Notes under the pieces: generated by a model
Told to the model about the DNA's origin: nothing
Database searches by the model: none
What the model saw: the letters and a program-made list of their open reading frames with translations, nothing else
Shown: positions 1-64,000 of the stretch, in pieces
Layout of the letters: each line of letters begins with the position of its first letter
Position numbering within the stretch: the stretch's first letter is position 1
Origin: Sporomusa termitida
GTDB lineage: Bacteria; Bacillota; Negativicutes; Sporomusales; Sporomusaceae
Direction: 5' to 3'
NCBI RefSeq assembly: GCF_007641255.1
Contig: NZ_CP036259.1
Span: 186,001 to 250,000, forward strand
DNA length: 64,000 nucleotides
Made by a program: the position numbers and the translations under genes

Positions 1-281
1 TAATGAACAACCGGTGAAACCGGTCATCCTCATGGATTTCTGGGCTTTTGTCGGTAGTAAAGAAACCCCTTATATTCTTCCCAGATTAACGGGCTGGGAA
101 TACTGTGACAGATCAAATCGCAAAGATACAACCGCTCCATAAACGGTGATGGGCCCAGAAAGCCGCGCAAGCCCGCTGCCTAGCACGGGGTGCCGGTAAA
201 AGAACCATGCGCCTCTGCAGCCTCGTAGAAACGCAGGGACAGGGAGAGTGTTTTAGCTTTAAGCATATTGCTGGAACAGAA
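1..281. other. Unassigned intergenic sequence at window edge
   Basis: No convincing reading frame is visible on either strand. The segment has several short GC-rich stems, for example a 5-bp stem around positions 10-22, and a 'cagggacaggga' motif near 233-244. That motif resembles the 'cagggggacaggga' sequence just upstream of the REP-associated transposase at 1.6 kb. It may be the remnant of a gene or RNA continuing from beyond the window, but nothing here identifies one. Confidence 0.3.
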
Positions 282-321
282 AGGAGATAGTTGTAGTATG
301 GTCAAACTACAACTATCTCCT
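282..321. repeat. Perfect 15-bp hairpin
   Basis: Positions 282-296 and 307-321 are perfect inverted repeats (arm AGGAGATAGTTGTAG) around a 10-nt loop. No T-run follows on the plus strand and only a weak one on the minus strand, so it is not a clear terminator. It may be the end of a small mobile or REP-like element. Confidence 0.6.
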
Positions 322-333
322 ATTAAAATTAAA

Positions 334-374
334 AAGTCCCTTCCGGCTTAAAACAAAAACCGGAAGGGGACTTG
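334..374 (-). terminator. Intrinsic terminator of the M48 protease gene
   Basis: Arms AAGTCCCTTCCGG (334-346) and CCGGAAGGGGACTT (360-373) pair with a single bulge. Read on the minus strand, the stem is followed by TTTTTAATTTT. It lies about 45 nt past the stop of the protease gene, as expected for its terminator. Confidence 0.8.
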
Positions 375-417
375 CGCCGTTAAGCGCAGCTCATATTTTT
401 TCTCAGCCGGCGGCCTT

Positions 418-1461
418 TTAGCGTTTGGGCGCCCATTCCTTCAGCTTGCTTATGAACTCATTGGTCAGTTGGTTCAGCGTCAGGCCGCGGGCGGCTGCGT
501 CCTCGGGGCTGAGGGTGGTGATTTTTTGGTCTTTGTAATAGATGACAGCCCCGGCAGCGGTGTGGGTAACAGTAAAACGGCTGCTGCTAAACCCTGGATC
601 GGCTGCTGCCAGGTACAGGGCGCCGGCTGTAAAGTAAGCACGGTAAAGCGGCTTATACCCATTGAGGCTGACAGTGAAGGCCGGCAGCCGCCAGCCATTA
701 TCGACCACTTCGGCTTTTTTGCCGTCTGTAATCACCTCGGGGGTAATCTTAGCATCCTTCATATACTTTTGGACCAGCTTTACGCGGGCTCCCGGTTCGG
801 GATGGCTGGAGAACAGCCCGTAGGAGCCTTTGTTGGGCAGATCATCGAGTTTTTGCAGGGTGAGCAGCATGCTGTAGGGGTTATAACCGGCCAGATGAGT
901 TTGCTTAAAGCCCTGCTGGTCGGCTTCCCGTTCGTCTTTACGGCTGTACCCGGCCATAATGGCATTTTGCGCAAGGTTTTGCAATAGCGGTCCGCGGTCA
1001 CCGAAGGCAGCCCCGAATAACACACTGACAGCCAGGGATTTTTCAATTTGTTTCACACTGTGGCGTCTGACAATATGTCCGATTTCATGGCCAATGACCC
1101 CGGCCAGCTCCTCATCGGACGGCATATAATCTACTAGACCTTTAAATATGTAAACAAAGCCTCCCGGCGCCGCCAGTGCGTTCACGTCTTTGGAGTTAAG
1201 CACTTTAAAGGAATATGTTAAGTCTTTACGTTCCGATACGGCCACCAGTCTGGTGCCAATCCGGGCTATCCGTGCCTGCAGGGCGGCATCATCAACCAGC
1301 CCGTGCTTTTTTTCCAGTTGCTCGGCAACCTTCGCGCCGATCGATATCTCCTGATTTGTGCTGATGATCGCGGCCGCCGCCAGCGGCAAGCCGTATATAT
1401 TGATCATAATGACAAAACAGATCAGGAGGCCTGTGATCCGGCGGAGATAAAGCGTCATCAC
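418..1461 (-). CDS. M48 family metalloprotease (exported)
   Basis: 347 aa. A hydrophobic stretch at residues 9-31 looks like a signal peptide or membrane anchor, so the catalytic domain should face outside the inner membrane. The zinc motif HEIGH is at about 125-129, and the third ligand is probably Glu177 in the downstream ExxAD motif; both are hallmarks of M48 peptidases (BepA/YcaL/Oma1-like, without HtpX's multiple membrane spans). In diderms such proteins usually degrade or chaperone misfolded envelope proteins; that role is inferred here. The gene stands alone and ends at a clear terminator. The C-terminal ~100 residues are unassigned. Confidence 0.88.
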   Translation of the reverse strand: MMTLYLRRITGLLICFVIMINIYGLPLAAAAIISTNQEISIGAKVAEQLEKKHGLVDDAALQARIARIGTRLVAVSERKDLTYSFKVLNSKDVNALAAPGGFVYIFKGLVDYMPSDEELAGVIGHEIGHIVRRHSVKQIEKSLAVSVLFGAAFGDRGPLLQNLAQNAIMAGYSRKDEREADQQGFKQTHLAGYNPYSMLLTLQKLDDLPNKGSYGLFSSHPEPGARVKLVQKYMKDAKITPEVITDGKKAEVVDNGWRLPAFTVSLNGYKPLYRAYFTAGALYLAAADPGFSSSRFTVTHTAAGAVIYYKDQKITTLSPEDAAARGLTLNQLTNEFISKLKEWAPKR

Positions 1462-1560
1462 CAGTCCCCCCAGTTATCTAACATATTTGGGTTTTAATAG
1501 GTAGTTCGACCTAATTGTTATAAAATCCTGTTTTTAAATTCTGGAAGGTACAAAAGATTC

Positions 1561-1606
1561 CCCCCTGACAGCGAAAAAAACAGGGGGACAGGGAATTGTT
1601 TTGGTT
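1561..1606. repeat. REP-like hairpin beside the transposase gene
   Basis: CCCCCTG and CAGGGGG arms flank an A-rich loop, followed by 'gacaggga', about 40 bp upstream of the RAYT start. RAYT transposases typically sit next to the REP palindromes they act on, so this is a plausible cognate element. A shorter match occurs near position 233. Confidence 0.5.
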
Positions 1607-1643
1607 AACCGGCCATGGTATAATTTGGCCAGAGGTGAGGGTT

Positions 1644-2405
1644 ATGGCCAGAAAGCCGAGAGAAAAAAGCAGCAGCGGCATCTATCATATCTTACTGCGG
1701 GGGATTAACCGGCAGAGTATTTTTGAAGAGGACGAAGACCGGCTGAAATTCCTTGAATCGCTCGTAAAATGCAAGGAAATCAGCCAATGCCGGATTTTTG
1801 CCTACTGTCTGATGGATAATCATATCCATATTCTGCTGCAGACCGGCCGGGAGCCTCTGGGGCGGATGGTCCAGCGGCTGAGTTCCAGCTACGTGATCTG
1901 GTATAACGGCCGGCATGACCGGTGCGGCCACTTATTTCAGGAGCGGTTTAAGAGTGAGCCTGTAGACACCGACAGCTATTTCCTGACGGTTTTGCGATAT
2001 ATCCACCAGAACCCGGTCCAGGCCAAAATTGTCGGCGATGCGGCTGCTTATCGCTGGAGTAGTTATCATGAATATACCGGCGACAAGCAGTTTGTGGACC
2101 GGGAATATGCCCTAGCTATGTTCGCAGACACGACCGCCGCGGCGATTGCGCGCTTTGTGCGGTTTTCGAACACCGCCAACAGCGACAGCTGCCTTGAACT
2201 TCCTGCCAGCAAAATCAGCGTGAGTGATGATGATTTCCGCAATATGATCAGGCAGCAATTTGGCATTGAGCCTATCCAGGTCGCCCGGCAAACCAGAGAA
2301 CAACAGGATGCGATCCTGCGGGCGTTGAAAGCGGTGGAAGGCGCAAAAATCCGTCAGCTGGCCCGCATTACAGGCCTGGCGGCCACACGGGTCTGGAAAG
2401 CCTGA
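1644..2405 (+). CDS. REP-associated tyrosine transposase (RAYT, Y1/HUH family)
   Basis: 253 aa from ATG 1644, which has GAGGTGAGG 4 nt upstream; a longer in-frame start at 1596 lacks a good ribosome site. The N-terminal ~150 residues are a TnpA/Y1 domain: the 'GIYHILLRG' start, the HUH-type motif NHIHIL after YCLMD, and the catalytic-region 'YIHQNPV'. The C-terminus ('QLARITGLAATRVWKA') looks like the helix-turn-helix tail common in this family. Such proteins are single-copy, domesticated relatives of IS200/IS605 transposases that nick REP hairpins. The reading frame is intact. Confidence 0.9.
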   Translation: MARKPREKSSSGIYHILLRGINRQSIFEEDEDRLKFLESLVKCKEISQCRIFAYCLMDNHIHILLQTGREPLGRMVQRLSSSYVIWYNGRHDRCGHLFQERFKSEPVDTDSYFLTVLRYIHQNPVQAKIVGDAAAYRWSSYHEYTGDKQFVDREYALAMFADTTAAAIARFVRFSNTANSDSCLELPASKISVSDDDFRNMIRQQFGIEPIQVARQTREQQDAILRALKAVEGAKIRQLARITGLAATRVWKA

Positions 2406-2424
2406 GTCAGGCCTTGGACGGCAC

Positions 2425-3414
2425 CTATTTTTTTAAGCCGCTGCCTGTTAGGGGGACGACGATTTTTAGGTCCTTATCATGCCCTGTTGCGAAGTACTGA
2501 AGCATACCGGCGACAGTTACGCCGGCCGTAGGCTCCACATAGATCCCCATTGCGCCCAGCCTGGCCTGGGCTGCCAGCACCTGCTCATCGCCAACGGCAA
2601 TAAAATCGCCGTTGCTGGCCTTCACGGCCGCAATCATTTCGTGCAAACGCCGGGGTTCCCGGATGGCAATGCCCTCGGCCACCGTCGGCGCGAAGTCTTC
2701 GGCCGGATGGCCATGGAAACGGCTCACAACCGGAGCGCAGTTCCGGCTTTGCACGGCGATAATCCGGGGCAGCCTGCCCAGCTCCCTGAAGCCGATATAG
2801 GCGCCGAGCAGCATGGTGCCGTTGCCGGCCGGCACAAAAATATAATCAGGGACGCCGATCTGCTCCCAAATTTCGTAAGCCAGGGATTTCGTTCCCTCGA
2901 AAAACAGCGGATTATATACATGGGAGGCGTAGTAAGCGGTTTGGGCGGCTTGTAAAATCGCCCGGGCCGTATCGTCACGCGTTCCCGGCACTTTGACAAT
3001 GTTGGCCTTATAGGCCGCGGCCTGTTTAATTTTACCGGCCGAGGTGTCGGCCGGCAGGTAAATGCTGCATTTGATGCCGGCGGCGGCACAGTAGCCGGCG
3101 ATAGCGGCCCCGGCATTGCCGGAAGAGTCCTCCACCACCTCCCGGATACCGAGTTCCTGGAGTTTGTTAATCAGTGTGAACGCGCCGCGGTCCTTAAAAG
3201 AGCCGGTTGGCTGCAGATAATCCAGTTTCAGGTACACTTCCGTATGCAGCAGTTTTCTTCTCAGGACAGGGGTGGGCATTTCCCCCAGGGACACGCGGGT
3301 CCTGACCGTTTCCCCCGGCGCTTTCATCAGGTTAAAGAGGCCGCCGCACCGGCACTGGTAATCCAGGCCGGCCAGCGGATACTGCTGACCGCAGTCCGCA
3401 CAGTAAAAGTTCAT
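2425..3414 (-). CDS. thrC: Threonine synthase-like PLP enzyme
   Basis: 329 aa, fold-type II PLP enzyme. The N-terminus carries a zinc-ribbon-like set of cysteines (C5, C8, C21, C23), as in many threonine synthases. The PLP lysine is in GSFKD (K74), followed by the phosphate-binding SGNAG and a later GNGT motif. Threonine synthase converts O-phosphohomoserine to threonine. At 329 aa it is slightly short for ThrC (~350), and no hom or thrB is nearby, so a related PLP lyase is possible. The start has GGAG 9-12 nt upstream. A LysR gene precedes it on the same strand. Confidence 0.8.
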   Translation of the reverse strand: MNFYCADCGQQYPLAGLDYQCRCGGLFNLMKAPGETVRTRVSLGEMPTPVLRRKLLHTEVYLKLDYLQPTGSFKDRGAFTLINKLQELGIREVVEDSSGNAGAAIAGYCAAAGIKCSIYLPADTSAGKIKQAAAYKANIVKVPGTRDDTARAILQAAQTAYYASHVYNPLFFEGTKSLAYEIWEQIGVPDYIFVPAGNGTMLLGAYIGFRELGRLPRIIAVQSRNCAPVVSRFHGHPAEDFAPTVAEGIAIREPRRLHEMIAAVKASNGDFIAVGDEQVLAAQARLGAMGIYVEPTAGVTVAGMLQYFATGHDKDLKIVVPLTGSGLKK

Positions 3415-3579
3415 TCAGCATGCTCCTTTGCTATATTGATCAGGTACGATAGGTATCGTGCTTTTTTATTGCCTTTTACGGGCAACGGGGTCTCAGCCTG
3501 GTTGGTTTGCGTAATTGCTATAGCGTTACGCTTAGGGTTGAATATCCCCGGCGGCATTAGTGTCAGACTGCTAAGCAGT

Positions 3580-4473
3580 TTACCGCTTGTCCGGGTTTGC
3601 CGGAAACGAACTGAGCACAAAATCGCGGAATTGCAGGGTGGCCGGGGCGGCATAGCGGCCCTTAATCCAGGCTAAGCCGATTGTCCGGTAGCAGGGCGGG
3701 GAAGAGATCGGCAAAAAGGCCAGCCGGCTGTTGCTGAGCCCAGGCAGGCGGGGAATAACAGCCACGCCAAGTCCGGCTTCCACCAGGCCGGCGACAGTGG
3801 GAATCTCCTCCCCCTCAAAGGTGATATCAGGCGTCAGCCGTGCTTCCCGGAACAGCTGGTCTGTTAAAATCCGCAGGCTGAAATTGCTTTTCAGGGTGAT
3901 AATGGGTTCGGGGGCGATTGCGGCCAGGGCAATGCTTTTTCGCCCGGCCAGCCGGTGGTCGGCAGGCACAACAACAAATAATTCTTCCGTATATAACGGG
4001 GTCCATTCCATATCCTCCCTGCTGCCCGGCGGCGTGGACAGGCACAGATCAATATCGCCGGCCTCCAATTGCTCCAGCAATAGGTAGGAAGGATTCTGAT
4101 AGAGCCTGAACCGGATATTGGGGTGTACAGCGCGAAACCGGCCCAGGAGGTCAGGCACAATATGGGCCCCCTGGGAATGTAGAAAGGCCAGGGAAACGGT
4201 TCCCTGATCAGGATGGATAATGCTTTCGATTTCCCGTTTGGCTGCGCGGATTTCCTGCATGGCCTGGCTAATGTGTTGTAAAAAAATTTTGCCAAACTGG
4301 TTTAACCTGATATTTTTGCCCCGCCGCTCGAATAAAGGCACTCCCAGTTCAGCTTCCAGCCTGGCAATAGAGCGGCTTAATGCCGGCTGGGAGATGGAAA
4401 GCTGCCCGGCTGCCCGCGTGAAGTGCTGCAATTGAGCAACAGTCAGAAAGTATTCCAGTTGATGCCACTCCAT
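3580..4473 (-). CDS. LysR family transcriptional regulator
   Basis: 297 aa, the usual LTTR length. Residues 1-60 form the winged HTH (HQLEYFLTVAQLQHFTRAAG then SQPALSRSIARLE); residues ~90-295 form the periplasmic-binding-like effector domain. It is divergent from the MFS gene at 4679, with a 205-bp shared intergenic region containing a strong inverted repeat. By LTTR habit it should repress itself and control that transporter. The effector is unknown. Confidence 0.92.
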   Translation of the reverse strand: MEWHQLEYFLTVAQLQHFTRAAGQLSISQPALSRSIARLEAELGVPLFERRGKNIRLNQFGKIFLQHISQAMQEIRAAKREIESIIHPDQGTVSLAFLHSQGAHIVPDLLGRFRAVHPNIRFRLYQNPSYLLLEQLEAGDIDLCLSTPPGSREDMEWTPLYTEELFVVVPADHRLAGRKSIALAAIAPEPIITLKSNFSLRILTDQLFREARLTPDITFEGEEIPTVAGLVEAGLGVAVIPRLPGLSNSRLAFLPISSPPCYRTIGLAWIKGRYAAPATLQFRDFVLSSFPANPDKR

Positions 4474-4578
4474 GGATGTTAAACCACCTTTGTCAACAGG
4501 CTATTGGTTATATATGGATTATCATAACCCGGTTCCCTGACAGCGTCAACTAACTGACGGCAAAATTTTATGATCTGA

Positions 4579-4608
4579 AATGCATCGATTTTATTAAAAT
4601 GATGCATT
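4579..4608. promoter_or_regulatory. Candidate LysR operator dyad
   Basis: AATGCATC (4579-4586) and GATGCATT (4601-4608) are perfect 8-bp inverted arms separated by 14 AT-rich bases, lying 70-100 bp upstream of the MFS start and about 105 bp upstream of the divergent LysR start. Size and placement fit an LTTR recognition site; the assignment is inferred. Confidence 0.6.
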
Positions 4609-4678
4609 GGACAGATGGCAATAGGGCGGTTATTATAAGAGAAGAAGTTCAGTTATTGTTGGGGGAGAGGAATATACT

Positions 4679-5893
4679 ATGCAGTCTATTCAAGATAAAA
4701 ATCAAATTCCTTGGCCGACCATTTCCGCCCTTTTTTTAGGCAGCTTTGTGACTTTTGCCTGCCTTTACAGTACGCAGCCGCTCATTCCGCTGTTTTCCGA
4801 GCAGTTTCAGGTCAGCCCGGCGGCCGCCAGTCTGTCTGTTTCGCTGGCAACCGGCTTTATGGCGGTTTTTATGCTGATTGCCTCCTGGCTTTCTGATGCC
4901 AGAGGACGCAAGGTGATCATGGGCGGCTCCCTGCTGGCCACCGCGGTGCTGCAGGTCTTTATCGGCTTTAGTCCCAATTTTACCTGGCTGCTGGTACTGC
5001 GGGCCGTACAGGGAATCATGGTGGCCGGTTTTCCGGCCATCGCCATGGCTTATATTGCGGAAGAGTTTGATCCTGCCATCAGCGGCCTGGTCATGGGCAT
5101 TTATATTAGCGGCAATTCTGTCGGCGGGTTGACCGGCAGGATGGTCGTCGGGGCTGTGACCGATTTTTTTTCCTGGCAGAGTGCAATGCTGAGCCTGGGC
5201 TTTATCTGTTTGGCCGCCGGGCTGTGGTTTTGGTTTACACTGCCGGATTCGCATAATTTTTCGCCCCGGCCCCGAGCGGTGCTGACAATCCTCAGGGTAA
5301 TGGGGAACACGATCAGAAAGCCGCCGTTGCTGCTGCTTAATCTGATTGGTTTTCTGGTAATGGGCAGCTTTGTTACGGTCTATAATTATATTGGCTACCC
5401 GTTGATGGCGCCGCCTTACAACTTAAGTCATACGGTTGTGGGCCTGATTTTTGTCATTTATCTGGTCGGTACCTTTAGCTCAACCTGGCTGGGGCGTCTG
5501 GCCATTACCTGCGGCAGGGCCAGGGTCTTGCTGCTGGCTATTGGCATTATGGCAACAGGCGGCCTGATTTCGTCAGGCACTGGTCTGGCTTTGAAAATTG
5601 GCGGGGTGGCGGTGTTCACGTTTGGTTTTTTCGGCTGCTATTCTGTGGTCAGCAGCTGGGTAGGGCAGTGTGCCGGCAACGATAAGGCCGCCGCTTCCTC
5701 CTTGTATTTGCTTTTCCACTATACAGGGGCCAGTGTGATTGGCGCCTGGGGCGGGCAGTTCCTGGGCGAGTATGGCTGGAACGGCATTGTGGCCCTGACG
5801 GTCGCGGCTTTGCTGCTGGCTTTGTTGCTGTTGGCTGTATTATTCTTATATACCAGGAAAAAGGAGGCTGCCGTTTATCCTCAATTAAGATAG
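4679..5893 (+). CDS. MFS transporter (YnfM/AraJ-like efflux carrier)
   Basis: 404 aa with about 12 hydrophobic segments. The loop after TM2 carries the MFS A-motif-like 'SDARGRK', and the overall pattern resembles the YnfM/Bcr-type drug and metabolite exporters. Cytoplasmic N-terminus. Ribosome site GGGGGAGAGG lies about 10 nt before ATG 4679. The divergent LysR gene and the dyad between them suggest effector-inducible export. Substrate unknown. Confidence 0.85.
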   Translation: MQSIQDKNQIPWPTISALFLGSFVTFACLYSTQPLIPLFSEQFQVSPAAASLSVSLATGFMAVFMLIASWLSDARGRKVIMGGSLLATAVLQVFIGFSPNFTWLLVLRAVQGIMVAGFPAIAMAYIAEEFDPAISGLVMGIYISGNSVGGLTGRMVVGAVTDFFSWQSAMLSLGFICLAAGLWFWFTLPDSHNFSPRPRAVLTILRVMGNTIRKPPLLLLNLIGFLVMGSFVTVYNYIGYPLMAPPYNLSHTVVGLIFVIYLVGTFSSTWLGRLAITCGRARVLLLAIGIMATGGLISSGTGLALKIGGVAVFTFGFFGCYSVVSSWVGQCAGNDKAAASSLYLLFHYTGASVIGAWGGQFLGEYGWNGIVALTVAALLLALLLLAVLFLYTRKKEAAVYPQLR

Positions 5894-5916
5894 GGTGAAA
5901 TTTTTTCAACAATCAA

Positions 5917-5946
5917 TTGACAATGATTATCAATTTCATGTATTAT
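5917..5946 (+). promoter_or_regulatory. Promoter with Fur box (TonB receptor operon)
   Basis: TTGACA (5917-5922), an 18-bp spacer and TATTAT (5941-5946) form a good sigma-70 promoter. The spacer holds 'tgacaatgattatcaattt', close to the Fur consensus GATAATGATAATCATTATC, so Fe-Fur would block RNA polymerase. Transcription would start near 5953, immediately before the conserved leader element. Confidence 0.8.
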
Positions 5947-5960
5947 TTAATTAAGGACAT

Positions 5961-6016
5961 AGAGGGCCGGGAGCTCCTTCACTAACTTAGCGTAGAGAGG
6001 GGGCTTTTTTGTTTTG
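5961..6016 (+). promoter_or_regulatory. Leader element copy A: GRGCC/GAGCTCC attenuator
   Basis: AGAGGGCC, a 2-nt gap and GAGCTCC start at 5961. AGCTCCTTC (5972-5980) can pair with GAGGGGGCT just before TTTTTT, a 9-bp intrinsic terminator with two G-T pairs. GGGC (5964-5967) can instead pair with GCTC (5973-5976), which would block the terminator stem. The same architecture recurs in three places at 56.5-57.1 kb. It lies about 150 nt upstream of the TonB receptor start, so it should act as a transcription attenuator. Confidence 0.6.
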
Positions 6017-6164
6017 TAAAAAAATGGCTATGATAAATGAGTTTGCTGGTCCAGGGTCACTGATGCCGGCTAAACTAAAGCGGCAGCGTGAATTGTTTAA
6101 AGCCGGAACGGTCGTGTAACCGAAGCATGATAATTAAAAGGGTAGACCATACAGGAGGTATATT

Positions 6165-8288
6165 ATGAAAAGAAAGATGGTAGTTCTTGCGGCAGCCATC
6201 ATGATGGGGATTTGCGGACCGGTGTCGCCGGCTTCTGCAGAAGAAACAACGATTGAACTGCAGGATTTATATGTGAATCCGGATTACGTGGAGATTGAGC
6301 GTTTAAGAGATACTAAACAAATTATTGTCATCAAAAAGGAAGAGATCCGGGAAAAAGGCTATAAGGGGGTCTCCGATGTTTTAAAAGATATCCCGAGCAT
6401 CTCCGTAGGGGCAACGGGTTTGGGCGACATTGATATTCGCGGGCAGGGATCGGACCAGTCGGTAAGAAATATCCAGGTTTTGCTGGATGGAGCGCCGATC
6501 ACAACCTTTGTCAGTCATCCGTTAAGCACAAATTATGACGTTGTTCCGATTGAGCAGATTGAAAAAATTGAAATCATTCTCGGCGGCGGTTCGGTTCTTT
6601 ACGGCTCGGGCGCTGCCGGCGGAATTATCAATATCACGACGAATCTGCGCAGTATGAATAAACAGAACAAGACAATTTCGTCAGAATGGAATACAGATGG
6701 CTATCGCCTCAATTTCAATTACGGTGAGAAAATCAATGATAAACTGACGACAGAAATCGGCTATTTCAAGCAGGACAGGGATTTATATTTTAAAGATACG
6801 TATAAGGACAGCGAGTATTTTTCCGCCGGCGTTCAGTATGACGCCGGCGAGGGTCAGCGAATAACGTTTCGGATGAGCCATCTGGCGGAAGAAGGTCAGT
6901 ATATTGCCAATATCCAGCCCTACAAAGTGGCGCAGGCGGGAAGAGGCTATGTGCCTGATTATGAAACCTATACCATTGGTTTGGATGCGGACGGACACAA
7001 AATAACGGCAACAAGGAGGCCCTATTTATTTGCCGACAGGTCAATGGATTCATACAACCTTGGCTATCAAAAGAATTTAAGCAGAACGTGGAAATTCAGC
7101 AGCGATCTTTTTTACAATACCGGCGATTTCATGAACAGCAAGTATGAAGATAAAAGAATGGATCATGAAACCAAAGGGGCAAGACTTAAATTTGACCATG
7201 CCTATAGCGAAAAAGGCAACCTGCTGTTTGGGCTGGATATTTACGAACAAACGGCAGAGATTGGCTATAACGACTATAAGCTTGTCAGTTCGGCCCAGAA
7301 GACTTATCGGGCAGTTCCTTTATCTTTTAATTATAATAAAAAAACGAATGCAGCTTATCTGTTACATAATGCAACCAGGGGAAAATACACGTTCACGCAG
7401 GGGCTGCGGCGAGAGAAAATAGACTGGAATTTTGATAAAGTTGGCAATAACATTGACGGGGCAGGAACCTCCGAGCGTTGGAATACGGCTAAAGAGCTGT
7501 CGCTGGCTTACCATTACAATGATACGGGCCGGGTTTATGCCCGGTATGAAAGAGGCTATACCACGCCGGACGGAATCCAGATTACGGACGAAGTAAGGGT
7601 TAATGGCAGCAAAAAATACGTTGGCACCGCGGCCAAAGATGAAATTTTTGATCTCTATGAAATTGGCTTGCGGGATAAGCTTGGCATATCCACTGTTAAT
7701 CTGACTCTGTTCCATTCCAATACGGACAACCAAATGAATCGTCTATACCTTTTTGATGCCAACGGGTCGCTGACGATGCAGACGCTTAATATGCTGCAAA
7801 CCAAGCGTAAAGGCCTGGAACTTTCCCTGCGCCAAAGCTTTGGCAAGCTGGCTGTGCAGGAAGGCTATGCTTATTTGCATGGACAAAGCGATTACACCAG
7901 CTTCGGCCGCAATTTCCTGGAAGAAAATAACGGGAGTATTATTGACTGGACTAAAAGTGGACTTAAAAAGGTTCCCCGGCATAAAGGCATATTGAAAGCC
8001 GATTATGCGTTTGACGATAAGTTGGCGGTAGGGCTTAAATATACCTATTTCGGGAAATACAACAATTTTCTTAAGGATGCCGACAAAGCGGACGGCGGAG
8101 TTATGCAGGCCCATTCGCTGGTTGATCTGGATATGAAATATAAGGTTAGCGAAGATACGGAAGTATATGGCGGCGTAACAAATCTTACCAACCGCAGGTA
8201 CTATGAATATGCGGGTGATTCTTTTGGCACGATTGTTCCAGGCTCTGAGCGTACTTATTATCTCGGCCTGAAATATGCTTTTAATTAG
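6165..8288 (+). CDS. TonB-dependent outer-membrane receptor
   Basis: 707 aa. Signal peptide about 1-26 (cleavage after SPASA), then a plug domain to about residue 165 ('VSDVLKDIPSISV', 'VLLDGAPITT', 'LGGGSVLYGSGAAGGIINI'), then a 22-strand barrel rich in aromatic residues ending in 'YYLGLKYAFN'. Such receptors import iron chelates, haem or cobalamin using TonB energy. The Fur-box promoter and leader copy A point to iron or haem. A tonB gene follows. The start has AGGAGG 7 nt upstream. The ligand cannot be told from sequence. Confidence 0.93.
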   Translation: MKRKMVVLAAAIMMGICGPVSPASAEETTIELQDLYVNPDYVEIERLRDTKQIIVIKKEEIREKGYKGVSDVLKDIPSISVGATGLGDIDIRGQGSDQSVRNIQVLLDGAPITTFVSHPLSTNYDVVPIEQIEKIEIILGGGSVLYGSGAAGGIINITTNLRSMNKQNKTISSEWNTDGYRLNFNYGEKINDKLTTEIGYFKQDRDLYFKDTYKDSEYFSAGVQYDAGEGQRITFRMSHLAEEGQYIANIQPYKVAQAGRGYVPDYETYTIGLDADGHKITATRRPYLFADRSMDSYNLGYQKNLSRTWKFSSDLFYNTGDFMNSKYEDKRMDHETKGARLKFDHAYSEKGNLLFGLDIYEQTAEIGYNDYKLVSSAQKTYRAVPLSFNYNKKTNAAYLLHNATRGKYTFTQGLRREKIDWNFDKVGNNIDGAGTSERWNTAKELSLAYHYNDTGRVYARYERGYTTPDGIQITDEVRVNGSKKYVGTAAKDEIFDLYEIGLRDKLGISTVNLTLFHSNTDNQMNRLYLFDANGSLTMQTLNMLQTKRKGLELSLRQSFGKLAVQEGYAYLHGQSDYTSFGRNFLEENNGSIIDWTKSGLKKVPRHKGILKADYAFDDKLAVGLKYTYFGKYNNFLKDADKADGGVMQAHSLVDLDMKYKVSEDTEVYGGVTNLTNRRYYEYAGDSFGTIVPGSERTYYLGLKYAFN

Positions 8289-8359
8289 GCAAACAGGAGT
8301 AAGATAGGCACGGGATAATTAAATTTCGATTGTTACTGATAGTAAGTAGGTGGTATGTT

Positions 8360-9142
8360 ATGGTGGAATGTGGACACTGGAAGAAATCTTTTTTGTTTTC
8401 CTTAGGGCTGCATGGTGTGGTTATTTTCTTGCTCGCCGGGCTTGGTTTTCCATTTTCGCCGCCGAAAATCAACAATACCGGGGAAATTAATATACAGTTT
8501 ATCCATGTAGGCGAGGAAAGCATGGATGGCAATGGCGGCCTTGCGGAACAGGCACAACATGTTGCCGCTCCGGTCATAGGCAGGCGTGCTGCAGCACCAA
8601 CCACGGTTCCTGGGCATGAAACAGAAAGCAGGGAACGCTTCATACAGCCGGACAACGGAGCGGAACCGGTTCCGCCGGCAGAAAAAAATGCCGGCGCCGG
8701 TGAAATAACCGGCACTAACGCAAATTCAGCCGCGGCAGCAGGCCTATATACCGGTGGCGAAGCGGGAACCGCCACTCAAGCCGGGGGGCAGGGTGCGGGC
8801 AAGGGAATTTTTGGCAACGGCAATTTTTTGGCCAATGGCGATGGCAGTTATACGGCATTGCAGGCCGAAGGAATATCGTATACGATTATCCGCGATGCTG
8901 ATGCCAAGTATCCGGAAGAGGCCCGTTCTATTGGCTACAGCCGTGTTGTAAGTGTCCAGGCGAAAATTTTAGTGGGCTTGGACGGCTATGTGGAAAATGT
9001 AGAAATATTAAATTCCGTTCCCAACCTTGGCTTTAAGGAGTCCGCATTAAAGGCCCTGCGGAGCATGCAATTTGACCCGATTTATTACAAAAGTCATAAT
9101 GTGAAAATGTATTTTACTAAAAAGATATATTTTCAGCCTTAA
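8360..9142 (+). CDS. tonB: Energy transducer TonB
   Basis: 260 aa from ATG 8360 (AGGTGG 6 nt upstream); an in-frame start at 8330 is possible but has no ribosome site. One membrane anchor lies near residues 10-30, followed by a low-complexity Gly/Ala-rich periplasmic linker and a C-terminal TonB domain (~175-260, 'YPEEARSIGYSRVVSVQAKI' then 'ALKALRSMQFDP'). It couples the inner-membrane proton gradient to the receptor encoded 71 bp upstream, with which it is probably co-transcribed. No exbB or exbD is nearby, so those must be supplied elsewhere. Confidence 0.9.
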   Translation: MVECGHWKKSFLFSLGLHGVVIFLLAGLGFPFSPPKINNTGEINIQFIHVGEESMDGNGGLAEQAQHVAAPVIGRRAAAPTTVPGHETESRERFIQPDNGAEPVPPAEKNAGAGEITGTNANSAAAAGLYTGGEAGTATQAGGQGAGKGIFGNGNFLANGDGSYTALQAEGISYTIIRDADAKYPEEARSIGYSRVVSVQAKILVGLDGYVENVEILNSVPNLGFKESALKALRSMQFDPIYYKSHNVKMYFTKKIYFQP

Positions 9143-9184
9143 GATAAAAGCCGCCGTTTATTCTCTTGCAATAGGGCAAGACAA

Positions 9185-9736
9185 TTAGATCTCTGCTCCC
9201 AGCTTTTCCGCCTGCTTCAGGGCCTCGGTATGAACAATAGCACCTTTGGCGGACACGCTGGGGACAGCCAGTATGCCTTTATCCTGCCATTTCATATAAT
9301 CGACAATGCCCTTATAGGTTTCGATGGCACCGGTAAACACGCCAAGGCCTTCGTCGGCGCCGCAGATTAAAAGCAGGCTTTCTTTAATCTTCAGCGGCCG
9401 CTTACAGCCAGGCCTGGTATAGGCATAAAACTTATCAATCGCCGCTTTCAAATGTGACGATACCCCAAACCAGTACAAGGGGGAGGCCAGCACAAGGGTA
9501 GCGGCGCTTTCCAGCAACGGCTCCAGTTCGGCAAAATCGTCCTGGATCGAACAGGCGGTGTTTTTGCTCCAGCAGGCCTCACAGGCCCGGCAGCCGCCAA
9601 TCTTCTTTGCTGCTGTGGCGAATTTGGCTACCGTATGCCCGCCGGCCCGGGCGCCTTTAATAAAAGCATCGGCCAGCATGTCGCTGTTGCCGCCTTGTCT
9701 GGGGCTGCCGGTGAGAACAAGAATATTTTTGCCCAT
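9185..9736 (-). CDS. Iron-sulfur flavoprotein / NADPH-dependent FMN reductase family
   Basis: 183 aa, flavodoxin-like fold. The FMN phosphate-binding loop is GSPRQGGNS (residues 10-18). Cysteines C49, C52, C55 and C62 give CX2CX2CX6C, the compact [4Fe-4S] signature of Isf-type flavoproteins of anaerobes. 'LASPLYWFGVSSHLKAAIDKF' is the second flavin-contact segment. It is probably a cytoplasmic electron-transfer or redox-stress protein; partner unknown. Monocistronic, with AGGAGCG just upstream of the start. Confidence 0.88.
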   Translation of the reverse strand: MGKNILVLTGSPRQGGNSDMLADAFIKGARAGGHTVAKFATAAKKIGGCRACEACWSKNTACSIQDDFAELEPLLESAATLVLASPLYWFGVSSHLKAAIDKFYAYTRPGCKRPLKIKESLLLICGADEGLGVFTGAIETYKGIVDYMKWQDKGILAVPSVSAKGAIVHTEALKQAEKLGAEI

Positions 9737-9840
9737 AGTAATCGCTCCTTTAATAATGGAATTTGTTTCCTGCTGGCATTATTATAACCTTTTGTTGATG
9801 AATTTTAAAGTACGCACATTTACCTTCCGTACAGTAAAAA

Positions 9841-9872
9841 AATCCATACTATCGTTAATGATAGTATGGATT
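9841..9872 (-). terminator. Intrinsic terminator of the dcyD-like gene
   Basis: A perfect 13-bp stem (9841-9853 with 9860-9872) and 6-nt loop is followed on the minus strand by TTTTTT. It lies about 60 nt beyond the stop of the desulfhydrase gene. Confidence 0.85.
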
Positions 9873-9932
9873 AAAATGAAAAACAGCCCAGCCTGTTTTT
9901 CAGGGGCCGGTATTGGTTCGGACCGGCATAAG

Positions 9933-10925
9933 TCAGCCGAGCTCAAATTCGTGTCCCTGCGGGAACAGGCCAAATAAACCGCCGGTGTGGATAAACAGGA
10001 GGGTATTCAGCTCCCGGCAATGGCCTTTTTTTATTTCCTGCACCAGTCCGTAGAAGGCCTTGCCTGTATAGACCGGGTCCAGCAGGATTCCTTCCAGTTT
10101 TGCCAATTCATGAATAAACTGTCTTTCCTCCGGCCGTCCCAGTGCATAACCGCGGCCAACATAACCGTCGATAATATGCGTATTTCTGGCGGCGAAGGGG
10201 ACCGGCGCCGCCAGATAAGCACTGCTGGCCTGCAGTATTTGTTCTACTTCGTGCCGGAAATAGGCGGCATCATTGCAGACATTGAACCCGATGATCTTAT
10301 GCTCTGTTTGCAGCAGTTCCCTGGCCAGTAACAGGCCGGCATAGGTTCCGCCTGAGCCGACGGCTACTACTATGGCGTCAAACCTTACCTTTTGTTCCTG
10401 TTCCTGCCGAATGATTTCCGCCAGGGCGGAATAATAGCCGAAGGCCCCCAGACCGCTTGAGGCCCCTTCGGGGATGACATAGGCGTTATGTCCTTGCCGG
10501 CTTAGTTCAGCTTTGATATTGTCCATAATGTCATGCCGGTGGTCCCGGTACTCAGCCTCGGTTACCCACCGGATGTCAGCTCCCAGCAGCCGGTCCAGCA
10601 ACAGATTGCCGGCAACGGCGGCAGCGGGGCTGCCCCTTAATACCAGGGTGGCCTTTAGGCCGAGCCTGGCAGCGGCAGCGGCGGTGGCCCGGCAATGGTT
10701 GGACTGAACACCGCCGCAGGTAATCAGCGTATCTGCCCCCTGCTGCAGTGCTTCATGGATAACGTACTCCAGCTTTCTGACCTTATTGCCGGAAAGTTCG
10801 CTGCCGGTTTGGTCATCCCGTTTCACATAGATTGTGGGGCCGCCTAATTGGGCGGATAATCTCGCCAGCTTGTCAATGGGGGTAGGTAAATTCGCCAGGT
10901 TTATGCGTTCCGGAATTTTGGTCAT
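9933..10925 (-). CDS. dcyD: D-cysteine desulfhydrase / ACC deaminase family PLP enzyme
   Basis: 330 aa, fold-type II PLP enzyme. The Schiff-base lysine is K48 in SGNKVRKLEY and the substrate motif is GGVQSNHCRA (71-79); both are typical of DcyD. 'VAVGSGGTYAGLLLA' is the phosphate-binding loop. The likely reaction is D-cysteine to pyruvate, sulfide and ammonia; ACC deaminase is the main alternative, and DcyD is far more common in Firmicutes. Start at ATG 10925 with AAGGGGTG upstream. It stands alone between terminators. Confidence 0.85.
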   Translation of the reverse strand: MTKIPERINLANLPTPIDKLARLSAQLGGPTIYVKRDDQTGSELSGNKVRKLEYVIHEALQQGADTLITCGGVQSNHCRATAAAAARLGLKATLVLRGSPAAAVAGNLLLDRLLGADIRWVTEAEYRDHRHDIMDNIKAELSRQGHNAYVIPEGASSGLGAFGYYSALAEIIRQEQEQKVRFDAIVVAVGSGGTYAGLLLARELLQTEHKIIGFNVCNDAAYFRHEVEQILQASSAYLAAPVPFAARNTHIIDGYVGRGYALGRPEERQFIHELAKLEGILLDPVYTGKAFYGLVQEIKKGHCRELNTLLFIHTGGLFGLFPQGHEFELG

Positions 10926-11020
10926 GAGAGTTCACCCCTTATGCATTATAAATTAAGCAGATTATAGTTCATTCTCCCCTGACCGTCAATCAATAATTTC
11001 CAGCTCGCCCGAAAAAAGGG

Positions 11021-11056
11021 AAACCCCTGCTGCCGTGATAGGACAGAAGGGGTTTT
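11021..11056 (-). terminator. Intrinsic terminator after the UroD-family gene
   Basis: AAACCCC (11021-11027) pairs with GGGGTTTT (11049-11056). On the minus strand a C/T-rich run (CCCTTTTTT) follows. It lies 20 nt past the stop of the UroD-family gene and serves the MFS-UroD pair. Confidence 0.7.
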
Positions 11057-11075
11057 GTTTGTTGCGGGTATAGAC

Positions 11076-12440
11076 TTACATAGACCAGGACCATAACCAG
11101 TTAAAGGCCATGCCTTCAATAGTTTCCCAGGGTTTCCGGATAAGCTCCTCATCGCCAAGGACGCCGCCCATTTCAGCATTCTTAACCGCCCAGGGGGTAA
11201 GGACATGCTGCTCGCCCAAGCCGGGTATCTGACTGCTGACAGGCAGGGGCGGCAGCGGGCGGGCTTTAATGCTCTTATCATACCAGCCGTATTTCATTAC
11301 TGCGTCCACCATGGCCCGGACGTTTTCCGGTTTGGAGTTTCCTGGCAGATAGCAGCCGCCGCCCATGATGTAGCCGCCGCCTGGGCCCAGTTTTTCGCAG
11401 AGGAGTTTGACCCGGGCATCGATTTCTTCCGGTGTTCCCAGAATGAACATCCGGCTGAGAATGCCGCCGGCGATACACATATGATGGCCAATATCCTCTT
11501 TGGCTTTAAAAATATCTCCCTGGTCATCAATATCACAGAGGATCGTGCCTTTCGGCAGCTCTAACACATGATGCCAGTGTTTGCCCCAGTCGCCTTCCAT
11601 ATACATTCTGATTTTATAGCCGGCAGCGATAATCATCTCCATTGTTTTCTTAAACGATGGCCAGTAGAAGGTGTCAAATTGTTTAGGCGACATGAATGTG
11701 GGCTTATGGGTCGGCACAAATATCGGGTAGCGGCGCAGCGGATCTGCCGTCGACAGGGCGAACCGAGCCATAATGGGGGCCAGAACATCGCACGCCTCCA
11801 GTACTTTGTCAGGGCAGCGGCGGATATCACGCAGCACTCCGGTCAAACCGCGCAGCACATCGCCGATCGCGTCAAAGGGAGCGAGAAATGCCCCGGTGAC
11901 CGGTTGCGGCATGCCGCACTGATTTTGTAATTGAATGCTTCTGTTGCGCATGATCTCGGCATACATGCCCTGGGCTAAACCGGCTTTGAGGAAGGCGAAA
12001 TGAGAGCGGGCCGAGTCTTTGTCCATTTCACTAAATACCCGTGGTAAAAATTTTTCCAGCATAAACTGGCCCGGATTGGCAATTAAGGCATCATATTCGT
12101 CGGCAAGCATATATTCAGACTCTACAAACTGGGTAGCAACATGGGGAGCCAGGTCGCGGCCGGGGAACTTGTAGGTTCTGACCCCCAGCGCATCATACAT
12201 GGGGGCCCAGAAGCGATTATTCCGCAGGGCATCAAATTCGGGAAAATCCCGGACAAAGTCCAGCTCGCTCTGCAGCCATTTCTGTGGATTATAGATGACT
12301 TCCTGCAGGCTGGCCGTATAGGATTCGGCAAAATTATTACTGCCGATGGCAATGGGAATCCGGTCAACCGGTTGCAAGGCAATCGCATTTTGATATCTGC
12401 CAAGGCGTTCCTCATAAAGTTCTTTAACATCGTTGCTCAT
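11076..12440 (-). CDS. Uroporphyrinogen decarboxylase family protein
   Basis: 454 aa from ATG 12440, which has GAAAGAG 9 nt upstream; ATG 12446 and GTG 12449 are alternatives. The long UroD-like TIM barrel includes 'PVDRIPIAIG' near the N-terminus, 'MYMEGDWGKHWHHVLELPKG' and 'CIAGGILSRMFILGTPEEI'. True HemE is ~340-350 aa with no such extension, so this is more like the UroD-fold methyltransferases (MtaA/CmuA type) or related enzymes that expand in acetogens for O-demethylation. No corrinoid protein is adjacent, so the substrate is unknown. The MFS gene upstream, 41 bp away, suggests use of an imported compound. Confidence 0.8.
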   Translation of the reverse strand: MSNDVKELYEERLGRYQNAIALQPVDRIPIAIGSNNFAESYTASLQEVIYNPQKWLQSELDFVRDFPEFDALRNNRFWAPMYDALGVRTYKFPGRDLAPHVATQFVESEYMLADEYDALIANPGQFMLEKFLPRVFSEMDKDSARSHFAFLKAGLAQGMYAEIMRNRSIQLQNQCGMPQPVTGAFLAPFDAIGDVLRGLTGVLRDIRRCPDKVLEACDVLAPIMARFALSTADPLRRYPIFVPTHKPTFMSPKQFDTFYWPSFKKTMEMIIAAGYKIRMYMEGDWGKHWHHVLELPKGTILCDIDDQGDIFKAKEDIGHHMCIAGGILSRMFILGTPEEIDARVKLLCEKLGPGGGYIMGGGCYLPGNSKPENVRAMVDAVMKYGWYDKSIKARPLPPLPVSSQIPGLGEQHVLTPWAVKNAEMGGVLGDEELIRKPWETIEGMAFNWLWSWSM

Positions 12441-12490
12441 GTACATCACTCTTTCTTTATAAATTTTTAATCAGCACTGCTACCTGGTGG

Positions 12491-13675
12491 CTATACCTGG
12501 TTTGTCAGCGGACGTAATGGCAGGAGGGCCAGGATGCCGACTATCGGACCGGCCGCCATCATGTACCAGACAGTACTGAAGTTGCCGGTTAAGTCAATGA
12601 CGCCGCCAAGTACCAAGGGGCCAATCATGGAGGCCAGCTGGAAGATAAAGTTTGTTATGCCGTTAGCCGTGGCTGCCCACTCTTTGCCGGCAAACTCCGA
12701 AACCATAAGGCTTAAATGAGGATTGGCGAGGTAGGAGCAGAAGCCGTAAACGAAACCGGCCATATTCAGCATGGATAGGGTGGTTTGGGAGCCGAAATAG
12801 ACAGTTAAAGGGGCACTGATGAGATAGGCCGCAATTACCAGATGTTTGCGGTTGCCCAGCCGGTCTGATACCCAGCCTGATATGACCGGCGCAATTACAC
12901 CGCCGACACTGTACCAGATGAGAACAGTTCCGGCTTCTTTAACAGTAAAGCCAAGGTTTTTAATATACACATTCGCCCAGGTGGCCACCCCTAATTCCAT
13001 CCACATCAGACAGAAACCGGCAACAGCTACCAGGACGATATTCCTGTTGGCAAAGAAAACTTTAAAGCCGCCGAAAAATGACTTTTCCCCTTTGGGTTCA
13101 TCTGAAGTCTTGACCAGCAGGTAAATTAATACCCCCAGGATGGCGGTGGCAATACCAATACCCTGAAAAGCTCCCTGCCAGGAAAATAGGGCATTGAGTG
13201 TCGGCACGATATAGTTTGCCAGCAGTAACCCGCCGGATGGCGCTGCCAATAGCAAGCCAAAGGCCGTTCCTCTTTCGTGCGCCGGAAACCATTCCATTAG
13301 CGCCCGTGCGCAGCAGGCCATAATTGCGCCTGCCCCCAGGCCGGTCACAACCCTTAACACGAAGCCCATATCAAAAGAGGTGATTGAGCCCATGGCCCAG
13401 GTTGAAATTCCTTCAATCACTAAACTGACACCGAGAATCGTACGTACTCCAAACCGGTCGGCAAGCATACCTGCGGGTATTTGAGTAATTACATAACCGA
13501 TATAAAATGCCATCATGTAGGCCCCGGCCTGCGACATATTCATATTCAGCACCGGAACAACCACCGGAATGAGTGGCGGCCATGCAAAACGGGCCAGAAA
13601 AGTTAAGACAAAACTGGAAAACATTAACAACATAATTACCCAACGATATTGGCTGTACTCTTGTTGACGTTCCAT
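12491..13675 (-). CDS. MFS transporter
   Basis: 394 aa, about 12 membrane segments. The motif 'GMLADRFGVRTILG' after TM2 is the MFS signature; the rest resembles anion/organic-acid carriers of the OFA/ACS type. GGAGGGAATGT precedes ATG 13675. It is upstream of, and probably co-transcribed with, the UroD-family gene, so it likely brings in that enzyme's substrate. Substrate unknown. Confidence 0.87.
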   Translation of the reverse strand: MERQQEYSQYRWVIMLLMFSSFVLTFLARFAWPPLIPVVVPVLNMNMSQAGAYMMAFYIGYVITQIPAGMLADRFGVRTILGVSLVIEGISTWAMGSITSFDMGFVLRVVTGLGAGAIMACCARALMEWFPAHERGTAFGLLLAAPSGGLLLANYIVPTLNALFSWQGAFQGIGIATAILGVLIYLLVKTSDEPKGEKSFFGGFKVFFANRNIVLVAVAGFCLMWMELGVATWANVYIKNLGFTVKEAGTVLIWYSVGGVIAPVISGWVSDRLGNRKHLVIAAYLISAPLTVYFGSQTTLSMLNMAGFVYGFCSYLANPHLSLMVSEFAGKEWAATANGITNFIFQLASMIGPLVLGGVIDLTGNFSTVWYMMAAGPIVGILALLPLRPLTNQV

Positions 13676-14240
13676 ACATTCCCTCCTTTTTTATGCTCTC
13701 GTTGCAGCTCCTTGTGTATTCGCCTATACGTCTATACAAGTTGTATTCTTCATTATTACCCAAGTTCCTGCCTGTCATTGCACCAATTTTAAAATTATTT
13801 TAAACTTTCTCATATTAGGCAGCGAACATGTCAAGGGGACGGTTCTTTTGACATTGCTTTTCCCCGGGCCTTGACAATTCATTATTCGGGGGCAGTGCAA
13901 AGGCGATAGATTGATGAACATAGATAGACTTGCAGGAGCTGCCAGTGTTTACAATTGCGCCTTTTGTTATGGCGATGCCCGGACCAAACACGTTTATATG
14001 TCATTAGCCGCGGGGTAACTCAAGGCAAAGAGCTGCGCTGATCTCGGCGTTTTGTGCAAGTCTGAGCCAGCTCTTATATGTAGTATCTACAGCTTTAGGG
14101 TTGATTATAATTCTACAGCAGCCGGCAACTGCCTATAATGTGATCAAAATATTTGGGGCCTTATTTCTGATAATGTAAAACAAGGAACCTGTCGTGCGCC
14201 ACGAAGGCGATGGTTGAGAACAACAAGCATCGCTAAGCTT
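13676..14240. other. Non-coding stretch before the intron relic
   Basis: This holds the presumed promoter region of the MFS gene, then sequence with no credible ORF. A 25-bp repeat lies at 13829-13853. 'gtgcgccacgaaggcg' near 14193 resembles the GUGYG start of group II introns and could be the 5' end of the intron relic after an internal deletion, but this is only suggestive. Confidence 0.4.
13829..13853 (+). repeat. 25-bp repeat, left inverted copy
   Basis: This sequence starts TGTCAAGGGGACGG and ends TTTTGACA. An exact reverse-complement copy lies at 15015-15039, on the other side of the group II intron relic. The ends TGTCAA/TTGACA make each copy a partial palindrome. Related 'ggggacggt' palindromes occur at 43.1-43.2 kb, so this looks like a dispersed REP-type family. 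Confidence 0.75.
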
Positions 14241-14274
14241 AACTAGAGATGGAGGAAGGCCCTCCGAACCGCCA

Positions 14275-14798
14275 TTCGGCAAGATATGCAGATGATGGAA
14301 TAATCCACTGCAAAACCAAAGAAGAGGCAAAAAAAGCTACTCGGTAAACTAGACCAGCGATTCAGAGAATGCGGACTTGAACTTCATCCAGATAAGACGA
14401 AGATTATTTATTGCAAAGACAATAAACGTACAGGGAATAATCAGGAAATAACATTCGATTTTCTAGGATACACCTTTCGGCCAAGAAGCGCTCAAACAAG
14501 AGAGGGAGAGCGGTTTCTTAACTTTTTACCAGCAGTCAGCAGGAAAGCAAGCAAAGCCATGCATCAGACGATACGCGGGTGGAAACTTCACCGGAAAACC
14601 GATAAAGAACTTGCTGATATAGCCAAAGTAGTAAATCCAGTAATTAGAGGCTGGGTTAACTACTATGGCCGCTTCTACAGGTCTGCGATGTATCCAATCC
14701 TGCGAAAATTAAACCAGAGCTTAATTAGATGGGTAGCAAAGAAGTACAAGCGAGTCAATGGCCGCCAAAAGCAAGCGCAAAACTGGTGGCAAAAATAG
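14275..14798 (+). pseudogene. Group II intron reverse transcriptase/maturase, truncated and frameshifted
   Basis: One frame (about 14275-14348) encodes RYADDGIIHCK, the YADD catalytic motif of group II intron RTs, then stops. After a shift near the A-run at about 14325-14335 the next frame continues with 'LELHPDKTKII', 'FDFLGYTFRPR' and 'FLPAVSRKA'. It then gives the maturase/X domain 'NPVIRGWVNYYGRFYRSAM' and stops at 14798. The RT N-terminus (fingers and most of the palm) is missing. Not functional as it stands. Confidence 0.85.
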
Positions 14799-14940
14799 CG
14801 CAGTGTGAACCTAGTCTTTTTAGCCACTGGCAAATGGGAATTATTCCAATGATTAGATGATGGGAGCCGTATGAGTTGAGAGGCTCAAGTACGGTTCTGA
14901 GAGAGCCTGGGGGTGGAACTCCTCCGGGCTACTTACCCCC
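14799..14940 (+). other. Group II intron 3' end, domains V-VI
   Basis: Directly after the maturase relic, GAGCCGTATGA (14864) and ACGGTTCTGA (14891) form the arms of a domain V-like hairpin, the most conserved intron element. A GC-rich domain VI-like hairpin (~14901-14933) ends at 'ctacttacccc'. With the RT relic this marks an intron that has lost its 5' half. Confidence 0.75.
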
Positions 14941-15014
14941 TTGCTTTCCCATTGGTTTTCCGGGCAAAACAGTTTGGGCAGTACTATAAAAATAAACCTG
15001 TGAAAAGGTTTATG

Positions 15015-15039
15015 TGTCAAAAGAACCGTCCCCTTGACA
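15015..15039 (-). repeat. 25-bp repeat, right inverted copy
   Basis: Exact reverse complement of 13829-13853. The pair encloses about 1.16 kb holding the group II intron relic, so the two copies may mark insertion boundaries or simply be independent REP copies. Confidence 0.75.
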
Positions 15040-15254
15040 ATTATACGTTATCTTGCTTGCAGCTTTACTTGTTAGGAGAAATATCTTATAATGGATATAA
15101 TTGGATTATTCCCAGCTGTATATTACTTGAATGTCAGAAGCTATGCAGCATTGTTTGGATACGATGACGACTATCTTATTACAGGTAGTCGTTCTATCTT
15201 TGTTATATATGGACAGGCTGAGTGCGTAAAATAACAATGAAAGGGCTGATCCGG

Positions 15255-15668
15255 GTGTCAAAAACCATATTTATTACCAGTTCGGATAAAGAGAAACTAC
15301 TGAAAATGATTGGTTTGGAAAAAGAATTCCATGTCGGCGACAAAGATTATCTGCAAAACCTGGGGCGTGAGCTGGAGCAGGCTGTTGTCGTGCAGCCTGA
15401 AGAAATCCCCGGTGATGTGATTACCATGCGGTCCCAGGCGGTCCTGCAGGATCTGGATAATGATGAGCAGATGACCTGGACACTGGTCTACCCGGCAGAA
15501 GCCGATCTGGCGGAAAACAAAATTTCGGTATTAGCGCCGGTCGGAACGGCGATGTTAGGGTACCGGGTGGGGGATGTGGTTAACTGGGAGATTCCCAGCG
15601 GCCTGATTCGCCTGCAGGTGAAGGAAATATTATTCCAGCCCGAAGCCAGCGGCAATTTTGAACTATAA
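15255..15668 (+). CDS. rnk: Rnk/GreA-type nucleoside diphosphate kinase regulator
   Basis: 137 aa from GTG 15255, chosen because GAAAGGG lies 9 nt upstream and because 'MSKTIFITSSDKEKL' matches how Rnk-family proteins begin; ATG 15237 would add six residues. An N-terminal coiled region (to ~50) is followed by the GreA/GreB C-terminal FKBP-like domain ('VITMRSQAVLQDLD', 'ISVLAPVGTAMLGYRVGDVVNWEIPSG'). Rnk proteins bind RNA polymerase near the secondary channel but lack the acidic tip of GreA. Followed by its own terminator. Confidence 0.85.
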   Translation: MSKTIFITSSDKEKLLKMIGLEKEFHVGDKDYLQNLGRELEQAVVVQPEEIPGDVITMRSQAVLQDLDNDEQMTWTLVYPAEADLAENKISVLAPVGTAMLGYRVGDVVNWEIPSGLIRLQVKEILFQPEASGNFEL

Positions 15669-16253
15669 CGCAAGCTTAGCAGCTGGTGCCGGCGGTTAAG
15701 CAAAAGGCCTGATCATAAAATCGGGTCTTTTATTTGATTGGCTGGCTGCCCAGAGGTCATTAATCATGGCTGGACAAAGCAGAATAATTAAGGAAAGTAA
15801 AGCCGGGGTCATGGACCTGGTTCAGGTGGCCGCGTCCCAGCAGGCTCCGCCTCGCTATATTGCTCCGCCATTGGGTTTATCTCCGGTATTTTTAGGCTGG
15901 GGGACAAATGCCCGGCCCGGGGTTGCCGGCATCATTAATAAGCATTATTGCGGCTTTGCCGGCGCATATCTGTTTGGTGCCAGTTGTATGGTATCTGTCC
16001 GGCTTTGTGTTTTTTCCTTAAGTGAAGGCCTGAGGCCGTCTCTCCGTGGTAGCTGACCTGATTCCGGCGCTTAAGCGGGCGGAGAACCGGCAACCCAATT
16101 GCTGCATGGGCGGCTGGTTTTTTCTCGGCAATTTTATTTCCAGAACCGGGTATAATTTGTTATAATAAGCAATCATATATATATAATATATTTCTGTAAC
16201 CGCAGCTTTATAGGCGGATACAGAGTCAAAATTTCCGGGAGTGGAGTCGTGCA
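15669..16253. other. Intergenic region with terminator and structured segment
   Basis: After the rnk terminator no convincing gene is seen. A 96-codon frame at 15766-16056 has no family features and no ribosome site. Positions 16018-16110 are GC-rich with several possible stems and end in a T-run (GGCTGGTTTTTT). 'gggtataatttgttataataag' near 16147-16168 supplies plausible -10 elements for the diguanylate cyclase gene. Confidence 0.4.
15702..15731 (+). terminator. Intrinsic terminator of rnk
   Basis: AAAGGCCTGAT pairs with ATCGGGTCTTT across a 6-nt loop (11 bp, two G-T pairs), followed by TTATTTG, 35 nt after the stop. Confidence 0.75.
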
Positions 16254-17762
16254 ATGCGCTTTTTACATAAGTTTACGCTATTGCTTAGTATATTGATTAT
16301 CGCCAGTAGCTTTATTCAGTTTGGTATTTTTGAGCGCTCGTTTATCGCTACTACTAATTCTTTATTCTTGGCAACAAATGAAAAAGCAGCATTTAATGTC
16401 GGAGAGCAGCTTGTTGCTTATTTTAATAAGATTGAGACTTCGCTGAAGGCGATCGCCACCAGTAAACAAATTAAAAATAATCAGGTGTTGTTTGATGATG
16501 TTAATTCTTTTATCCCGGAATTGGATCTGATCTTTATTATTGACAAACAAGGCCGTGTTTTGCTGGCCAGCGGGGTGGACGGGGACCGGACCGGTTTTGA
16601 CGTGTCCCAGCGGGATTACTTTCAGCAGGCCATCCAGGGGCAAACCTACATCAGTGGTGTTTTTGCAGCCCAGAGCGGGCGGAAAGTGATCTCCATTGCA
16701 ACTCCCATCATTGAGAACGGCAGCATTACCGGGGTGGTGTTTGGCATTGTCCGGCTGCATGGCGATACATTAGCGTCCATGTTTGATGATAAATCATTCG
16801 GCCGGGGCGGGTTTATTGCTATTTTAGACAGACAGGGGACTATCGTTTACCATAACGATAGGAGCCGCATCGGCCAGCAGGGCCGGGATTTTTTGCAGCT
16901 GCAGGACGTGACCGGCTCGGCAATTATGCAGTACGATTCAGGTGCCGATTATTATCTTGGTTACAGCAAGGTGCCTGGGTTGGACTGGACTGTGATTGTG
17001 AATACCCCGGCGGCAGAGATGACACTGTTGCGCAATAGGATTATTTATGAGATTCTGGCGGTATCCTCCTTAGTGATTCTTGTCATTATTGCGATCGGCA
17101 GCTATACTGTGCGCCGTTATACCAAACCGCTTGATAAACTGGTGGAAGCCTTCAGCGCCGTCCGGAAAGGGAAATATAAGAAGATTGCGCCTTACGGCTA
17201 TGCAGCCGAATTTAGCGAGATGATTCAGGTTTATAATGATACCATTGAAAAGCTGGAAGAGGTGCATGCCGCACTGGAAGATGCGGCCGATATAGATGAG
17301 CTGACCAAGGTGTATAACCGGCGGTCTTTTGATAAAATACTGGGTATTATTGAGAGTGAGATCAAGGCCAATTCGCTGGAAAGCATCGGCATTATGATTC
17401 TGGATATTGATAATTTTAAGCTGACAAATGATACGCAGGGGCATCTGGCCGGCGATGAGGTGCTGAAAGAATTTGCGGCGATTATTGTGTCTGTCGTGGG
17501 GGGGCGGGCCGTATTCCGGTTTGGCGGGGACGAATTCGCAGTTATTGTGCGGAACTGTACCTGTGAACGGATTGCCTTCATGGCTGAGGAAATCCGGCTG
17601 CGTTGTGAAGAATCTTTCCATGGTTACACGGTAAGTATTGGTACCGCCGTTTATCCCGATAATGCTGATTCGGTCGGGGCCTTACTGGAACGGGCCGATA
17701 AAGCCCTGTATATCAGTAAGGAGATCAGGAACAAAGTAACCGCCTATAAAGAGGGTTATTAA
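16254..17762 (+). CDS. Membrane diguanylate cyclase (dCache-GGDEF)
   Basis: 502 aa. TM1 at ~5-27, an extracytoplasmic dCache-like sensor at ~28-260 ('LDLIFIIDKQGRVLLASGV', 'QRDYFQQAIQGQTYISGVF'), TM2 at ~262-285, a HAMP-like linker, then GGDEF from ~350. The active-site motif RFGGDEF is intact (422-428), so it should make c-di-GMP from two GTP. The RxxD inhibitory site normally 9 residues before GGDEF is absent, so product feedback is unlikely. The ligand is unknown; dCache domains often bind amino or organic acids. Single gene with its own terminator. Confidence 0.92.
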   Translation: MRFLHKFTLLLSILIIASSFIQFGIFERSFIATTNSLFLATNEKAAFNVGEQLVAYFNKIETSLKAIATSKQIKNNQVLFDDVNSFIPELDLIFIIDKQGRVLLASGVDGDRTGFDVSQRDYFQQAIQGQTYISGVFAAQSGRKVISIATPIIENGSITGVVFGIVRLHGDTLASMFDDKSFGRGGFIAILDRQGTIVYHNDRSRIGQQGRDFLQLQDVTGSAIMQYDSGADYYLGYSKVPGLDWTVIVNTPAAEMTLLRNRIIYEILAVSSLVILVIIAIGSYTVRRYTKPLDKLVEAFSAVRKGKYKKIAPYGYAAEFSEMIQVYNDTIEKLEEVHAALEDAADIDELTKVYNRRSFDKILGIIESEIKANSLESIGIMILDIDNFKLTNDTQGHLAGDEVLKEFAAIIVSVVGGRAVFRFGGDEFAVIVRNCTCERIAFMAEEIRLRCEESFHGYTVSIGTAVYPDNADSVGALLERADKALYISKEIRNKVTAYKEGY

Positions 17763-17769
17763 GAAAAAA

Positions 17770-17798
17770 AGGCAGCCGGTGAGCCGGCTGTCTTTTTC
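17770..17798. terminator. Bidirectional terminator between GGDEF and AEC genes
   Basis: AGGCAGCCGG (17770-17779) pairs with CCGGCTGTCT (17784-17793), flanked by AAAAAAA on the left and TTTTT on the right. It can serve the plus-strand GGDEF gene and the minus-strand AEC gene, which converge here. Confidence 0.85.
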
Positions 17799-17804
17799 TG
17801 ACGG

Positions 17805-18683
17805 TTACGGGAACAGCAGTGTTGCCGAATACACGACCAAGGTTAAGGTGATGCTGCTGAGTAAGGTGGTTACCAGTACAACCTGGGCGGCAAATTCGGG
17901 CTCATTGTTATATTCCAGGGCCAGGGCAGCACTGTTGCGGGAGGTTGGCATGGCACTGGCAATCCACAATGCCTGGGCGATAACCCCCTGTAAATGGAGC
18001 TGGCTGATCAGGAAAAAACCAATAACCGGCGCGATAATCAGCCGGATGAAGCTGCTGGTTAGTACGGTTGCCGTGTTCTGATTCAGGTTTATGCGGGCAA
18101 TCTGGGCCCCGATCGAGAGCAGCGCCATCGACAGCATGCCATTGGCGATCGTGTTGACCGGTGTCCAGATAAAGCCCGGCAGCTGCAAATGAAACAGGTT
18201 GAAACTCAGGCCGGCAACAAAACAGAAAAAAACCGGTGTTTTCAGAAAACGGACGGCTGTTTGCTGCAAACCGGTGCTGCTGGCGCTGGTATTCAGAATA
18301 CCAAAGGTAAAGGTGACGAAAATTTCAAAGAGCACAACCACCATTTGCACTGACATAGCCAGCGGATTGTGATGAAAAACCAGGTCATTCACCGGAATGC
18401 CGATGTTGCCGTTGTTCGAAAGGACAATGCTGTTGGTGAAACTGGCCGTCATGGGGCTGCTTAGTCGGCGGATGCCGGCAATGATCCGGGAAAGTGAGTA
18501 CAGGATAATAAACTGCATGACCAGGAAACCAAAGACCAGCAGCAACAGTGTCGCTGATGTTTTTGCCTCGTAGATTTTTATAAAAGTAAGGGCGGGAATG
18601 TAGTAATAAAAGAGAAGCTTGGAAAATGTCCTCATCTCAAAATTAAAGGTCCGGTGCAGGATGATTCCCAGCCCGACCAGCAC
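17805..18683 (-). CDS. AEC family transporter (auxin efflux carrier fold)
   Basis: 292 aa from GTG 18683, with about 9-10 membrane segments. Family features include 'SNNGNIGIPVNDLVF' and 'IASAMPTSRNSAALALEY'. AEC proteins move monocarboxylates or malate-like anions. The reading frame extends upstream without ATG to CTG 18728, which has AAGGTGG 5-6 nt before it; the added 'DILEQVIFPVIVLVGLG' would complete the first membrane helix, so the true start may be that CTG. It follows the PrpR-type gene closely (same strand) and probably carries a metabolite of that regulon. Confidence 0.85.
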   Translation of the reverse strand: MLVGLGIILHRTFNFEMRTFSKLLFYYYIPALTFIKIYEAKTSATLLLLVFGFLVMQFIILYSLSRIIAGIRRLSSPMTASFTNSIVLSNNGNIGIPVNDLVFHHNPLAMSVQMVVVLFEIFVTFTFGILNTSASSTGLQQTAVRFLKTPVFFCFVAGLSFNLFHLQLPGFIWTPVNTIANGMLSMALLSIGAQIARINLNQNTATVLTSSFIRLIIAPVIGFFLISQLHLQGVIAQALWIASAMPTSRNSAALALEYNNEPEFAAQVVLVTTLLSSITLTLVVYSATLLFP

Positions 18684-18747
18684 AATTACCGGGAAGATAA
18701 CCTGCTCAAGGATGTCCAGGAGAACCAGCGGGAACCACCTTCATTTC

Positions 18748-20673
18748 TTAGATTGTTAGCTGCTTTTCACGAATGCTTTTTAGTTTGCGGGTCAGTGTTG
18801 ACCGGCCGATGCCCAGATAGGCCGCTGCTTTTTCCAGCGTGTCGTGTTCGGCAACCGCCCTGAGGATCAATTCATGCTCAAGATCTTTTACCTGCGGGCG
18901 AATCTGATGGCTGTCGTCAACCGGCGGGATTGACAATGCGCTTAAAATATTGGGGGCTACTAATTGCAGATAGCCTTCGATATCCTGCTCCTGTGCAAAG
19001 GAATCGACGAAGAAGGCAAACCGCTGCACAATGTTTTGCAGTTCACGGACATTGCCGGGCCAGCTGTATTTTTCCAGGTAAGGCAGTGTTTTGGCGATAA
19101 TCGGCAACAGCTGCTGTTTCTTGCCGGGGGGCAAAAAGTGTTCACAAAGATGTTTAATGTCTTCCCGCCGTTCCGACAGGGTCGGAACCTCTAACCACAG
19201 TACATTAAGCCGGTAAAACAGGTCCTCCCTGATCATATTTTTGTTTAATAAATCTTCCGGACTTTTATTGGAGGCGGCGATAACCCGGATATTTACAGGA
19301 ATAATGGATTCACCGCCAATCCGCAGGACCTCCCGCTCCTGCAGCACACGCAGAAATCGTCCCTGCACCTCCAGGGGCAGGGCGTCAATTTCATCGAGAA
19401 AGATTGTGCCGCAGTGCGCCAGTTCAAACAAGCCGTATTTGCCTTTGCGGCGGGCGCCGGTAAAGGCTCCCTCCTCGTAACCGAACAGTTCGCTTTCCAG
19501 CAGGGTGGGAGGCAGGGCACCGCAGTTGACGGCCACAAAGGGATTGGCATAGCGTTCGCTGGCATTATGGATACTCTGGGCAAACAGCTCTTTGCCGGTG
19601 CCGGAAGCACCGTAGAGCAGGATCGTCAGGTCGGACTGGGCAAAGTTTGCCGCCACTTTTTTCTTAACTGCCAAAATTTTGGATACACCGATGATGTCTG
19701 AGAAGGTGGCCTTAGCCCTAAACTGGCTGTTGCCTGTTAATTCTTTGCGGATTTTATTCTCGGCTTGTACCACTTTGGATGATTCCTGAAAGGTGGCTAC
19801 TGCGCCCACAATTTCCGAGTCGCATTTGACCGGTACCCTGTTGGTGAAGATCCGGGCGTGCCCGGTATCCTGCAGTTCGCCGATTTCAGCCAGACCTGTC
19901 CGGAGGATGTGATCCAGGCGGGAGTTGGGGACAACATCGGCGATGTTTTTACCGATGACACTGGCGGCATCGAGTTCAAGCACTTTTTCGGCGGCCTGAT
20001 TAAAGATCTCCACTGCCCCGCTGGCATCAACAGCAATGATTCCGTCATAAGTTGCATCAAGTATGGCCTCCAGGCGGCGTGACTTGCGTGATTCCTCCTT
20101 GCGCAGGGTTGCCAGCTTGTCGGCCTCCAGAAAAGCGGAGTGCAGTGTGGTCCGGTTTGTCCGGAGAAAAACGTTAGCCAGCCCGTAATTCTTTGCGTAC
20201 TGCACAGACGGTCCTCCACCGACAACGCAATACTCGCCTGAATGGGCAAGAGCCCGCACTTTTTCCTCCAGATCTTCCAGGCTGTGAAACAAAAGTTCGG
20301 TAATGGAAATGCCAAGGACTTTTTCCATGAGATCCAGTCCCAGCAGCGGGGCGTCGAAGGTGGTTATGGCAATATTTTTATTAATCTGCCTGGCTTCGTC
20401 TAACCCTTCCAGAATATCATAAGGACTGGTGTTGACCCGGACAACCGGGACTGTGAAGGTGTTGGCCAGATACTTGGCCGTTCCGCCCCGGCTGATGATT
20501 ACATCAACGGGGGGACCCTCCAGTTTCCGGAGTATTTCGGCGGCCTCTTCCAGCCAGCCTTCATAAAACTCAACCTCTAAGTCGATCCCGGCTGCGACGG
20601 ATTGTGCCAGAGTGGATAAATCCCGGTAAGGAGAAACAAAGACAATACGATTCACAATACCCCGCCCTTTCAT
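18748..20673 (-). CDS. PrpR-type sigma-54-dependent transcriptional activator
   Basis: 641 aa from ATG 20673; GTG 20655 (with AAAGGGCGGGG upstream) and a TTG at 20763 are alternatives. Order: PrpR N-terminal ligand-sensing domain (~1-175, 'DVIISRGGTAKYLA', 'VVRVNTSPYDIL'), PAS domain (~210-310), AAA+ sigma-54 domain (Walker A GASGTGKE; sigma-54 contact GAFTGA), and a C-terminal Fis-type HTH ('TLEKAAAYLGIGRSTLTRKL'). It should activate a -24/-12 promoter, and a perfect one lies at 22101 before the divergent catabolic operon. The effector is unknown, perhaps a CoA-thioester precursor or organic acid. Confidence 0.92.
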   Translation of the reverse strand: MKGRGIVNRIVFVSPYRDLSTLAQSVAAGIDLEVEFYEGWLEEAAEILRKLEGPPVDVIISRGGTAKYLANTFTVPVVRVNTSPYDILEGLDEARQINKNIAITTFDAPLLGLDLMEKVLGISITELLFHSLEDLEEKVRALAHSGEYCVVGGGPSVQYAKNYGLANVFLRTNRTTLHSAFLEADKLATLRKEESRKSRRLEAILDATYDGIIAVDASGAVEIFNQAAEKVLELDAASVIGKNIADVVPNSRLDHILRTGLAEIGELQDTGHARIFTNRVPVKCDSEIVGAVATFQESSKVVQAENKIRKELTGNSQFRAKATFSDIIGVSKILAVKKKVAANFAQSDLTILLYGASGTGKELFAQSIHNASERYANPFVAVNCGALPPTLLESELFGYEEGAFTGARRKGKYGLFELAHCGTIFLDEIDALPLEVQGRFLRVLQEREVLRIGGESIIPVNIRVIAASNKSPEDLLNKNMIREDLFYRLNVLWLEVPTLSERREDIKHLCEHFLPPGKKQQLLPIIAKTLPYLEKYSWPGNVRELQNIVQRFAFFVDSFAQEQDIEGYLQLVAPNILSALSIPPVDDSHQIRPQVKDLEHELILRAVAEHDTLEKAAAYLGIGRSTLTRKLKSIREKQLTI

Positions 20674-20766
20674 AAATAGTGAGCAAACGGTGCTGCTGAT
20701 GTGCTGTGGCTGTAAAAATTCAGATAGCTGCTTAGGCAGTGATATCAATATTCTTTTATCCAATCA

Positions 20767-21609
20767 TTAGAGATCGTTCAATTCTTTGGTGACAAGGTCC
20801 AACTCATTAGCCAGCACACAAACTTGCTGGCTAACGGCAGACAGGTTCGTCATGGCATTGGCTATCACGGTTACGGCCTGGTCGACGGTGTGCACCTCAG
20901 CTGTAATTCTGGTGCTGTTGGACTGAATCATACCGACGGTGGTAACGCCGCTTTTTACGGATTCAGCTCCCTGGCCGGCAAGTTTTCTCATTTCTGCAGC
21001 AACGACGTGAAACCCTTGTCCGAATTTTCCGGCTCTTGCTGCTTCAATACTGGCATTTAACCCCAGCAGGTTGGTCTGACTGACAATTTCTTTCAGGGAG
21101 AATAACAAATCTCCCGTATTCTTAGCATATGTCTGTGAACCCTGAACTATTTGCAATAGTGTTTTAATGACGGCGGCAATTTCTTCGGCCTGGGCAGCCA
21201 CGTTTTCACAGGTTGCGGCGATGCAGCGCATCTGCCTGTGAAGTTCGGTGGACATTTCCCGGGTCTTTTCATATTTATCGACAGGCAGGGAGATGGCATA
21301 GGCGCCTACCACCTCGCCGCCATTGTCGATAATCGGGTTTGCACAGCCAATATAAGGCAGGCCACGGGCTGATTTATCCACTTTCATAAAAATTTTCCGT
21401 TGTTCCTTCATAGCCCTGTCAACTAAGCTGCCTTCCCGGATCGGCTGGCCTACCGGGATTTGCAGATTAAGGTTTTCAGGCGGCACAAAGGCCAGGTATT
21501 TTTCCCGGTCAGTAATGGTTACGCCGATATTATAGGGGAGGGTCTGCAGAAAAATTGGGTAAGTGCGCAAAACGGAGGCCAGGATATCTTCTTTAGTGTT
21601 GGGTTGCAT
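20767..21609 (-). CDS. Soluble methyl-accepting chemotaxis protein-like sensor
   Basis: 280 aa without membrane segments. Residues ~1-125 form a sensor domain of the short cytoplasmic type; residues ~130-280 are a shortened MCP signalling coiled coil with the conserved hairpin '[19 protein letters not shown]' (here [25 protein letters not shown]). It may feed information on the regulon's substrate to CheA, or act with the adjacent activator. Its stop is just 4 bp from the extended PrpR frame, so the two are co-transcribed. Confidence 0.85.
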
Positions 21610-21855
21610 TATTTTTCCTCCAGGTTAATACTTCCTAATTATATAATTTTAATGCAATTTTTATGCCAATATTCAGAGAATAAGCCTGCTCCCGCTTGCG
21701 AAACAATCGGGATTGAGGCGGGCTCCTGGCGAAAATAACAGAATATTAATGTTTTTAATCAGTTTAATGGCTTGAAAAAAAGCTAAGTATTCACTGGCTG
21801 TAAGCTAAAAACTCCTGGTTATGCTGTACTGCCCACAGTCATTTTTGCACATGTT

Positions 21856-21904
21856 AGCTCATATGTGAGCCTGAATTAGCCAATTTCAGGCTCGCATATG
21901 AGCT
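21856..21904. promoter_or_regulatory. Candidate enhancer (UAS) for the sigma-54 activator
   Basis: Two 20-bp arms, beginning AGCTCATATG at 21856 and ending CATATGAGCT at 21904, pair with one mismatch around a 9-nt loop. Each arm holds a near-palindrome GCTCATATGTGAGC. The dyad lies about 220 bp upstream of the -24 element, typical for an enhancer bound by a sigma-54 activator. A short T-run follows, so a terminator is an alternative, but no plus-strand gene lies upstream to terminate. Confidence 0.6.
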
Positions 21905-22100
21905 GGTTTTTTTAACTTTGCCGATCTTCGGCCGATTAACGAGAGTGAATTTGAAGCTAGGCTAACCTGGAGAGGCAGCGCAGCTTTTACCGGGCGAAGT
22001 TCACAGGCGAGCCTAATGCTGGCGCAGGAGGCTCAGATATAAGCCTGATTGCCGGTTGCAGATCAGCGAAAAACGGCCTATATTAGGGAAGTTAGATGAT

Positions 22101-22116
22101 TGGCACAATTCTTGCT
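22101..22116 (+). promoter_or_regulatory. Sigma-54 (-24/-12) promoter
   Basis: TGGCAC-AATTC-TTGCTA matches the sigma-54 consensus TGGCAC-N5-TTGCW exactly. It is 125 bp upstream of the MFS start, and the divergent operon encodes a sigma-54 activator. Confidence 0.92.
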
Positions 22117-22240
22117 AATGGTATTGGCGTGAGCAAGAGCTATTTGTGATGGAGGGAGGGATAATTGGTCAGTCTAAGAACACCACATACTCAGAGACGT
22201 TGTCGATACGGTAACTAATTATCAATAGGAGGGATTTTGA

Positions 22241-23563
22241 ATGAGTGGTAAGACAAGTAAATATCGTTGGTTTGTATTGGCGTTGCTTTTCATTCTCTAT
22301 ACGGTGGCTAATGCCGACCGGGCAAATATTGGTTTTGCACTGCCTTATCTCCGGAAAGAATTTGCAATGTCGAATACGGAAGCCGGAGCCATCATCAGTT
22401 TGTTTTTTATTGGGTACGCGGCTTTGCAAATTCCGTCAGGTTTTCTCGTCAAGAAGTTTGGGGCCAGAAAGATGTTTACCCTGGGCATGCTTCTGACATC
22501 AGTATTTACAGGGATGGTTGGTATGGCGAATTCTGTATTTGCCCTTAAGGCCCTGCGGATGGGGGTTGGCGTTGCCGAAGCGCCGGTTGCCATTGCTTGT
22601 ACGGCGACAATCAACAGTTGGTTTCCGGCTAAAGAGAAAGGCACGGCTTCCGGCATTTTTCTGGCCGGTTCCAAACTCGGGCCCCTGATTGTTCCGCCGC
22701 TGTGCGCCTGGATTATCTCGGTCTGGGGCTGGCGGGAGATTTTCTACTTCTTTATGATCCCGGGAATGCTGCTGGCGATTGTCTGGTTCTTTCTGGTCGC
22801 TGACAAACCAGCTGAGAGCCGGTTTGTCTCGGCGGCGGAAGCTCAGTATATTGCCAATGAGACTACTGATGCGACTGTAAAGCAAAACCAAGGGAACAAA
22901 CGGGAATACAAACTCTGGTGGTTGGATAAAATCGTCCGCGCTAAAAAGGTCGAGCCCCTTGTCAGCTCGGCCCAGGTCTTCCGGTCCTGGGATATTTTTG
23001 GGGCTGCTTGCGGTTATTTCTTTATGGTTGGTATTGTCAGTGTACTGATGTCCTGGCTGCCGACCTATCTCGTAACAGTCAAACAATTTGCGATTATGAA
23101 AACAGCTTTTGTTTCGGCCGCGCCTTTTGCCGGGACGGTTGTCGGCAATTTCTTCGGCGGCTGGGTGTCGGACAATGTTTTAAATAAGCGCCGTAAACCG
23201 CTCATGATGATTACCGCCCTGTCAACAACGATTATGATGTATTCGCTGATTAATGCACCGGCTGACCCTTATGCCCTGGCTTTTCTGTTGTTTATTACCG
23301 GTGTTCTGCTTGCCTTGGGGTATTCGGCGTTTATGGTGTATCCAATGGGCCGTACCAATAAAGAAACCTATCCGGTTGCTTTCGGTATTGTCAATACCGG
23401 CGGTCAGCTTGGCGGTGCCGGTGCCCCGCTGTTTGTGGGGATGATCCTGGACAAGTTCAACTGGGATGCGGTGTTTTTGTCTTTGGCCATTGGTTCATTG
23501 ATCTGCCTGGCTGTTGTGGCCACAATTGTTGAACCTGTGGAAGACCCGTTAGAACGGGCTTAA
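22241..23563 (+). CDS. MFS transporter (ACS-type organic anion uptake)
   Basis: 440 aa, about 12 membrane helices. The N-terminus 'RWFVLALLFILYTVANADRANIGFALPYL' is characteristic of the anion:cation symporter family (hexuronate, glucarate, phthalate carriers), with an MFS motif 'GFLVKKFGARKMF' after TM2. It is the first gene after the sigma-54 promoter, with GGAGGG upstream, and should import the substrate of the following enzymes. Confidence 0.88.
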   Translation: MSGKTSKYRWFVLALLFILYTVANADRANIGFALPYLRKEFAMSNTEAGAIISLFFIGYAALQIPSGFLVKKFGARKMFTLGMLLTSVFTGMVGMANSVFALKALRMGVGVAEAPVAIACTATINSWFPAKEKGTASGIFLAGSKLGPLIVPPLCAWIISVWGWREIFYFFMIPGMLLAIVWFFLVADKPAESRFVSAAEAQYIANETTDATVKQNQGNKREYKLWWLDKIVRAKKVEPLVSSAQVFRSWDIFGAACGYFFMVGIVSVLMSWLPTYLVTVKQFAIMKTAFVSAAPFAGTVVGNFFGGWVSDNVLNKRRKPLMMITALSTTIMMYSLINAPADPYALAFLLFITGVLLALGYSAFMVYPMGRTNKETYPVAFGIVNTGGQLGGAGAPLFVGMILDKFNWDAVFLSLAIGSLICLAVVATIVEPVEDPLERA

Positions 23564-23602
23564 CTATTTAAATAATTAGAATCAATCAGAGGAGGAATAG
23601 GG

Positions 23603-24811
23603 ATGTTGGAAAATTCAACTATGCCAGGAGCTTTACAAGGAATTACAGTACTTGACCTAACACGGGTTTTGGCAGGCCCTTTCAGTACGATGATGTTGGC
23701 CGATATGGGGGCCAATGTCATCAAAATCGAGGAACCGAAAAAGGGAGATGACACCCGCCATTTCGGACCGTTCAGAAATGGTGAAAGTATTTACTATATT
23801 ACCAATAACCGCAACAAAAAAGGCATTTCTCTGAACCTGAAGGACCCTAAGGCCAAAGAGATGTTCAAAGAAATGGTTAAAAAAGCCGATGTCGTTACAG
23901 AAAACTATCGTCCGGGGACAATGGAAAAACTGGGACTTGGTTATGACGTGCTGAAGGAGCTTAACCCCAGAATTATTTATGGCTGCATCTCCGGCTTTGG
24001 CCATTATGGCCGCTATAAAGACCGGCCCGGCTATGATATTATCGCCCAGGCCATGAGCGGGCTGATGAGCACCACCGGCTGGCCTGACTCACCTCCCACC
24101 CGGACCGGTACGGCCACCGGCGATGTATTAGGCGGGCTGTATATGACAATTGGCATACTGGCGGCTTTGCAGGGCCGGCATATAACCGGTCTGGGCCAGA
24201 AAGTCGATGTGGCGCTGGTAGACTCGGCCATTGCCGCTATGGGCAATGTTAATATGCTGTATCTGGCTGACGGCAGCATTCCCAAGCGCATCGGCAACCG
24301 CTATGAATCAACTTATCCGTATGATTCCTTTGAGTGCAAAGACGGCAGTTGTGTGATCGGGGCGGCTAATGATAAATTCTGGCAGATACTGTGCAGCCTG
24401 ATGGAGAAACCGGCCATCGCGGAATTACCTGAGTACCTTCGCATCCGCGACCGGATACAAAATCATGTTGCGGTAAAACGGGAGATTGAGGAGTGGTCCA
24501 GGACCAAAACCGCCAGCGAGGTTGTTGACGCCTGCCTGGGCGCAGGCATACCGGCCGCCCCGGTGTATGATGTGGCTCAGGTCGTGGCTGATCCCCATAT
24601 TTCCCAGGACCGGGAGATGTTTGTTGACCAGGAGCATCCCATTGCCGGCAAAGTGACGGTTACCGGCAGCCCGTTTAAACTGTCAGGCACCCCGGCTACT
24701 GTCAGAACCCCCTCGCCGGCGCTGGGGCAGGATAACCTTGCCGTCTACCAGGAATTATTGGGCCTGGATGAACAGCAATTGGCCGAATTAAAGGCCGCAG
24801 GCGTAATTTAG
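23603..24811 (+). CDS. Family III CoA-transferase (CaiB/BaiF)
   Basis: 402 aa, usual family length. The N-terminus 'GALQGITVLDLTRVLAGPFSTMMLADMGANVIKIE' (in part) is diagnostic. The catalytic aspartate that forms the acyl anhydride is D174 in TGDVLGG, after the conserved 'YDIIAQAMSGLM'. It would move CoA from an acyl-CoA donor onto the imported carboxylate, priming it for the lyase encoded next. The donor is unknown. GGAGG precedes ATG 23603. Confidence 0.92.
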   Translation: MLENSTMPGALQGITVLDLTRVLAGPFSTMMLADMGANVIKIEEPKKGDDTRHFGPFRNGESIYYITNNRNKKGISLNLKDPKAKEMFKEMVKKADVVTENYRPGTMEKLGLGYDVLKELNPRIIYGCISGFGHYGRYKDRPGYDIIAQAMSGLMSTTGWPDSPPTRTGTATGDVLGGLYMTIGILAALQGRHITGLGQKVDVALVDSAIAAMGNVNMLYLADGSIPKRIGNRYESTYPYDSFECKDGSCVIGAANDKFWQILCSLMEKPAIAELPEYLRIRDRIQNHVAVKREIEEWSRTKTASEVVDACLGAGIPAAPVYDVAQVVADPHISQDREMFVDQEHPIAGKVTVTGSPFKLSGTPATVRTPSPALGQDNLAVYQELLGLDEQQLAELKAAGVI

Positions 24812-24853
24812 CAAATAAGTGTGTCCGAAAAGTAATGTGAAAGAGGCGATCGT

Positions 24854-25756
24854 ATGCAGCTTCCTGAAAAAGTTGAAATTATCGAGGTTTGCCCCCGGGA
24901 CGGCCTCCAGAATATAAAAACACCAATCCCGACTGAGGTAAAAATAGCCATTATTGATCAATTAGTGGATTGTGGCTTTAACTGGATTGAAGCAACTTCG
25001 TTTGTCCATCCCCGGGCGATTCCGCAAATGGCGGATGCGGCTGAGGTATTGACGACGGTTAAAGCCCGTCATGGCAGCAAGGTCGGTTTTATCGCCCTGG
25101 CGCCTAACCTGTTTGGGGCGAAACGGGCGATTGAAGCCGGGGCCGACGCGATTACTTTCGTTGCTTCGGCCAGTGAGAAGCACAACCTGGAAAATACCCG
25201 GCAAACCATTGAGCAGTCTATTGCCGCTTTTGCCGAGGTTTGCAAGATCAAAGCCGACCGTAAAGTGCGCTTGGCGATTGCCACTGCCTTTGACTGCCCT
25301 TTTGCCGGGGCCGTGGCGCCGGCGCAGGTGGTCAAACTGATTGAAGCCGGCCTGGCGGCCGGAGCTGACGAATTTTTGCTGGCCGATACCATTGGTACGG
25401 CCAGCCCCCGGCAGATGGATGCCCTGCTGAGTCTGGTACGGGTGAAGTATCCGCAGCTTTCGTTTATCCTGCATATTCATGACACGCAGGGCATGGGGCT
25501 GGCCAATGTGTTAACAGCCCTGAATTTTGGTGTGACGCGGTTTGAGGGCTCGGCGTTCGGGCTGGGCGGCTGCCCCTTTGCCCCCGGTGCCGCCGGCAAT
25601 ATTGCGACCGAGGACCTGGTCAATATGCTGCACAAGCTGGGGGTGGACACAGGCCTCGATTATGAAAAGATTATTCAGGTAGCCCATTTTATCGAAGCTA
25701 AGCTGGGCATTTTGCCTGTGGGCCATATGGCCCGTGTGGCCTGCCCTCAACAATAA
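24854..25756 (+). CDS. Hydroxymethylglutaryl-CoA lyase-like enzyme (DRE-TIM family)
   Basis: 300 aa. 'EVCPRDGLQN' carries the catalytic Arg/Asp, 'HIHDTQGMGLAN' the metal-binding HxH, and 'FGLGGCPFAPGAAGN' the HMG-CoA lyase cysteine loop. HMG-CoA lyase yields acetyl-CoA and acetoacetate. The same fold also handles other 3-hydroxyacyl-CoAs such as citramalyl-CoA-type substrates, giving acetyl-CoA plus a 2-oxoacid. The neighbouring 2-oxoacid oxidoreductase favours a product of that kind, but this is inference. GAAAGAGGCG precedes the start. Confidence 0.85.
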   Translation: MQLPEKVEIIEVCPRDGLQNIKTPIPTEVKIAIIDQLVDCGFNWIEATSFVHPRAIPQMADAAEVLTTVKARHGSKVGFIALAPNLFGAKRAIEAGADAITFVASASEKHNLENTRQTIEQSIAAFAEVCKIKADRKVRLAIATAFDCPFAGAVAPAQVVKLIEAGLAAGADEFLLADTIGTASPRQMDALLSLVRVKYPQLSFILHIHDTQGMGLANVLTALNFGVTRFEGSAFGLGGCPFAPGAAGNIATEDLVNMLHKLGVDTGLDYEKIIQVAHFIEAKLGILPVGHMARVACPQQ

Positions 25757-25829
25757 TTTGTATCCTCCTTTCCTTGCGGTGGGGCGGATGGACGGAGCGC
25801 TGACTGTTTTTAGAGAAAGGAGGTGCAAT

Positions 25830-26033
25830 ATGCCCAGACCGGTATTTAACGGCGAGAAATGCAAGGCTTGTGAAATGTGTGTGCAGGCTTGTCCCAAGAA
25901 AATTCTGGAGCTTGGTGAGACTTTTAACGGCAAAGGCTACAATATCGTTCGCTGCCAGGACGAGGCAGCCTGCATCGGCTGTATGATGTGCGCTAAAATG
26001 TGCCCTGATAGCGTAATTGAAATCCATAAATAA
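25830..26033 (+). CDS. 4Fe-4S ferredoxin subunit (delta) of 2-oxoacid oxidoreductase
   Basis: 67 aa from ATG 25830, with AAGGAGGTG ideally placed. Two CxxCxxCxxxCP clusters (CKACEMCVQACP and CIGCMMCAKMCP) bind two [4Fe-4S] centres. It is the electron-transfer subunit of the enzyme encoded by the next three genes (order delta-alpha-beta-gamma, as in KGOR/VOR complexes). Confidence 0.9.
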   Translation: MPRPVFNGEKCKACEMCVQACPKKILELGETFNGKGYNIVRCQDEAACIGCMMCAKMCPDSVIEIHK

Positions 26034-26051
26034 ACATTGGGAGAGAAGAAG

Positions 26052-27116
26052 ATGAGTGAAAAGATATTGATCAAGGGCAATGAGGCGATCGGGGAAGCGG
26101 CCATCCGCGCCGGCTGCCGCTATTACTTCGGTTATCCGATAACGCCGCAAAGCGAGCTGCCTGAATATATGGCCAAAAAACTGCCGGCCGTAGGCGGCGT
26201 GTTCCTGCAGGCGGAAAGCGAAGTGGCGGCCATTAATATGGTTTATGGCGCGGCCGCAGCCGGAGCGCGGGCCATGACTTCATCCTCAAGCCCCGGGTTT
26301 AGCCTCAAGCAGGAAGGCATCTCTTATATTGCCGCTGCCGAGCTTCCCTGCCTGCTGGTCAATGTCCAGCGGGGCGGCCCCGGTCTTGGCACTATTCAGC
26401 CGGGTCAGGCCGACTATTTTCAGGCTACCAAAGGCGGCGGCCATGGCGACTATCGCCTGCTGGTCCTGGCCCCTAACAGTGTGCAGGAATTATTTGATTT
26501 GACAGTGGAAGGCTTTGATCTTGCCGATAAATACCGGATGCCGGTGCTTATTCTGGCTGACGGGGCGCTGGGACAGATGATGGAGGCCGTTTCCCTGAAT
26601 GTTAAAACAGCTCCGCCGGTGGCGAAGCCCTGGGCTGTGACCGGACGGCAGGGACGAAAGGAAACCAATGTGGTCAATACCCTTTCCTTTGACAAAGACG
26701 CCTCCGAGCAGACCAATCGGGACCTGAAGCAAAAATATGACCTGATCAGCCGGCAGGAAACACGGTGTGAGGAGTTTTTCACCGATGATGCCGATGTGGT
26801 GCTTGTCGCTTATGGCATAACCGCCCGGATTGCGAAATCGGCGATGGAAAAAGCCCGCGCCCAGGGGTTGAAAGTCGGGTTGCTGCGTCCGGTTACGCTG
26901 TGGCCATTCCCCGCCGCCGATCTGCTGCGGGTTGCCGGGACCGCCAAAGCCTTTCTGGTATCTGAACTGAGCACCGGCCAGATGATTGAAGATGTCGAAC
27001 TGGCAATCCGCTGCCGGAAGCCGGTTTATTTCTATGGCCGGACAGGCGGCAACATTCCTTCTACCGAAGAGCTGTATCAACAGATTGTAGAGATTGTAAA
27101 CAAGGGAGGTAACTAG
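26052..27116 (+). CDS. 2-oxoacid:ferredoxin oxidoreductase, alpha subunit
   Basis: 354 aa from ATG 26052 (GAGAGAAGAAG upstream; an in-frame TTG at 26037 is less likely). The N-terminal pyrimidine-binding domain starts 'KGNEAIGEAAIRAGCRYYFGYPITPQSE' (in part) and shows the conserved YPITP motif; the transketolase C-terminal-like domain follows from ~240. Together with beta, gamma and ferredoxin it converts a 2-oxoacid plus CoA to acyl-CoA, CO2 and reduced ferredoxin. Subunit sizes fit KGOR/VOR rather than single-chain pyruvate:ferredoxin oxidoreductase. Confidence 0.92.
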   Translation: MSEKILIKGNEAIGEAAIRAGCRYYFGYPITPQSELPEYMAKKLPAVGGVFLQAESEVAAINMVYGAAAAGARAMTSSSSPGFSLKQEGISYIAAAELPCLLVNVQRGGPGLGTIQPGQADYFQATKGGGHGDYRLLVLAPNSVQELFDLTVEGFDLADKYRMPVLILADGALGQMMEAVSLNVKTAPPVAKPWAVTGRQGRKETNVVNTLSFDKDASEQTNRDLKQKYDLISRQETRCEEFFTDDADVVLVAYGITARIAKSAMEKARAQGLKVGLLRPVTLWPFPAADLLRVAGTAKAFLVSELSTGQMIEDVELAIRCRKPVYFYGRTGGNIPSTEELYQQIVEIVNKGGN

Positions 27117-27117
27117 G

Positions 27118-27867
27118 ATGCAGGAGAAGCTGTTTGCGATAACCCCGGGCCTTACAGAGGCATCAACCCATTATTGTCCTGGTTGCCATCATGGTATTAT
27201 TCACCGGCTGGTGGCCGAGGTCCTGGATGAGCTTGGCGTACTGGACAAAGGCATCCTGGTTGAGCCTGTCGGCTGTTCGGTGCTGGCTCATAACTATTTC
27301 GCAATGGATACCATTCAGGCCGCTCACGGGCGGGCCCCGGCGGTAGCGTCGGCTGTAAAGCGGGTACACCCGGAGGCGGTGGTTCTGACGTACCAGGGGG
27401 ATGGCGACCTGGCAGCTATCGGCTGTGCGGAAATTGTTCATGCCGCCATGCGGGGTGAAAAGATTACCACAATTTTTGTCAATAATGCGATCTATGGCAT
27501 GACCGGTGGTCAGATGGCGCCCACAACCCTGGAGGGACAAGTGACCGCCACCTCGCCTTTTGGCCGGAAAAATGCGGAAGCCGGCCGGCCGATCCGGGTA
27601 GCGGAGATGCTGGCTACCCTGGACGGGCCTAAATATATTGCCCGGGTTGCTGTTAACAAACCGGCTAATGTCAATAAAGCCAAGGCGGCCATTAAGGAAG
27701 CGTTTACCCGGCAAATCAGAGGTGACGGTTTTACCCTGGTGGAGGTTTTGTCAACCTGTCCGACCAACTGGGGCCTGAGTCCGGTAAAAGCCAATCAATT
27801 TGTTGAAGAAAGCATGATGCCGTACTTCCCTCTGGGAGTGTATAAGGATGAGGAGGGCAAGCAATGA
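27118..27867 (+). CDS. 2-oxoacid:ferredoxin oxidoreductase, beta subunit (TPP-binding)
   Basis: 249 aa. Thiamine diphosphate/Mg motif 'GDGDLAAIGCAE' continuing to 'FVNNAIYGMTGGQM'. N-terminal cysteines in 'HYCPGCHHG' are conserved in the family. It starts 2 bp after the alpha stop and overlaps the gamma start by 4 bp, so the three are translationally coupled. Confidence 0.92.
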   Translation: MQEKLFAITPGLTEASTHYCPGCHHGIIHRLVAEVLDELGVLDKGILVEPVGCSVLAHNYFAMDTIQAAHGRAPAVASAVKRVHPEAVVLTYQGDGDLAAIGCAEIVHAAMRGEKITTIFVNNAIYGMTGGQMAPTTLEGQVTATSPFGRKNAEAGRPIRVAEMLATLDGPKYIARVAVNKPANVNKAKAAIKEAFTRQIRGDGFTLVEVLSTCPTNWGLSPVKANQFVEESMMPYFPLGVYKDEEGKQ

Positions 27868-28412
27868 TGACCCATGAAGTGCTGTGTGCGGGTTTTGGTG
27901 GACAAGGTGTATTACTGATTGGCCGTCTGGTAGCCTATGCAGGCATGCTGGCAGGCAAAGAGGTATCCTGGATGCCTGCTTACGGGCCGGAGATGCGGGG
28001 CGGCACGGCAGCGTGCTCGGTCATTGTTTCGCCGGCGGCCATCGGTTCGCCGGTGATTGCCCAGCCAACCCTGTTTGTAGCTATGAATAAGCCGTCTCTT
28101 GATAAATATGCACCGTCCGTCCGGGCCGGCGGCGTGGTGATTGTCAATCAATCGCTGATCGGGGAGCCTGTGACCCGCACCGATGTTGAGGCCTATTATG
28201 TGCCGTTAAATGAACTGGCGCTGGCGGCCGGTAATGCCCGGTACGCCAATATGATTGCCCTGGGGGCGCTGATTGGGGCGACCGATATGGTTCCGCTTGA
28301 TGCGGTCCGGGCGACCTTAGCCAAAAATTTCGCCAAAAAACCGGAAGTGGTTGAACCGAATATGCAGGCTGTGCTGCGCGGCCGGCAGTTTGTGCTTGAT
28401 CACAAACAATAG
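27864..28412 (+). CDS. 2-oxoacid:ferredoxin oxidoreductase, gamma subunit
   Basis: 182 aa. The N-terminus 'EVLCAGFGGQGVLLIGRLVAYAGM' (in part), with GFGGQG, is the gamma-subunit signature, followed by 'PAYGPEMRGGTAACSVIVS'. It completes the four-subunit enzyme. ATGATG overlaps the beta stop. Confidence 0.92.
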   Translation: MMTHEVLCAGFGGQGVLLIGRLVAYAGMLAGKEVSWMPAYGPEMRGGTAACSVIVSPAAIGSPVIAQPTLFVAMNKPSLDKYAPSVRAGGVVIVNQSLIGEPVTRTDVEAYYVPLNELALAAGNARYANMIALGALIGATDMVPLDAVRATLAKNFAKKPEVVEPNMQAVLRGRQFVLDHKQ

Positions 28413-28449
28413 CAGCAGGATCAACAGCTTACTATAGCGTTTGGGTTAT

Positions 28450-28487
28450 AGCCGGGGGCAGGTGGCAGCACCGTACCCCGGCTGTTC
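28450..28487 (+). terminator. Terminator after the 2-oxoacid oxidoreductase genes
   Basis: AGCCGGGG (28450-28457) pairs with CCCCGGCT (28476-28483), followed by GTTCTTTT. It may end the operon or act as a partial terminator before the P-loop gene 52 bp further on. Confidence 0.7.
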
Positions 28488-28538
28488 TTTTGCGGCCGGA
28501 AACTATGGCACAGTAAAAATATGTAAGGGGGTGCGGCC

Positions 28539-29225
28539 ATGCAGGCTGGCAGTAATTTTTTACAACAGGGCGCGCGGATCAAGGTTTTTCTGGGGGAGTT
28601 CGGCAGCGGCAAGACCGAGCTGGCAATCAACTGGGCTCTGCAAACCAGGCAGCTTGGTTATAAGACAGCCATTGTCGATATGGATCTGGTAAAGCCCTTT
28701 TTTCATACCCGCGACCATAGAGCACTATTAACAGCCAACGGGGTCGAGGTTATTGCGGCCGATCAACGCTTTGCCCAGGCTGAGCTGCCGGTATTGCCCC
28801 ATGATCTGAGTCGGGTGCTATCCCGGCAGGATTACCAGGTTGTTATGGATGTTGGCGGGGGGGAAGCGGCTATTGTGCTGGCCCAGTTTCAGCAGCGGTT
28901 TGCCGCTAATCCGTACCAGGCGCTGCTGGTCGTCAATGGTTACCGTCCGTTCACCAATACTGTGGACGGTGTTATTGCCATGCTGCAGAGAATTGAGGGG
29001 GTGTCGGGGCTGAAGATGGCCGGACTGGTCAGCAATGCCAACCTGGGGGCTGAAACAACTGTTGAGCATGTCCGGGCCGGCATCATCCTGGTGGAGGCGG
29101 TGGCCGCCCGCCTGGCTCTGCCTGTTACCTGCATTGTGGTGCCGGAGTGGCTGGCCGGCCAGGTGGATACGCTATATCCGGTATTCAGCCTGCACCCCTA
29201 TAACCGGTTTCACTGGCAGGGTTAG
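28539..29225 (+). CDS. P-loop NTPase of unknown function
   Basis: 228 aa, cytoplasmic. Walker A is GEFGSGKT (19-26), followed by 'TAIVDMDLVKPFF'; a Walker B-like 'VVMDVGGGEAA' and 'LVVNGYRPFTNT' complete a SIMIBI/MinD-like pattern. No membrane segment and no deviant second lysine. It may support cofactor assembly or activation of the oxidoreductase upstream, or be independent, since a terminator lies between them. I cannot name a family. Confidence 0.75.
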   Translation: MQAGSNFLQQGARIKVFLGEFGSGKTELAINWALQTRQLGYKTAIVDMDLVKPFFHTRDHRALLTANGVEVIAADQRFAQAELPVLPHDLSRVLSRQDYQVVMDVGGGEAAIVLAQFQQRFAANPYQALLVVNGYRPFTNTVDGVIAMLQRIEGVSGLKMAGLVSNANLGAETTVEHVRAGIILVEAVAARLALPVTCIVVPEWLAGQVDTLYPVFSLHPYNRFHWQG

Positions 29226-29585
29226 CAATCGGTGCGAGAACTTTTTGCTGATTATGCGGGAATTATACTCATACCCCAGTTGTTGAATTTGTCTTAAAAG
29301 CTTGGAACTGGCTATTGAGAGGCGTCCGGGCGGGCAGGCAGGCTGAAATGGAAGACGGTTCCCTGGCCGGGGCGGCTGGATACTGTTATGAACCGTCATT
29401 GCCCGCCTGACAAGGCTGACATTATAGATTAGCGGTTTGTTGTGCTTTATTACAAAAGTAAGGAATTTTGCCGCGGTTTTGCTTGCAAAGTTACATAAAC
29501 CGGTGTATGATAGTAAAATAGAAATAGCAAGGCGCCTTGCGGGTTACCCGCCAGGTGTCTTTTTTCCATCAGGGAGGGGATATAG
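29226..29585. other. Intergenic leader of the amidohydrolase gene
   Basis: About 360 bp without a gene. 'tgcaaagttac...tatgat' near 29484-29513 is a plausible promoter. Positions 29531-29568 hold a nested hairpin (GGCGCCT/AGGTGTC outside, GCGGG/CCCGC inside) followed by TTTTTT, just before the ribosome site. That is a terminator-like structure in the leader, consistent with attenuation. Confidence 0.55.
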
Positions 29586-30824
29586 TTGGTATCAAGTAAA
29601 CGGTTGCAGGCTAATCTGCATAAATTTGCTGCCATTGGTGCGACCAGGGAAGGCGGTATTACCAGGCTGGCTTACAGTGATGCTGACTGGCAGGCGCGCT
29701 CTTTGGCCATCCAGCTTATGGAGCAGGCCGGTCTGCAGGTCCGCTGCGATGCCGCCGGCAACCTGATTGGCCGGCGGGAAGGGCGTAATCCGGCCGCCCC
29801 GCCGGTTATGGCCGGTTCCCATATTGACAGTGTTCCCAATGGCGGCAATTTTGACGGTCTTGTCGGGGTTCTGGGCGCCATTGAAGCAGTACAGGTGTTG
29901 TCTGAGGCGGGGATCAGGACCGAGCACCCTATTGAGGTGGTGGTATTTGCTGCCGAGGAATCCAGCCGCTTCGGGTTAGCTACCGTTGGCAGCAAGGCTT
30001 TTGCCGGCACCCTGCCTGCTGGTGCTTTGCAACTGCGGGATAAGGCAGGGATTACGCTGGCCGATGCTATGCGCAGCAGGGGACTTTCCCCGGCAGCGAT
30101 AGGGGAAGCGCGTTATTCCTCACCGATTAAGGCTTTTTTGGAGCTGCATATTGAGCAAGGCAAGGTCCTGGAGAAGGCCAACAGCTTAATTGGGATTGTA
30201 ACCGGCATTGCCGCGCCAACCCGGATACGGGCCAGCATTAGCGGCCAGGCCGATCATTCCGGTGCCACCCCCATGAATCTGCGGCAGGATGCACTGGCCG
30301 CCGGGGCTGAACTTATTTTACTTGTTGAGCAGCTAGCCTGGGCGGAGATGGCGTGGGGAACTGTCGGTACAACAGGCATTGTCAAAGCCGAGCCCGGCGT
30401 TATGAATGTTATTCCCGGCCAGGTAGAGCTGGGCATTGATATCCGCAGCATTTCTCAGGACAGCAAACAACGGCTGGTTGATAAACTCGGCCGCGAAATC
30501 GAAAAAATGCAGGTGCGGCGGGGTGTGGCCGTTAAGCTGGAGATTGTTGGCAATGAAGAGCCTGTACAACTGCCGGCTGAGATGGTAAGCCGGCTGCAGG
30601 GGATCTGTGGCGAGCTGCAGCTGGACTGTATGACAATGCCAAGCGGTGCCGGCCATGATGCCATGCACCTGGCGAAAATGGCACCTACCGGTATGATCTT
30701 TATTCCGTGCCGGGGCGGGATTAGCCATAACCCGGCCGAATGGGCCGAGCCCGGCGATATTACCGCCGGGACTGAGGTTTTGCTGGCGGCGATCAGGCAG
30801 CTGGCAGAAGCAGGGCCGCTATAG
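29586..30824 (+). CDS. M20 family Zn-dependent amidohydrolase (carbamoylase/allantoate hydrolase type)
   Basis: 412 aa, TTG start with GGGAGGGG upstream. Metal ligands sit in 'GSHIDSVPNGGNFDG' and 'FAAEESSRFG', with 'LELHIEQGKVLE' and a late 'GAGHDAMHLAK'; these are typical of N-carbamoyl-L-amino acid hydrolases, beta-ureidopropionases and allantoate amidohydrolases. It would hydrolyse a carbamoyl or ureido bond to release ammonia and CO2. No hydantoinase or purine gene is adjacent, so substrate is open. Ends at a strong terminator. Confidence 0.87.
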   Translation: MVSSKRLQANLHKFAAIGATREGGITRLAYSDADWQARSLAIQLMEQAGLQVRCDAAGNLIGRREGRNPAAPPVMAGSHIDSVPNGGNFDGLVGVLGAIEAVQVLSEAGIRTEHPIEVVVFAAEESSRFGLATVGSKAFAGTLPAGALQLRDKAGITLADAMRSRGLSPAAIGEARYSSPIKAFLELHIEQGKVLEKANSLIGIVTGIAAPTRIRASISGQADHSGATPMNLRQDALAAGAELILLVEQLAWAEMAWGTVGTTGIVKAEPGVMNVIPGQVELGIDIRSISQDSKQRLVDKLGREIEKMQVRRGVAVKLEIVGNEEPVQLPAEMVSRLQGICGELQLDCMTMPSGAGHDAMHLAKMAPTGMIFIPCRGGISHNPAEWAEPGDITAGTEVLLAAIRQLAEAGPL

Positions 30825-30826
30825 AA

Positions 30827-30854
30827 AAAAACCGTCCGGATCCGGACGGTTTTT
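30827..30854. terminator. Bidirectional terminator
   Basis: A perfect 28-bp palindrome centred on GGATCC, with A- and T-runs at its ends, sits between the convergent amidohydrolase and CBS genes. Confidence 0.9.
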
Positions 30855-30870
30855 CTATTGGAAAAATCAT

Positions 30871-31290
30871 TTAGATGCTATATTCATTTGAGGCCGGCAG
30901 CTTTGTATAGTATTCGATAATCTCCCGGCGGCGAATAATGCCGATAAAAATACCGCTGTCATCAACTACCGGGACAAAGTTTTGCACAATTGCCAGCGAC
31001 AGCAGATCCTCTATTTCGGCATTAATTCGTACCGGTGTATTGGTCATGCGCTGGGGAATATCCTTGATCATAATGCGCTCTGTGCCGGGAAAGGTTAACT
31101 CCGGGGTATTTTTCATTGTCCACAGCAGATCGCCTTCAGTAATGGTACCGGCATATTTTCCCTGGCTATCTATAAGTGGTACTGCCGTATAACGGTGGTA
31201 TTCCATTTTCTCGAGTGCCTGTCGCATAGTACAATTTACCGGCAAATGGATTACTTCATTTTTGGGAATGAGGAAAAAAGTTATATTCAT
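30871..31290 (-). CDS. Tandem CBS domain protein
   Basis: 139 aa made of two CBS motifs: ~8-60 ('TMRQALEKMEYHRYTAVPLIDSQGKYAGTITEGDLL' in part) and ~80-130 ('FVPVVDDSGIFIGIIRRREII'). Such proteins bind adenine nucleotides and act as energy or c-di-AMP-type sensors for a partner. No partner is obvious beside it. GGAGAG precedes ATG 31290. Confidence 0.9.
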   Translation of the reverse strand: MNITFFLIPKNEVIHLPVNCTMRQALEKMEYHRYTAVPLIDSQGKYAGTITEGDLLWTMKNTPELTFPGTERIMIKDIPQRMTNTPVRINAEIEDLLSLAIVQNFVPVVDDSGIFIGIIRRREIIEYYTKLPASNEYSI

Positions 31291-31487
31291 GGGAATTCTC
31301 TCCTCCAGTAGCTTACTAGTATTTTATATTCAACATCCAATTTAGTTTCCCTTCGTCTGCATATACTTGTTCAACACTTACTATCTGGTAAAACTTCGAG
31401 TATAATAGAGATAATCCATTTTCTTCAATTTATTTAATCGGTCAATAACAATAGAAGGTGTTATTTAATTAAAGTGAGGGTATTTTC

Positions 31488-32306
31488 ATGACGTCTGAGT
31501 TTAAGGCCATTGTATTATGTAAAGAATTAAACCTGAATAAAATTTCCCAGCATTTTGGTATCAGCCGCAAGTACAAATGGGAAGATTTCCTGGTGCTTAA
31601 AGGCGAGCAGCTGCAAGGCATTGTCAACGATACCGAAGATAAAATCATTTATATCTTTTACTTCGGCAGCATGGTATTTATCAATTTCCAGCATCATCAA
31701 ATCATGGATGTTGTCAAATATATAAAAAAACTGGAACCGGAAATTAATGATGTTAATGTTTTTGCCTATGAGGATGATTACAAACTGGAGATTAGCCCTG
31801 ATGAGACGCCGGCAATCAATAACGATTATATGATTGACAGTGTTCCAAGTGATTATCAGCTGGACATTGTCGCCATCATTCTGGCTAAATCTGTTTCTTT
31901 AGAGAAAAATGAAATCCAGGTAGATACCTTGCTTGACCGGATTGAGAATGTCGTTAACAATCTAAACCGTGGCGAACTGGGGGTCTCGGATGAGGAGCTG
32001 GCCAAGATGTCAGCTAATATCCTTAGCTTCAAACTTAATACTATTTCTTATATCATGCTGCTGGATAATCCTGATATTACCTGGAGCAATGAGGAGGCAG
32101 CAGCTTTATATGATGAACTGTCGGTGGTTTTTGAGCTGAAAGACCGTTATGAAAAACTCCGGCAAAAGACTGAGATCCTGCTTGATATTACAGAGGCGTT
32201 TTCCAATCTGGTACATGCCAAACGCGGCACACGGCTGGAATGGGCGATTATCATTTTAATTTTTATTGAAATAATTTTGTCACTGTACGACATGTTTTTC
32301 CGGTGA
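31488..32306 (+). CDS. RMD1/YagE family protein (DUF155)
   Basis: 272 aa. The central region ('IYIFYFGSMVFINF') and the long C-terminal helical part ('SDYQLDIVAIILAKSVSLEKNE', in part) followed by one C-terminal membrane helix (~251-270) match the RMD1/sporulation-related DUF155 family. Function in bacteria is unknown. It would be tail-anchored with the domain in the cytoplasm. Monocistronic, own terminator. Confidence 0.85.
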   Translation: MTSEFKAIVLCKELNLNKISQHFGISRKYKWEDFLVLKGEQLQGIVNDTEDKIIYIFYFGSMVFINFQHHQIMDVVKYIKKLEPEINDVNVFAYEDDYKLEISPDETPAINNDYMIDSVPSDYQLDIVAIILAKSVSLEKNEIQVDTLLDRIENVVNNLNRGELGVSDEELAKMSANILSFKLNTISYIMLLDNPDITWSNEEAAALYDELSVVFELKDRYEKLRQKTEILLDITEAFSNLVHAKRGTRLEWAIIILIFIEIILSLYDMFFR

Positions 32307-32324
32307 TTAGCCGGATAAAACATG

Positions 32325-32362
32325 AAAACAGCTGTTGTCTGTAACGGCAAGCAGCTGTTTTT
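32325..32362 (+). terminator. Terminator of the RMD1-family gene
   Basis: AAAACAGCTG (32325-32334) pairs with CAGCTGTTTT across a 17-nt loop, with further Ts, 19 nt after the stop. Confidence 0.8.
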
Positions 32363-32446
32363 GTGTGTAAACAAAAATGTATTTATGAAGTCCATGGACT
32401 TACTGTTAAAGTACGCCTTTTTCGGAACTGTTGCTGACCAATTATG

Positions 32447-32469
32447 GTAACACAATTGATTTGTGTTAC
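32447..32469 (+). repeat. Recombination site, left (inverted repeat L)
   Basis: GTAACACAA-TTGAT-TTGTGTTAC: 9-bp inverted arms around a 5-bp asymmetric spacer, the layout of a tyrosine-recombinase crossover site. Its exact reverse complement is at 33172-33194. Confidence 0.8.
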
Positions 32470-32549
32470 ACGTTTTAAACTAAACTAATATATAAAATAC
32501 GCGATTTTCACCATTTTTCCTCTTTTTTTATCAAAATTTGCTATTTTAT

Positions 32550-33098
32550 TTACAAATTTAAGTTGATATATATATTATCTAACTCGTCCTTGGTAATGCC
32601 TATGTAGGCCAAGGTCACGCTGGGAGCCGAATGGTTAAGCAGTTTTTGAATTTTTGTTACGTCTGCACCACTCTTATAGGCCCAGTAGCCAAAGGTTTTT
32701 CTTAATGTGTGTGTGCCGATAGCGCCATGAATTCCTACGGCCCGGGCAGCCCGGTTCATGATCCGGTAGGCCTGAATGCGAGTAATCGGCTGCTCGCCTT
32801 TTTTGCTTTTAAAGAGCCAGTCGTTGTCGCTGCTAATATTGGCAAGATATTCATTTATTGTCTTTTTACAGGTATCAGAAAGTGGAAAATCCTTTTTTTT
32901 GCCTGTTTTCTTTTCGCGAATGATCACCCTATCCTTTGTTTTTACATCACTTATTTTTAAAACCAATAAGTCAGAGATCCTTAAACCGCTATTAATCCCT
33001 AGAACAAAAAGAAGATAGTCACGCAAGTTCTGCTTTTTTAAATAATTTTTTACGGCATCAATTTGCTGCTTATCGCGAATCGGTTCAACATATTCCAT
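32550..33098 (-). CDS. Small tyrosine recombinase (catalytic domain only)
   Basis: 182 aa, lacking the N-terminal core-binding domain of typical ~300-aa integrases. All catalytic residues are visible: R40 (SGLRISDLL), a lysine in the beta-hairpin (61-70), H130 and R133 (THTLRKTF), H156 (LLNHSAP) and Y165. It should therefore be active. It is the only gene between perfect inverted 23-bp sites, like FimB/HbiF-type invertases of similar size. An outward -10-like TATAAT lies about 40 bp upstream of the start. Confidence 0.9.
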   Translation of the reverse strand: MEYVEPIRDKQQIDAVKNYLKKQNLRDYLLFVLGINSGLRISDLLVLKISDVKTKDRVIIREKKTGKKKDFPLSDTCKKTINEYLANISSDNDWLFKSKKGEQPITRIQAYRIMNRAARAVGIHGAIGTHTLRKTFGYWAYKSGADVTKIQKLLNHSAPSVTLAYIGITKDELDNIYINLNL

Positions 33099-33171
33099 GG
33101 CGTCTCACATCCTCATAATGTTTCTAACTATGTAATTATATAATAACTTACCATCATAAGGCCAAAAAAAT

Positions 33172-33194
33172 GTAACACAAATCAATTGTGTTAC
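33172..33194 (-). repeat. Recombination site, right (inverted repeat R)
   Basis: GTAACACAA-ATCAA-TTGTGTTAC, exactly the reverse complement of 32447-32469. Because the two sites are inverted, recombination would flip the 748-bp segment rather than excise it. Confidence 0.8.
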
Positions 33195-33393
33195 ATTACT
33201 TCTTTAGAAATGGGCTAAATATCATGATAGTAAAGCTCGGAGGGGGTTTTGGTTGCAGGGGGTTATTGCTAACGACAGCTAGGAAACGTGTTGCGTAGAG
33301 CAGACAGACCTAATTGACAGTGAGCCGGATGGCGGGTAATGTTGCGAAATAAAAGGAGGCGAAGCCGTTTCTAGTAATTTAGGAGCGGGAACT
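33195..33393. other. Leader of the chemoreceptor gene
   Basis: About 200 bp with no ORF, several GC-rich stems and AGGAGCGGG ahead of ATG 33394. I looked for a c-di-GMP or other riboswitch and found no recognisable conserved core. This region would receive any transcription leaving the invertible segment. Confidence 0.4.
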
Positions 33394-35088
33394 ATGAAGA
33401 TGAATTTAGCGACAAAAATGATTATTTACTTTTTACTGGTGGTAGCAGTGGCCGCCGGCGGATTTATGTACACAATATGGATGGTGGATGATGCTGTGAG
33501 CGAAAATCTTGAGCTCAAAAATACAATGCTGCCCCTGTTATTGCAAACGAATGAAATTACTTATAATGCCACATCCCAGGTAGCGTATCTGCGGGGCTGG
33601 TTTATTTACGGTGATCGCCAGTTTTATGATGCCTGGCAGCAAGCCAGTAAGGCGTCGACTGCCAATGAAGAGGAACTGATCAGGATGTCGGTTGTCTCCG
33701 AAGAAGGCCGTAAACATGCAGAGGAAACTAAAGCTTTGGATAGTAAATATACAGAACTGGCGGAAACGAAGTTTATTCCGTTGATCCAGGCCGGTAAGCG
33801 CGATGAAGCCCTCAAAGTCATGACTGAAGAAATGGGGCCTATTTCCCAGCAGCTTGATGCCCAGCTTATAGAACATACTAAGTTCAGAACCAAACAAATT
33901 AATGATGCCCTGGACGGGGCTGTTGCCAATGCCCGGCAGGCGGAGACGGCAGCAATTATTGCAGCTGTGCTTGCTACGATAATTGGAATTATTATCGGCT
34001 TTTTGGCAGCCCGCAGCATATCCCGGCCGGTTAATGCCCTGGCCGTGGCAGCCCGGAAGGTTGCAGCCGGCGACCTGACGGAGAATGTAAAAATTGAGCG
34101 GCAGGATGAGATTGGTCAGCTGGCTTCAGCTTTTAATACGATGGTATTGCAGCTTAAGGATTTGATCAGGCAAGTAACCATCAATGCCGAGCAGGTAGCC
34201 GCCGCTAGTGAGGAGCTTACGGCTAATGCTGAGCAATCGGCTCAGGCCTCCAACCAGATTGCTACCGCAATTACCGATGTAGCGGCCGGGGCTACGGCCC
34301 AAATGGAAGCAGCCAATGAAACCTCGGCCGTTGTGGAGCAGATGGCGGCGGGGATTCAACAGATTGCCGCCAATGCCAATCAGGTATCTGATCAGTCGGC
34401 TCAGGCCGCGGATAAAGCCAAAAATGGTGACCAAGAAGTGGGAAAAGCAGTCAGTCAGATGAAACAAATTGAGGATACTGTCAATACCTCTGCCCGGGTA
34501 GTTGTTAAGCTGGGCGAGCGCTCCCGGGAGATTGGCCAGATTGTGGACACTATTTCCGGTATTGCCGGCCAGACTAATCTGCTGGCGTTAAATGCTGCCA
34601 TTGAGGCGGCCCGGGCCGGCGAGCAGGGCCGGGGTTTTGCCGTGGTGGCGGAAGAGGTGCGGAAACTGGCTGAACAATCCCAGGAGGCGGCCAAGAAGAT
34701 AGCCGAACTCATCGGCGAGATCCAGGGAGATACCGAAAAAGCGGTAGTGGCGATGAATGAAGGTACGCAGGAAGTCCGGCAGGGAACCGAGGTGGTTAAT
34801 GCCGCCGGGAGCGCCTTTAAAGACATTATGGCGGTAGTGGATCAGGTATCTGATCAGGTAAAGGAAATCTCCGCGGCGATTCAGCAAATGGCTACAGGCA
34901 GTCAACAGATTGTGGCCTCAGTTAAGAAGATTGACGATCTTAGTAAAAAGTCCGCCGGCGAGTCGCAGGGAGTCTCGGCAGCTACCGAGGAACAACTGGC
35001 GTCTATGGAGGAAATTGCCACCTCCAGCCAGGCCCTGGCATCACTGGCGCAGGATTTGCAAACAGCAGTGACTAAATTCCGGGTGTAG
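33394..35088 (+). CDS. Methyl-accepting chemotaxis protein
   Basis: 564 aa. TM1 ~7-29, a four-helix-bundle (4HB_MCP) periplasmic sensor ~30-185, TM2 ~188-207, HAMP ~208-262, then the MA signalling domain with the invariant tip '[20 protein letters not shown]' (I-A-G-Q-T-N). No C-terminal receptor-tethering pentapeptide. Ligand unknown. Transcription could be affected by the invertible element 200 bp upstream. Confidence 0.93.
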
Positions 35089-35099
35089 TTACTGACAGA

Positions 35100-35153
35100 A
35101 AAAAGCACCTCAAAAGAGCGGCTGCTGAAGCCGGCTTTTACAAGGTGCTTTTT
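35100..35153. terminator. Bidirectional terminator
   Basis: AAAAAGCACCT pairs with AGGTGCTTTTT; an inner GCCGGCTTTT-like stem (AGCGGC..GCCGGCT) lies between. It is placed between the convergent chemoreceptor and DUF441 genes. Confidence 0.85.
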
Positions 35154-35185
35154 CAAGTTACAGGTAAAGTGCTGCCGGGAGCCGG

Positions 35186-35644
35186 TCATTTGCCGAAAAG
35201 ACCCGCCACCAGTGAGAGCATGCCGGCGGCAATGAGCGGACCGACGGCAATCCCCTGGAAAAACGATATGCCGACAATGGTTCCCAGGATCAGGGAGGTA
35301 ATTGTATCGGGCGAGGCTTTGAAAAACATTACCCCCCTGCCGCCCAGCCAGGCGGCAAAAACACCGGTTATTACGGCCAGCAGGCCTATCGGACTGACAA
35401 CCGCATCATACATATCGCGCAAGGTGATTTTACCTGAAGCCAGCGGGGCCAAAATAGCGATGGTGAGAATGGTTATGCCAATATTTATCCCTTTGCTTTC
35501 CAGGACAGAAAACCATGAACTAAAACCAAGCAACTTAATGATTAGCAATATGGCGGCAGCCATGGCCACCGACTGATTCTTGGCAATAAGCGCCAGTACC
35601 AGAATGATAAGAATCGGTATATTATCGAAAGACAACCCTGTCAC
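35186..35644 (-). CDS. DUF441 family membrane protein
   Basis: 152 aa with four to five hydrophobic helices. 'GINIGITILTIAILAPLASGKI' (in part) and 'WLGGRGVMFFKASPDTI' match the small DUF441/YtwI-type integral membrane proteins of Firmicutes. Function unknown. It lies 11 bp downstream of the hydroxyacid dehydrogenase gene on the same strand and may be its last operon member. Confidence 0.88.
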   Translation of the reverse strand: MTGLSFDNIPILIILVLALIAKNQSVAMAAAILLIIKLLGFSSWFSVLESKGINIGITILTIAILAPLASGKITLRDMYDAVVSPIGLLAVITGVFAAWLGGRGVMFFKASPDTITSLILGTIVGISFFQGIAVGPLIAAGMLSLVAGLFGK

Positions 35645-35655
35645 TTCCTTGCTGA

Positions 35656-36681
35656 TCAGCTAATTTTCAACTCGGAATAATTATTTTTATTGAAATTTGC
35701 CGGCGAACGGGCCGGTTTGGCAGTGGCATTGGCAGTGACTATGTTTTCAGCTACCAGAAAATCCATGCGCCTGATCGAGTCAAAGGTGTATGAGCCCACA
35801 TGCGCCGTCGCGACAACATTAGCAAGATTTTCTTTAAGCAGCAGGTCGTTAACCGCCGGTTCAATATCAAACACATCCAGGGCGGCACCGGCGATTTGTT
35901 TAGTCTTCAGAGCGTTAAGCAGGGCGGCCTGGTTAACAAGGCCGGACCTGGCAGTGTTAATCAGATAGGCGGTGGGTTTCATCAGGGAGAAATCCCTGGT
36001 ATTGATCATTTCCCGGGTTTGTTCATTTAATGCAGCGTGCAGCGTGATGAAGTCCGCCTGGGCAACCAGCTCTTCTTTAGAGCAAAGCGTAATCTTGTTG
36101 GCCGTAAAATATTCCTGATCAGGATGACCGGTGCAGGCTAATAGTTTCATACCAAATCCCTGCGCCCGGGTAACAACAGCCTTGCCTATACGCCCCAGGC
36201 CGAGGATACCCAGTGTTTTTCCCCAGACATCGCTGCTGACAGGACGATACCACTTATTCTGGCGTAATTGGGCATCAATTATGTGTATTTGCCGGGCAAT
36301 AGTGAGCATGAGGGCAAAAGTCAGATCGGCAACCGTTTCGTAGCCCGGCATGTCGGCCGTTGTTTTTATTTGGACGCCGGCTTTTTGCGCTGCCGCCAGA
36401 TCAATGTTTTCGACGCCGACACCATGCCGGGATATTACTTTTAGGTTGTGGCAATGTTCAAATACGGCACTGCTGAGCTCATCCGAGCTGGAATAAACCG
36501 CAATCGCTGCCAGCGGCTGTTCGGCATTTATTTTTATAATATCAGCCGCACTCATGGCCTGCTCGCCGGGGTTCCAGATAATCTGCCAGCCATTGTCGGC
36601 AAAGTAGCTTAGGAGCTGTTGGCGATGTTGGTTATCAAGCTGACTGCCAAAGGCCTTGGAGGTAATTAATACATTTTTCAT
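35656..36681 (-). CDS. D-isomer-specific 2-hydroxyacid dehydrogenase
   Basis: 341 aa. NAD-binding Rossmann motif GILGLGRIGKAV, catalytic Arg in the 'HAALNEQTREMI' to 'INTARSGLVNQ' region, and catalytic His in 'VATAHVGSYT'. It reduces a 2-oxoacid to the D-hydroxyacid or the reverse. It is the third gene of an operon with a second dehydrogenase and an aminotransferase, suggesting turnover of a 2-oxo/2-hydroxy/amino acid set. Confidence 0.9.
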   Translation of the reverse strand: MKNVLITSKAFGSQLDNQHRQQLLSYFADNGWQIIWNPGEQAMSAADIIKINAEQPLAAIAVYSSSDELSSAVFEHCHNLKVISRHGVGVENIDLAAAQKAGVQIKTTADMPGYETVADLTFALMLTIARQIHIIDAQLRQNKWYRPVSSDVWGKTLGILGLGRIGKAVVTRAQGFGMKLLACTGHPDQEYFTANKITLCSKEELVAQADFITLHAALNEQTREMINTRDFSLMKPTAYLINTARSGLVNQAALLNALKTKQIAGAALDVFDIEPAVNDLLLKENLANVVATAHVGSYTFDSIRRMDFLVAENIVTANATAKPARSPANFNKNNYSELKIS

Positions 36682-36697
36682 ATCGTTAATCCTTCCG

Positions 36698-37708
36698 CTA
36701 GGTATAGTCTTTATTTTTTACTGCAACACCATTGACCACATTATGTGGGGGGGTATGGGCCAGGACCCGGCCAATGTTCTCGAGCGCCCCGAGGAGCATA
36801 TCCCGAAAAGCGCCAATGGTAACACCGGCGATATGCGGTGTGATCAACAGCCGGTCCCGGGCGGCCGGCGAGAGTGATAGCAAGGGATGATCCGGCGGCG
36901 GTGGTTCAGGGGCTACTACGTCCACGGCCGCGCCGCCCAGATGTCCTGTTTCCAGCATTGCCGCCAGTGCCTGCTGATCAATGACCTCGCCCCGCGCGGT
37001 ATTGACCAAGAGACTGCCGGCCGGCATCAGGCCAAGCTCATAGCGTCCGATTAATCCCCGGGTGTCGGCGGTTAACGGTACATGGACGCTCACAATATTG
37101 CTAATCGCCAGCAGTTCGTGTAAAGGTTTGTAGGTTATTGCCAATTCTGGTACCAGCGCCGCAGCGCTGCCGGAACGGCTATAGTAGCACACGGAAGCCC
37201 CCAGAAATGTCATGATTCTGGCTACCTGGCAGCCGATAGCCCCTAGTCCTACCAGGCCGATAACACTGCCGCTGATCTCGTTTAGTCCGGTTTTAAGCAG
37301 TGCCTGCCGGATGGCAGCATAGTGGCCGGCTTTTGTTTCCCGGTCGGCGGTGCAGAGCTGCCGCTGCAGGGCGATGATTAGTCCTACCGTAAACTCCGCC
37401 ACTGATTTTGCATTGGCTCCCGGTACGTTTGCCACCGGAATGCCAAGCTCGGCCGCGGCCATACTGTCGATGAGGTCATAGCCGGCGCCGACTGTCTGAA
37501 TCAGCTGCAGGTGCGAAAGCTGGCGGAGCATGGCGGCATTGATAACGGGGAAGCTGGCCGGCACCAGCAGGCAATCAGCCTGCCGGCAGGCGTTAATTAA
37601 TTCGGCATCGGTGGCCGGATTGATAAACTGAAAATCCCAGTGTGGCGGCAATTCGACCCGGGAGGTATCGAATCGCCATTTAGGCATGACACTAACAATA
37701 ACTGCCAT
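36698..37708 (-). CDS. 2-hydroxyacid dehydrogenase (second paralogue)
   Basis: 336 aa. GLVGLGAIGCQVA dinucleotide loop, 'LLVNTARGEVID' and 'LLITPHIAGVT' with the catalytic His. It differs clearly from the gene 16 bp downstream, so the two probably act on different substrates or steps (glyoxylate/hydroxypyruvate reductase-like versus phosphoglycerate dehydrogenase-like). Confidence 0.9.
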   Translation of the reverse strand: MAVIVSVMPKWRFDTSRVELPPHWDFQFINPATDAELINACRQADCLLVPASFPVINAAMLRQLSHLQLIQTVGAGYDLIDSMAAAELGIPVANVPGANAKSVAEFTVGLIIALQRQLCTADRETKAGHYAAIRQALLKTGLNEISGSVIGLVGLGAIGCQVARIMTFLGASVCYYSRSGSAAALVPELAITYKPLHELLAISNIVSVHVPLTADTRGLIGRYELGLMPAGSLLVNTARGEVIDQQALAAMLETGHLGGAAVDVVAPEPPPPDHPLLSLSPAARDRLLITPHIAGVTIGAFRDMLLGALENIGRVLAHTPPHNVVNGVAVKNKDYT

Positions 37709-37724
37709 TTACAATCCCTCTTTT

Positions 37725-38915
37725 TCAGCCGTATTTTTTCTGGAAATCGCTCATAACAGCGGCAATACGTTCCAGCCCTAACCGGCAGTCTTCGTAAGAT
37801 ACCGCATAAGAAATACGGAAATGGCCGTTGCCGCCTTCACCAAAGGCCAGTCCGTCCACCACGGCCACGCCCGCATCATTCAGCAGGTAATCGGCAACCT
37901 GGGCCGAGGTTACCCGGGGCAGTGTAATACGCGGAAACGCATAAAAGGCACCCTGGGGAATCCCGGGCAATTCGAGCCCCGGTATCTGCCGGATCATTTC
38001 CAGAACAAGCTTGCGGCGCCGGGCAAATTCCTGCATCATGGCGGTAACGCAGGCCTGCGATTCTGTGAGCGCTGCCACCGCTCCGTGCTGGGCAAAGGTA
38101 CACAGGGACAACATAACATTTTGCTGGGCCCGGACGGCCGCCCCAACCACTGCGGCCGGAGCGGCGATATAGCCTACGCGCCACCCTGTCATAGCAAAGG
38201 TTTTGGAGAGTGTGCCGCAAACGATGGTCCGTTCCTTCATTTCCGGCAAGCCGGCCGGCGATATATAGCTGTTTTCATACAGCATTTTGTCATAGGCTTC
38301 ATCGGAAATAAGCAGCAAATCATGAGTAATTGCAAAATCGGCGACAGCGGCTAATTGTTCTTTGGTTAAAACACTGCCTGTTGGATTGTGGGGAGAATTG
38401 ACGATAATTGCCTTGGTCCGGGGCGAAACCGCCTGTTTGGCGGCGGCTAAATCGTAGGCATAGTTATTCTCAGGCTGCAGCGGCACCCTTACAGGCACAC
38501 CGCCTGCCAGTATAATCCCCAGGGCAAAAGGGCCAAAGCACAGATCGGGAATAATGACCTCATCACCGGCATTGAGCAGCGCGAGAAATGTTAGATATAA
38601 GGCTTCCTGGCCGCCGGCTGTTACCATAATCTCATTGTCGGCGTCGTAATTGAGCCCTTTATCAACCTGGAGCCGCATTGCCAGGGCTGTGCGCAAGGCC
38701 GGTATGCCGTTATTGGGCGCATAGTGGACATGACCCTGGTCCAGGGCAACCTTTACTGCCTCTTTAATGTGCGCGGGTGTATCAAAATCGGGCCGGCCAA
38801 TCTCAAAGTGAACAACTTTTTGGCCCTGGGCCTCCAGTTCGTTGGCCTTTTGAAATACTTTCCGGATTCCGGCATAAGGAATGTGATCAAATTTGCTGGC
38901 AATAACAGGTGCCAT
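37725..38915 (-). CDS. Class I/II pyridoxal-phosphate aminotransferase
   Basis: 396 aa. 'IIVNSPHNPTGSVLT' and the PLP lysine in 'GTLSKTFAMTGWRVGYIAAP' are AspC/PatA-type fold I signatures; 'NGHFRISYAVSYEDC' holds the C-terminal substrate-carboxylate Arg. First gene of the minus-strand operon (aminotransferase, two 2-hydroxyacid dehydrogenases). Its promoter region has the repeated CTCATYAATGATGAG dyads. AAGGAGG precedes the start. Confidence 0.92.
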   Translation of the reverse strand: MAPVIASKFDHIPYAGIRKVFQKANELEAQGQKVVHFEIGRPDFDTPAHIKEAVKVALDQGHVHYAPNNGIPALRTALAMRLQVDKGLNYDADNEIMVTAGGQEALYLTFLALLNAGDEVIIPDLCFGPFALGIILAGGVPVRVPLQPENNYAYDLAAAKQAVSPRTKAIIVNSPHNPTGSVLTKEQLAAVADFAITHDLLLISDEAYDKMLYENSYISPAGLPEMKERTIVCGTLSKTFAMTGWRVGYIAAPAAVVGAAVRAQQNVMLSLCTFAQHGAVAALTESQACVTAMMQEFARRRKLVLEMIRQIPGLELPGIPQGAFYAFPRITLPRVTSAQVADYLLNDAGVAVVDGLAFGEGGNGHFRISYAVSYEDCRLGLERIAAVMSDFQKKYG

Positions 38916-39542
38916 AGGGGAAACCTCCTTTAATAGCCCGGTTTTGGGCGGGCAGTTTTACTTATGGACAACCAATGACCTCATCAATGATGAGTAGTTA
39001 AGCGAAATAATCCCCCCTTAGTACGGTAATAATTCAATCCGGGCTGCAGTTCCGGCTTCTTAATCCCAACCGGCCCCCTGTTGCTTATCTGCTGTAACTA
39101 AAAATACCGACTCAGGTCTGTTCTGAGTCGGCACGTCATTGTGACCGCTAGCTGTAAGTTCATGCTATAGCATATAGCTCATTAATGATGAGGAGCGATG
39201 TAACTTTTTAATATCTTTATTCTACACAAAAATAGCTGACTCTGCAAGAATTATTTTTTGTTTATTGCTAAAAATTTATGGATTAAATTACCATAATATA
39301 TTTTCTCTGTTTTTATAAATGTAAGCAGGATTTTGTCGTTTTGAGTAGAATTTAATCAACATTCGATCATCAATGATGAGTGGCAATGTCGCCAAATTAC
39401 AGCGGCATTGCTGTTTTTATTTACCGGCAACCACTCAGCATTACGATTGCAAACTAAATATTTACTCAGCGCAGAGTAGATTTGGAATTCTTTCTAAATC
39501 TACTCTCATTTTATTTTAACAATACTTTAGGGGGTTCTTATT
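38916..39542. promoter_or_regulatory. Divergent control region with three repeated dyads
   Basis: 630 bp with no gene. CTCATC-AAT-GATGAG at 38980-38994, CTCATTAATGATGAG at 39178-39192 and ATCATCAATGATGAG at 39366-39380 are the same 15-bp dyad at 198- and 188-bp spacing. One copy lies close to the aminotransferase start, one is central and one is nearer the flavoenzyme. They look like operators for a shared regulator, plausibly the winged-helix/FCD protein at 42396. A 9-bp hairpin at 39107-39131 (CCGACTCAG/CTGAGTCGG) is followed on the minus strand by TATTTTTAG and could attenuate a long minus-strand transcript. Confidence 0.75.
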
Positions 39543-40862
39543 ATGAAAAAAGTTGTAATTGTTGGTGGCGGCTGGTCGGGGACGGCGGCGGCTCTCGCAG
39601 CCCGGAAGGCCGGTTGTGAGGTACATCTGCTTGAAAGGGCGGATATGCTCCTGGGTACCGGGCTTGTTGGCGGTATTATGCGCAATAACGGCCGCTTTAC
39701 CGCAACCGAAGAGATGATCGCCATGGGCGGCGGCGAGCTGTTCAAGATCTGTGACGCTAATTCCCGGCACAAGAACATTGAGTTTCCCGGCCACAAGAAT
39801 GTTAATTTGTACGATGTATCCACAATTGAACCGGCTGTTAAGAACGCCCTGCTGGCCGCCGGCATCAATATTTATTTAAAAACCCGCGTAAAAGACATTG
39901 ATCTGGCCGGTGGCCGCATCGGGAAAGTTTTTGCCGATGTCTTTCCCGGCAACGAAACTATAGAATTGACAGGTGATGCCTTTGTTGATGTATCAGGCAC
40001 TGCCGGCCCTCAGGGCAACTGCATGAAGTACGGCAATGGCTGTGCCATGTGCATCTACCGCTGCCCTACCTTCGGACCCCGGCTTAGTATTGCGGCCAGA
40101 GCCGGTATTAAAGAGATTATCGGCGAAAAGCCGGACGGGACATTCGGCGCTATGAGCGGGTCCTGCAAGCTGCATAAGGACTCCTTGTCACCTGCGGTCA
40201 GGGAGGAACTGAACAGAACCGGGGTTTGCGTTATCCCGGTGCCGCCGGCTTTGCGCAAAAGTATGGACTCTCTCGGCCAGAAGGCCTGCCAGCAGTATGC
40301 ATTAAAGGAATTTGCCGAGAACATAGTCCTGCTGGATACTGGTCATGCTAAGCTAATGACTGCTTATTATCCGCTGGCGATATTGCGGCAGATTCCCGGC
40401 TGTGCCAATGCCCGCTACGAAGATCCCTATGCCGGCGATATCGGCAACTCTATGCGTTATTTTGGCATGCTGCCCCGGGATAATGCCCTGAAGGTAGAGG
40501 GACTGGCCAATGTATTCTGCGGTGGTGAAAAGGCCGGTCTGCTGGTTGGGCATACGGAGGCTATTGTTACCGGTACGGTCGCCGGCCATAATGCCGCCCG
40601 GTTTGCGCTGGGGCATAAGCCGGTTGAACTTCCGGCCAGTATTGCCTGTGGGGATGCCATTGCCCATGTCCGCGAAAGGATGCAGACTAAAGAGGGGATT
40701 ACCAAGAAATACACCTTTTCCGGGGCCAATTATTTTCAACGGATGCAGGCCGAGGGTTTATACACCACGGATATAGCGGCAATTAAAGCCCGGGTTGAAG
40801 CGGCCGGCTTGACCGGCCTGTTTGCCACACCCATCAGCGGCAATGAGGAGGTATGGGCATGA
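39543..40862 (+). CDS. FAD-dependent oxidoreductase (GidA/TrmFO-like fold)
   Basis: 439 aa. N-terminal FAD-binding VGGGWSGTAAA with 'CEVHLLERAD'. 'GGIMRNNGRFTATEEM' and 'GLANVFCGGEKAGLLVGHTEAIVTG' resemble TrmFO/GidA-type flavoproteins, and a cysteine cluster 'CMKYGNGCAMCIYRCP' (~160-175) could bind a metal centre. It is unlikely to be a tRNA enzyme given the context; oxidation of a hydroxy or amino acid linked to the divergent operon is more likely. AGGGGG precedes the start. Substrate unknown. Confidence 0.78.
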   Translation: MKKVVIVGGGWSGTAAALAARKAGCEVHLLERADMLLGTGLVGGIMRNNGRFTATEEMIAMGGGELFKICDANSRHKNIEFPGHKNVNLYDVSTIEPAVKNALLAAGINIYLKTRVKDIDLAGGRIGKVFADVFPGNETIELTGDAFVDVSGTAGPQGNCMKYGNGCAMCIYRCPTFGPRLSIAARAGIKEIIGEKPDGTFGAMSGSCKLHKDSLSPAVREELNRTGVCVIPVPPALRKSMDSLGQKACQQYALKEFAENIVLLDTGHAKLMTAYYPLAILRQIPGCANARYEDPYAGDIGNSMRYFGMLPRDNALKVEGLANVFCGGEKAGLLVGHTEAIVTGTVAGHNAARFALGHKPVELPASIACGDAIAHVRERMQTKEGITKKYTFSGANYFQRMQAEGLYTTDIAAIKARVEAAGLTGLFATPISGNEEVWA

Positions 40863-42241
40863 CAGTAGAATTGACAACTGCTCATTGGTTGTTTTTGTTT
40901 TGGGTCGGCGTTGTCATTGTGGTTATGGCTTTCAGAAAAGATCCGGTCATACCCTGCATTGCAGGGCTGCTGTCCGTAGGCTGGCTGGTAAAAAACAGTT
41001 TTATCAGCGGCGTCAGTACGGTCTTTAATGCCTTGATTGTAGCCGGCAATGAGTTTTGGGGCATTATTGTTGTCATTTCGCTGATTGTGGCCTTGTCCAA
41101 ATTGCTTAGTGACACCGGCGCCGACTATTTGGTGATGCGGCCTGCGGCCCGGCTTATGATTAACCCTGATATTGCCTTTTGGACAATTGGTTTTGCCATG
41201 CTGCTGACGTCCTGGTTTTTCTGGCCGTCACCGGCCACTGCTCTCATTGGCGCTATTATGGTGCCGGCGGCTATCCGGGCCGGTCTGCCGGCCATGGGCG
41301 CAGCCGTGGCGATGAATCTTTTTGGGCATGGGATTGCTCTCTCCACCGACTATGTGATCCAGGGGGCGCCGACGATAACGGCTAAAGCGGCCGGCTTTGC
41401 CGATCCCTCGCCAGTCATTGCCGCCAGCATTCCGCTGGCCGTTACCATGGGGTTAGTGACTACTGTTACGGCCTATATTATGCTCAAACGCAGCATGGCC
41501 CGCAATCCTGTGCAGATTATCACCGAACAGGCCGCCCTGACCGCCCGGGAGGTCGAACGGGAGCTGGACTGGGTATCCTATTTCCTGGCGATTCTCACTC
41601 CGGTCGCTTTTGCTTTGGATGTTGCGGCTATGTGGGCCTTTCAGCTCCGCGGCGGCGATGCGACCGCGCTGCTGGGAGCAACCGCCGTTTTAATCCTGGC
41701 GCTGGGCACTTTGTTAAAATACCGCTGGGCCGGGTTTGAGAAAATTACCGACTATGTCCGTGAAGGGTTTATGTTCGGTATTAAGATTTTTGCTCCGGTC
41801 ATTATTATCGGCGGTTTCTTTTTCCTCGGCAAGGGGGAGCTTGCCAAGACGATCCTTGACACCCAGGCGGCCACCGGATTTCTGGAAGACTTTGGTTTAG
41901 CCTTATCGCAGGCTGTACCTCTTAATAAGGTGTTCGTGGCCATAGTCAGTCTAACGACAGGTATTGTCGTCGGTCTGGATGGTTCCGGTTTTTCGCCGCT
42001 GCCGCTTGTTGGCGCTGTTGCCGCCACTTTTGATAAAGCGATTCAGCTTGATAAGGCAACGTTGGCTGCACTGGGACAGATTGCCGGGGTGTGGACCGGG
42101 GGCGGGACCATCATCCCCTGGGGGCTGATTCCTGTTGCCGCCATAACCGGTGTTAATCCCATTGATTTAGCGCGCCAGAATTTTTTCCCCGTCATTTTAG
42201 GTTTTATTGCAACAACGATTGTGGCGATACTCCTCATGTAA
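40859..42241 (+). CDS. Multi-pass membrane transporter (probable organic acid carrier)
   Basis: 460 aa, 11-12 hydrophobic segments. The start ATG 40859 overlaps the flavoenzyme stop (ATGA), with GAGGAGG upstream, so translation is coupled. 'TSWFFWPSPATALIGAIMVPAAI' (in part) and the repeated 'GGGTIIPWGLIPVAAITGVNP' loops resemble ion-transporter-superfamily (GntP/DcuC/CitM-like) carriers, but I cannot fix the family. Context suggests uptake of the carboxylate handled by the flavoenzyme. Confidence 0.7.
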   Translation: MTVELTTAHWLFLFWVGVVIVVMAFRKDPVIPCIAGLLSVGWLVKNSFISGVSTVFNALIVAGNEFWGIIVVISLIVALSKLLSDTGADYLVMRPAARLMINPDIAFWTIGFAMLLTSWFFWPSPATALIGAIMVPAAIRAGLPAMGAAVAMNLFGHGIALSTDYVIQGAPTITAKAAGFADPSPVIAASIPLAVTMGLVTTVTAYIMLKRSMARNPVQIITEQAALTAREVERELDWVSYFLAILTPVAFALDVAAMWAFQLRGGDATALLGATAVLILALGTLLKYRWAGFEKITDYVREGFMFGIKIFAPVIIIGGFFFLGKGELAKTILDTQAATGFLEDFGLALSQAVPLNKVFVAIVSLTTGIVVGLDGSGFSPLPLVGAVAATFDKAIQLDKATLAALGQIAGVWTGGGTIIPWGLIPVAAITGVNPIDLARQNFFPVILGFIATTIVAILLM

Positions 42242-42251
42242 CCAGGCAGCT

Positions 42252-42290
42252 AAATCTCTCATGCAGATTGCTTGCATGAGAGATTTTTTT
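42252..42290 (+). terminator. Terminator after the transporter
   Basis: AAATCTCTCATGCA (42252-42265) pairs perfectly with TGCATGAGAGATTT (42273-42286), continuing into a T-run, 11 nt after the stop. Confidence 0.9.
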
Positions 42291-42395
42291 TGCTTATAGC
42301 AGATATATGAACCTTTAGCCGCTACCAGGCGAGAAGGAATTAGCTTACGTTATCTAGAATGTAACCACCAAGTACTATTCCTAGGGGGAAAACGC

Positions 42396-43109
42396 GTGGC
42401 ACTTAGTGATAAAGAAAATCTGGAGTATGATATACTCTCCATCATAAATGAATCTAACGGCCGGCCGATGGGGTGCGGCTCTATTGCCGTCAAGCTGCAG
42501 TCGCTGGGGTATTCCTTCAGTGAGGCTACTGTCGGCCGAATCCTGCGGGACATGGATATTGCCGGCTGGACGGAAAAGGCCGGATTTCAGGGCCGGAGGC
42601 TGTCAGGGAGCGGGAGTGAACGGCTTGAGGATTTGGCAGGCAAAGAGCGCCGGCAAAAGCAGGGCGAGGAATTGCTGGCGGCCGTGCAGGGCCATACCCG
42701 GGAGCAGCTGCTGGAGGTGTTAATCGCCCGCCGGGCTATCGAGGGTGAACTTGCCTACCTGGCTGCGCAAAACGCTAAGCCGGAGGAGATCCAGGCTTTG
42801 CAGGCGGCCCTGGCCGCGGAAGATGTTGTATTTCATGGCATTATTGTCAACATGGCCCGGAATCGCGTGCTGGCCGCAGCCATCAGTCTGATCAGGCAGG
42901 ATACCCAGTTGTCGCCGGTACTGGAACATATCCGGCTCCAGGTCCACAGCCTTGTGCATGTGGATCATCAAAAAATTGCGGAAAGCATCAGGAGCGGTAA
43001 TGGCGACAAAGCCCGGGCAGCCATGATTGAGCATATCAACAACCTGATCAGCGACGTGGAGAAGTACTGGCAGCCGCAAATAGGCCAGCGGTCAGACCGG
43101 GGACGGTAG
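42396..43109 (+). CDS. NrpR-type winged-helix/FCD-domain transcriptional regulator
   Basis: 237 aa, GTG start with TAGGGGG upstream. Residues ~5-70 ('ILSIINESNGRPMGCGSIA', 'SEATVGRILRDMDIAGWTEK', 'GFQGRRLSGSG') match the winged helix seen in NrpR and RNase R-like regulators, not the GntR HTH. Residues ~95-225 are an FCD ligand domain (helical, with 'VVFHGIIVN', 'HVDHQKIAESIRSGN', 'MIEHINN' supplying Asp/His metal-ligand positions). FCD domains bind organic acids. The pairing is unusual. It likely controls the flanking flavoenzyme/transporter and aminotransferase operons. The last residues (QRSDRGR) are encoded by a repeat element. Confidence 0.8.
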   Translation: MALSDKENLEYDILSIINESNGRPMGCGSIAVKLQSLGYSFSEATVGRILRDMDIAGWTEKAGFQGRRLSGSGSERLEDLAGKERRQKQGEELLAAVQGHTREQLLEVLIARRAIEGELAYLAAQNAKPEEIQALQAALAAEDVVFHGIIVNMARNRVLAAAISLIRQDTQLSPVLEHIRLQVHSLVHVDHQKIAESIRSGNGDKARAAMIEHINNLISDVEKYWQPQIGQRSDRGR

Positions 43110-43228
43110 TTGCCTTTGTTCAAAAAAACATAGCATATGAACAAATTGCCGCAGGTGAAACTACAGGCAAGGAGAATAAAGAACCGGGGACGGTAGCTGC
43201 GTCTTGCCAAGACGCAGCTACCGTCCCC
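43094..43228. repeat. REP-like repeats ending in a 43-bp palindrome
   Basis: A partial copy, 'accggggacggtagttgc', overlaps the 3' end of the regulator gene (43094-43112). A complete copy at 43186-43228 is a near-perfect palindrome: 21-nt arms beginning GGGGACGGTAGCTGCG with a 1-nt centre. The 'ggggacggt' core is shared with the inverted 25-bp repeats at 13.8 and 15.0 kb. Confidence 0.8.
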
Positions 43229-43302
43229 TTGTCTTGCGGGAAGGTGTTACATAATATTTAAATGCGCATAAGATAAAATAAAAAGGCGTAAGGAGCAATG
43301 TT

Positions 43303-44202
43303 ATGTATCCGAAGTATCCCTATTATGGTATGAAAAAAAATGCACAGACCAACCGCTTTCGTTTCCGCCGCAGCAGCAGGCGGTGCAGCCCGGCCTGGAA
43401 TATGAGATGGTACCGCCGCCTATCGCGGAAAATCGGGAATATTGCGGCAGCGGCAAGCTGGAGGGAAAGGTGGCAATCATTACCGGCGGTGACAGTGGCA
43501 TTGGCCGGGCGGCGGCGATTGCTTTTGCCAAGGAAGGCGCCGATGTTGTCATTGTTTATTTAAATGAGCACCGGGATGCAAAAGCAACGAAGGAGCGCAT
43601 AGCAGAGCTGGGGCAGCGGTGTCTGGCGATTGCCGGTGATTTGCGGGATGAGGCGGTCGCCGGCCAGGTAGCTGCAAAAACCATGGATCGTTTTGGCAGG
43701 ATTGATATTCTTGTTAATAACCACGGCGTTCAGTTTCCCCAATGCAGCATCCTGGATATTACGGCTGAGCAGCTGGATAATACATTCAGGACCAATATCT
43801 ATGGCTTTTTCTATCTGACTAAGGCCGTGCTGCCTCATTTGTCACCTGGCAGTGCAATCATCAATACTACATCGGTTACTGCTTATGAGGGCAATCAGTA
43901 TCTGATTGACTATTCGGCAACCAAAGGGGCCATTAGTCAGCTTTACCCGTTCGTTGTCAATCTCGCTGGCTGGGCAGCAGATTCGTGTCAATGCCGTCGC
44001 GCCGGGGCCGGTCTGGACCCCGCTGCAGCCGGCCAGCTGGCCGGCCGGTTATATTACCACCTTTGGCACCGAAACACCAATGCGCCGGGCCGGGCAGCCG
44101 TTTGAGCTGGCGCCAGCCTATGTATATCTTGCGTCTGACGATTCCCGCTATGTCTCGGGCCAGGTGCTGCATGTAAATGGCGGCACAATTACAGAATCCT
44201 AA
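43303..44202 (+). pseudogene. SDR family oxidoreductase with two compensating frameshifts
   Basis: Starting at ATG 43303 ('MYPKYPYYGMKK'), the frame must shift at the 8-A run (43333-43340) to reach 'SFPPQQQAVQPGLEYEM' and the SDR core. That core has the NAD(P) motif TGGDSGIGRA, 'LVNNHGVQ' and the catalytic 'SVTAYEGNQYLIDYSATKG'. A second shift near 43934 restores the original frame for 'VSFTRSLSISLAGQQIRVNAV' (in part) and 'YVSGQVLHVNGG'. Net length is 299 codons, normal for this YhdF-type SDR group of Firmicutes. Either a young pseudogene or two assembly errors. Confidence 0.85.
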
Positions 44203-45228
44203 TTAGTTGAACTTAGCGGGATATAAATGGGCGGCGATCTTTTCAATCCCGTCAATCGTGCGAATGCCGGCATTATTGACCGTGAAAAAAGGCAGATTTA
44301 TGATATTGCCCTGTTGGATGGCCTGCAGGCCGCGCAGCTCGGTAACGGCCTGCAGGCTTTTTATTGCTGCCTCATCACTTAGATCTTCGGCAAAATTATT
44401 TCTATCGACAGATACAAAGATAATAAAATCCGGATCATAAGCCAGTATTTTTTCCGCACCGACAAATGAGGTCCGGCTTTCGCACAGATTGATACCACCG
44501 GCCAGTTCAACCATGTGACTGATTAAGTGCTGGCTGTCGTAGAGGGAAAAGGTGCCGTTAAAATGGTCTTGCAGGACGAGCACTGTTTTTTTCCTGGTCA
44601 CGTCCTGGAGTGAATTCCGGATAGTAGCCACCCGGGTCCTAAGTTTCTCGATATAGGGACCGGTGACCGGCTGGATGTTAAAAATTCGGCCCATATCGGC
44701 AATATTGCTGTAAACCATGGTTTCCAGCGATGGTCTGGCTTTTACCAGTGTGCTGGGCAGAATGTAGGTGCCCACCTTCCGGGCTTGCCAGGTTTTAACC
44801 TGGCCCATACCGGTTGGCGAAAACTGGTGAACCCAGCCGATAATCATATCAGGCTGCATTTCCAGCAATTCTTCTTCTGTCGGCATATACGGGGCTTTAA
44901 GGATATTCAGGCCGGCATATTTTTCCGCGACCTGCGCCACCGGCCTGCCATAGGGGGCTGTTGTCGCCAGTATCCGCGATTCCAGCCCCAGGTCCAGTAA
45001 CAGCTCAGTAGCCCCGGGATGAGTGACAACGACCCGGGCCGGAGGTTGCTGATAGGTAAAGTAAATTTGGTTTTCAGCATAATCATAATTTGTTATCGTA
45101 ACAGGATAGGCGGCGGAACCGGTCTGAACCGGCGGGGTTTTCGTCACTGGTTGGTTTAAGCCGCACGCTGCGGTCAGTACTGTAAAGGCAATAGCCAGGA
45201 TAATGCCTGGGCATAGATGTCTGTTCAT
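44203..45228 (-). CDS. Iron/haem/cobalamin-type ABC substrate-binding lipoprotein
   Basis: 341 aa. Lipoprotein signal with lipobox LTAAC (C22). 'PARVVVTHPGATELLLDLGL' and 'MQPDMIIGWVHQ' mark the class III (FhuD/BtuF) fold with a long backbone helix. It would deliver a metal chelate to the permease encoded 54 bp upstream. The TonB receptor and two Fur boxes in this cluster favour ferric siderophore or haem. Minus-strand operon: permease then this gene. Confidence 0.88.
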   Translation of the reverse strand: MNRHLCPGIILAIAFTVLTAACGLNQPVTKTPPVQTGSAAYPVTITNYDYAENQIYFTYQQPPARVVVTHPGATELLLDLGLESRILATTAPYGRPVAQVAEKYAGLNILKAPYMPTEEELLEMQPDMIIGWVHQFSPTGMGQVKTWQARKVGTYILPSTLVKARPSLETMVYSNIADMGRIFNIQPVTGPYIEKLRTRVATIRNSLQDVTRKKTVLVLQDHFNGTFSLYDSQHLISHMVELAGGINLCESRTSFVGAEKILAYDPDFIIFVSVDRNNFAEDLSDEAAIKSLQAVTELRGLQAIQQGNIINLPFFTVNNAGIRTIDGIEKIAAHLYPAKFN

Positions 45229-45282
45229 CTGTCAGCTCCTTCCGTGTGCGTCGGCAGGCAGGGGCCATGTTAATACATTCGC

Positions 45283-46383
45283 TTACTGACCGCCAAAATT
45301 TAATGACTGTTTAACGAGAATATACATGAAAAAGGGAGCTCCGACCAGCGCGGTAAGAATGCCGATCGGCAATTCGCCGCTGGCGAGGACAATCCGCGCC
45401 AGCACATCGGCCCAAATTAAAAAAATTGCACCGGCCAGGATTGTCGCCGGTATTAACCGCCGGTGATCGGCCCCGACAACACCCCTGACAACATGGGGCA
45501 CAACTAAACCGACAAACCCGAAAATACCGCAGGCCGCAACAATTAAGCCGGTAACCAAAGCGGTAATGACAAAATAAAGGCGGCGGACCTTATCCAGATC
45601 AACGCCCAGGGAAATCGCCGCTTCTTCGCCCAGCAGCAGTGTGTTCAGCGTGCGGAACTGAGTGAGAAAAAAGATACAGCAGGCGGCAACGCCGGCTGCC
45701 GGCAACGCCAGGGTATCCCACTTGGCTGCCGCCAGCGACCCCATGGTCCAGAAGGTGACGGTGCGCATGCCTTCCGCATTGCTGGCAATATAGATAATGA
45801 AATTGGCAAGAGCAATAAATAAAGCACTGGCGATCGAGCCGGCCAGCACCATTTTAACAGTAGACGGCCGGCCGCCGATACTGGCTAAGGTCATAACAAA
45901 CAGCGAGGCTGCCAAAGCGCCGATAAAAGCCCAGACAGCCGTACCCAGACCGAACAGTATCCCGGCTAAGCCGCCCAGCAAAATCGAGAAGGTTGCGCCA
46001 AGTGAGGCGCCGGCGGATATACCCAGAATATAAGGCTCGGCCAGCGGATTTTGCACAGTTGCCTGCAGGACGGCCCCGCATACCGCCAGGCCGGCGCCGA
46101 CAAAGGCGGACATGAGCACACGGGGCAGGCGGATTTCCCAAATAATATCCAAGTGCGCCAAAGATGCCTGCTCGGCAATATGATTGATATTCAGATGAAA
46201 TGCTTTATACAAAATGATGCGGTAGGCTTCACCGGCTGTAATTTTAGCTGATCCCAGACTTACTGCCAGCAATAGGGAAAGCACCATAATGGCCCCCAGG
46301 CAAGTCAGCAGCAAAACAAAATTCCGCTGTTGTTGAATGATACCGTCAGGCTGAGCTACAGAATACATTTTACCTTGTCTCAT
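45283..46383 (-). CDS. FecCD/BtuC-type ABC permease
   Basis: 366 aa, about 10 helices. 'RLPRVLMSAFVGAGLAVCGAVLQATVQNPLAEPYILGISAGA' (in part) and 'GFVGLVVPHVVR' are the FecCD signature. A Fur box lies 50-70 bp upstream of the start. No ATPase gene accompanies it; the nearest FecE-type ATPase is at 59957. AGGAG precedes ATG 46383. Confidence 0.9.
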   Translation of the reverse strand: MRQGKMYSVAQPDGIIQQQRNFVLLLTCLGAIMVLSLLLAVSLGSAKITAGEAYRIILYKAFHLNINHIAEQASLAHLDIIWEIRLPRVLMSAFVGAGLAVCGAVLQATVQNPLAEPYILGISAGASLGATFSILLGGLAGILFGLGTAVWAFIGALAASLFVMTLASIGGRPSTVKMVLAGSIASALFIALANFIIYIASNAEGMRTVTFWTMGSLAAAKWDTLALPAAGVAACCIFFLTQFRTLNTLLLGEEAAISLGVDLDKVRRLYFVITALVTGLIVAACGIFGFVGLVVPHVVRGVVGADHRRLIPATILAGAIFLIWADVLARIVLASGELPIGILTALVGAPFFMYILVKQSLNFGGQ

Positions 46384-46433
46384 CTAATTTCTCCTGCTTC
46401 TTCTTTTCTAAATTATCAGCTTGCAAATGAAAC

Positions 46434-46453
46434 AGATTATCATTATCGTTATT
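46434..46453 (-). promoter_or_regulatory. Fur box upstream of the permease
   Basis: On the minus strand 'aataacgataatgataatc' holds GATAATGATAATC, nearly consensus Fur. It is 50-70 bp before the permease start. Confidence 0.8.
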
Positions 46454-46512
46454 ATTGTAACTCTTAATCAGGGTTTAGCAAATACTATTTTTTATCCTGG
46501 TTCAAAAAAAGA

Positions 46513-46550
46513 ACATGCACTGCCCGCTAATGCCACTGAGCAGTGCATGT
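46513..46550 (-). terminator. Terminator of the TonB receptor gene
   Basis: ACATGCACTGC pairs perfectly with GCAGTGCATGT (11 bp). On the minus strand it is followed by TCTTTTTTTG, 14 nt past the receptor stop. Confidence 0.85.
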
Positions 46551-46564
46551 CTTACCTTTCCGGA

Positions 46565-48493
46565 TTACATCCGGTGTTCCATACCAATAAAGAAGTTGCG
46601 CCCTGCCATCGGGTAAGAGCCGGGTTGATACCAAATGTTGCCAATGAGCTCGTAAGATTCATTGGTTAAGTTGTAAGCATTTGCATAGATACGGGTAGTT
46701 GGCGTGACCTGATAGTTAACAGTCATATCCATGGTCAGATAGGATTTAGAGGTGAATTTTTCTAAACTGCGGTTGGTTGCCGCCCGGAGGGTAAGACCGG
46801 CGTCCCATTTGTCCTGATTGTAGTTAAAGCCCAGATGATAGCCGTTGGGCTGGCTGTTCTTCGGATCATTTTTATAGCCGCTGGGGCTGTCGGCAGTGGT
46901 TTTTATCCGGGCGTAGGCATAGCCGGCGGTTACATCCCACTGGGGTGATAATGTCTTGCTTAAGGTTATGTCCAGCCCTTGTCTTTTTTCCCGGTCGATG
47001 TTTTCATAATAGCCCGGATCAGGCAACGGCCAGAAGCCTTTCCATTGGATCGCATTTTTCAGGCGGCTGCTATAGACACTTGTCTGCAGTTTCGTGCCGT
47101 CACCCAGCTCCGTATTAACCCCCACGGTGACGGTATGGCCTTCTTCCGGCTTAAGGCGCGGATTGCCGACCCAGAAGGTTGTATTGCTGAATAGCTGGGC
47201 GACGGTGGGGTTGCGGACATATTGCCCCCAGGAGGCGTAGATATTGGTTGTGTCGTTAAGCTCACGGTTTATTGACAGCCGCGAGGTGGTATTGGCACCA
47301 ACAATACTCTGGTCGTCATAGCGGGTGCCGGCAGTAAGCAGCCACTTGTCCGGCAGGCGCCAGCTATTTTCCAGGAACACCGATTTGGTGGTAACGCCCC
47401 GGTTAATCGTGTCCTGGTCATCCAAATGCTCCTGCAGCCAGCTAACGCCGCCCACCAGGGTCTGCTTATCACTGAGTTTCCAGCTTTGCTGCCATTCGGC
47501 GCCATTGGCATAGAGGTCATAGGTATAGGGACTGACTCCGTCCGATTTTACCAGCGACTTATAAAGGGTACCGGTCGAGGTGTTGCGGTATACCCGCAAA
47601 AAATTGCCTGTCCCGCTGTCCTGGTTCCAGCGGTAGGTTAAGGCAATATTATTGCTTGTAAGATCCTGCCGTCCTTCCGGGTTGGCGGCGCTGCCCGTCT
47701 CTGTTAACGCGGCGCCAAAGCCTGTCTGGTCATTGGTATGCTCCCATTGGAGGGAGAGATCGCGGCCGGCGCCCAGCTCTTTATCAAGGCGCAGGGTTAC
47801 CAGATCCTGATCCAGCTGGCTGGCGGCATGGGTTTTGGTTTTGCCGGTATTGGCTTCTTTATATTCGAAATTATTCCGTTTCTTCTGTTCGGCAGTAAGG
47901 AAATAACTAATGTCATCGGTTTGGCCTTCGGTGGTGAGGTTATAACGTTTAAAGCCCCAGTTGCCAAACTCCGCGGCGATGGAGGTACGGTTGCCCTCGG
48001 CTTTTTTGGTGATAATGTTAACCACCCCGCCGACAGCATCGCTGCCGTATAAGGATGAACCCGGTCCGCGCAGGATTTCAATGCGTTCAATATTTTTGAC
48101 CGATATGCCGTCAATATTAATGACATGGTCGTTGCCGCTAAACATCAGATGCGGCCAGTTCATTTTACGCCCGTCAACAAGCACTAAAACGCGGTCGTCA
48201 CCATTCAGCACCGGAAATGAACCAAAGCTGGTTGAGCCGGTATTGATGTTGTTATCCCGTAAAACATCCGATATCCGCGTAAAGCCGCCTTTCTCAATTG
48301 TCTCGCCGGTTATGACGGTTACGTTGGCCGCTACCTCTGTTGTTTTTACCGGCATGCGGTTGGCAGTGACCACATATTCGGCAAAATGATACTCCTGCTC
48401 AGCCTCCGCGGCCGCCGCCGGTCCGGTCATACTGAACAGTACTGCACTGCTGAGCAGTGAGCAGACTATTTTTTTTCGCTTGCTGTTAATCAT
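46565..48493 (-). CDS. TonB-dependent receptor (BtuB/siderophore type)
   Basis: 642 aa. Signal peptide ~1-29; a TonB-box-like 'AEYVVTANRMPVKTTEVAANV' (in part); plug with 'VLVLVDGRKMNWPHL' and 'IERIEILRGPGSSLYGSDAVGGVVNI' (in part); barrel from ~165. Length and plug resemble BtuB/CirA-type receptors. It is transcribed toward the permease/binding-protein genes but has its own terminator and control region with a Fur box. Ligand unknown. Confidence 0.93.
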   Translation of the reverse strand: MINSKRKKIVCSLLSSAVLFSMTGPAAAAEAEQEYHFAEYVVTANRMPVKTTEVAANVTVITGETIEKGGFTRISDVLRDNNINTGSTSFGSFPVLNGDDRVLVLVDGRKMNWPHLMFSGNDHVINIDGISVKNIERIEILRGPGSSLYGSDAVGGVVNIITKKAEGNRTSIAAEFGNWGFKRYNLTTEGQTDDISYFLTAEQKKRNNFEYKEANTGKTKTHAASQLDQDLVTLRLDKELGAGRDLSLQWEHTNDQTGFGAALTETGSAANPEGRQDLTSNNIALTYRWNQDSGTGNFLRVYRNTSTGTLYKSLVKSDGVSPYTYDLYANGAEWQQSWKLSDKQTLVGGVSWLQEHLDDQDTINRGVTTKSVFLENSWRLPDKWLLTAGTRYDDQSIVGANTTSRLSINRELNDTTNIYASWGQYVRNPTVAQLFSNTTFWVGNPRLKPEEGHTVTVGVNTELGDGTKLQTSVYSSRLKNAIQWKGFWPLPDPGYYENIDREKRQGLDITLSKTLSPQWDVTAGYAYARIKTTADSPSGYKNDPKNSQPNGYHLGFNYNQDKWDAGLTLRAATNRSLEKFTSKSYLTMDMTVNYQVTPTTRIYANAYNLTNESYELIGNIWYQPGSYPMAGRNFFIGMEHRM

Positions 48494-49027
48494 AATCTTC
48501 CCCTCCCAATATTGGTGTTCACAATTTAAGCCCCTTGCGGCAACACCGTTTACCTCAAGAAAAACGCTAACTTACGGTATAATATGTACTTGTCACGCAA
48601 TACTGACTGATATTAGTCAGTCGAGGGTAAAAAAATTAACCTTTAATTTTTCATGCTACATCGCTCCTGTCACTTTGCGTAGTCAGCCGGGCTCCTTTGT
48701 CTGACGGCGGTTGATATAAGTATTACGTCAAACTCTAATTTTTGCGGATTTATTATAAATAAGCAAAGCTGAGCTTACGTATTTTATCAGTTACATAAAT
48801 TGACTGACAACAGTCATATAAAATCAACTTATCATTGATTTTGATAATCATAATCAATAAGATTATAATCCCTGCCAATAAGCAAGTCAATACATTAATT
48901 AAAAATAAATATTGCCAGTAGCTGCAAAGCTTAAGTTAATTTTTAACAAGCGTCCAGTCGCCAAAGTGTTTGCTTGATCATACTATATAGTATCTTCTCA
49001 GTAACATACTACAAAGGAGGCCTCCTT
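48494..49027. promoter_or_regulatory. Control region of the TonB receptor
   Basis: Contains a Fur box at 48834-48858 (ATTGATTTTGATAATCA, continuing TAATCAAT). It also has two copies of the dyad TGACT-N6-AGTCA: 48603-48620 (extended arms ACTGACT/AGTCAGT) and 48801-48816. The long (about 340 nt) distance from Fur box to start leaves room for a leader; I see no copy of the GAGCTCC element here. A second promoter must drive the 37-aa gene at 49028. Confidence 0.65.
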
Positions 49028-49141
49028 ATGGGATTTGGTGGATTTGGCGGTCGCGGAGGTTCAAGTTGGATTATCATTATCTTGATCATTATCCTGCTGT
49101 TCTTCTCATTTGACAATGATCGCAGCTCAAACTGTTTATAG
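49028..49141 (+). CDS. Small Gly-rich membrane peptide (YjcZ-like)
   Basis: 37 aa. Gly/Phe/Arg-rich N-terminus (MGFGGFGGRGGSS), one hydrophobic Ile/Leu helix (~14-29), and a short polar tail ending DRSSNCL. AAAGGAGG lies 8 nt upstream and a strong terminator follows, so it is a real transcription unit. It resembles the short YjcZ-type sporulation-associated membrane peptides of Firmicutes. Function unknown. Confidence 0.75.
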   Translation: MGFGGFGGRGGSSWIIIILIIILLFFSFDNDRSSNCL

Positions 49142-49208
49142 GGGTTAAAAACTGCATTAAACACAACTATCTATAGGTGCCGCCCGCTGAATAGTTCGGT
49201 TGTGTCAG

Positions 49209-49236
49209 GCCGGTTCCGGCTGGAACCGGCTTTTTT
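49209..49236 (+). terminator. Terminator of the 37-aa gene
   Basis: GCCGGTTCC pairs with GGAACCGGC around GGCT, followed by TTTTTT. Confidence 0.9.
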
Positions 49237-49483
49237 CTCCCCGCCGAAGTTATAAAAATTCGATGCTATTATCAAGGGCTAAGAACAATCTTTTACTCTC
49301 AAGGGTACAGGCGGCCTTAAGGACTTGGCATAAGCCAAGTTTTTCTAATGTTTTGATATTGACAGGATGACAGGCCTGACAGGGGTTGTATTTTTCTGTT
49401 TTTATAGTTAAAATGACTACTAATGAGAATACTTTTAAAAGTGGTATAATGCAAGCAAAAATGCGGCAAGGGGTGACACTATC
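49237..49483. other. Leader region of the MetF-MetV gene
   Basis: No gene. A hairpin ACTTGGC-ATAA-GCCAAGTTTTT at 49322-49342 is terminator-like. It resembles the 'acttggcgcaagcc' segment of the leader at 57.19 kb. No folate or SAM riboswitch core is recognisable. Confidence 0.45.
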
Positions 49484-50986
49484 ATGACGGTAAAACTCTC
49501 TTTCAGCGAAGCGCTGGCTGACCCGGCACAACTGTCCGTAACCTGGGAACTGGTGCCAGGCCGGGGGGCACGGGAAAAAGCCCAGGAGCATCTGGTGAAA
49601 ATGGCTGAACTGGCAGCAAAAGACCCCAGAATCAATGCAATTACGATAACTGACAATCCGGGCGGTAAATCGGCTATTGCCGCCTATGCAATGGCTGTTG
49701 AAGCTAAACAGCGGGGGATTGACCCACTTGTCCACTTTACCAGCAAAGATAAGAACAGGAACGCCCTGGAGAGTGAATTATATGCTCTGGGCAGGGCCGA
49801 TATACAGAACCTGCTGGTCATGACCGGTGATTATCCGGGCGCAGGCTATGCCGGCAGTGCCAAGCCGGTTTTTGATTTTGATGCGGTACACGCACTGCGG
49901 ATGATTACGAAAATGAATGCGGGTGATTACTCTAAGCTCCCGGCCACTAATTTTTTTGCCGGCGCTGTCGTATCCCCTTTCAAATCGACCGAGGCGGAAA
50001 CCATGGCCCAGTATTATAAACTGCATAAGAAGCTTGACAATGGCGCCAAATTTATTATTACTCAGCTGGGCTATGATGCCAGAAAGTTTGATGAGTTAAG
50101 AAAATATGTTGACAGTAACCGGCTGGCGGTAGCGCTGGTTGGTAATATTTTTGTGCTGTCTTTGCCTGTTGCCAGGCTAATGAATCAGAATCTGATTCCC
50201 GGCTGTGTGGTTACCGATTCCCTGGTGGACAAGCTGGCGGCCGAAGCGGCGCAGAGCAATAAAAAAGAGCTGCAGTTGCTGCGGGCAGCCAAGCTGTATG
50301 CCGTGCTCAAAGGTCTTAAATACGATGGCGTCAACATTGGCGGTCATGGACTCGGGTATACTGAGGTACAGTATATTATGGAAAAAGGTGAGGAGCTAAG
50401 CGCTGACTGGCAGGAGATTGCTGCTGCCGAATTTGATCATCCGCAGGCCGGGGGCTTCTATTTCTTTGAGAAGGATCAGGCAACAGGCCTTAATACCTGT
50501 CAGCCTGCCAAACGCAGTCAGACCGGTTCGTCGCTGAAACAGTCGCTGATGGACGTGGTGCATGGGGTGGCATTCGACCCTAAGGCGCCCCTGTATCCTG
50601 TGAATAAGGCAATTGCTAAATTTGTTGACAAGTCCTGGCTGAAGCAGCCGTTTACTCTTGCCGAGTATACGACTAAAACGGTGACGAACGAATGCCGGTT
50701 TTGCGGCGATTGTGCCATGCATGAACTTGGTTTTATCTGCCCGATGTCCCAGTGCCCCAAGCAGCAGCGGAATGGAGCCTGCGGCGGCAGCCGCGACGGC
50801 TGGTGTGAGGTTTATCCCGGCCAACAAAAGTGTATTTATGTCAAAATGTACGAGGGTTTTAAAGGCCAGGGTAAAGAAGAACGGATGAAGTCCAAGTATA
50901 TGGCGCCCTGTAACTGGGATTTGCACCGGACATCGTCCTGGTTAAATTATTTTAATGACCGGGATTATAACAGTAGCAAGGACTGA
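49484..50986 (+). CDS. Methylenetetrahydrofolate reductase, MetF-MetV type fusion
   Basis: 500 aa. Residues ~10-290 are a MetF-like TIM barrel (substrate Glu in 'VTWELVPGRG', flavin-contact 'LLVMTGDYPG', 'GAKFIITQLGYD'). Residues ~390-490 are a MetV/zinc-type C-terminal domain with a cysteine cluster (CRFCGDC, CPMSQCPKQQ, CGGSRDGWC). In acetogens MetF and MetV are usually separate subunits that reduce methylene-THF to methyl-THF in the Wood-Ljungdahl methyl branch. Here they are one chain. No corrinoid or carbon-monoxide dehydrogenase genes are adjacent. Monocistronic. Confidence 0.85.
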   Translation: MTVKLSFSEALADPAQLSVTWELVPGRGAREKAQEHLVKMAELAAKDPRINAITITDNPGGKSAIAAYAMAVEAKQRGIDPLVHFTSKDKNRNALESELYALGRADIQNLLVMTGDYPGAGYAGSAKPVFDFDAVHALRMITKMNAGDYSKLPATNFFAGAVVSPFKSTEAETMAQYYKLHKKLDNGAKFIITQLGYDARKFDELRKYVDSNRLAVALVGNIFVLSLPVARLMNQNLIPGCVVTDSLVDKLAAEAAQSNKKELQLLRAAKLYAVLKGLKYDGVNIGGHGLGYTEVQYIMEKGEELSADWQEIAAAEFDHPQAGGFYFFEKDQATGLNTCQPAKRSQTGSSLKQSLMDVVHGVAFDPKAPLYPVNKAIAKFVDKSWLKQPFTLAEYTTKTVTNECRFCGDCAMHELGFICPMSQCPKQQRNGACGGSRDGWCEVYPGQQKCIYVKMYEGFKGQGKEERMKSKYMAPCNWDLHRTSSWLNYFNDRDYNSSKD

Positions 50987-51064
50987 CCCCATTGCTCCTG
51001 CCGTCAGGCGGGAGCATTTTTGCTGGCAGAGCCAATTTTTTCTTGACGCTTTTCTTGATAATCG

Positions 51065-51111
51065 ATACAATATATTGTATCGATGAAAATAATATATACT
51101 AAATATAGTGT
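51065..51111 (+). promoter_or_regulatory. Tandem NrdR boxes
   Basis: ATACAATATATTGTAT (51065-51080) and ATACTAAATATAGTGT (51096-51111) are two 16-bp NrdR-like boxes separated by 15 bp, that is 31 bp centre to centre or three helical turns, the classic NrdR layout. TTGACG at 51042 and TTGATA at 51054 are possible -35 elements. They directly precede the ribonucleotide reductase gene. Confidence 0.88.
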
Positions 51112-51132
51112 TTGATCAGGAGGTTGTTATTA

Positions 51133-53361
51133 ATGATTTTGTCAGATAATGCAATTAAGGTACTGGAAAAACGCTATTTTGCCAAAGATGAAAATGGTCA
51201 GCTGCTGGAAGACAGTGCCGGGATGTTCCGCCGGGTTGCTAAAGCGGTCGCTGCTGCCGATGCCCCCTATGTTTCAGCCCTGGCTTTACAGACGATTGAG
51301 GATGAATTTTATGAAATGATGTCCGGTCTGGAGTTTCTGCCCAATTCACCGACCCTGATGAATGCCGGCCGGCCTTTGGGGCAATTAAGCGCTTGCTTTG
51401 TGCTGCCGATAGAAGACTCAATGGAAAATATTTTTGAAACCCTGAAAAATGCCGCTATGATTCATAAAAGCGGCGGGGGGACAGGGTTTAGTTTTTCCCG
51501 GTTAAGGCCGAAAGGGTCGGCAGTAAATTCAACCGGCGGGGTTGCCAGCGGCCCGGTTAGTTTTATGAAAGTTTTTAATGCCGCAACCGAAGCGGTAAAA
51601 CAGGGCGGCACCCGCCGGGGGGCCAATATGGGCCTTCTCCGGGTGGATCATCCTGATATTATGGATTTTATTACTGCTAAGCAGGATAACGCCGATATTA
51701 CCAATTTTAATCTCAGTGTTGGCATTACCGAAACGTTTATGAAAGCGGTGGCAGCAAACGCGGATTATGATTTAATCGACCCTCATAGTCAGACTATAAC
51801 CGGGAGTTTAAACGCCCGGGCGGTATTTGCGGCGATTGTCGACATGGCCTGGCGCAATGGCGAGCCGGGAATCATCTTTTTAGACAGGCTGAATCAGGAC
51901 AATGTGACACCGGAACTCGGGGATTTTGAAAGTACCAATCCCTGTGGTGAACAGCCGCTGCTGCCTTATGAATCCTGTAATCTCGGTTCGATAAATGTAA
52001 GCCTGCTGGTAACAGACCAGGGAAACGGACCGGTTCTTGATTTTGAACGGCTTGTGACTGTTGTAAAAAAAGCCGTTCATTTTCTCGATAATGTGATTGA
52101 TGTCAATAAGTATCCCTTGCCTGAAATTGAGCAGATAACAAAAAGCACCAGAAAAATCGGGTTAGGGATTATGGGTTGGGCTGATTTGTTATTCCGGCTG
52201 AACATCCCGTATAATTCGCAGCCGGCACTGGACCTTGCGGAACAGCTTATAGGTGTTATCCGGGAGCAGGCCAGAGAAGCGTCAGCAGAACTGGCCGAAC
52301 GCAAAGGCGTGTTTCCCCAGTTTGAAAAAAGCACACATTGCCAGCACGGAATCAGGGTTCGCAATGCCACCACAACAACGATCGCACCAACCGGTACATT
52401 AAGCATTCTGGCCGGCGTCTCCAGTGGTATTGAACCATTATTTGCGTTGGCCTATATCCGGAATGTTATGGACAATGACGAATTAATGGAGACAAACCCG
52501 TTTTTTAAACAAGCGGCCCTAACCGGTGGCTTTTACAGTGAGCCATTGATGCGGACGATTGCGGCCCGGGGAACAATAAAAGGCCTGGCTGCCCTGCCGG
52601 CTTCCGTGCAGGCGGTTTTTGTTACTGCCCATGATATTTCCCCGGAATGGCATGTGAAAATGCAGGCCGCATTCCAGAAGCACACCGATAATGCTGTCTC
52701 GAAGACTGTTAATCTCAGTAGTAAAGCTACCCGGGAAGATGTTAGCGATATATTTACCCTGGCTTATGAAACCGGTTGCAAGGGGGTAACGATTTACCGG
52801 GATGGCAGCAGGGATTTGCAGGTGCTGAATATCGGCAAGGTTAACGGTAAAGAACCACCTGCACCGGCAGAAACAGTGACTGAACCAAAACAGGGTTTCT
52901 TTGCCCCCAGAGCCAGGCCGGATATAACCACCGGCTTTACGGAAAAGGTTAAGATCGGCTGCGGCACGATATTTATCACTGTTAATTATGATCAGCATGG
53001 CATCTGTGAGGTGTTCACCAACACCGGCCGGGCCGGCGGCTGCCCGTCCCAGTCCGAGGCTACGGCACGGCTGGTTTCTATTGCTTTGCGGTCCGGTATG
53101 GATGCTAATTCGATCATTGACCAGTTAAAAGGCATCAGATGCCATTCGACAATCAGGCAAAACGATTTGCAGGTATTATCCTGCCCTGATGCGATCGGCA
53201 AGGTTATTGAAAAAGTAATGAAACTCCAAAATGGGGATCAGGCGGAAGGGAATGTCACCCTCAGAGCCGGGGAAAATGGGTGCCCCGAATGCGGCAAGCT
53301 GGTAGAGCATGAAGGCGGCTGTGTCATTTGCCGGCACTGCGGCTTTAGCAAATGCAACTAA
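51133..53361 (+). CDS. nrdJ: Adenosylcobalamin-dependent ribonucleotide reductase (class II)
   Basis: 742 aa from ATG 51133 (AGGAGG 9 nt upstream). It converts ribonucleotides to deoxyribonucleotides using B12. 'NSPTLMNAGRPLGQLSACF', 'GGGTGFSFSRLRPKG', the active-site 'NPCGEQPLLPYESCNLGSIN' and 'ATTTIAPTGTLSILAG' define the catalytic barrel. The C-terminus (~590-742) has the TSCPD-like domain ('GCGTIFITVNYD') and a zinc ribbon (CPECGKL, CVICRHCGFSKC). NrdR boxes control it. Confidence 0.96.
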   Translation: MILSDNAIKVLEKRYFAKDENGQLLEDSAGMFRRVAKAVAAADAPYVSALALQTIEDEFYEMMSGLEFLPNSPTLMNAGRPLGQLSACFVLPIEDSMENIFETLKNAAMIHKSGGGTGFSFSRLRPKGSAVNSTGGVASGPVSFMKVFNAATEAVKQGGTRRGANMGLLRVDHPDIMDFITAKQDNADITNFNLSVGITETFMKAVAANADYDLIDPHSQTITGSLNARAVFAAIVDMAWRNGEPGIIFLDRLNQDNVTPELGDFESTNPCGEQPLLPYESCNLGSINVSLLVTDQGNGPVLDFERLVTVVKKAVHFLDNVIDVNKYPLPEIEQITKSTRKIGLGIMGWADLLFRLNIPYNSQPALDLAEQLIGVIREQAREASAELAERKGVFPQFEKSTHCQHGIRVRNATTTTIAPTGTLSILAGVSSGIEPLFALAYIRNVMDNDELMETNPFFKQAALTGGFYSEPLMRTIAARGTIKGLAALPASVQAVFVTAHDISPEWHVKMQAAFQKHTDNAVSKTVNLSSKATREDVSDIFTLAYETGCKGVTIYRDGSRDLQVLNIGKVNGKEPPAPAETVTEPKQGFFAPRARPDITTGFTEKVKIGCGTIFITVNYDQHGICEVFTNTGRAGGCPSQSEATARLVSIALRSGMDANSIIDQLKGIRCHSTIRQNDLQVLSCPDAIGKVIEKVMKLQNGDQAEGNVTLRAGENGCPECGKLVEHEGGCVICRHCGFSKCN

Positions 53362-53433
53362 GCCCTTACAATCTTCAATCCGGGAGACAAGAGGGCAGAT
53401 ACCATCCCGGCAAGAACCAAGGAGGAAATCGTT

Positions 53434-55440
53434 ATGGAGGTTGTACGCTCGGTTTGTCCTTATGATTGTCCTGATGCCTGTGGTCTCCTTGTATTAGTAA
53501 AGGCGGGGAAAGTGGTCAAAGTCCAGGGCGATCCGGATCACACTTTTACCAGGGGCACGCTGTGCCCGAAAATGGCCCATTATGAGCGAACCGTCCACTC
53601 GCCGCAGCGGCTCACAACCCCGTTGCGGCGGCGGGGTGCCAAGGGCAGCGGCAGTTTTGCGCCGGTTTCCTGGGACGAGGCAATTGCCAGCATAACGACA
53701 AAATGGCAGGCGATTATTGAACAGCACGGGCCGGAAGCTATTCTGCCCTATTCTTATGCCGGCACGATGGGGCTTGTACAGCGCAATGCCGGCCACCCGT
53801 TTTTTTACAGTCTGGGGGCTTCACAGCTTGAACGCACAATCTGTTCGCCGGCCAAGGGCTGTGGCTGGAGCGCGGTTATGGGGCAGACAATGGCGCTGCA
53901 TACCCGGGAAATTCATGCCAGCGACCTTATTATTCTCTGGGGCCTTCATGCGCTGGCAACAAACCTTCATATTATGCATGATATACGTATAGCCCGCAAA
54001 CAGGGAGCCCGGGTATGGCTGATTGACACATATGAGAACCCCACTGCCAGGGCCGCCGACTGGCTGATTGTTGTCCGGCCGGGGACAGACGGCGCCCTGG
54101 CGCTGGGAATGCTGCATGTCATCGCCCGGGAAAACCTGGCAGATCAGGATTTTGTCAATCGGTATGTACAAGGGTATGAGGAACTGAAAGCCACTGTCCT
54201 GCCTGAGTATACCCCGGCCGCAGTCAGCCGGATCACCGGCCTTGCCGCTGCGGACATTGAGGAGCTGGCCAGGCTGTATGCCTCGGCCCGGGCCCCGTAC
54301 ATTCAGTTAGGCAGTGGTCTGTCCCGTTATAGCAACGGGGCCATGACCGTGCGGGCTATTGTTTGCCTGCCGGCTGTTGTCGGTGCCTGGGCTAAACCCG
54401 GGGGCGGACTATTCGCCGGTACTTCCACCGGTGCTGCTTTTGACACGCAGGGCGTGACCCGCGAGGATTTTATAAAAAAACCGGCCCGGATCATTAATAT
54501 GAATCAACTGGGCCAGGTGTTAAATGAGACAGGCAAGCCCCCGGTCATGAGCCTGTATGTGTATCACTCCAATCCGGCGGCCATAGCGCCGGATCAGAAT
54601 CAGGTGCTGGCGGGACTGGCCCGGGAGGATTTATTTACGGTTGTGCATGAGCGCTTTTTAACAGATACGGCTAACTATGCCGATATTGTTTTGCCGGCAA
54701 CGACCTCGCTGGAGCATAGTGATATTTACCGGTCCTACGGACATTACGGTGTACAGCGGGCCCGGGCGGTGATACCGGCGGTCGGGCAGGCCAAATCCAA
54801 CTGGGAGGTATTCTGCCTGCTGGCAGCAGCCATGGGATTGCAGCAGTCTTTCTTTGCCCAGTCGGCCGATGATCTGATTGACAGTATGCTGGCCCGGCCG
54901 ACGGCGTGGCTGGCCGGTACGCCGCTGGCAGCGCTGCAGGCCGGATTTCCGGTTGAATTGCCGCTGCCGGCCGGGTATAAGACTGAGTTTAAAACCCCAT
55001 CAGGCAAGATCGAGATTTTAAATACAAGCCAGGCTGAGCCATTGCCGAGGTATACGAAACCCCATGGCGATAAGGCCGGCTTCTGGCTGATCAACGCCCC
55101 TGATCCGCGATTGTTGAACTCTTCCTTTAATGAGCGGGAGGATCTCACCAGGAATGGCAAGATGCGGCTGAAGATGAATCCGGCCGATGCCGGCGGCCAG
55201 GGCCTCCGGGACGGGCAGTTGGTTGTGGCCTATAATGAACGGGGGGAGGTAGCCTTTACCCTGGAAGTCTCATCCGCTGTACCGGCCGGGGTTGTTGTCG
55301 GCGAAGGAGTTTGGTGGCTGCAGCATGTTCCCGGCAGCCGTTCAGTCAATGCCCTGACCTCGCAGCGCCTTACTGACCAGGGGCGGGGCAGTACTTTTTA
55401 TGATGTCAAAGTAAACGTCCGGGCCGCGGCCGTGTCTTAG
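53434..55440 (+). CDS. Molybdopterin-dependent oxidoreductase
   Basis: 668 aa, DMSO reductase superfamily. The N-terminal [4Fe-4S] domain uses CPYDCPDAC and a downstream cysteine in TLCPKM. 'ICSPAKGCGWSAVMG' falls where the Mo/W ligand is expected, and the C-terminal ~100 residues are the molydopterin dinucleotide-binding domain ('LLNSSFNEREDL'). No twin-arginine signal, so cytoplasmic. No Fe-S or membrane partner genes are adjacent. Substrate unknown; formate dehydrogenase-like and thiosulfate/polysulfide-like relatives are possible. GGAGG precedes ATG 53434. Confidence 0.88.
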   Translation: MEVVRSVCPYDCPDACGLLVLVKAGKVVKVQGDPDHTFTRGTLCPKMAHYERTVHSPQRLTTPLRRRGAKGSGSFAPVSWDEAIASITTKWQAIIEQHGPEAILPYSYAGTMGLVQRNAGHPFFYSLGASQLERTICSPAKGCGWSAVMGQTMALHTREIHASDLIILWGLHALATNLHIMHDIRIARKQGARVWLIDTYENPTARAADWLIVVRPGTDGALALGMLHVIARENLADQDFVNRYVQGYEELKATVLPEYTPAAVSRITGLAAADIEELARLYASARAPYIQLGSGLSRYSNGAMTVRAIVCLPAVVGAWAKPGGGLFAGTSTGAAFDTQGVTREDFIKKPARIINMNQLGQVLNETGKPPVMSLYVYHSNPAAIAPDQNQVLAGLAREDLFTVVHERFLTDTANYADIVLPATTSLEHSDIYRSYGHYGVQRARAVIPAVGQAKSNWEVFCLLAAAMGLQQSFFAQSADDLIDSMLARPTAWLAGTPLAALQAGFPVELPLPAGYKTEFKTPSGKIEILNTSQAEPLPRYTKPHGDKAGFWLINAPDPRLLNSSFNEREDLTRNGKMRLKMNPADAGGQGLRDGQLVVAYNERGEVAFTLEVSSAVPAGVVVGEGVWWLQHVPGSRSVNALTSQRLTDQGRGSTFYDVKVNVRAAAVS

Positions 55441-56399
55441 TGTCCGGACTCGGGATAAAACAGATTGGACAGGTAATCGATGGCTTCATCCGCCCGGCTG
55501 GCCGGGTTGACGGCGAACAACTGGTAAGGCAGCTGGTATACCTGTTTTTGCTGCACCGCACTGAGTGTTTGCCAGGAGGGGTGTACCAGCAGCTCATTGC
55601 GGATTTTATCGCTGACTTTGGCTTCATAGCTGTGGCTGATCAGGAGAATCAGGTCCGGCCTGGACCGGGCCGCGAATTCCAGGTTCAGGGGCAGATACTG
55701 CAGGTCCTCGCTGCTCATGGCTGCGGCCACATTGACGGCATTGAGCCGGCGGATGAGATCACCGATAAAGCTGTTGGGCAAGGCCATATAGAATTTTTCC
55801 GGCGAGCCCCAGATAATCAGGACCCGGGGTGAAGGCCTGTTTTTACTTTTGGCCTGGGCTTGCTGTAATCTGCTGTCTAACCGTTCAATAACCCGGCTGG
55901 CCTGGCTGGGGTGATCCGTCAGTTCGCCGTAAAAGCGTAAAGTCTGACTGATATGCTGGAAATTGTCCAGCCGCTGCAGATAGACCGGAATGCCGGCTTG
56001 TTTCAAAGTCGAGAGAATCGGCTGGCGCAGATGAATGTCTGTTGCCAATACGAGGTCGGGTTTTAAAGCGATAATCTGCTCAATATCCGGGCAGGGTGTC
56101 TCACCCACCACCGGGACATCCTTGATTTTTTCCATTAAGTCCGGTGGCAGGGCTGCCGTATTAGGGCGGCCGACCAATTGTCCGCCGGCAGCGTAATATA
56201 AATCAACATTAGAAGGGTTGAGCGCAACCAGCCGCAACGACCTCCCTTTTTTGATTGTCTGTACCAGGTTGCATTTGGGGCACTGGATTTCCACATATTT
56301 GACCTGGCCTTTGAAAAGCAGCCTGTTGCACTTGGGACAACGGCACTCGTTCATAGCTGCCGTATTTAACCTGCCACTGCCGTTAACTGGGGGATGCAT
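55437..56399 (-). CDS. Com-like zinc ribbon fused to a signal-less periplasmic-binding domain
   Basis: 320 aa from ATG 56399 (AAGGAGG 11 nt upstream; TTG 56408 possible). Residues 18-45 form a Com-type zinc ribbon: C21xxC24, 15 residues, C40xxC43, with 'CNRLLFKG' and 'VEIQC'. Residues ~55-318 are a class III binding-protein domain closely similar to the protein at 57982 ('NFQHISQTLRFYGELT', 'VLIIWGSPEKFYMA', 'LPYQLFAVNPA'). There is no signal peptide, lipobox or membrane helix, so it should be cytoplasmic. A ligand-sensing regulator is inferred. The gene has a Fur-box promoter and leader copy D. Its stop overlaps that of the convergent molybdoenzyme gene. Confidence 0.85.
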   Translation of the reverse strand: MHPPVNGSGRLNTAAMNECRCPKCNRLLFKGQVKYVEIQCPKCNLVQTIKKGRSLRLVALNPSNVDLYYAAGGQLVGRPNTAALPPDLMEKIKDVPVVGETPCPDIEQIIALKPDLVLATDIHLRQPILSTLKQAGIPVYLQRLDNFQHISQTLRFYGELTDHPSQASRVIERLDSRLQQAQAKSKNRPSPRVLIIWGSPEKFYMALPNSFIGDLIRRLNAVNVAAAMSSEDLQYLPLNLEFAARSRPDLILLISHSYEAKVSDKIRNELLVHPSWQTLSAVQQKQVYQLPYQLFAVNPASRADEAIDYLSNLFYPESGH

Positions 56400-56429
56400 A
56401 TAATACAATACCTCCTTTACTTTACAGTA

Positions 56430-56568
56430 ATAAAGAAAACACGGCTGGCGCCGGGCCTTTGGCGAAAGCGTAAGCCAAGGTTGCCCCTTATCCGGGGAAA
56501 GTTATACTTTCTTTCAGGATAAAAAAATTCCGCGTGAAATAACATTCACCCGGAGCTCAAGGCCCTCT
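56430..56568 (-). promoter_or_regulatory. Leader copy D: GRGCC/GAGCTCC attenuator plus downstream module
   Basis: On the minus strand AGAGGGCC-TT-GAGCTCC begins at 56568. TCCGGGTGAA pairs with TTCACGCGGA (one mismatch), then a T7 run: an intrinsic terminator. GGGC and GCTC can pair as a competing hairpin. Further on, a second module contains the palindrome GAAAGT-ATA-ACTTTC, 'ccccggataaggg', and a GGCT...AGCC stem followed by GTGTTTTCTTT. The module recurs at 57131-57220. Confidence 0.6.
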
Positions 56569-56570
56569 TA

Positions 56571-56618
56571 ATAATCATTCTCAATGTTATTATAAAAAAG
56601 CCGGAACATTCTTGTCAA
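56571..56618 (-). promoter_or_regulatory. Promoter with Fur box (Com-SBP fusion gene)
   Basis: On the minus strand TTGACA (56618-56613), an 18-bp spacer and TATAAT (56594-56589) are a near-perfect sigma-70 promoter. The sequence just after the -10, 'attgagaatgattatt' (56586-56571), is a good Fur box covering the start site. Confidence 0.85.
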
Positions 56619-56705
56619 GCGGGCTGGCGGCGTTGCGGCCGCAAAATGTGGCCGACGGCCAAAAAAGCAGGCAGAGCAGCTTTGTGCCATAGGTTAAAAA
56701 AACAT

Positions 56706-56734
56706 TTGACATTGATAATGGTTATCAATATACT
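56706..56734 (+). promoter_or_regulatory. Promoter with Fur box (com-tonB-haem operon)
   Basis: TTGACA (56706-56711), a 17-bp spacer and TATACT (56729-56734). The spacer is ATTGATAA-TGGT-TATCAAT, a strong palindromic Fur site. It is divergent from the fusion-gene promoter, 88 bp away. Confidence 0.88.
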
Positions 56735-56743
56735 ATAACTATA

Positions 56744-56800
56744 AGAGAGCCACTGAGAGCTCCGTGACGGGTAATATGGCACGGGGCTTTATTGTTAGGC
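56744..56800 (+). promoter_or_regulatory. Leader copy B: GRGCC/GAGCTCC attenuator
   Basis: AGAGAGCC-ACTGA-GAGCTCC begins at 56744, just after the predicted start site. AGCTCCGTG pairs with CACGGGGCT (9 bp, one G-T), followed by TTATTGTT. GAGC (56747-56750) can instead pair with GCTC (56759-56762). It sits about 60 nt before the com start. Confidence 0.6.
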
Positions 56801-56860
56801 ACTATTTCTTTGTGACTGCAGGAATCCTGATTCCCCTGATTAATTATTGGAGTGATGCAC

Positions 56861-57049
56861 ATGGAAGTCAAACCCAAAAATCTGCGGCAGACAAAATCAA
56901 AATTGCCGGAAGTGCGTTGTTTTCAGTGCAATAAGTTATTGTTCCTTGGCATTGCTGAGAATGTCGAGATCAAGTGCTCCCGTTGCGGGACTGTTCAGTG
57001 TATCGGCAGTTGCAGGCAAGAGGCGAAAGTACATATCAGCAGCTGGTAA
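56861..57049 (+). CDS. Com-like zinc-ribbon protein
   Basis: 62 aa from ATG 56861 (TTGGAG 9 nt upstream; ATG 56855 and GTG 56852 are alternatives). Cysteines C20xxC23, 15 residues, C39xxC42, with 'CNKLLF' and 'VEIKC', match the zinc ribbon of phage Mu Com and of the fusion protein encoded on the other strand; C47 and C51 are extra. Mu Com binds RNA to switch on mom translation, so RNA binding is likely. It lies between two copies of the leader element, which are its obvious candidate targets. The basic N-terminus (KPKNLRQTKSK) fits nucleic-acid binding. Confidence 0.82.
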   Translation: MEVKPKNLRQTKSKLPEVRCFQCNKLLFLGIAENVEIKCSRCGTVQCIGSCRQEAKVHISSW

Positions 57050-57080
57050 GTTGTTAAACTAGCGGTAGTCATTTACATAA

Positions 57081-57130
57081 CCTCAGAGAGCCTAGAGCTC
57101 CGCGGCCGTACAGTGCCCGGAGCTTTATTT
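57081..57130 (+). promoter_or_regulatory. Leader copy C: GRGCC/GAGCTCC attenuator inside the operon
   Basis: AGAGAGCC-TA-GAGCTCC begins at 57085. AGCTCCG pairs with CGGAGCT (perfect 7 bp), followed by TTATTTTATC. GAGC can pair with GCTC instead. No Fur box or good promoter lies directly upstream, so it should act on transcripts reading through from com, gating expression of tonB and the haem genes. Confidence 0.6.
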
Positions 57131-57254
57131 TATCCTGCAGGAAAGTATAACTTTCCCCGGATAAGGGCACCAGCGGCTTCCGCCTTCGTTAAGACTTGGC
57201 GCAAGCCGTATTTCTTTATTTTTCCTAAGATGTTCATTAAAGTGAGGTGATAGT
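57131..57254 (+). promoter_or_regulatory. Second leader module shared with copy D
   Basis: Positions 57141-57167 are identical over 27 nt to the minus strand at 56511-56485. The segment holds the palindrome GAAAGT-ATA-ACTTTC, then a CGGCTT...AAGCCG stem followed by TATTTCTTTATTTTT, a second terminator-like structure. GTGAGGTGA then precedes the tonB start. Confidence 0.55.
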
Positions 57255-57938
57255 GTGACCTATCAGCCATGCTGGTACAAAGCAGTCAGTCTTTCCTGTG
57301 CTGTCCATCTGGTTTTCATTTTGCTGCTGGTAATGGTTATGGGGCAGTTAGACCGGCCGTTAGCATTGCCTGAACGGTACCTTACTGTTGAACTTACTGA
57401 AATAGCCGGCTGTACCTATGCTGACAGTGTACCGGCACCGGCGGCTGTTTCCCCGGTGAGTCCTCAGCTTGATCAGCCACAGCCAAGTGCGGCCCGCCCG
57501 GCGGCCGACCCCGCCGCTGCGCCGGCGCCGGCTGCCGGGGCAGAGATAGCTGCGGTAACCGCAACCGCCGGGACTGCCGGCAGCGGCGAAGGGCCGGCCC
57601 CTCAGACTGCTGCCGCTGTTGCGGGACCGGCGGCTCCGGCAGCCAGGACGGCGGGCGGCAGGGAGCTTGACAGCATTATTAACGGCTTCCTGTCGCAAAT
57701 TGAAAAATATAAAGAATACCCGTATATTGCCAGGCGCCGGGGACAGGAAGGGACCGTTACGGTGGCAGTTCGCCTGAGTGCGGCCGGTGAACTGGCCGGA
57801 GCGCAGGTGGTGCGTTCCTCCGGGATCGCGGCTCTGGACGAGGCGGCTTTGACACTGGTACGTAAGGTTTGCCCTTTTGCGCATAACGCCGGCCGCAGCA
57901 TTGCGATGAACATCCCGATCGCTTATCAGATTGAGTAA
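57255..57938 (+). CDS. tonB: Energy transducer TonB (second copy)
   Basis: 227 aa, GTG start. Membrane anchor ~11-33, an Ala/Pro-rich periplasmic linker (~60-140), and a C-terminal TonB domain ('KYKEYPYIARRRGQEGTVTVAVRL' in part, 'LVRKVCPFAH'). It energises outer-membrane haem or siderophore receptors. It is the second gene of the com operon, followed 43 bp later by the binding protein. Confidence 0.9.
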   Translation: MTYQPCWYKAVSLSCAVHLVFILLLVMVMGQLDRPLALPERYLTVELTEIAGCTYADSVPAPAAVSPVSPQLDQPQPSAARPAADPAAAPAPAAGAEIAAVTATAGTAGSGEGPAPQTAAAVAGPAAPAARTAGGRELDSIINGFLSQIEKYKEYPYIARRRGQEGTVTVAVRLSAAGELAGAQVVRSSGIAALDEAALTLVRKVCPFAHNAGRSIAMNIPIAYQIE

Positions 57939-57981
57939 ACAGAGAGTGAATTAGCGGCCAACGCAGGAATGAGGTAGAGAT

Positions 57982-58959
57982 ATGAGTCAACACAGCAATA
58001 GAATAACGTTCGGCATGATTGGTTTATTATTGGTGGTCAGCATCCTGTTTTTATTAAAAGGCCAGGCACAGCCTGCGGATAATCAGGCACCGGCCCGCTA
58101 CCAGGTAACCGACAGTGCCGGCCGACAAGTGGAAATACCCCGCCGGCCCCAGCGGGTGATTGTTTTAAATGCATCAAACCTGGAACTGTTTTATGCTGTC
58201 GGCGGGACTGTGGTTGGACGTCCCACGACTGAGGCGCTGCCTGAGGCTGTTAAGGCTGCTGTTCGGCAGGTGCCGGCAATTGGTATTACTCCCAATCCCA
58301 ATATTGAACAAATTGTGGCTCTCAGGCCGGATTTGATTCTGGGAGTAAATATGCCTTTTCATCACAACCTGATCCCGGTGCTGAATAAGGCCGGTATTCC
58401 CATCCTGCTGCAGGCCCTGGAAAATTATCAGCAGATTATCGATACATTGCATTTTTATGGTGAATTAACAGGTCAGCCGGAACAGGCTGCTGCTGTCATT
58501 GCCGGGATTGAAGCCCGTTATGAGACGGTTGTCAAGAATACTAAAAACCATCCGGCCCCTAAGGTTGTGATCGTGTGGGGGTCGCCGGAAAGTTTCCATA
58601 TGGCAACCGCCCGCAGTTTTACCGGTGATCTGGTTAAAAGGCTGGGCGCAGTCAATGTGGCCGATGCAGGGGACCATAGTGGCGGACAGATGGGCTATGT
58701 GCCGTTAAGTATGGAGTATGTGGCCAAGCAAAATCCGGATAAGATTTTTTTGATAACCCATAGCCCGGACGAAAAAACCAATGGTAAAATCCGGAACGAT
58801 CTGGTAAACCATCCTGCCTGGCGGGGGTTAAAGGCAGTAGCAACCAACCAGGTCCACTTGCTGCCCTATAACCTGTTTGCCGTAAATCCCGGTACTCAGG
58901 TGGGCGAGGCGCTGACCGTGCTGGCCGGTTTCTTATATCCGGAGGTGACTCAACCGTGA
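57982..58959 (+). CDS. Haem/iron ABC substrate-binding protein
   Basis: 325 aa. N-terminal membrane anchor (~9-28) without a lipobox, then a class III binding fold: 'RPQRVIVLNASNLELFYAVGG', 'RPDLILGVNMP', 'VVIVWGSPESFHMA', 'HLLPYNLFAVNPG'. The operon context (FecCD permease, ATPase, haem-degrading radical SAM enzyme) points to haem. It is the close paralogue of the Com-fused cytoplasmic protein at 55437. Confidence 0.9.
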   Translation: MSQHSNRITFGMIGLLLVVSILFLLKGQAQPADNQAPARYQVTDSAGRQVEIPRRPQRVIVLNASNLELFYAVGGTVVGRPTTEALPEAVKAAVRQVPAIGITPNPNIEQIVALRPDLILGVNMPFHHNLIPVLNKAGIPILLQALENYQQIIDTLHFYGELTGQPEQAAAVIAGIEARYETVVKNTKNHPAPKVVIVWGSPESFHMATARSFTGDLVKRLGAVNVADAGDHSGGQMGYVPLSMEYVAKQNPDKIFLITHSPDEKTNGKIRNDLVNHPAWRGLKAVATNQVHLLPYNLFAVNPGTQVGEALTVLAGFLYPEVTQP

Positions 58960-59960
58960 GGGAATTAACCACAGATCCCCGGGCCGGCCGGCGGACGGCT
59001 ATCAGTATTTCAGGCCTGGCAGCGTTGGTGGCGGCCCTGTTAATCGGGATCAGGGTGGGGGCTGTGCCTGTCAGTATGGGCGATATCTGGCATGTGTTCA
59101 GTGCCCCGGCCGGTAACGAGGCTTACCAGATTATTTATAACATCCGGGTGCCGCGGGTGCTTACCGGTGCCTTGACCGGGATCAACCTGGCGCTGGCCGG
59201 CTGTATCCTGCAGGGGGTATTGCGCAACCCGCTGGCTGATCCCGGCATTATCGGTGTATCGGCCGGAGCCGGTCTGGCCGCGATGGCGGTAATGATTTTA
59301 TGGCCCGGGTTGACGGCATTGGTGCCGGCCGTTGCTTTTGCCGGCGCGCTGATGGCTGCCGGTATCGTGTTTATGTTATCCTGGGACCGGGGCGTACAGC
59401 CATTGCGGCTGATCCTGGCCGGCGTGGCCCTGGCAGCATTTTTTGGCGGCGGCATGAGTGGGCTTATGGTTTTTCATTCTGACAAAGTACAGGGGGCCGT
59501 CAATTGGCTGGCCGGGGGTTTCCAGGGGCGAAGCTGGGATCATGTCAGCATGATCCTGCCTTACAGTTGTATCGGCATAGTGGGGGCGCTGCTGTCTTAC
59601 CGGTATCTGAATGCGCTGCAATTGGGGGACGATATCGCGAAAGGACTGGGCATTAAGGTGGAAACTGCGCGGTTTTCCCTGGTTGCGCTGGCGGCCCTGC
59701 TGGCGGCTTCGGCTGTTAGTGTGGCCGGTCTGCTGGGCTTCGTCGGGCTGATCATTCCTCATATAACCCGGATGCTGGTCGGCTCGGATTTTGAATACCT
59801 GCTGCCCTGTGCGGCGGTACTGGGGGCTACGCTGGTGGTAGCCGCCGATACGGTAGCCCGCACGGTATTCAGCCCGGTGGAAGTACCGGTGGGAATTTTT
59901 ATGGCGTTCCTGGGGGCTCCGTTTTTTATTTTTCTACTGCAAAGGGGGATGCGGCGATGA
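58956..59960 (+). CDS. FecCD-type ABC permease
   Basis: 334 aa, GTG start overlapping the previous stop by 4 bp. About 9-10 helices with 'IRVPRVLTGALTGINLALAGCILQGVLRNPLADPGIIGVSAGAG' (in part) and 'GLLGFVGLIIPHITRMLVG'. It forms the inner-membrane channel with the next gene's ATPase. Confidence 0.93.
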   Translation: MRELTTDPRAGRRTAISISGLAALVAALLIGIRVGAVPVSMGDIWHVFSAPAGNEAYQIIYNIRVPRVLTGALTGINLALAGCILQGVLRNPLADPGIIGVSAGAGLAAMAVMILWPGLTALVPAVAFAGALMAAGIVFMLSWDRGVQPLRLILAGVALAAFFGGGMSGLMVFHSDKVQGAVNWLAGGFQGRSWDHVSMILPYSCIGIVGALLSYRYLNALQLGDDIAKGLGIKVETARFSLVALAALLAASAVSVAGLLGFVGLIIPHITRMLVGSDFEYLLPCAAVLGATLVVAADTVARTVFSPVEVPVGIFMAFLGAPFFIFLLQRGMRR

Positions 59961-60763
59961 AACATACACTGGAAGCTCAGGCTGTCAAACTCGGTTATGG
60001 CGACAAAGTCATTGCTCCGTCTATCGATCTGGTGCTCAACAAACCGGAGATTATTGCTATTATTGGCCCGAACGGCTCCGGCAAATCGACGCTGTTAAAA
60101 GCATTGAGCCGGTTATTGACGCCCTTAGCGGGGTCCGTATTGCTGAACGGTAAGGATATTCACCGGCTGCCTCCCCGGGAGGTGGCCCAAGTTATGGCCA
60201 TTCTGCCCCAGTCGGTACAGGCGCCGGGGGATATGACTGTCTGTGATCTGGTCGCCTATGGGCGTTTGCCTTATAAAAAGATGTTTGAACAGCTGGCAGA
60301 TACGGATAAGGCTTGCATGGCGGCGGCGCTGGCTGCTACCGGCATGCAGACCATGCAGCAGCGCCGGCTCGACAGTCTGTCAGGCGGCGAACGGCAGCGG
60401 GCCTGGCTGGCTATGGCGCTGGCCCAGCAGCCGCGTTTGCTGCTGTTGGATGAGCCTACAACCTATCTGGATATTCATCACCAGCTCGAATTAATGAAAC
60501 TGATCCGTAACCTGCACCGGGACCGAGGGATTACTATTGTGATGGTACTGCATGATTTAAACCATGCCGCCCGGTTCAGTCAGCGCATTATTGCCGTTAA
60601 AGAAGGGATAATATTTGCCGACGGGCCGGTGCCGGCGGTCTTTACCGCTGAAAATCTGCAGGCGCTGTATGGGGTTGAAACCACGGTTATGGCGGTTGAG
60701 CAAGGAGGTAGCACGCATCTTGTCTGTTTGCCCCATGATACCTGCCTGGCCCCGGGAGCCTGA
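59957..60763 (+). CDS. FecE-type ABC transporter ATPase
   Basis: 268 aa. Walker A GPNGSGKST, signature LSGGERQR, Walker B LLLLDEPTTYLD and the His-switch 'VLHDLNHAARF'. It powers the haem/iron importer; as the only FecE-type ATPase in the window it could also serve the orphan permease at 45283. Overlaps the permease stop by 4 bp. Confidence 0.94.
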   Translation: MKHTLEAQAVKLGYGDKVIAPSIDLVLNKPEIIAIIGPNGSGKSTLLKALSRLLTPLAGSVLLNGKDIHRLPPREVAQVMAILPQSVQAPGDMTVCDLVAYGRLPYKKMFEQLADTDKACMAAALAATGMQTMQQRRLDSLSGGERQRAWLAMALAQQPRLLLLDEPTTYLDIHHQLELMKLIRNLHRDRGITIVMVLHDLNHAARFSQRIIAVKEGIIFADGPVPAVFTAENLQALYGVETTVMAVEQGGSTHLVCLPHDTCLAPGA

Positions 60764-61496
60764 TGCGGCCCTGTCCTTGCACTGTCTTTGCAAAACCTAT
60801 GACCGGCAACAGGTGTTGTCTGATATCTCCCTGGCGGTAGCGCCAGGTGAGGTTTTTGGGCTGCTTGGTCCCAACGGTGCCGGCAAAACCACGCTGATGA
60901 AGCTGATTGCCGGCCTGAGCCGGCCTGATTCCGGCCGGCTCACTATCTTTGGCCGGGATGGCGGCAGGGGCCGGCAGAGCATCAAGCATATGCTGGCGCT
61001 GGTAGCCCAGGACAATAATCTGGAACGGGAATTCACGGTGCAGGAGGCCCTGCTTACCTATGCCTGCCTGTATGGAGTTGCCAGCCCGCGGCAGCGGGTG
61101 GCCGAGATTGTGCAGGAGTTTGACCTGACAGCCATGCTTGCCAAGCGGGTGGCTGTGCTATCCGGCGGCATGGCCCGGCGCTTGTTGATTGCGAGGGCAC
61201 TGCTGCCTGCCCCCCGGTTAGTGCTGCTGGATGAGCCGACAGTGGGGCTTGATCCGGATGTGCGGCAGGATATCTGGGCGGTGATCAGACGGCTGGCGGC
61301 GGCCGGGACGACTGTGTTCATGACAACCCATTATATGGAGGAAGCGGAGCAGCTTTGCCGGCGGGTGGCCCTGTTAAAAGCAGGCCGGGTTGTTGCTGCC
61401 GGTACGCCGGCGGCGCTGGCCCTATTGGCTGACACCGGTGAGCCGCCAAGCCTGGAGGCCGCTTTTCTCCGCCTGGTGCGGGAGGCAGGGGTATGA
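60735..61496 (+). CDS. ABC-2 type exporter ATPase
   Basis: 253 aa from ATG 60735; TTG 60720, with AAGGAGG 11 nt upstream, is a real alternative. Walker A GPNGAGKTT, signature LSGGMARRL and Walker B LVLLDEPTVGLD: the CcmA/NodI/DrrA group, which pairs with ABC-2 membrane proteins. It overlaps the FecE gene by 29 bp, so it is translationally linked to haem import. It may export a toxic haem-derived product or a metallophore. Confidence 0.9.
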   Translation: MIPAWPREPDAALSLHCLCKTYDRQQVLSDISLAVAPGEVFGLLGPNGAGKTTLMKLIAGLSRPDSGRLTIFGRDGGRGRQSIKHMLALVAQDNNLEREFTVQEALLTYACLYGVASPRQRVAEIVQEFDLTAMLAKRVAVLSGGMARRLLIARALLPAPRLVLLDEPTVGLDPDVRQDIWAVIRRLAAAGTTVFMTTHYMEEAEQLCRRVALLKAGRVVAAGTPAALALLADTGEPPSLEAAFLRLVREAGV

Positions 61497-62230
61497 GCGG
61501 CTGGCTGGCTGTGTACGGGCGGGAAATGCTGCTGATGCAGAAAAAAATCGGCAAACTGGGTTATGTTTTTTCCTCGGTGATGTTTCCGGTTATTTATTTA
61601 TTTGCTTTTGGTCTGGGGCTGGGCTCCCGGCTGGAGGTCAGCGGCGGCTATGTACCATTTCTGGCTACCGGGATTGCCAGCCTGACCGTGATGCTTAATG
61701 CCTTTCAGCAGACCTCCCTGTCTGTAAGTGCCGGGCGCCTGTATTTTCATACCTTTCAAACCGTGTTTTTAAGCCCTGTCCCGCCGCTGCAGGTTGTTGG
61801 CGGTATTGCCCTGGCCGGTATAACCCGCGGGTTAATCATGGGAGGCCTGGTGTATGCGGTTGCCTGGCTGGCATTCGGTGTGCCGCCGCTGTCCGGCATT
61901 GCCGTAACTGCCCTGCTGTTGTCGGCCTTCTGTTTTTCCGCGCTGGGTATTGTTCTCGGCTTGGCTATTGCCGATCCTGATGAAATATCACTTGTTAATA
62001 ATTTTCTGATCACGCCGATGATTTTCTTCTGCGGTTCCTTTTTTCCTGTTCAGAATTTACCGGTTGCTCTGCAGGCGGTTGTGTCGATATTGCCGTTAAG
62101 TATGGCTAACAGCCTGGTACGTCTGACCGCCTGGAACGGCCACGCTGCCGGCCAGGCCGCGGCCTTGGCGTTAATGGGGCTGGGCCTGCTGCTGTGGGGG
62201 GCCGGCAGCCTGAAAAAATACAGTGAATAA
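61493..62230 (+). CDS. ABC-2 type membrane permease
   Basis: 245 aa, six hydrophobic segments. 'GRLYFHTFQTVFLSPVPPLQVVGGIALAGITRG' (in part) and the C-terminal 'FFCGSFFPVQNLPVALQAVVSILPLS' (in part) match the NodJ/DrrB-type half-exporters. Partner of the preceding ATPase (4-bp overlap). Substrate unknown. Confidence 0.9.
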   Translation: MSGWLAVYGREMLLMQKKIGKLGYVFSSVMFPVIYLFAFGLGLGSRLEVSGGYVPFLATGIASLTVMLNAFQQTSLSVSAGRLYFHTFQTVFLSPVPPLQVVGGIALAGITRGLIMGGLVYAVAWLAFGVPPLSGIAVTALLLSAFCFSALGIVLGLAIADPDEISLVNNFLITPMIFFCGSFFPVQNLPVALQAVVSILPLSMANSLVRLTAWNGHAAGQAAALALMGLGLLLWGAGSLKKYSE

Positions 62231-62252
62231 TAATTTTTGCGGGGGGTTAAAA

Positions 62253-62771
62253 ATGAAGACATTGATTGCCTATTCCAGTTTGACCGGCAATACCCGGAAA
62301 GTGGCGGCAGCCATCCAGGCGGTGTTCGGCCCGGCGGCGGATTTGTATCCGGTTGAATCGGCACCGTCACCGGCAGAGTATGATTTTGTGGTTGTTGGTT
62401 TTTGGGTTGACAAAGGCACGGCCGATAAAAAGGCCCAGGATTTTTTAAAAACAATTGCGAACAAGCCTGTCGCCTTATTTGCCACGCTGGGGGCCTATCC
62501 TGATTCCGAGCATGCCGCTGACAGCCTGAAGAACGCGGCGGCATTTCTGGCCGGCAGCAACCGGCTGGCCGGCACCTTTATCTGCCAGGGGAAAATCGAT
62601 CCCCGGTTAATCGAGCAGTTCAAAAATATGCCGGCCAACCACCCCCATGCCCTTACGCCGGAGCGGCTGGCGCGTTATGAGGAAGCGGCCAAACATCCTG
62701 ACAGCGCGGACCTGCAGGCTGCCCAGGCGGTTTTTACAGATATAAAAAGGCAATGGATGAAAGCGAGGTGA
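62253..62771 (+). CDS. Flavodoxin family protein of the haem locus
   Basis: 172 aa from ATG 62253 (GGGGGG upstream). The FMN phosphate loop is 'SSLTGNTRKVA'; 'FVVVGFWVDKGTADKKAQDFL' (in part) and 'ALFATLGAYPDSEHA' match the flavodoxin-like proteins commonly paired with anaerobic haem-degrading or bilin-reducing enzymes. It probably delivers electrons to the radical SAM enzyme encoded next. Confidence 0.87.
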   Translation: MKTLIAYSSLTGNTRKVAAAIQAVFGPAADLYPVESAPSPAEYDFVVVGFWVDKGTADKKAQDFLKTIANKPVALFATLGAYPDSEHAADSLKNAAAFLAGSNRLAGTFICQGKIDPRLIEQFKNMPANHPHALTPERLARYEEAAKHPDSADLQAAQAVFTDIKRQWMKAR

Positions 62772-62778
62772 TGGATGC

Positions 62779-64000
62779 TTGCGGGAAACCAAATTAAAGC
62801 AGATTCTGGCGGCAATGGATGCGCAGCAGTACGCCCTGACGGTCGGGACGGCAACCGGTGAGGCCCTGGCGGCTGCGTTTGCCAAACGCCGGGTGGTCCA
62901 TGCCGGGGTCCGGGGGAAACCGCTGGGCCCGGGGGAATGGCAGACTGCCTGGCAGTCTTTGCTGCGGCAGGCAACAAAAGCTAAACAGCGGGCGGCCTAC
63001 ATCCATATTCCGTTTTGCCGGCACCGCTGCCTGTATTGCGGCTTTTTTCAAAACTATGCGGATGAAGACCGGGAAACCGCGTATATTGACAGCCTGATTA
63101 AAGAACTGCAGCTGAGCCGGGACTGCCGCTATCTGGCCAGCGGGCCGGTCAACGCGGTATTTATAGGCGGCGGCACCCCCAGTACACTGGCACCCCATAA
63201 TATTGCCAGACTGCTGGACGCTGTCCGCGCTTGCCTGCCGCTAGCCAATGATTATGAGTTAACCCTCGAAGGCAGGATTAATGATCTGGAACCGGCCCGG
63301 ATTGAAGCCTGGCTGGCGCATGGGGTAAACCGCGTTTCCATCGGGGTACAGTCCTTTGATACCGGGGTGCGGCGTTCGGTCGGCCGCCTGGATGACACGG
63401 CCACTATTTTGAAGCGGCTGGAACTGTTGTCCGGCTATAATCAGGCCACGGTAATTATTGATTTGATTTATGGCCTGCCCAACCAAACAAATGAAGTTTG
63501 GGCCAGTGATATCAATTTGCTCAAGACGGCGGCGATTGACGGCTTAGACCTGTATCAGCTGAATATTTACCAGGGCAGCGCCCTGCAGCAGGCCATCCAG
63601 GCCGGTAAACTGCCGCCGGCAGCAACCACGGCCGAACAAGCCGGCATGTTTGCCGCGGCCGGGGCAACCTTAACGGCTAATGCCTTTTCCCGGCTCAGTA
63701 TCTGCCACTGGGGAAAAACAAACCGGGAGCGCAGTATGTATAATACCCTTACCAAAGCCGGACGTCATGTAATCCCGTTTGGCGCCGGTGCCGGCGGCAA
63801 TATTGGCGGGGCAACCATGATGCTGAACCGTGACGTGGCCGCCTATATTAAGAGTATTGAACAAGGTCATAAACCGATTGCCGCCATGCTGCTGCTGCCA
63901 GCCGGCAGTGAGCTGCACAACGCTGTTGTCGGCCAGTTGGAGCGGGGGTATTTAAATCTTAAGGGGCTGGCAGTCCGCTACGGGCCCGAGGTTCTGGAAT
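62779..64000 (+). CDS. hutW: Radical SAM haem-utilisation protein, HutW/ChuW type (partial)
   Basis: Open from TTG 62779 (GAGGTG 8 nt upstream) to the window end, 407 codons with no stop, so the C-terminus is missing. The radical SAM cluster motif is CRHRCLYCGFF after 'AAYIHIPF'; 'VFIGGGTPSTL' and 'SIGVQSFDTGVRRSVGR' are HemN-like. The N-terminal extension and 'ICHWGKTNRERSMYNTLTKAG' (in part) are the features of HutW/ChuW, which open the haem ring anaerobically and release iron. HemN/HemW is less likely given the haem import operon. Confidence 0.87.
   Translation, partial: MRETKLKQILAAMDAQQYALTVGTATGEALAAAFAKRRVVHAGVRGKPLGPGEWQTAWQSLLRQATKAKQRAAYIHIPFCRHRCLYCGFFQNYADEDRETAYIDSLIKELQLSRDCRYLASGPVNAVFIGGGTPSTLAPHNIARLLDAVRACLPLANDYELTLEGRINDLEPARIEAWLAHGVNRVSIGVQSFDTGVRRSVGRLDDTATILKRLELLSGYNQATVIIDLIYGLPNQTNEVWASDINLLKTAAIDGLDLYQLNIYQGSALQQAIQAGKLPPAATTAEQAGMFAAAGATLTANAFSRLSICHWGKTNRERSMYNTLTKAGRHVIPFGAGAGGNIGGATMMLNRDVAAYIKSIEQGHKPIAAMLLLPAGSELHNAVVGQLERGYLNLKGLAVRYGPEVLE

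Follow-up and report, generated by a model that had tools for sequence, protein, structure and literature searches.

A putative self-contained invertible promoter switch beside a chemoreceptor gene of Sporomusa termitida and related elements in the Negativicutes

Chemotaxis is commonly pictured as uniform within a clone. A compact locus of Sporomusa termitida, in which a small recombinase gene lies between two inverted sites just ahead of a chemoreceptor gene, raises the question of whether a chemical sensor might be switched by DNA inversion. The locus belongs to the window, the whole 64,000-nucleotide stretch of DNA analysed here, whose positions are used for its features. An earlier note on this DNA had proposed a self-contained invertible switch able to phase-vary chemotaxis, and the proposal is supported by the target linkage, the opposite orientations and the contig breaks at sites found in relatives. 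The most probable explanation of the 748-bp segment, with a probability of roughly 80%, is an autonomous invertible promoter switch, inversion in this strain and an effect on transcription being predictions. If true, it represents a compact self-contained inversion module with a readable spacer address code, and such elements probably switch chemical sensors randomly between on and off states, cell by cell. If the promoters of chemoreceptors and c-di-GMP phosphodiesterases flip, Sporomusa and its relatives would hedge their bets through the sensory repertoire itself.

The putative invertible segment (32447–33194, without strand; 748 bp counting both crossover sites) is bounded by the left site GTAACACAA-TTGAT-TTGTGTTAC (32447–32469, + strand) and the right site GTAACACAA-ATCAA-TTGTGTTAC (33172–33194, + strand), its exact reverse complement. 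Each 23-bp site consists of 9-bp arms and a 5-bp asymmetric spacer. Sequence comparison confirms this earlier description and adds that the right-site palindrome reaches 12-bp arms (33169–33197). The pair is unique in the genome: at up to three mismatches, the window holds these two sites only and the whole 5.3-Mb genome has no further copy. Two site matches occur in 0/100 dinucleotide shuffles of the window (mean 0.00), and the pair around the recombinase stands far above chance expectation. The element thereby has the inverted repeats bounding a short segment that characterize an inverton.

The sole sizeable gene between the two sites (ORF 32550–33098, − strand) encodes a small tyrosine recombinase of 182 aa, made of the catalytic domain only (PF00589, E 1.7e-31). 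Residues R40, K64, R133, H156 and Y165 are invariant in 53/53 aligned relatives and H130 in 52/53. Because the catalytic residues are conserved across this alignment, the enzyme looks catalytically complete, and PF00589 together with the R-K-H-R-H-Y residues places it among the tyrosine recombinases. The ORF list, the domain match and the residue alignment thus bear out the earlier account of a single, catalytically complete recombinase gene between the sites. The protein scores below the curated cut-offs of the Fim-type DNA invertase models NF007370 and NF007371 (59.5 vs 221 and 56.7 vs 222 bits) and of the Xer models XerA, XerC and XerD (108.2 vs 220 bits and lower); separate full-length Xer matches are present elsewhere in its genome. 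A second paralogue in the same genome (L002, C1:2079492-2080228) is, like L054 and L056, a more distant recombinase with a perfect CTCACATAA-N5-TTATGTGAG palindrome at about −155. This palindrome is present a single time in each of three genomes (the own one, G044 and G057), and L002 is therefore ruled out as a second switch of the same kind.

Intact sites might also belong to a switch that has decayed or frozen in this strain, at which recombination no longer occurs or matters. Such a fate is suggested by the single site pair left in the genome and by the congener G004, where a broken recombinase lies between intact sites. However, the recombinase frame in the window is open with all catalytic residues kept, and the sites are perfect; a frozen switch is hence considered unlikely.

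Tyrosine recombinases act as four protomers on two antiparallel sites and exchange strands across the spacer. In the mechanism proposed for the autonomous switch, the encoded recombinase would bind the 9-bp arms of both sites and carry out strand exchange across the 5-bp spacer. With an asymmetric spacer and two inverted site copies, such exchange would invert the segment and would not delete it. A promoter-like box, GGAA-N15-CGTAT with sigma-H-like spacing (32497–32520, − strand), lies at a position conserved in relatives and reads left, away from the chemoreceptor; computed inversion moves it to 33121–33144 on the + strand, reading towards 33394. The sequenced orientation, in which this candidate promoter points away from the chemoreceptor, would be OFF, and inversion would make the box read into the chemoreceptor by way of the right site and the leader, giving the ON state. 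The earlier note had sought the promoter region at the right end of the segment. Instead, the conserved outward box sits at the left AT-rich end, on the recombinase 3' side, and the right end is where the recombinase's own promoter should lie.

The presumed target (33394–35088, + strand) encodes a methyl-accepting chemotaxis protein (MCP) with the Pfam domains HAMP and MCPsignal, and an MCP or HD-GYP gene is likewise placed in relatives. It starts 200 bp from the right site, behind a leader (33195–33393, + strand). On the opposite side lies an RMD1/DUF155-family gene (31488–32306, + strand). Domain search confirms both of these earlier gene calls, but the switch is unlikely to act on the RMD1-family gene, since its 3' end and not its start faces the element. 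A riboswitch in the chemoreceptor leader was considered and rejected: the leader has no Rfam match at the gathering score, and near the element there are only sub-threshold chance matches. The only Rfam match in the window is a group II catalytic intron (RF00029, 53.7 bits, 14862–14937).

Relatives of the element were surveyed in 200 genomes of the same class, the Negativicutes, with one genome per species. Some recombinase match is found in 133/200, mostly Xer-like at about 30% identity, and close homologues of about 65–87% identity are scattered across the class. In one set of these homologues (set A), a copy of the site GTAACANAA-N5-TTNTGTTAC stands on either side of the gene. A second set (set B: L037-L042, L044, L027, L028 and L029; about 67–71% identity) has a lone site at a constant position of about −164 from the gene, without a nearby partner. 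One branch of the recombinase tree parts set A from set B with support of 88/76, the labels having been assigned from the site layout. The mismatch-free site motif occurs in 30/200 relatives, compared with 1/200 for a reversed control pattern. Even when a spacer match is not required, all 21 set A elements in which the scan finds flanking sites at both ends have exactly inverted spacers, and these spacers vary from element to element. With matching spacers required, the relatives yield 41 distinct site pairs after identical segments are dropped; as several are orthologues within one genus, they are estimated to represent about 32 independent loci. A recombinase or its relic is held by 24 of the 41 pairs, and the other 17 are short trans pairs of about 220–285 bp, far from the recombinase gene.

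The promoter-like box recurs in this family as GGAW-N15-CGTAT (or TGAAT), inside the segments, on the recombinase 3' side and reading outward. The full box is present at the 3' side in 15/24 recombinase-bearing segments and at the other side in 0/24 (1.2 expected from shuffles), is absent from 9/24, several of which have close variants, and stands at one end of 17/17 trans segments; as the pattern was written from the same sequences, these counts describe and do not independently test it. The sigma-H consensus is given as RNAGGAWWW / RNNGAATWW in the covered part of its source (PMC8510167). AGGAAA and the spacing fit this consensus, while most −10 elements are CGTAT and some are TGAAT. Additionally, TGTCGAA, named as the Spo0A core in the part covered of another report (PMC3485338), lies just upstream of the box position in five segments and elsewhere in two more. 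On the ON/OFF reading, most sequenced copies would be OFF, and five (L082, L083, L096, L111 and L127) would be ON; in the presumed ON cases of G044 and G057, the HD gene is about 500–540 bp from the switch. In OFF-state segments, the target-side palindrome continues for 6 bp or more into both neighbours in 15/32, compared with 5/32 on the other side. Five copies in OFF orientation (L070 4187-4470, L075, L077, L112 and L124) have this palindrome lengthened by 13–15 pairs between inside and outside sequence, resulting in a terminator-like hairpin, which would not survive inversion. For the window element the terminator idea was set aside and is not relied on, as the extension there is only 3 bp.

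Genes next to the site pairs are far from mixed in kind. The target test, for which the MCP of the window and a single HD_5 protein served as queries, looked for an MCP or HD_5 gene starting on either side and pointing outward. Such a gene is found on exactly one side in 37/41 pairs, on both sides in 0/41 and on neither in 4/41. Among these four exceptions, L074 has a flank of only 70 bp on that side; another pair is cut by a contig start, and in Propionispira arboris an MCP occupies that side of the identical segment; in a third, an IS110-type element lies between the recombinase element and the presumed MCP target (G009, L115 7536-8816); and the fourth faces a sigma-70 family factor. As a base rate, the whole own genome of the window contains 34 MCP and 23 HD_5 domain matches. 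Representative targets were confirmed with Pfam, and all 12 HD_5 targets inspected have the HD[IV]G and GYP motifs, the marks of HD-GYP c-di-GMP phosphodiesterases. At the loci compared, the controlled MCPs share 33–50% identity with the window MCP in their much more diverged sensor halves and 64–88% in their signalling halves, as if differing sensors had been placed under one switch type.

These neighbours bear on the possibility that the segment inverts yet regulates only itself, through recombinase level or stability, with the chemoreceptor as a bystander under its own promoter. Several features of the window are in keeping with it. The 200-bp chemoreceptor leader lies outside the segment, no strong hairpin or canonical promoter tells the two states apart, a consensus sigma-70 scan of the region finds 4 matches where shuffles give a mean of 4.0 (chance level), and the window MCP may own other promoters. 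However, nearly all pairs have an MCP or HD_5 gene as their outward neighbour, and recombinase-free trans pairs adjoin the same kinds of gene. As the latter contain no recombinase, self-regulation cannot account for them, and as an explanation of the window segment it appears improbable beside a promoter switch.

Whether segments of this kind invert can be judged from orthologous loci. The comparison of orientation among relatives, which had been suggested earlier as a check, finds both states at 3/6 orthologous loci; by comparison, 4/9 are inverted and 5/9 are not. For the recombinase element of G049 and G077, 746/777 positions of the segment are identical when it is inverted and 101/155 when it is not, with flanks identical at 365/398 and 383/399. 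The recombinase element of G049 also has the opposite orientation to that of G031 with conserved flanks, and the same is true of trans pairs in G049 and G060 and in G035 and G052. As expected of invertons, both orientations thus occur in relatives, and assemblies may pick either orientation of an invertible segment.

A second sign comes from the assemblies themselves. Seventeen contig ends in 9 draft assemblies lie at most 4 bp from a site edge, where about 0.04 are expected (computed over 21 draft genomes with 72 sites entered by hand, Propionispira raffinosivorans being excluded from the sum). These ends are G035 C29 and C68; G052 C7, C16 and C21; G085 C9, C36, C51 and C53; G067 C10 and C18; G016 C27 and C87; G089 C359; G060 C43; G044 C4; and NZ_KB905844.1 of Propionispira raffinosivorans. 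Two further contigs, G060 C117 and G005 C63, begin inside a site. Five pairs of contig ends (two in G085 and one each in G067, G052 and G035) match a single intact orthologous locus, one end on either flank, so that the piece absent from the assembly is the invertible segment; for the pair in G016, the flank match to the orthologous locus is weak. Breaks at sites are the expected assembler behaviour if the culture held both orientations, which they support, and other causes of breaks are possible. Taken as two independent signs, orthologue orientations and contig ends support the view that the elements of the relatives invert.

The same comparisons weigh on a rather different idea, in which the segment is a small IS-like mobile element, driven by its tyrosine recombinase and bounded by terminal inverted repeats, that sits where it does by chance and switches nothing. 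A compact gene with inverted ends, found at differing loci in differing species, would look like this; relics exist in G038 and G004, and phage and plasmid records contain relatives that are more distant, with identities of 65% at most. Against it, no genome contains identical multiple copies, the neighbour genes are non-random, inverted sites recombine to inversion and not excision, and opposite orientations are seen at fixed flanks. No empty site was found at the one locus checked, which is non-syntenic: in the congeners G003 and G006 the RMD1 orthologue lies in a context without synteny to the window, and neither an empty nor a flipped orthologue of the window copy is available. A mobile element is thus regarded as very improbable, the least probable of the explanations weighed here.

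If the segment is a promoter switch, the short trans pairs of the relatives raise the matter of which enzyme serves them. In relatives, several spacer-addressed switches before MCP and HD-GYP genes are most likely under the control of the recombinase acting in trans, so that a single enzyme would serve several pairs per genome. Since exchange takes place across the spacer, inversion is expected to require two sites whose inverted spacers match. In multi-pair genomes the spacer is private to the pair (e.g. TTTGC, TATAC and TAGAA in G049), and such pair-specific spacers are predicted to keep each switch independent. Non-autonomous switches can arise through decay of an autonomous element, because a 488-bp segment before an MCP in G038 (L078 4020-4507) retains a decayed recombinase fragment (42% identity over 73 residues) and the recombinase of G004 is broken between intact sites. 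A wider model, tentative and somewhat more doubtful than probable, would be a class-wide addressable phase-variation network. A self-inverting element would seed short non-autonomous switches before MCP and HD-GYP genes, one enzyme would serve all of them, and the private 5-bp spacer would keep each locus independent; through sigma-H/Spo0A-type promoters, a clonal population would diversify its sensory and c-di-GMP repertoire on entering stationary phase. The whole-genome site scan finds no trans site pair away from the recombinase in the window's genome, and the regulon part of the model is therefore not applicable there.

The element shares features with several known systems. The arms of fimS are 9 bp long. 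Like the FimB/FimE-type tyrosine DNA invertases and fimS, the window element combines a small recombinase lacking a large N-terminal domain with 9-bp arms and a predicted promoter inversion; unlike them, it scores far below the NCBIfam invertase cut-offs and has its gene inside the segment. RecV and Mpi are master invertases that act in trans on several switches. According to the parts covered of two reports, Clostridioides difficile has several invertible promoters per genome, some before c-di-GMP phosphodiesterases, and several need RecV (PMC5903667, PMC9286219); for the pdcB phosphodiesterase switch, the recombinase is stated there as not identified (PMC9286219). The site pairs of relatives resemble these switches in number and in partly preceding c-di-GMP phosphodiesterases. 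As far as those parts go, the C. difficile targets are EAL-type phosphodiesterases, whereas here they are HD-GYP proteins and chemoreceptors, and one of the inverted segments contains the recombinase gene, unlike in the RecV system. An 844-bp invertible segment of Providencia stuartii encloses a recombinase ORF and is similar in size (PMC5903667, part covered), but it belongs to a fimbrial locus and has 14-bp imperfect repeats.

The closest precedent is found in Clostridia, where invertible sites most often lie near intracellular signalling and chemotaxis genes, as described in the covered parts of PMC5903667. The examples given there adjoin an MCP gene in Anaerotignum propionicum, an HD-type phosphodiesterase gene in Desulfitobacterium dehalogenans and chemotaxis genes in Clostridium thermocellum (PMC5903667), much as the segments described here adjoin such genes. 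Those parts present them as single loci recognized by the signature of inversion, and name no site, recombinase or regulon common to them. In the Negativicutes, by contrast, a single site family and a single recombinase clade extend across the class, and the recombinase is inside the segment. Narrow literature searches combining chemoreceptor or chemotaxis with DNA inversion, invertible promoter or inverton were empty, and PMC5903667 came from broader ones; no prior report of Sporomusa phase variation or of this site family was found in the literature covered, which lay mostly outside the subscription journals.

In three of the relatives, a third site with the same spacer occurs 2.6–66 kb from a switch. 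These are G005 (L174, 1-3337), G060 (L080, 795 and 9902; L088, 3991 and 19584) and G044 (G044:C4, 207020 and 273011). Such third sites would permit larger inversions or deletions, or else stem from assembly errors.

Follow-up and report, generated by a model that had tools for sequence, protein, structure and literature searches.

A cytoplasmic fusion of a Com zinc ribbon with an IsdE-like binding domain, and the associated leader RNAs, in a haem locus of Sporomusa termitida

A haem-uptake locus of Sporomusa termitida encodes a protein in which a Com zinc ribbon, a family known from phage Mu, is joined to a class III solute-binding-protein (SBP) domain, and the question is what such a protein does in the cytoplasm. 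The window analyzed is the whole stretch of 64,000 nucleotides at positions 186,001 to 250,000 of contig NZ_CP036259.1 (assembly GCF_007641255.1), and all coordinates refer to it. The fusion is probably a sensor that switches haem-uptake genes on or off via RNA.

The fusion protein and its family

The initial annotation described a fusion gene whose product is a close paralogue of the binding protein encoded from 57982, has lost the signal sequence, and shares a CxxC-N15-CxxC ribbon with the neighboring 62-amino acid Com protein; each of these statements is borne out.

55437 to 56399, minus strand: Com-SBP fusion, 320 amino acids from the ATG at 56399 (open reading frame; Pfam PF10122 and PF01497)
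56253 to 56351, minus strand: Com zinc ribbon within the fusion protein (residues 20-52 of P0001), CPKC-x15-CPKC
55449 to 56234, minus strand: class III binding-protein domain of IsdE-like type (residues 59-320 of P0001), with His259
56861 to 57049, plus strand: standalone Com zinc-ribbon protein of 62 amino acids (P0003; PF10122, 29.1 bits)
57982 to 58959, plus strand: exported IsdE-like binding protein (P0002), paralogue of the fusion domain (Pfam, identity, hydropathy)

An alternative start, TTG at 56408, gives a fusion protein of 323 amino acids (P0001). In P0001, Peripla_BP_2 (PF01497) matches residues 61-295 with 118 bits and Zn_ribbon_Com (PF10122) matches residues 20-52 with 21.7 bits, narrowly missing its cut-off of 22.9; the same ribbon scores 25.2 bits in the whole-genome scan, above the cut-off, and the other fusions score 23-34 bits. 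The ribbon spacing is C-x2-C-x15-C-x2-C, and the four zinc-binding cysteines (two CxxC) are invariant in 17 of 17 aligned fusions. Identity to the binding protein at 57982 is 46% across 300 amino acids, and identity of the ribbon to the Com protein at 56861 is 43% over 44 amino acids (E 3e-11). The peak 19-residue hydropathy in the first 60 amino acids is 0.18 for the window fusion, and the 17 fusions tested span 0.12-1.20, while the exported paralogue reaches 2.42; by this measure the window fusion has no hydrophobic N-terminus or export signal.

A search for the combined architecture, as the initial annotation had suggested, found 20 fusions in 15 of the 380 genomes of the class, belonging to seven families. 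The same annotation would have been refuted by an artefact or an exported protein, and neither applies. The ribbon in the window lies barely below the Pfam cut-off, which could point to an artefact, but the source genome holds a second fusion 4.1 Mb away and this, with the 20 fusions in 15 genomes, rules out an assembly error. In six fusion pairs dN is 0.02-0.15 and dS is 0.25-1.4; the fusions are under purifying selection, and dN well below dS rules out a pseudogene. Export is ruled out by the missing hydrophobic N-terminus. An artefact, pseudogene or exported protein is therefore virtually out of the question, and the fusion of a Com ribbon with an IsdE-like domain is a genuine, conserved, cytoplasmic family. 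In a tree of the binding domains, computed without six binding proteins that lack the trimming motif, fusions of type A (including that of locus L039) and of type B fall in separate clades, which suggests two separate fusion events; a single origin with loss is not excluded.

Leader RNAs and their association with Com

The initial annotation mentioned leaders A-D in passing, and four leaders are indeed present in the window. They are listed here with promoters and further genes.

56511 to 56569, minus strand: leader of the fusion gene, GAGGGCC-UU-GAGCUCC then a terminator-like hairpin (model R1, 47.8 bits)
56743 to 56803, plus strand: leader preceding the standalone Com gene, with a spacer of 5 (52.6 bits)
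57084 to 57139, plus strand: leader between the Com and TonB genes of the operon (52.5 bits)
5960 to 6020, plus strand: leader upstream of the TonB-dependent receptor gene at 6165-8288 (54.1 bits)
56589 to 56618, minus strand: sigma-70-type promoter TTGACA-18-TATAAT, 12/12, upstream of the fusion-gene leader (consensus match only)
56570 to 56591, minus strand: Fur-box-like palindrome over the fusion-gene promoter (by eye; member of repeat family D2)
56706 to 56734, plus strand: sigma-70-type promoter TTGACA-17-TATACT, 11/12, of the Com-TonB operon
57255 to 57938, plus strand: TonB-like protein (PF03544)
58956 to 59960, plus strand: FecCD-type permease (PF01032)
59957 to 60763, plus strand: ABC transporter ATPase (PF00005; FecE/haem ATPase-like)
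62223 to 62771, plus strand: BilS-like flavodoxin (PF12641; NF045594 129.6 bits, below the cut-off of 155)
62779 to 64000, plus strand: radical SAM enzyme of the HutW/ChuW type, for anaerobic haem degradation (TIGR04107 452 bits, cut-off 400); the gene extends past the window end

The promoter of the Com-TonB operon also overlaps a Fur-box-like palindrome seen by eye; this one and that at 56570-56591 were judged by resemblance to the Fur-box consensus. A 43-nucleotide inverted repeat was rejected as part of the system, being a dispersed repeat found in 18 places in the genome. A tblastn search of P0003 against phages gave no match.

The leader is about 60 nucleotides long and consists of GAGRGCC-N2-5-GAGCUCC followed by a terminator-like hairpin and a U-run. 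At a score of at least 25.8 bits there are 61 leaders in 43 loci, 59 of them upstream of genes for the fusion (19), a TonB-dependent receptor (12), a binding protein (11), Com (6), TonB (6) or ExbB (5); the other two are unlabeled as to downstream gene. All eight leaders of the source genome (5.3 Mb) precede haem-locus genes of these kinds. The strict pattern GAGNNCC(N)2-3GAGNNCC, which is the bipartite motif present in 868 of 999 sequences selected by SELEX with a Mu-like Com (PMC6483171), is met by 51 of the 61, and the GA is kept in 61 of 61. The leader consensus had been derived before the published motif was read; part of its invariance is by construction, because the seeds were gathered with a regular expression. 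Rfam 15 has no match above the gathering score at the leaders, and its only match in the window is a group II intron (14862-14937).

A strong leader is present in 21 of the 27 genomes with Com and in none of the 353 without; when only HutW-positive genomes are counted, the figures are 21 of 23 with Com and none of 87 without. Leaders thus track Com and not haem genes, and those 87 genomes led to rejection of the leader as a general mark of haem operons. Four Com-positive genomes (G310, G057, G079, G108) have neither HutW nor leader, and matches that are only weak (21-26 bits) occur in 15 genomes, all Com-negative. Fisher values on this co-occurrence ignore kinship among the genomes, and diverged leaders in Com-negative genomes could escape a model trained on Com-positive loci. 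The pattern GAGAGTC-N2-4-GAACTCC is found in seven of the 380 genomes, three of which (G091, G147, G148) have real leaders, with GAGU/ACUC in place of GAGC/GCUC; the matches in G077, G144, G316 and G321 were rejected because no terminator follows, and a reversed control pattern also matched in seven genomes.

If the leader were a riboswitch, or answered another protein or a small RNA, then Com would be a mere passenger of the same gene clusters. Direct contact between Com and leader has not been shown and there is no Rfam match to settle the leader's identity, but the distribution follows Com rather than the haem operon, the leader carries the Com SELEX motif, and about 60 nucleotides of two alternative hairpins would leave scant room for a ligand pocket; this explanation is highly improbable. 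A second possibility is that standalone Com alone regulates, and that the fusion serves in the cytoplasm as a chaperone or buffer for haem or iron, its ribbon being a structural addition. Several genomes (G000, G010, G082-G085, G105) do have both kinds side by side. Against this, leaders persist in five genomes (G005, G090, G104, G304, G092) where the fusion is the sole Com detected with PF10122, the ribbon is strongly constrained (L046 and L050 differ by no amino acid there, with dS about 1), and 19 of the 20 fusions carry a leader of their own, the leader model finding none at L039. A chaperone role without regulation is very unlikely. That the ribbon binds leader RNAs in the cell is an inference without binding data, albeit one held with high confidence.

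Alternative hairpins, antitermination and the ligand

The two half-sites can form a hairpin with a 4-bp stem and the loop C-N2-3-GA, and the second of them forms the terminator's 5' arm as well. In the half-site hairpin 240 of 240 cells are paired and two pairs are changed on both sides, which was equalled by none of 500 shuffles; further U-A versions come from two genomes that belong to another family. Since the terminator structure leaves the 5' half-site unpaired, it does not account for the half-site pairing. The terminator stem is 95.1% paired, with 23 cells changed on both sides versus 4.6 in shuffles, and at least five U fall within the next eight nucleotides after it in 54 of 60 leaders. 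These pair counts come from A3, an alignment fitted to the model, and from the earlier A1, because MAFFT on the short leader pieces placed gaps at the 5' end; A3 is biased towards the terminator structure and not towards the half-site hairpin. Folding z-scores are -1.65 to -5.34 in eight leaders, the window leader at 5960-6020 reaching only -1.65. The three leaders in the tested region were not picked up by a scan for consensus terminators, their loops being larger than the limit of eight that it allows. As judged from predicted structures and covariation, the half-site hairpin and the terminator are mutually exclusive.

Com and Com-SBP are proposed to be sequence-specific RNA-binding regulators of genes for haem uptake and anaerobic haem degradation. 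The leader would form the start of transcripts made from Fur-type promoters, and its default fold would be an intrinsic terminator. During leader synthesis the half-sites GAG-AG-CC and GAG-CU-CC may pair into the small hairpin, the loop of which would be gripped by the Com ribbon; because the terminator needs the second half-site for its 5' arm, it could not form while the hairpin is held in this way, and transcription would continue. The IsdE-like domain, moved into the cytoplasm, would serve as the sensor of an imported cofactor, likeliest haem or a haem product, making read-through via the fusion dependent on ligand, and the fusion would also control its own gene. Antitermination as the outcome is inferred, and is considered likely.

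Alternatively, the effect of the ribbon may be post-transcriptional, like that of Mu Com on mom: the ribbon would open the ribosome-binding site or protect the RNA, and the hairpin and its U-run would not work as a terminator. Mu Com activates translation (PMC6483171), and the leader ends four nucleotides before the start codon in L038, L042 and L047. The distance is otherwise up to 280 nucleotides, however, and thus too varied to mask one ribosome-binding site; the U-run closes the element in nearly all cases, and it lies close to where the transcript begins, the separation from the -10 boxes upstream of it in the window being about 11 and 22 nucleotides. Post-transcriptional action is unlikely.

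The ligand is less clear. In the AF2 model most blocks of the SBP part reach a pLDDT of about 90 or higher, and the best Foldseek matches are 5joq and IsdE 2q8p (TM 0.73 to the latter, by query length), the best fold hits being named Lmo2184 and IsdE. His259 is invariant in the 17 fusions aligned, at the position of the haem-ligand histidine of IsdE, and the domain is highly conserved among fusions. The methionine ligand of IsdE is not conserved in the fusion alignment, Pro105 being at that position, and the IsdE equivalog TIGR03659 scores 157.6 bits and does not meet its cut-off of 298.65. Haem, siderophore and cobalamin binders, to which the fold is common, are all among the sequence and fold matches. 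With the methionine missing, the domain may sense nothing and serve as a dimerization platform, or the ligand may be a siderophore or cobalamin; these options are doubtful rather than remote, since the top fold matches, the invariant His259 in a strongly conserved domain and the haem-degradation neighbor HutW speak against them. Haem or a haem-derived ligand is favored, without binding data, because of the IsdE-like fold, His259 and the neighboring HutW and BilS-like flavodoxin; that the ligand activates rather than blocks read-through is an inference to which we only lean. Of the initial annotation's proposal, which was sensing of internal haem or siderophore coupled to action on RNA leaders, the RNA half is thus supported, by leaders that carry the SELEX motif and track Com rather than haem genes; the ligand half is inference only. 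Taken whole, the reading of Com and Com-SBP as antiterminators of haem uptake and degradation, with the fusion ligand-responsive through its SBP, is somewhat favored, in the absence of any binding, haem or transcription experiment.

Comparison with known systems

No description of the Com and class III binding-domain architecture was found in the open-access literature, in agreement with the initial annotation, and nothing relevant there links Com to antitermination, haem or Negativicutes leaders. We know of no earlier case of a solute-binding-protein fold as the sensor of an RNA-binding regulator, and this would be the first if the proposal is true. Com, known as a phage oddity, would then control a regulon of cells through an RNA code that can be read, sequence alone would suffice to find such regulons, and a diderm Firmicute could check the actual arrival of the cofactor on top of Fur. 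The broadest form of the proposal could equally prove right or wrong: a new class of ligand-responsive RNA regulator, in which a cytoplasmic haem-type domain with a Com ribbon governs the whole haem regulon by antitermination through a shared leader, standalone Com is the sensor-free form in Com-only genomes, and Com-leader pairs extend beyond the class.

Operons for anaerobic haem degradation in Fusobacterium likewise cluster a HutW-type enzyme (HmuW), flavodoxin and haem uptake, and the part of that report available does not mention Com or a leader (PMC10404700). The Com of phage Mu and Mu-like phages (PF10122), activator of mom, belongs to the same zinc ribbon family, and the leaders carry its SELEX motif; the present Com, in contrast, is cellular, lies in haem loci, is partly fused to a sensor domain, and has a target that overlaps a terminator and not a ribosome-binding site. 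A 320-amino acid fusion in a haem locus does not meet the criteria of a Mu-type com/mom regulator, a small standalone phage protein. The haem-binding lipoproteins of the IsdE/HtsA type (TIGR03659) share the fold and the position of the histidine ligand, but the fusion has no signal or lipid anchor and no methionine ligand, and falls under the IsdE cut-off. The antiterminators LicT, SacY and BglG stabilize a small RAT hairpin that excludes a terminator. The logic proposed here is the same, but the RNA-binding fold and sensor are unrelated and the RNA sequence is another; a Pfam scan found no CAT RNA-binding or PRD domain in the fusion. Btr of Bacillus subtilis is a DNA-binding regulator of iron uptake with a cytoplasmic class III binding domain as its sensor, so such domains are already known in this role. 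Btr (NF049932) and the fusion are alike in this sensor and differ in the reader head, which in Btr is an AraC-type DNA-binding part, not found in the fusion by Pfam scan, and in the fusion is the putative RNA-binding ribbon.

The Com-SBP fusion and its relatives

The window's fusion joins a Com zinc ribbon (PF10122) to an IsdE-like binding-protein domain.

55437-56399, minus strand: fusion ORF with a Com zinc ribbon ahead of its class III binding-protein domain (Pfam)

The ribbon falls just below the Pfam cut-off in the window fusion (21.7 against 22.9) and above it when scored in the genome frame (25.2). The initial annotation had described the protein as a close paralogue of the exported binding protein at 57982 that has lost its signal sequence; both points are borne out, with 46% identity to the fusion's binding domain and no hydrophobic N-terminal stretch seen ahead of that domain. 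The top NCBIfam profile for the domain is IsdE (157.6 bits, far below the equivalog cut-off of 298.65); among solved structures, IsdE of S. aureus and Lmo2184 come nearest. An AlphaFold2 model (mean pLDDT 85.5; low confidence in the ribbon, 57-73, and in residues 1-19, <50) has as its top Foldseek matches 5joq (Lmo2184 of Listeria) and haem-bound IsdE (2q8p). His259 aligns with the His of IsdE, and the position of the IsdE Met is Pro105; in HtsA, related to IsdE, the ligands are Met79 and His229 (PMC4684392).

The Com plus binding-fold architecture, for which a database search had been proposed, recurs. PF10122 finds three places in the 5.3-Mb genome of Sporomusa termitida: the window Com, the window fusion, and a second fusion (361 aa) with flavodoxin and then HutW genes downstream. 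Matches occur in 27 of 380 Negativicutes genomes, and open frames of 317-408 aa hold 19 of the 40 matches listed. A twentieth fusion (locus L052), missed by PF10122, was added by reading loci, giving 20 fusions in 15 genomes and seven families, with Pelosinus fermentans JBW45, P. propionicus, Sporomusa ovata DSM 2662, and Anaerospora hongkongensis among the named relatives. There are two main types: one of ~315 aa, mostly beside a divergent standalone Com and including the window fusion, and one of ~361 aa with a linker. The four cysteines and His259 do not vary in the 17 aligned fusions (three near-identical ones were omitted), and dN is far lower than dS in six fusion pairs.

Neighbours of Com and Com-SBP genes include TonB/ExbB, an exported IsdE-like protein, FecCD permease, ABC ATPases, a BilS-like flavodoxin, the radical SAM enzyme HutW (in the window, 452 bits to TIGR04107), and TonB-dependent receptors, which match profiles of haem, cobalamin or siderophore receptors with every score under cut-off. 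These clusters look like haem uptake together with anaerobic haem degradation. Very long TonB-dependent-receptor-like frames (~1600 aa) are present at L034 (8591-13381) and L080 (own genome), the latter preceded by a leader of the kind described below. A fusion in genome G091 (L039, 7059-8054) has no leader and is not in a haem cluster.

Leader RNAs and their two structures

The sequence AGAGRGCC-N2-GAGCUCCG, with a hairpin ending in a U-run, lies upstream of 8/8 type-A fusions examined, and a regular expression places the element in most Com loci. Alignment of 44 leaders (A1) gave a model (R1), and the search with it returned 61 full-length leaders in 43 loci (25.8-68.2 bits). Downstream are fusions (19), receptors (12), binding proteins (11), Com (6), TonB (6), ExbB (5), and unlabelled genes (2). 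The window has four.

5960, plus strand: leader (R1)
56511, minus strand: leader of the fusion gene (R1)
56743, plus strand: leader of the Com gene (R1)
57084, plus strand: leader (R1)

The whole genome has eight, all ahead of fusion, receptor, binding protein, Com, TonB or ExbB-type genes. The window's two top-scoring promoter-like sites are immediately upstream of the fusion leader (~22 nt to the first half-site) and the Com leader (~11 nt). A near-identical 43-nt repeat lies just downstream of two leaders in opposite orientation (56485-56527 and 57125-57167); it is dispersed, with 18 places in the genome (<=2 mismatches). The window also has an Rfam group II intron match (14862-14937, 53.7 bits).

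The leader consensus was fixed before Com's binding target was looked up. Nowacka et al. 2019 (PMC6483171) selected RNAs with a Mu-like Com, and the motif NGAGNNCC(N)2-3GAGNNCCNN was present in 868/999 sequences; the recognised element is CC(N)2-3GAG, placed in the loop of a hairpin with a C-G closing pair, GA is its most important part, and a target within a duplex is bound weakly. GAGNNCC(N)2-3GAGNNCC is strictly fitted by 51/61 leaders, and GA is kept in all 61. The earlier proposal that the protein senses internal haem or siderophore and acts on RNA leaders thus gains support in its RNA half; the ligand half remains inference.

When the 5' part was folded alone, a 4-bp half-site hairpin formed in 14/14 leaders tested (-1.4 to -3.7 kcal/mol); whole leaders formed the terminator (-17 to -42 kcal/mol). 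The two predicted structures exclude each other. In the model-fitted alignment A3, 240/240 cells of the half-site hairpin are paired, and two pairs change on both sides, G-C to A-U (L044, L085) and C-G to U-A (L041), a level matched by 0/500 shuffles. Because the first half-site is unpaired in the terminator, these changes support the half-site hairpin itself; the terminator stem covaries as well. The U-A version also occurs in leaders of another family (G147 and G148), which were spotted by eye; their terminator loops (L065 near 10241, L063 near 5936) are much longer than in other leaders, which is probably why R1 missed them.

Co-occurrence with Com and HutW

Strong leaders (R1, 33 bits or more) are found in 21/380 genomes, all within the 27 Com-positive ones; 15 more genomes, all Com-negative, have only weak hits. 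HutW is present in 110 of the 380, 23 with Com and 87 without. A strong leader accompanies 21 of these 23, the other two having a variant leader, and the R1 search found none in the 87; Fisher values were not corrected for descent. The four Com-positive genomes without HutW (G310, G057, G079, G108) have no leader. From this split and these four genomes, the leader tracks Com, not haem genes as such. The sole Com found by PF10122 is a fusion in five leader-bearing genomes (G005, G090, G104, G304, G092) and a standalone Com in G003, which has two leaders; therefore each form alone goes with the leader, with "sole" meaning the only one found, as PF10122 can miss a Com (the L052 fusion).

In MAGs of Deltaproteobacteria and Nitrospirae, several small Com-like genes adjoin TonB or receptor genes (L123, L131, L134, L138). 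GAGNNCC(N)2-3GAGNNCC occurs nine times in 27 such loci (two loci without a match were scanned twice), versus two for the reversed pattern. Com-leader regulation may extend beyond the class, a lead and not a result. Around 6000-6400 in the four loci named, GAG..CC hairpin-like repeats lie between the Com-like and TonB/receptor genes. At L133 and L136, GAGGCTTACGAAGCCCG repeats and then terminator-like stems are downstream of Com-like genes without apparent haem link, perhaps of phage.

Proposed control and known systems

Promoter firing would be set by Fur-type control, on the basis of boxes read by eye, and most transcripts would end at the leader except when a Com ribbon is bound to the half-site hairpin as it emerges. 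The IsdE-like domain could make read-through dependent on haem that reached the cytoplasm. Given that the leader folds by default into the terminator, and that in five genomes the fusion appears to be the only form relied on, at least one ligand state of the fusion should be antiterminating; we lean towards the haem-bound fusion as the active state (substrate induction).

No published account of Com in haem loci, of the Com-SBP fusion or of the leaders was found in the open-access literature, in agreement with the initial view that a Com ribbon joined to a class III domain is undescribed. To our knowledge, the combination of parts and the leader RNA family are outside any described system. The single parts do have known relatives: Com for the ribbon and IsdE for the binding domain. 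Btr is a DNA-binding counterpart of Com-SBP, and RAT-type antitermination is a known relative of the proposed mode of control.

Follow-up and report, generated by a model that had tools for sequence, protein, structure and literature searches.

For decades, Com has been described as controlling a single gene of phage Mu. Antiterminators of the BglG/LicT type act by stabilising a short RAT hairpin overlapping the terminator's 5' arm, and so make read-through depend on a signal. The RNA target of a Mu-like Com was defined by SELEX as NGAGNNCC(N)2-3GAGNNCCNN, that is, two motif copies that form a 3-4 bp stem closed by a C-G pair (PMC6483171). In the same study, the main contact of Com was mapped to the loop element CC(N)2-3GAG of the folded hairpin, and the 3'-half motif alone was bound weakly. 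In Pseudomonas, Com-like genes stand before bacteriocin, tailocin-lysis and levansucrase genes, in a role that was left open by the authors (PMC6240691). Our literature search retrieved nothing on a chromosomal Com associated with haem or TonB, a weak negative given that subscription papers and preprints were thinly covered, and no description of a Com sensor fusion. In this study, we analysed a window of 64,000 nucleotides from the genome of Sporomusa termitida (NZ_CP036259.1, positions 186,001 to 250,000), in which a repeated leader lies upstream of Com-associated iron and haem genes.

Results

The preliminary description of this window had reported four copies of the leader (A, B, C and D), and each of them lies where it had been placed. 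The window contains four matches to AGAGRGCC-N1-8-GAGCTCC, against 0.00 expected from shuffled sequence. With the stem halves in square brackets, the Com box of copy A reads AGA[GGGC]CGGGA[GCUC]C (5961..5977, plus strand) and that of copy D reads AGA[GGGC]CUUGA[GCUC]C (56552..56568, minus strand, read from 56568 to 56552). Copy B has a longer loop, AGA[GAGC]CACUGAGA[GCUC]C (56744..56763, plus strand), and copy C, AGA[GAGC]CUAGA[GCUC]C (57085..57101, plus strand), is operon-internal, in the gap between com and tonB. The exact pattern occurs five times in the full assembly (5.3 Mb, two contigs), and the reversed control pattern never does. The fifth copy, E, is found at window coordinate 64198, 198 bp beyond the window end, between hutW and a receptor gene. 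A relaxed variant, GAGAGCT..GGAGCTC, adds three further copies in a second operon near 4.36-4.37 Mb, and a covariance model run on the assembly recovered precisely these eight copies, five exact and three variant. The half-motifs are separated by 2 nt in A, C and D, by 3 nt in E and by 5 nt in B. All eight copies share the general form GA[GRGC]Y-loop-GA[GCUC]C, a short hairpin. For the R/T pair, copies A and D have G-U, and B and C have A-U, as previously noted; E has A-U as well.

In all eight copies, the 3' half of the box doubles as the 5' arm of an intrinsic terminator. Folding places terminators with a U-tract at 5969..6011 (A, plus strand, overlapping the 3' half of the box), 56756..56793 (B, plus strand), 57093..57133 (C, plus strand) and 56525..56558 (D, minus strand, the weakest of the set). 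When the window copies are folded unaided, the terminator is the best structure, and the GRGC/GCUC hairpin, with its CnnGA loop, is an exclusive alternative that has one arm in common with it. These data support the earlier claim that GRGC/GCTC pairing excludes the terminator stem, and the arrangement is that expected of an intrinsic-terminator attenuator. Forcing the short hairpin over the terminator costs between 2 kcal/mol, the margin of the weak terminator D, and 11 kcal/mol (C), so that read-through needs help. The next start codons of the window lie further downstream of the terminator stem. Filing the leaders as a mom-type translational switch was rejected, because the window stem is a terminator and does not lie over a start codon or ribosome site. 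The downstream sequence common to C and D was also rejected as a part of the leader, since it is a dispersed repeat (at least about 75 bp, GAAAGTATAACTTTCCCCGGATAAGGG...) with some 36 copies in the genome, inserted right behind terminators D (56450-56525, minus strand) and C (57128-57188, plus strand). Rfam, searched at curated and loose thresholds, returned no relevant family for the leader. The Rfam search also located a group II intron domain at window positions 14862-14937.

Copies B and D directly follow Fur-box promoters, as had been proposed, and the same is true of copy A. Promoter A (5917..5946, plus strand) comprises a -35 element TTGACA (5917-5922), the Fur-like repeat TGACAATGATTATCA (5918-5932) and a -10 element TATTAT (5941-5946). 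Promoter B (56706..56734, plus strand) comprises TTGACA (56706-56711), TGATAATGGTTATCA (56713-56727) and TATACT (56729-56734), and promoter D (56569..56618, minus strand) comprises TTGACA (56618-56613), TATAAT (56594-56589) and, last in order, TGAGAATGATTATTA (56583-56569). These Fur-like inverted repeats, all within 50 nt, score 13 of 14 in A and B and 12 of 14 in D; the three copies of the second operon have one that scores 12 of 14 at about 100 nt. Six of the eight copies are thus downstream of Fur-type promoters. The operon-internal copies C and E, scored in the same way, have no Fur-like repeat. The leaders with such a repeat at the promoter are putative members of a Fur regulon.

Copy A is predicted to control the gene of a TonB-dependent receptor (6165..8288), which is followed by that of a TonB-type protein (8330..9142), both on the plus strand and assigned by Pfam. 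The gene read from D (55437..56399, minus strand; open reading frame to 56408, TTG start) encodes a protein, here termed Com-PBP, in which profile searches and a structure model identify a Com zinc ribbon (about 56253-56351) and a Peripla_BP_2 domain without an export signal. Between B and C lies the gene of a small Com of about 62-65 residues with a Cys4 zinc ribbon (56852..57049, plus strand), whose start may be GTG 56852, ATG 56855 or ATG 56861. Both this protein and the first domain of Com-PBP are Com zinc ribbons (PF10122). Three loci of the genome exceed the PF10122 cut-off of 22.9 bits (28.2, 26.2 and 25.2 bits), the small Com among them, and the whole Com-PBP protein falls slightly below it in hmmscan (21.7 bits). 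The ribbon consists of two CxxC pairs, and its four cysteines are invariant in the 16 Com-PBPs aligned. Downstream of C, the plus strand carries tonB (57255..57938, Pfam), an exported substrate-binding protein of the haem type whose closest solved structure is IsdE (57982..58959, profile and structure comparison), a FecCD permease and ATPase importer (58956..60763, Pfam) and a second ABC pair made up of an ATPase and an ABC-2 membrane protein (60615..62230, Pfam). The remainder, 62223..64000, is occupied by a flavodoxin-like gene (62223-62771) and a HutW-like radical SAM gene that runs from 62779 to 64185, past the window. Copy E and then receptor and ChaN genes follow just beyond the window end.

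No described RNA with this consensus had been known to the preliminary description. The consensus is, in fact, that of the RNA selected by a Mu-like Com in SELEX (PMC6483171), on the plan of the Mu mom hairpin. Copies A, C and D (gap 2) and E (gap 3) agree with GAGNNCC-N2-3-GAGNNCC letter for letter, and B (gap 5) fits loosely, the SELEX range being 2-3. The structural plan of the SELEX and mom targets, a 3-4 bp stem and a loop that is closed by C-G and holds CC(N)2-3GAG, is also found; variants retain the stem, with U-A closing in L060, L068 and L069. The Mu mom hairpin, GA[AUGC]CUGCGA[GCAU]CCC, shows the same plan with another stem and continues into the mom inhibitory stem. The plan recurs close behind the Com zinc ribbons of phages B3 (GAGGGCCGAGAGCCTC), DVM-2008 (GAAGGCCGTTGAGCCTC) and Chuche (GAGAGCCATCGAGCACC). 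The leader motif was defined without knowledge of the SELEX motif, so the agreement between the two is independent. To judge by its sequence, the leader RNA is no new kind of RNA; it is the Com/mom operator in a variant that is chromosomal and transcriptional.

PF10122 is present in 27 of 380 Negativicutes genomes, and these 27 span some sixteen families. A covariance-model search for homologues upstream of iron and haem genes had been suggested beforehand, and our model R1 found them in 21 of the 380 genomes, all among the 27 with Com, and in none of the 353 Com-less genomes of the class (Fisher p ~2e-29, which is too small a value because genomes were counted and not independent events). A MAFFT alignment of 50 sites mis-registers the loop and was not used for pair counts; the covariance model derived from it, with the terminator as its structure, served for searching. 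In 150 relatives, the exact pattern was found in 21 of 26 Com genomes as against 10 of 124 others (p 9e-14). Five of these ten matches were opened and discarded, all of them lying inside coding sequence without a terminator. Haem loci that have the same transport genes and no Com near by (in Selenomonas, Centipeda, Veillonella and others) showed no intergenic box with a terminator.

Most Com genes of the class are surrounded by the set ExbB-ExbD-TonB-Com-PBP-FecCD-ATPase-(two ABC genes)-flavodoxin-HutW-receptor-ChaN. Several lineages have the small Com together with a divergent Com-PBP, like the window, and others have one of the two. The gene behind or around the box encodes Com-PBP, an exported PBP, a receptor, ExbB, TonB or a small Com for 61 of 63 distinct boxes with a U-tract, and a Fur-like repeat lies at most 130 nt upstream of 42 of the 63, compared with 2% of random stretches. 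At nearly all Negativicutes sites, as in the window, the box merges into a G+C-rich hairpin followed by a U-tract; usually, another 60-200 nt pass before the next start codon. Divergent small Coms were also seen outside haem loci, with no box near by (L040 8719-8916; L053 8144-8320).

Covariation in the GRGC/GCTC pair, proposed earlier as a check on the pairing, appears as compensated stem changes. In L060, L068 and L069 the box reads GA[GAGU]C..GA[ACUC]C, with the closing C-G pair replaced by U-A, and in L063 and L067 it reads GA[AAGC]C..GA[GCUU]C, with the outer G-C pair replaced by A-U. Since the two structures have one arm in common, the 3' arm of the terminator must change along with the stem; this is seen in L060, L063, L067 and L068, where it still pairs with the changed arm (e.g. 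AACUCC/GGAGUU). Several compensated variants stand directly after Fur promoters, ahead of the first gene. A scan that demands pairing is circular for covariation; hence, a second count was made on boxes identified by sequence-only context. In Negativicutes, 5 of 24 distinct boxes paired at all four positions against a shuffled mean of 1.08 (maximum 5), a result that is no more than suggestive, as the stem sequence is nearly fixed there. The corresponding count in other phyla was 9 of 27, against 0.89 in shuffles (maximum 5).

Com-PBP lacks the hydrophobic N-terminus that all its exported relatives have. Its structure model has a mean pLDDT of 82 and a pTM of 0.76, the Com part being weaker. 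The nearest structures to its binding domain, by fold and by sequence (E 1e-24), are the haem lipoprotein IsdE, solved with haem, and a Listeria homologue. All 16 aligned Com-PBPs have kept the histidine of the IsdE 'PHG' region, which is residue 259 in the translated frame. Unlike IsdE and other haem-binding lipoproteins, Com-PBP is fused to Com, carries no export signal and has not kept the region of the haem-ligand methionine. Haem is coordinated by Met79 and His229 in HtsA, a streptococcal relative (PMC4684392). The ligand of Com-PBP is likely to be haem-like.

The leaders of the second Com-PBP operon, in the genome of S. termitida and in L066, have U as the first loop base (GAGRGCU). The two forms, GAGRGCU and GAGRGCC, hint that the two Com-PBP paralogues may use separate operators. 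The second-operon leaders also have an extra conserved block 5' of the box (TGCACTGCCT..GCAGAGTGTAAAAAGAGRGCT; L010 10457-10600 and 17355-17500, L107 8942, L066 8230-8398), possibly a second hairpin. Two very large TonB-dependent receptors of about 1600 aa are encoded in the same genome, behind or near leaders of this second type (L010 10591-15381; L107 3851-8713).

A scan of named genomes also revealed, outside the class, small Com genes in Nitrospirae, Nitrospinae, Deltaproteobacteria, SAR324 and others, many of them with the same box and other stems. Box and terminator occur together as GAGGCUUACGAAGCCC and its relatives (five loci), GAGGCCCACGAGGCCC and GAGACUUUCGAAGUCC, and the reversed control gave 0. 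In Deltaproteobacteria MAGs they precede FeoB (L170 671) and cell-wall-degrading, endolysin-like genes (L161 4794, L164 9206, L168 16117 and, weakly, L162). Before the TonB-dependent receptors of L146 (6476), L147 (5358) and L163 (10280), the 3' half of the box is able to pair with the ribosome-binding region, and these boxes are likely a translational form in the mode of Mu.

Discussion

The leaders of S. termitida resemble the phage Mu com/mom system in the Cys4 zinc ribbon, in the hairpin GA[N4]C-loop-GA[N4]C, in the proximity of com to its target and in a hairpin 3' flank that is part of a downstream inhibitory stem. In Mu, that stem lies over the start codon of a gene for phage DNA modification; here, it is a terminator in chromosomal haem and iron operons, with several copies per operon, Fur promoters and a Com fused to a ligand-binding domain. 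The Pseudomonas Com-like genes (PMC6240691) likewise lie outside Mu and adjoin possible target genes, but the genes and the phylum are others and no RNA operator was described there. The predicted action of Com, stabilising a hairpin that overlaps a terminator arm, is reminiscent of BglG/LicT and the RAT, although protein and RNA sequence are unrelated and PTS domains are absent here.

We consider it likely that these leaders are transcription attenuators operated by Com, in which Com binding would favour the antiterminator and Com-PBP would make the response depend on haem or a related compound. The predicted RNA target and the logic of a regulated terminator are well supported by the sequence comparisons; Com binding to these RNAs, its antiterminating effect and the haem-like ligand are what we infer. 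At low iron, Fur would permit initiation and, by default, the downstream terminator would form, because GAGCUCC finds a more stable pairing partner downstream than in the GRGC upstream of it. The Com zinc ribbon would bind the hairpin GA[GRGC]C-nn-GA[GCUC]C and sequester the 5' arm of the terminator, and RNA polymerase would then transcribe com, tonB, the haem importer, the haem-degradation genes and the receptor. The internal copies C and E would repeat the same test ahead of tonB and the receptor, respectively. The com leader would itself be one of these attenuators, and a positive autoregulation of Com would follow. Com-PBP, with an IsdE-like binding domain and without an export signal, would sense haem, a related tetrapyrrole or an iron complex in the cytoplasm and relay its state to the Com domain. 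In this sense, Fur would act on initiation, Com on elongation, and Com-PBP, where present, would provide the ligand input. As a guess on physiological grounds, we lean slightly towards read-through being favoured by the form that has bound the ligand, these genes being useful only when haem is available.

Com could also act with the opposite sign, holding the 5' half unpaired and so leaving GAGCUCC free for the terminator, in which case it would repress the operon in a negative feedback. The com gene belongs to the operon and is preceded by its own leader, a position consistent with positive and negative feedback alike. However, the contact mapped for Com is the loop CC(N)2-3GAG of the folded hairpin, with weak binding of the 3'-half motif alone (PMC6483171), the compensated changes preserve stem pairing, and Mu Com is an activator, all of which makes repression unlikely. 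A mainly translational action, as in Mu, with U-tract hairpins of little weight, would agree with those boxes of other phyla in which pairing between the 3' half and the ribosome-binding region is possible (L146, L147, L163). It is very doubtful for the window and for nearly all Negativicutes, where the boxes run into a U-tract hairpin and the start usually comes 60-200 nt later.

Letters conserved beyond the stems, together with the metal and haem genes downstream, might instead point to a riboswitch that binds iron, haem or another ligand directly, with Com as a mere neighbour. We deem this highly improbable, as the conserved part measures about 17 nt, coincides with a known protein-binding motif, matches no Rfam family and is missing where Com is absent, in 353 genomes as well as at haem loci. 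Finally, the dispersed repeat that C and D have in common just downstream could mean that the conserved letters are left over from a duplication or a mobile repeat and that the leaders are plain, constitutive terminators that insulate or tune expression. Yet the repeat has about 36 copies against eight of the leader, and the upstream half of the box, needless for a terminator, is kept across many families. Given also the compensated changes and the strict co-occurrence with Com, we attach very little probability to this explanation.

The preliminary description had envisaged recognition of the leader by a protein or a ligand. Distribution, compensated changes and gene context support a regulated terminator that a protein recognises and that is tied to Com and to Fur-controlled haem and iron genes. 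Of the refuting outcomes named beforehand, neither an absence of further homologues nor an absence of covariation was seen. Com had been named as a neighbour, and the RNA motif had not been tied to it. Its interpretation thus holds in part, the Com-PBP fusion, the compensated variants and the other phyla having escaped it.

In a wider perspective, we see an even chance that several phyla have recruited a phage-type, RNA-binding zinc ribbon to regulate genes for iron, haem and prophage lysis at the RNA level, through one hairpin placed on terminators or ribosome sites. In Negativicutes, a cytosolic haem-binding fusion would then read the tetrapyrrole and switch terminators, as a protein counterpart of a haem riboswitch. 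If true, a set of chromosomal genes with a defined RNA operator would come under Com, which would also gain a second mode of action, antitermination, and a sensor fusion. The system would offer an easily tested operator of 17 nt and a natural, possibly ligand-gated, predicted RNA-binding protein. Moreover, it points to a way in which anaerobes, Sporomusa and Pelosinus among them, may adjust the uptake and the anaerobic breakdown of haem at a level below Fur.
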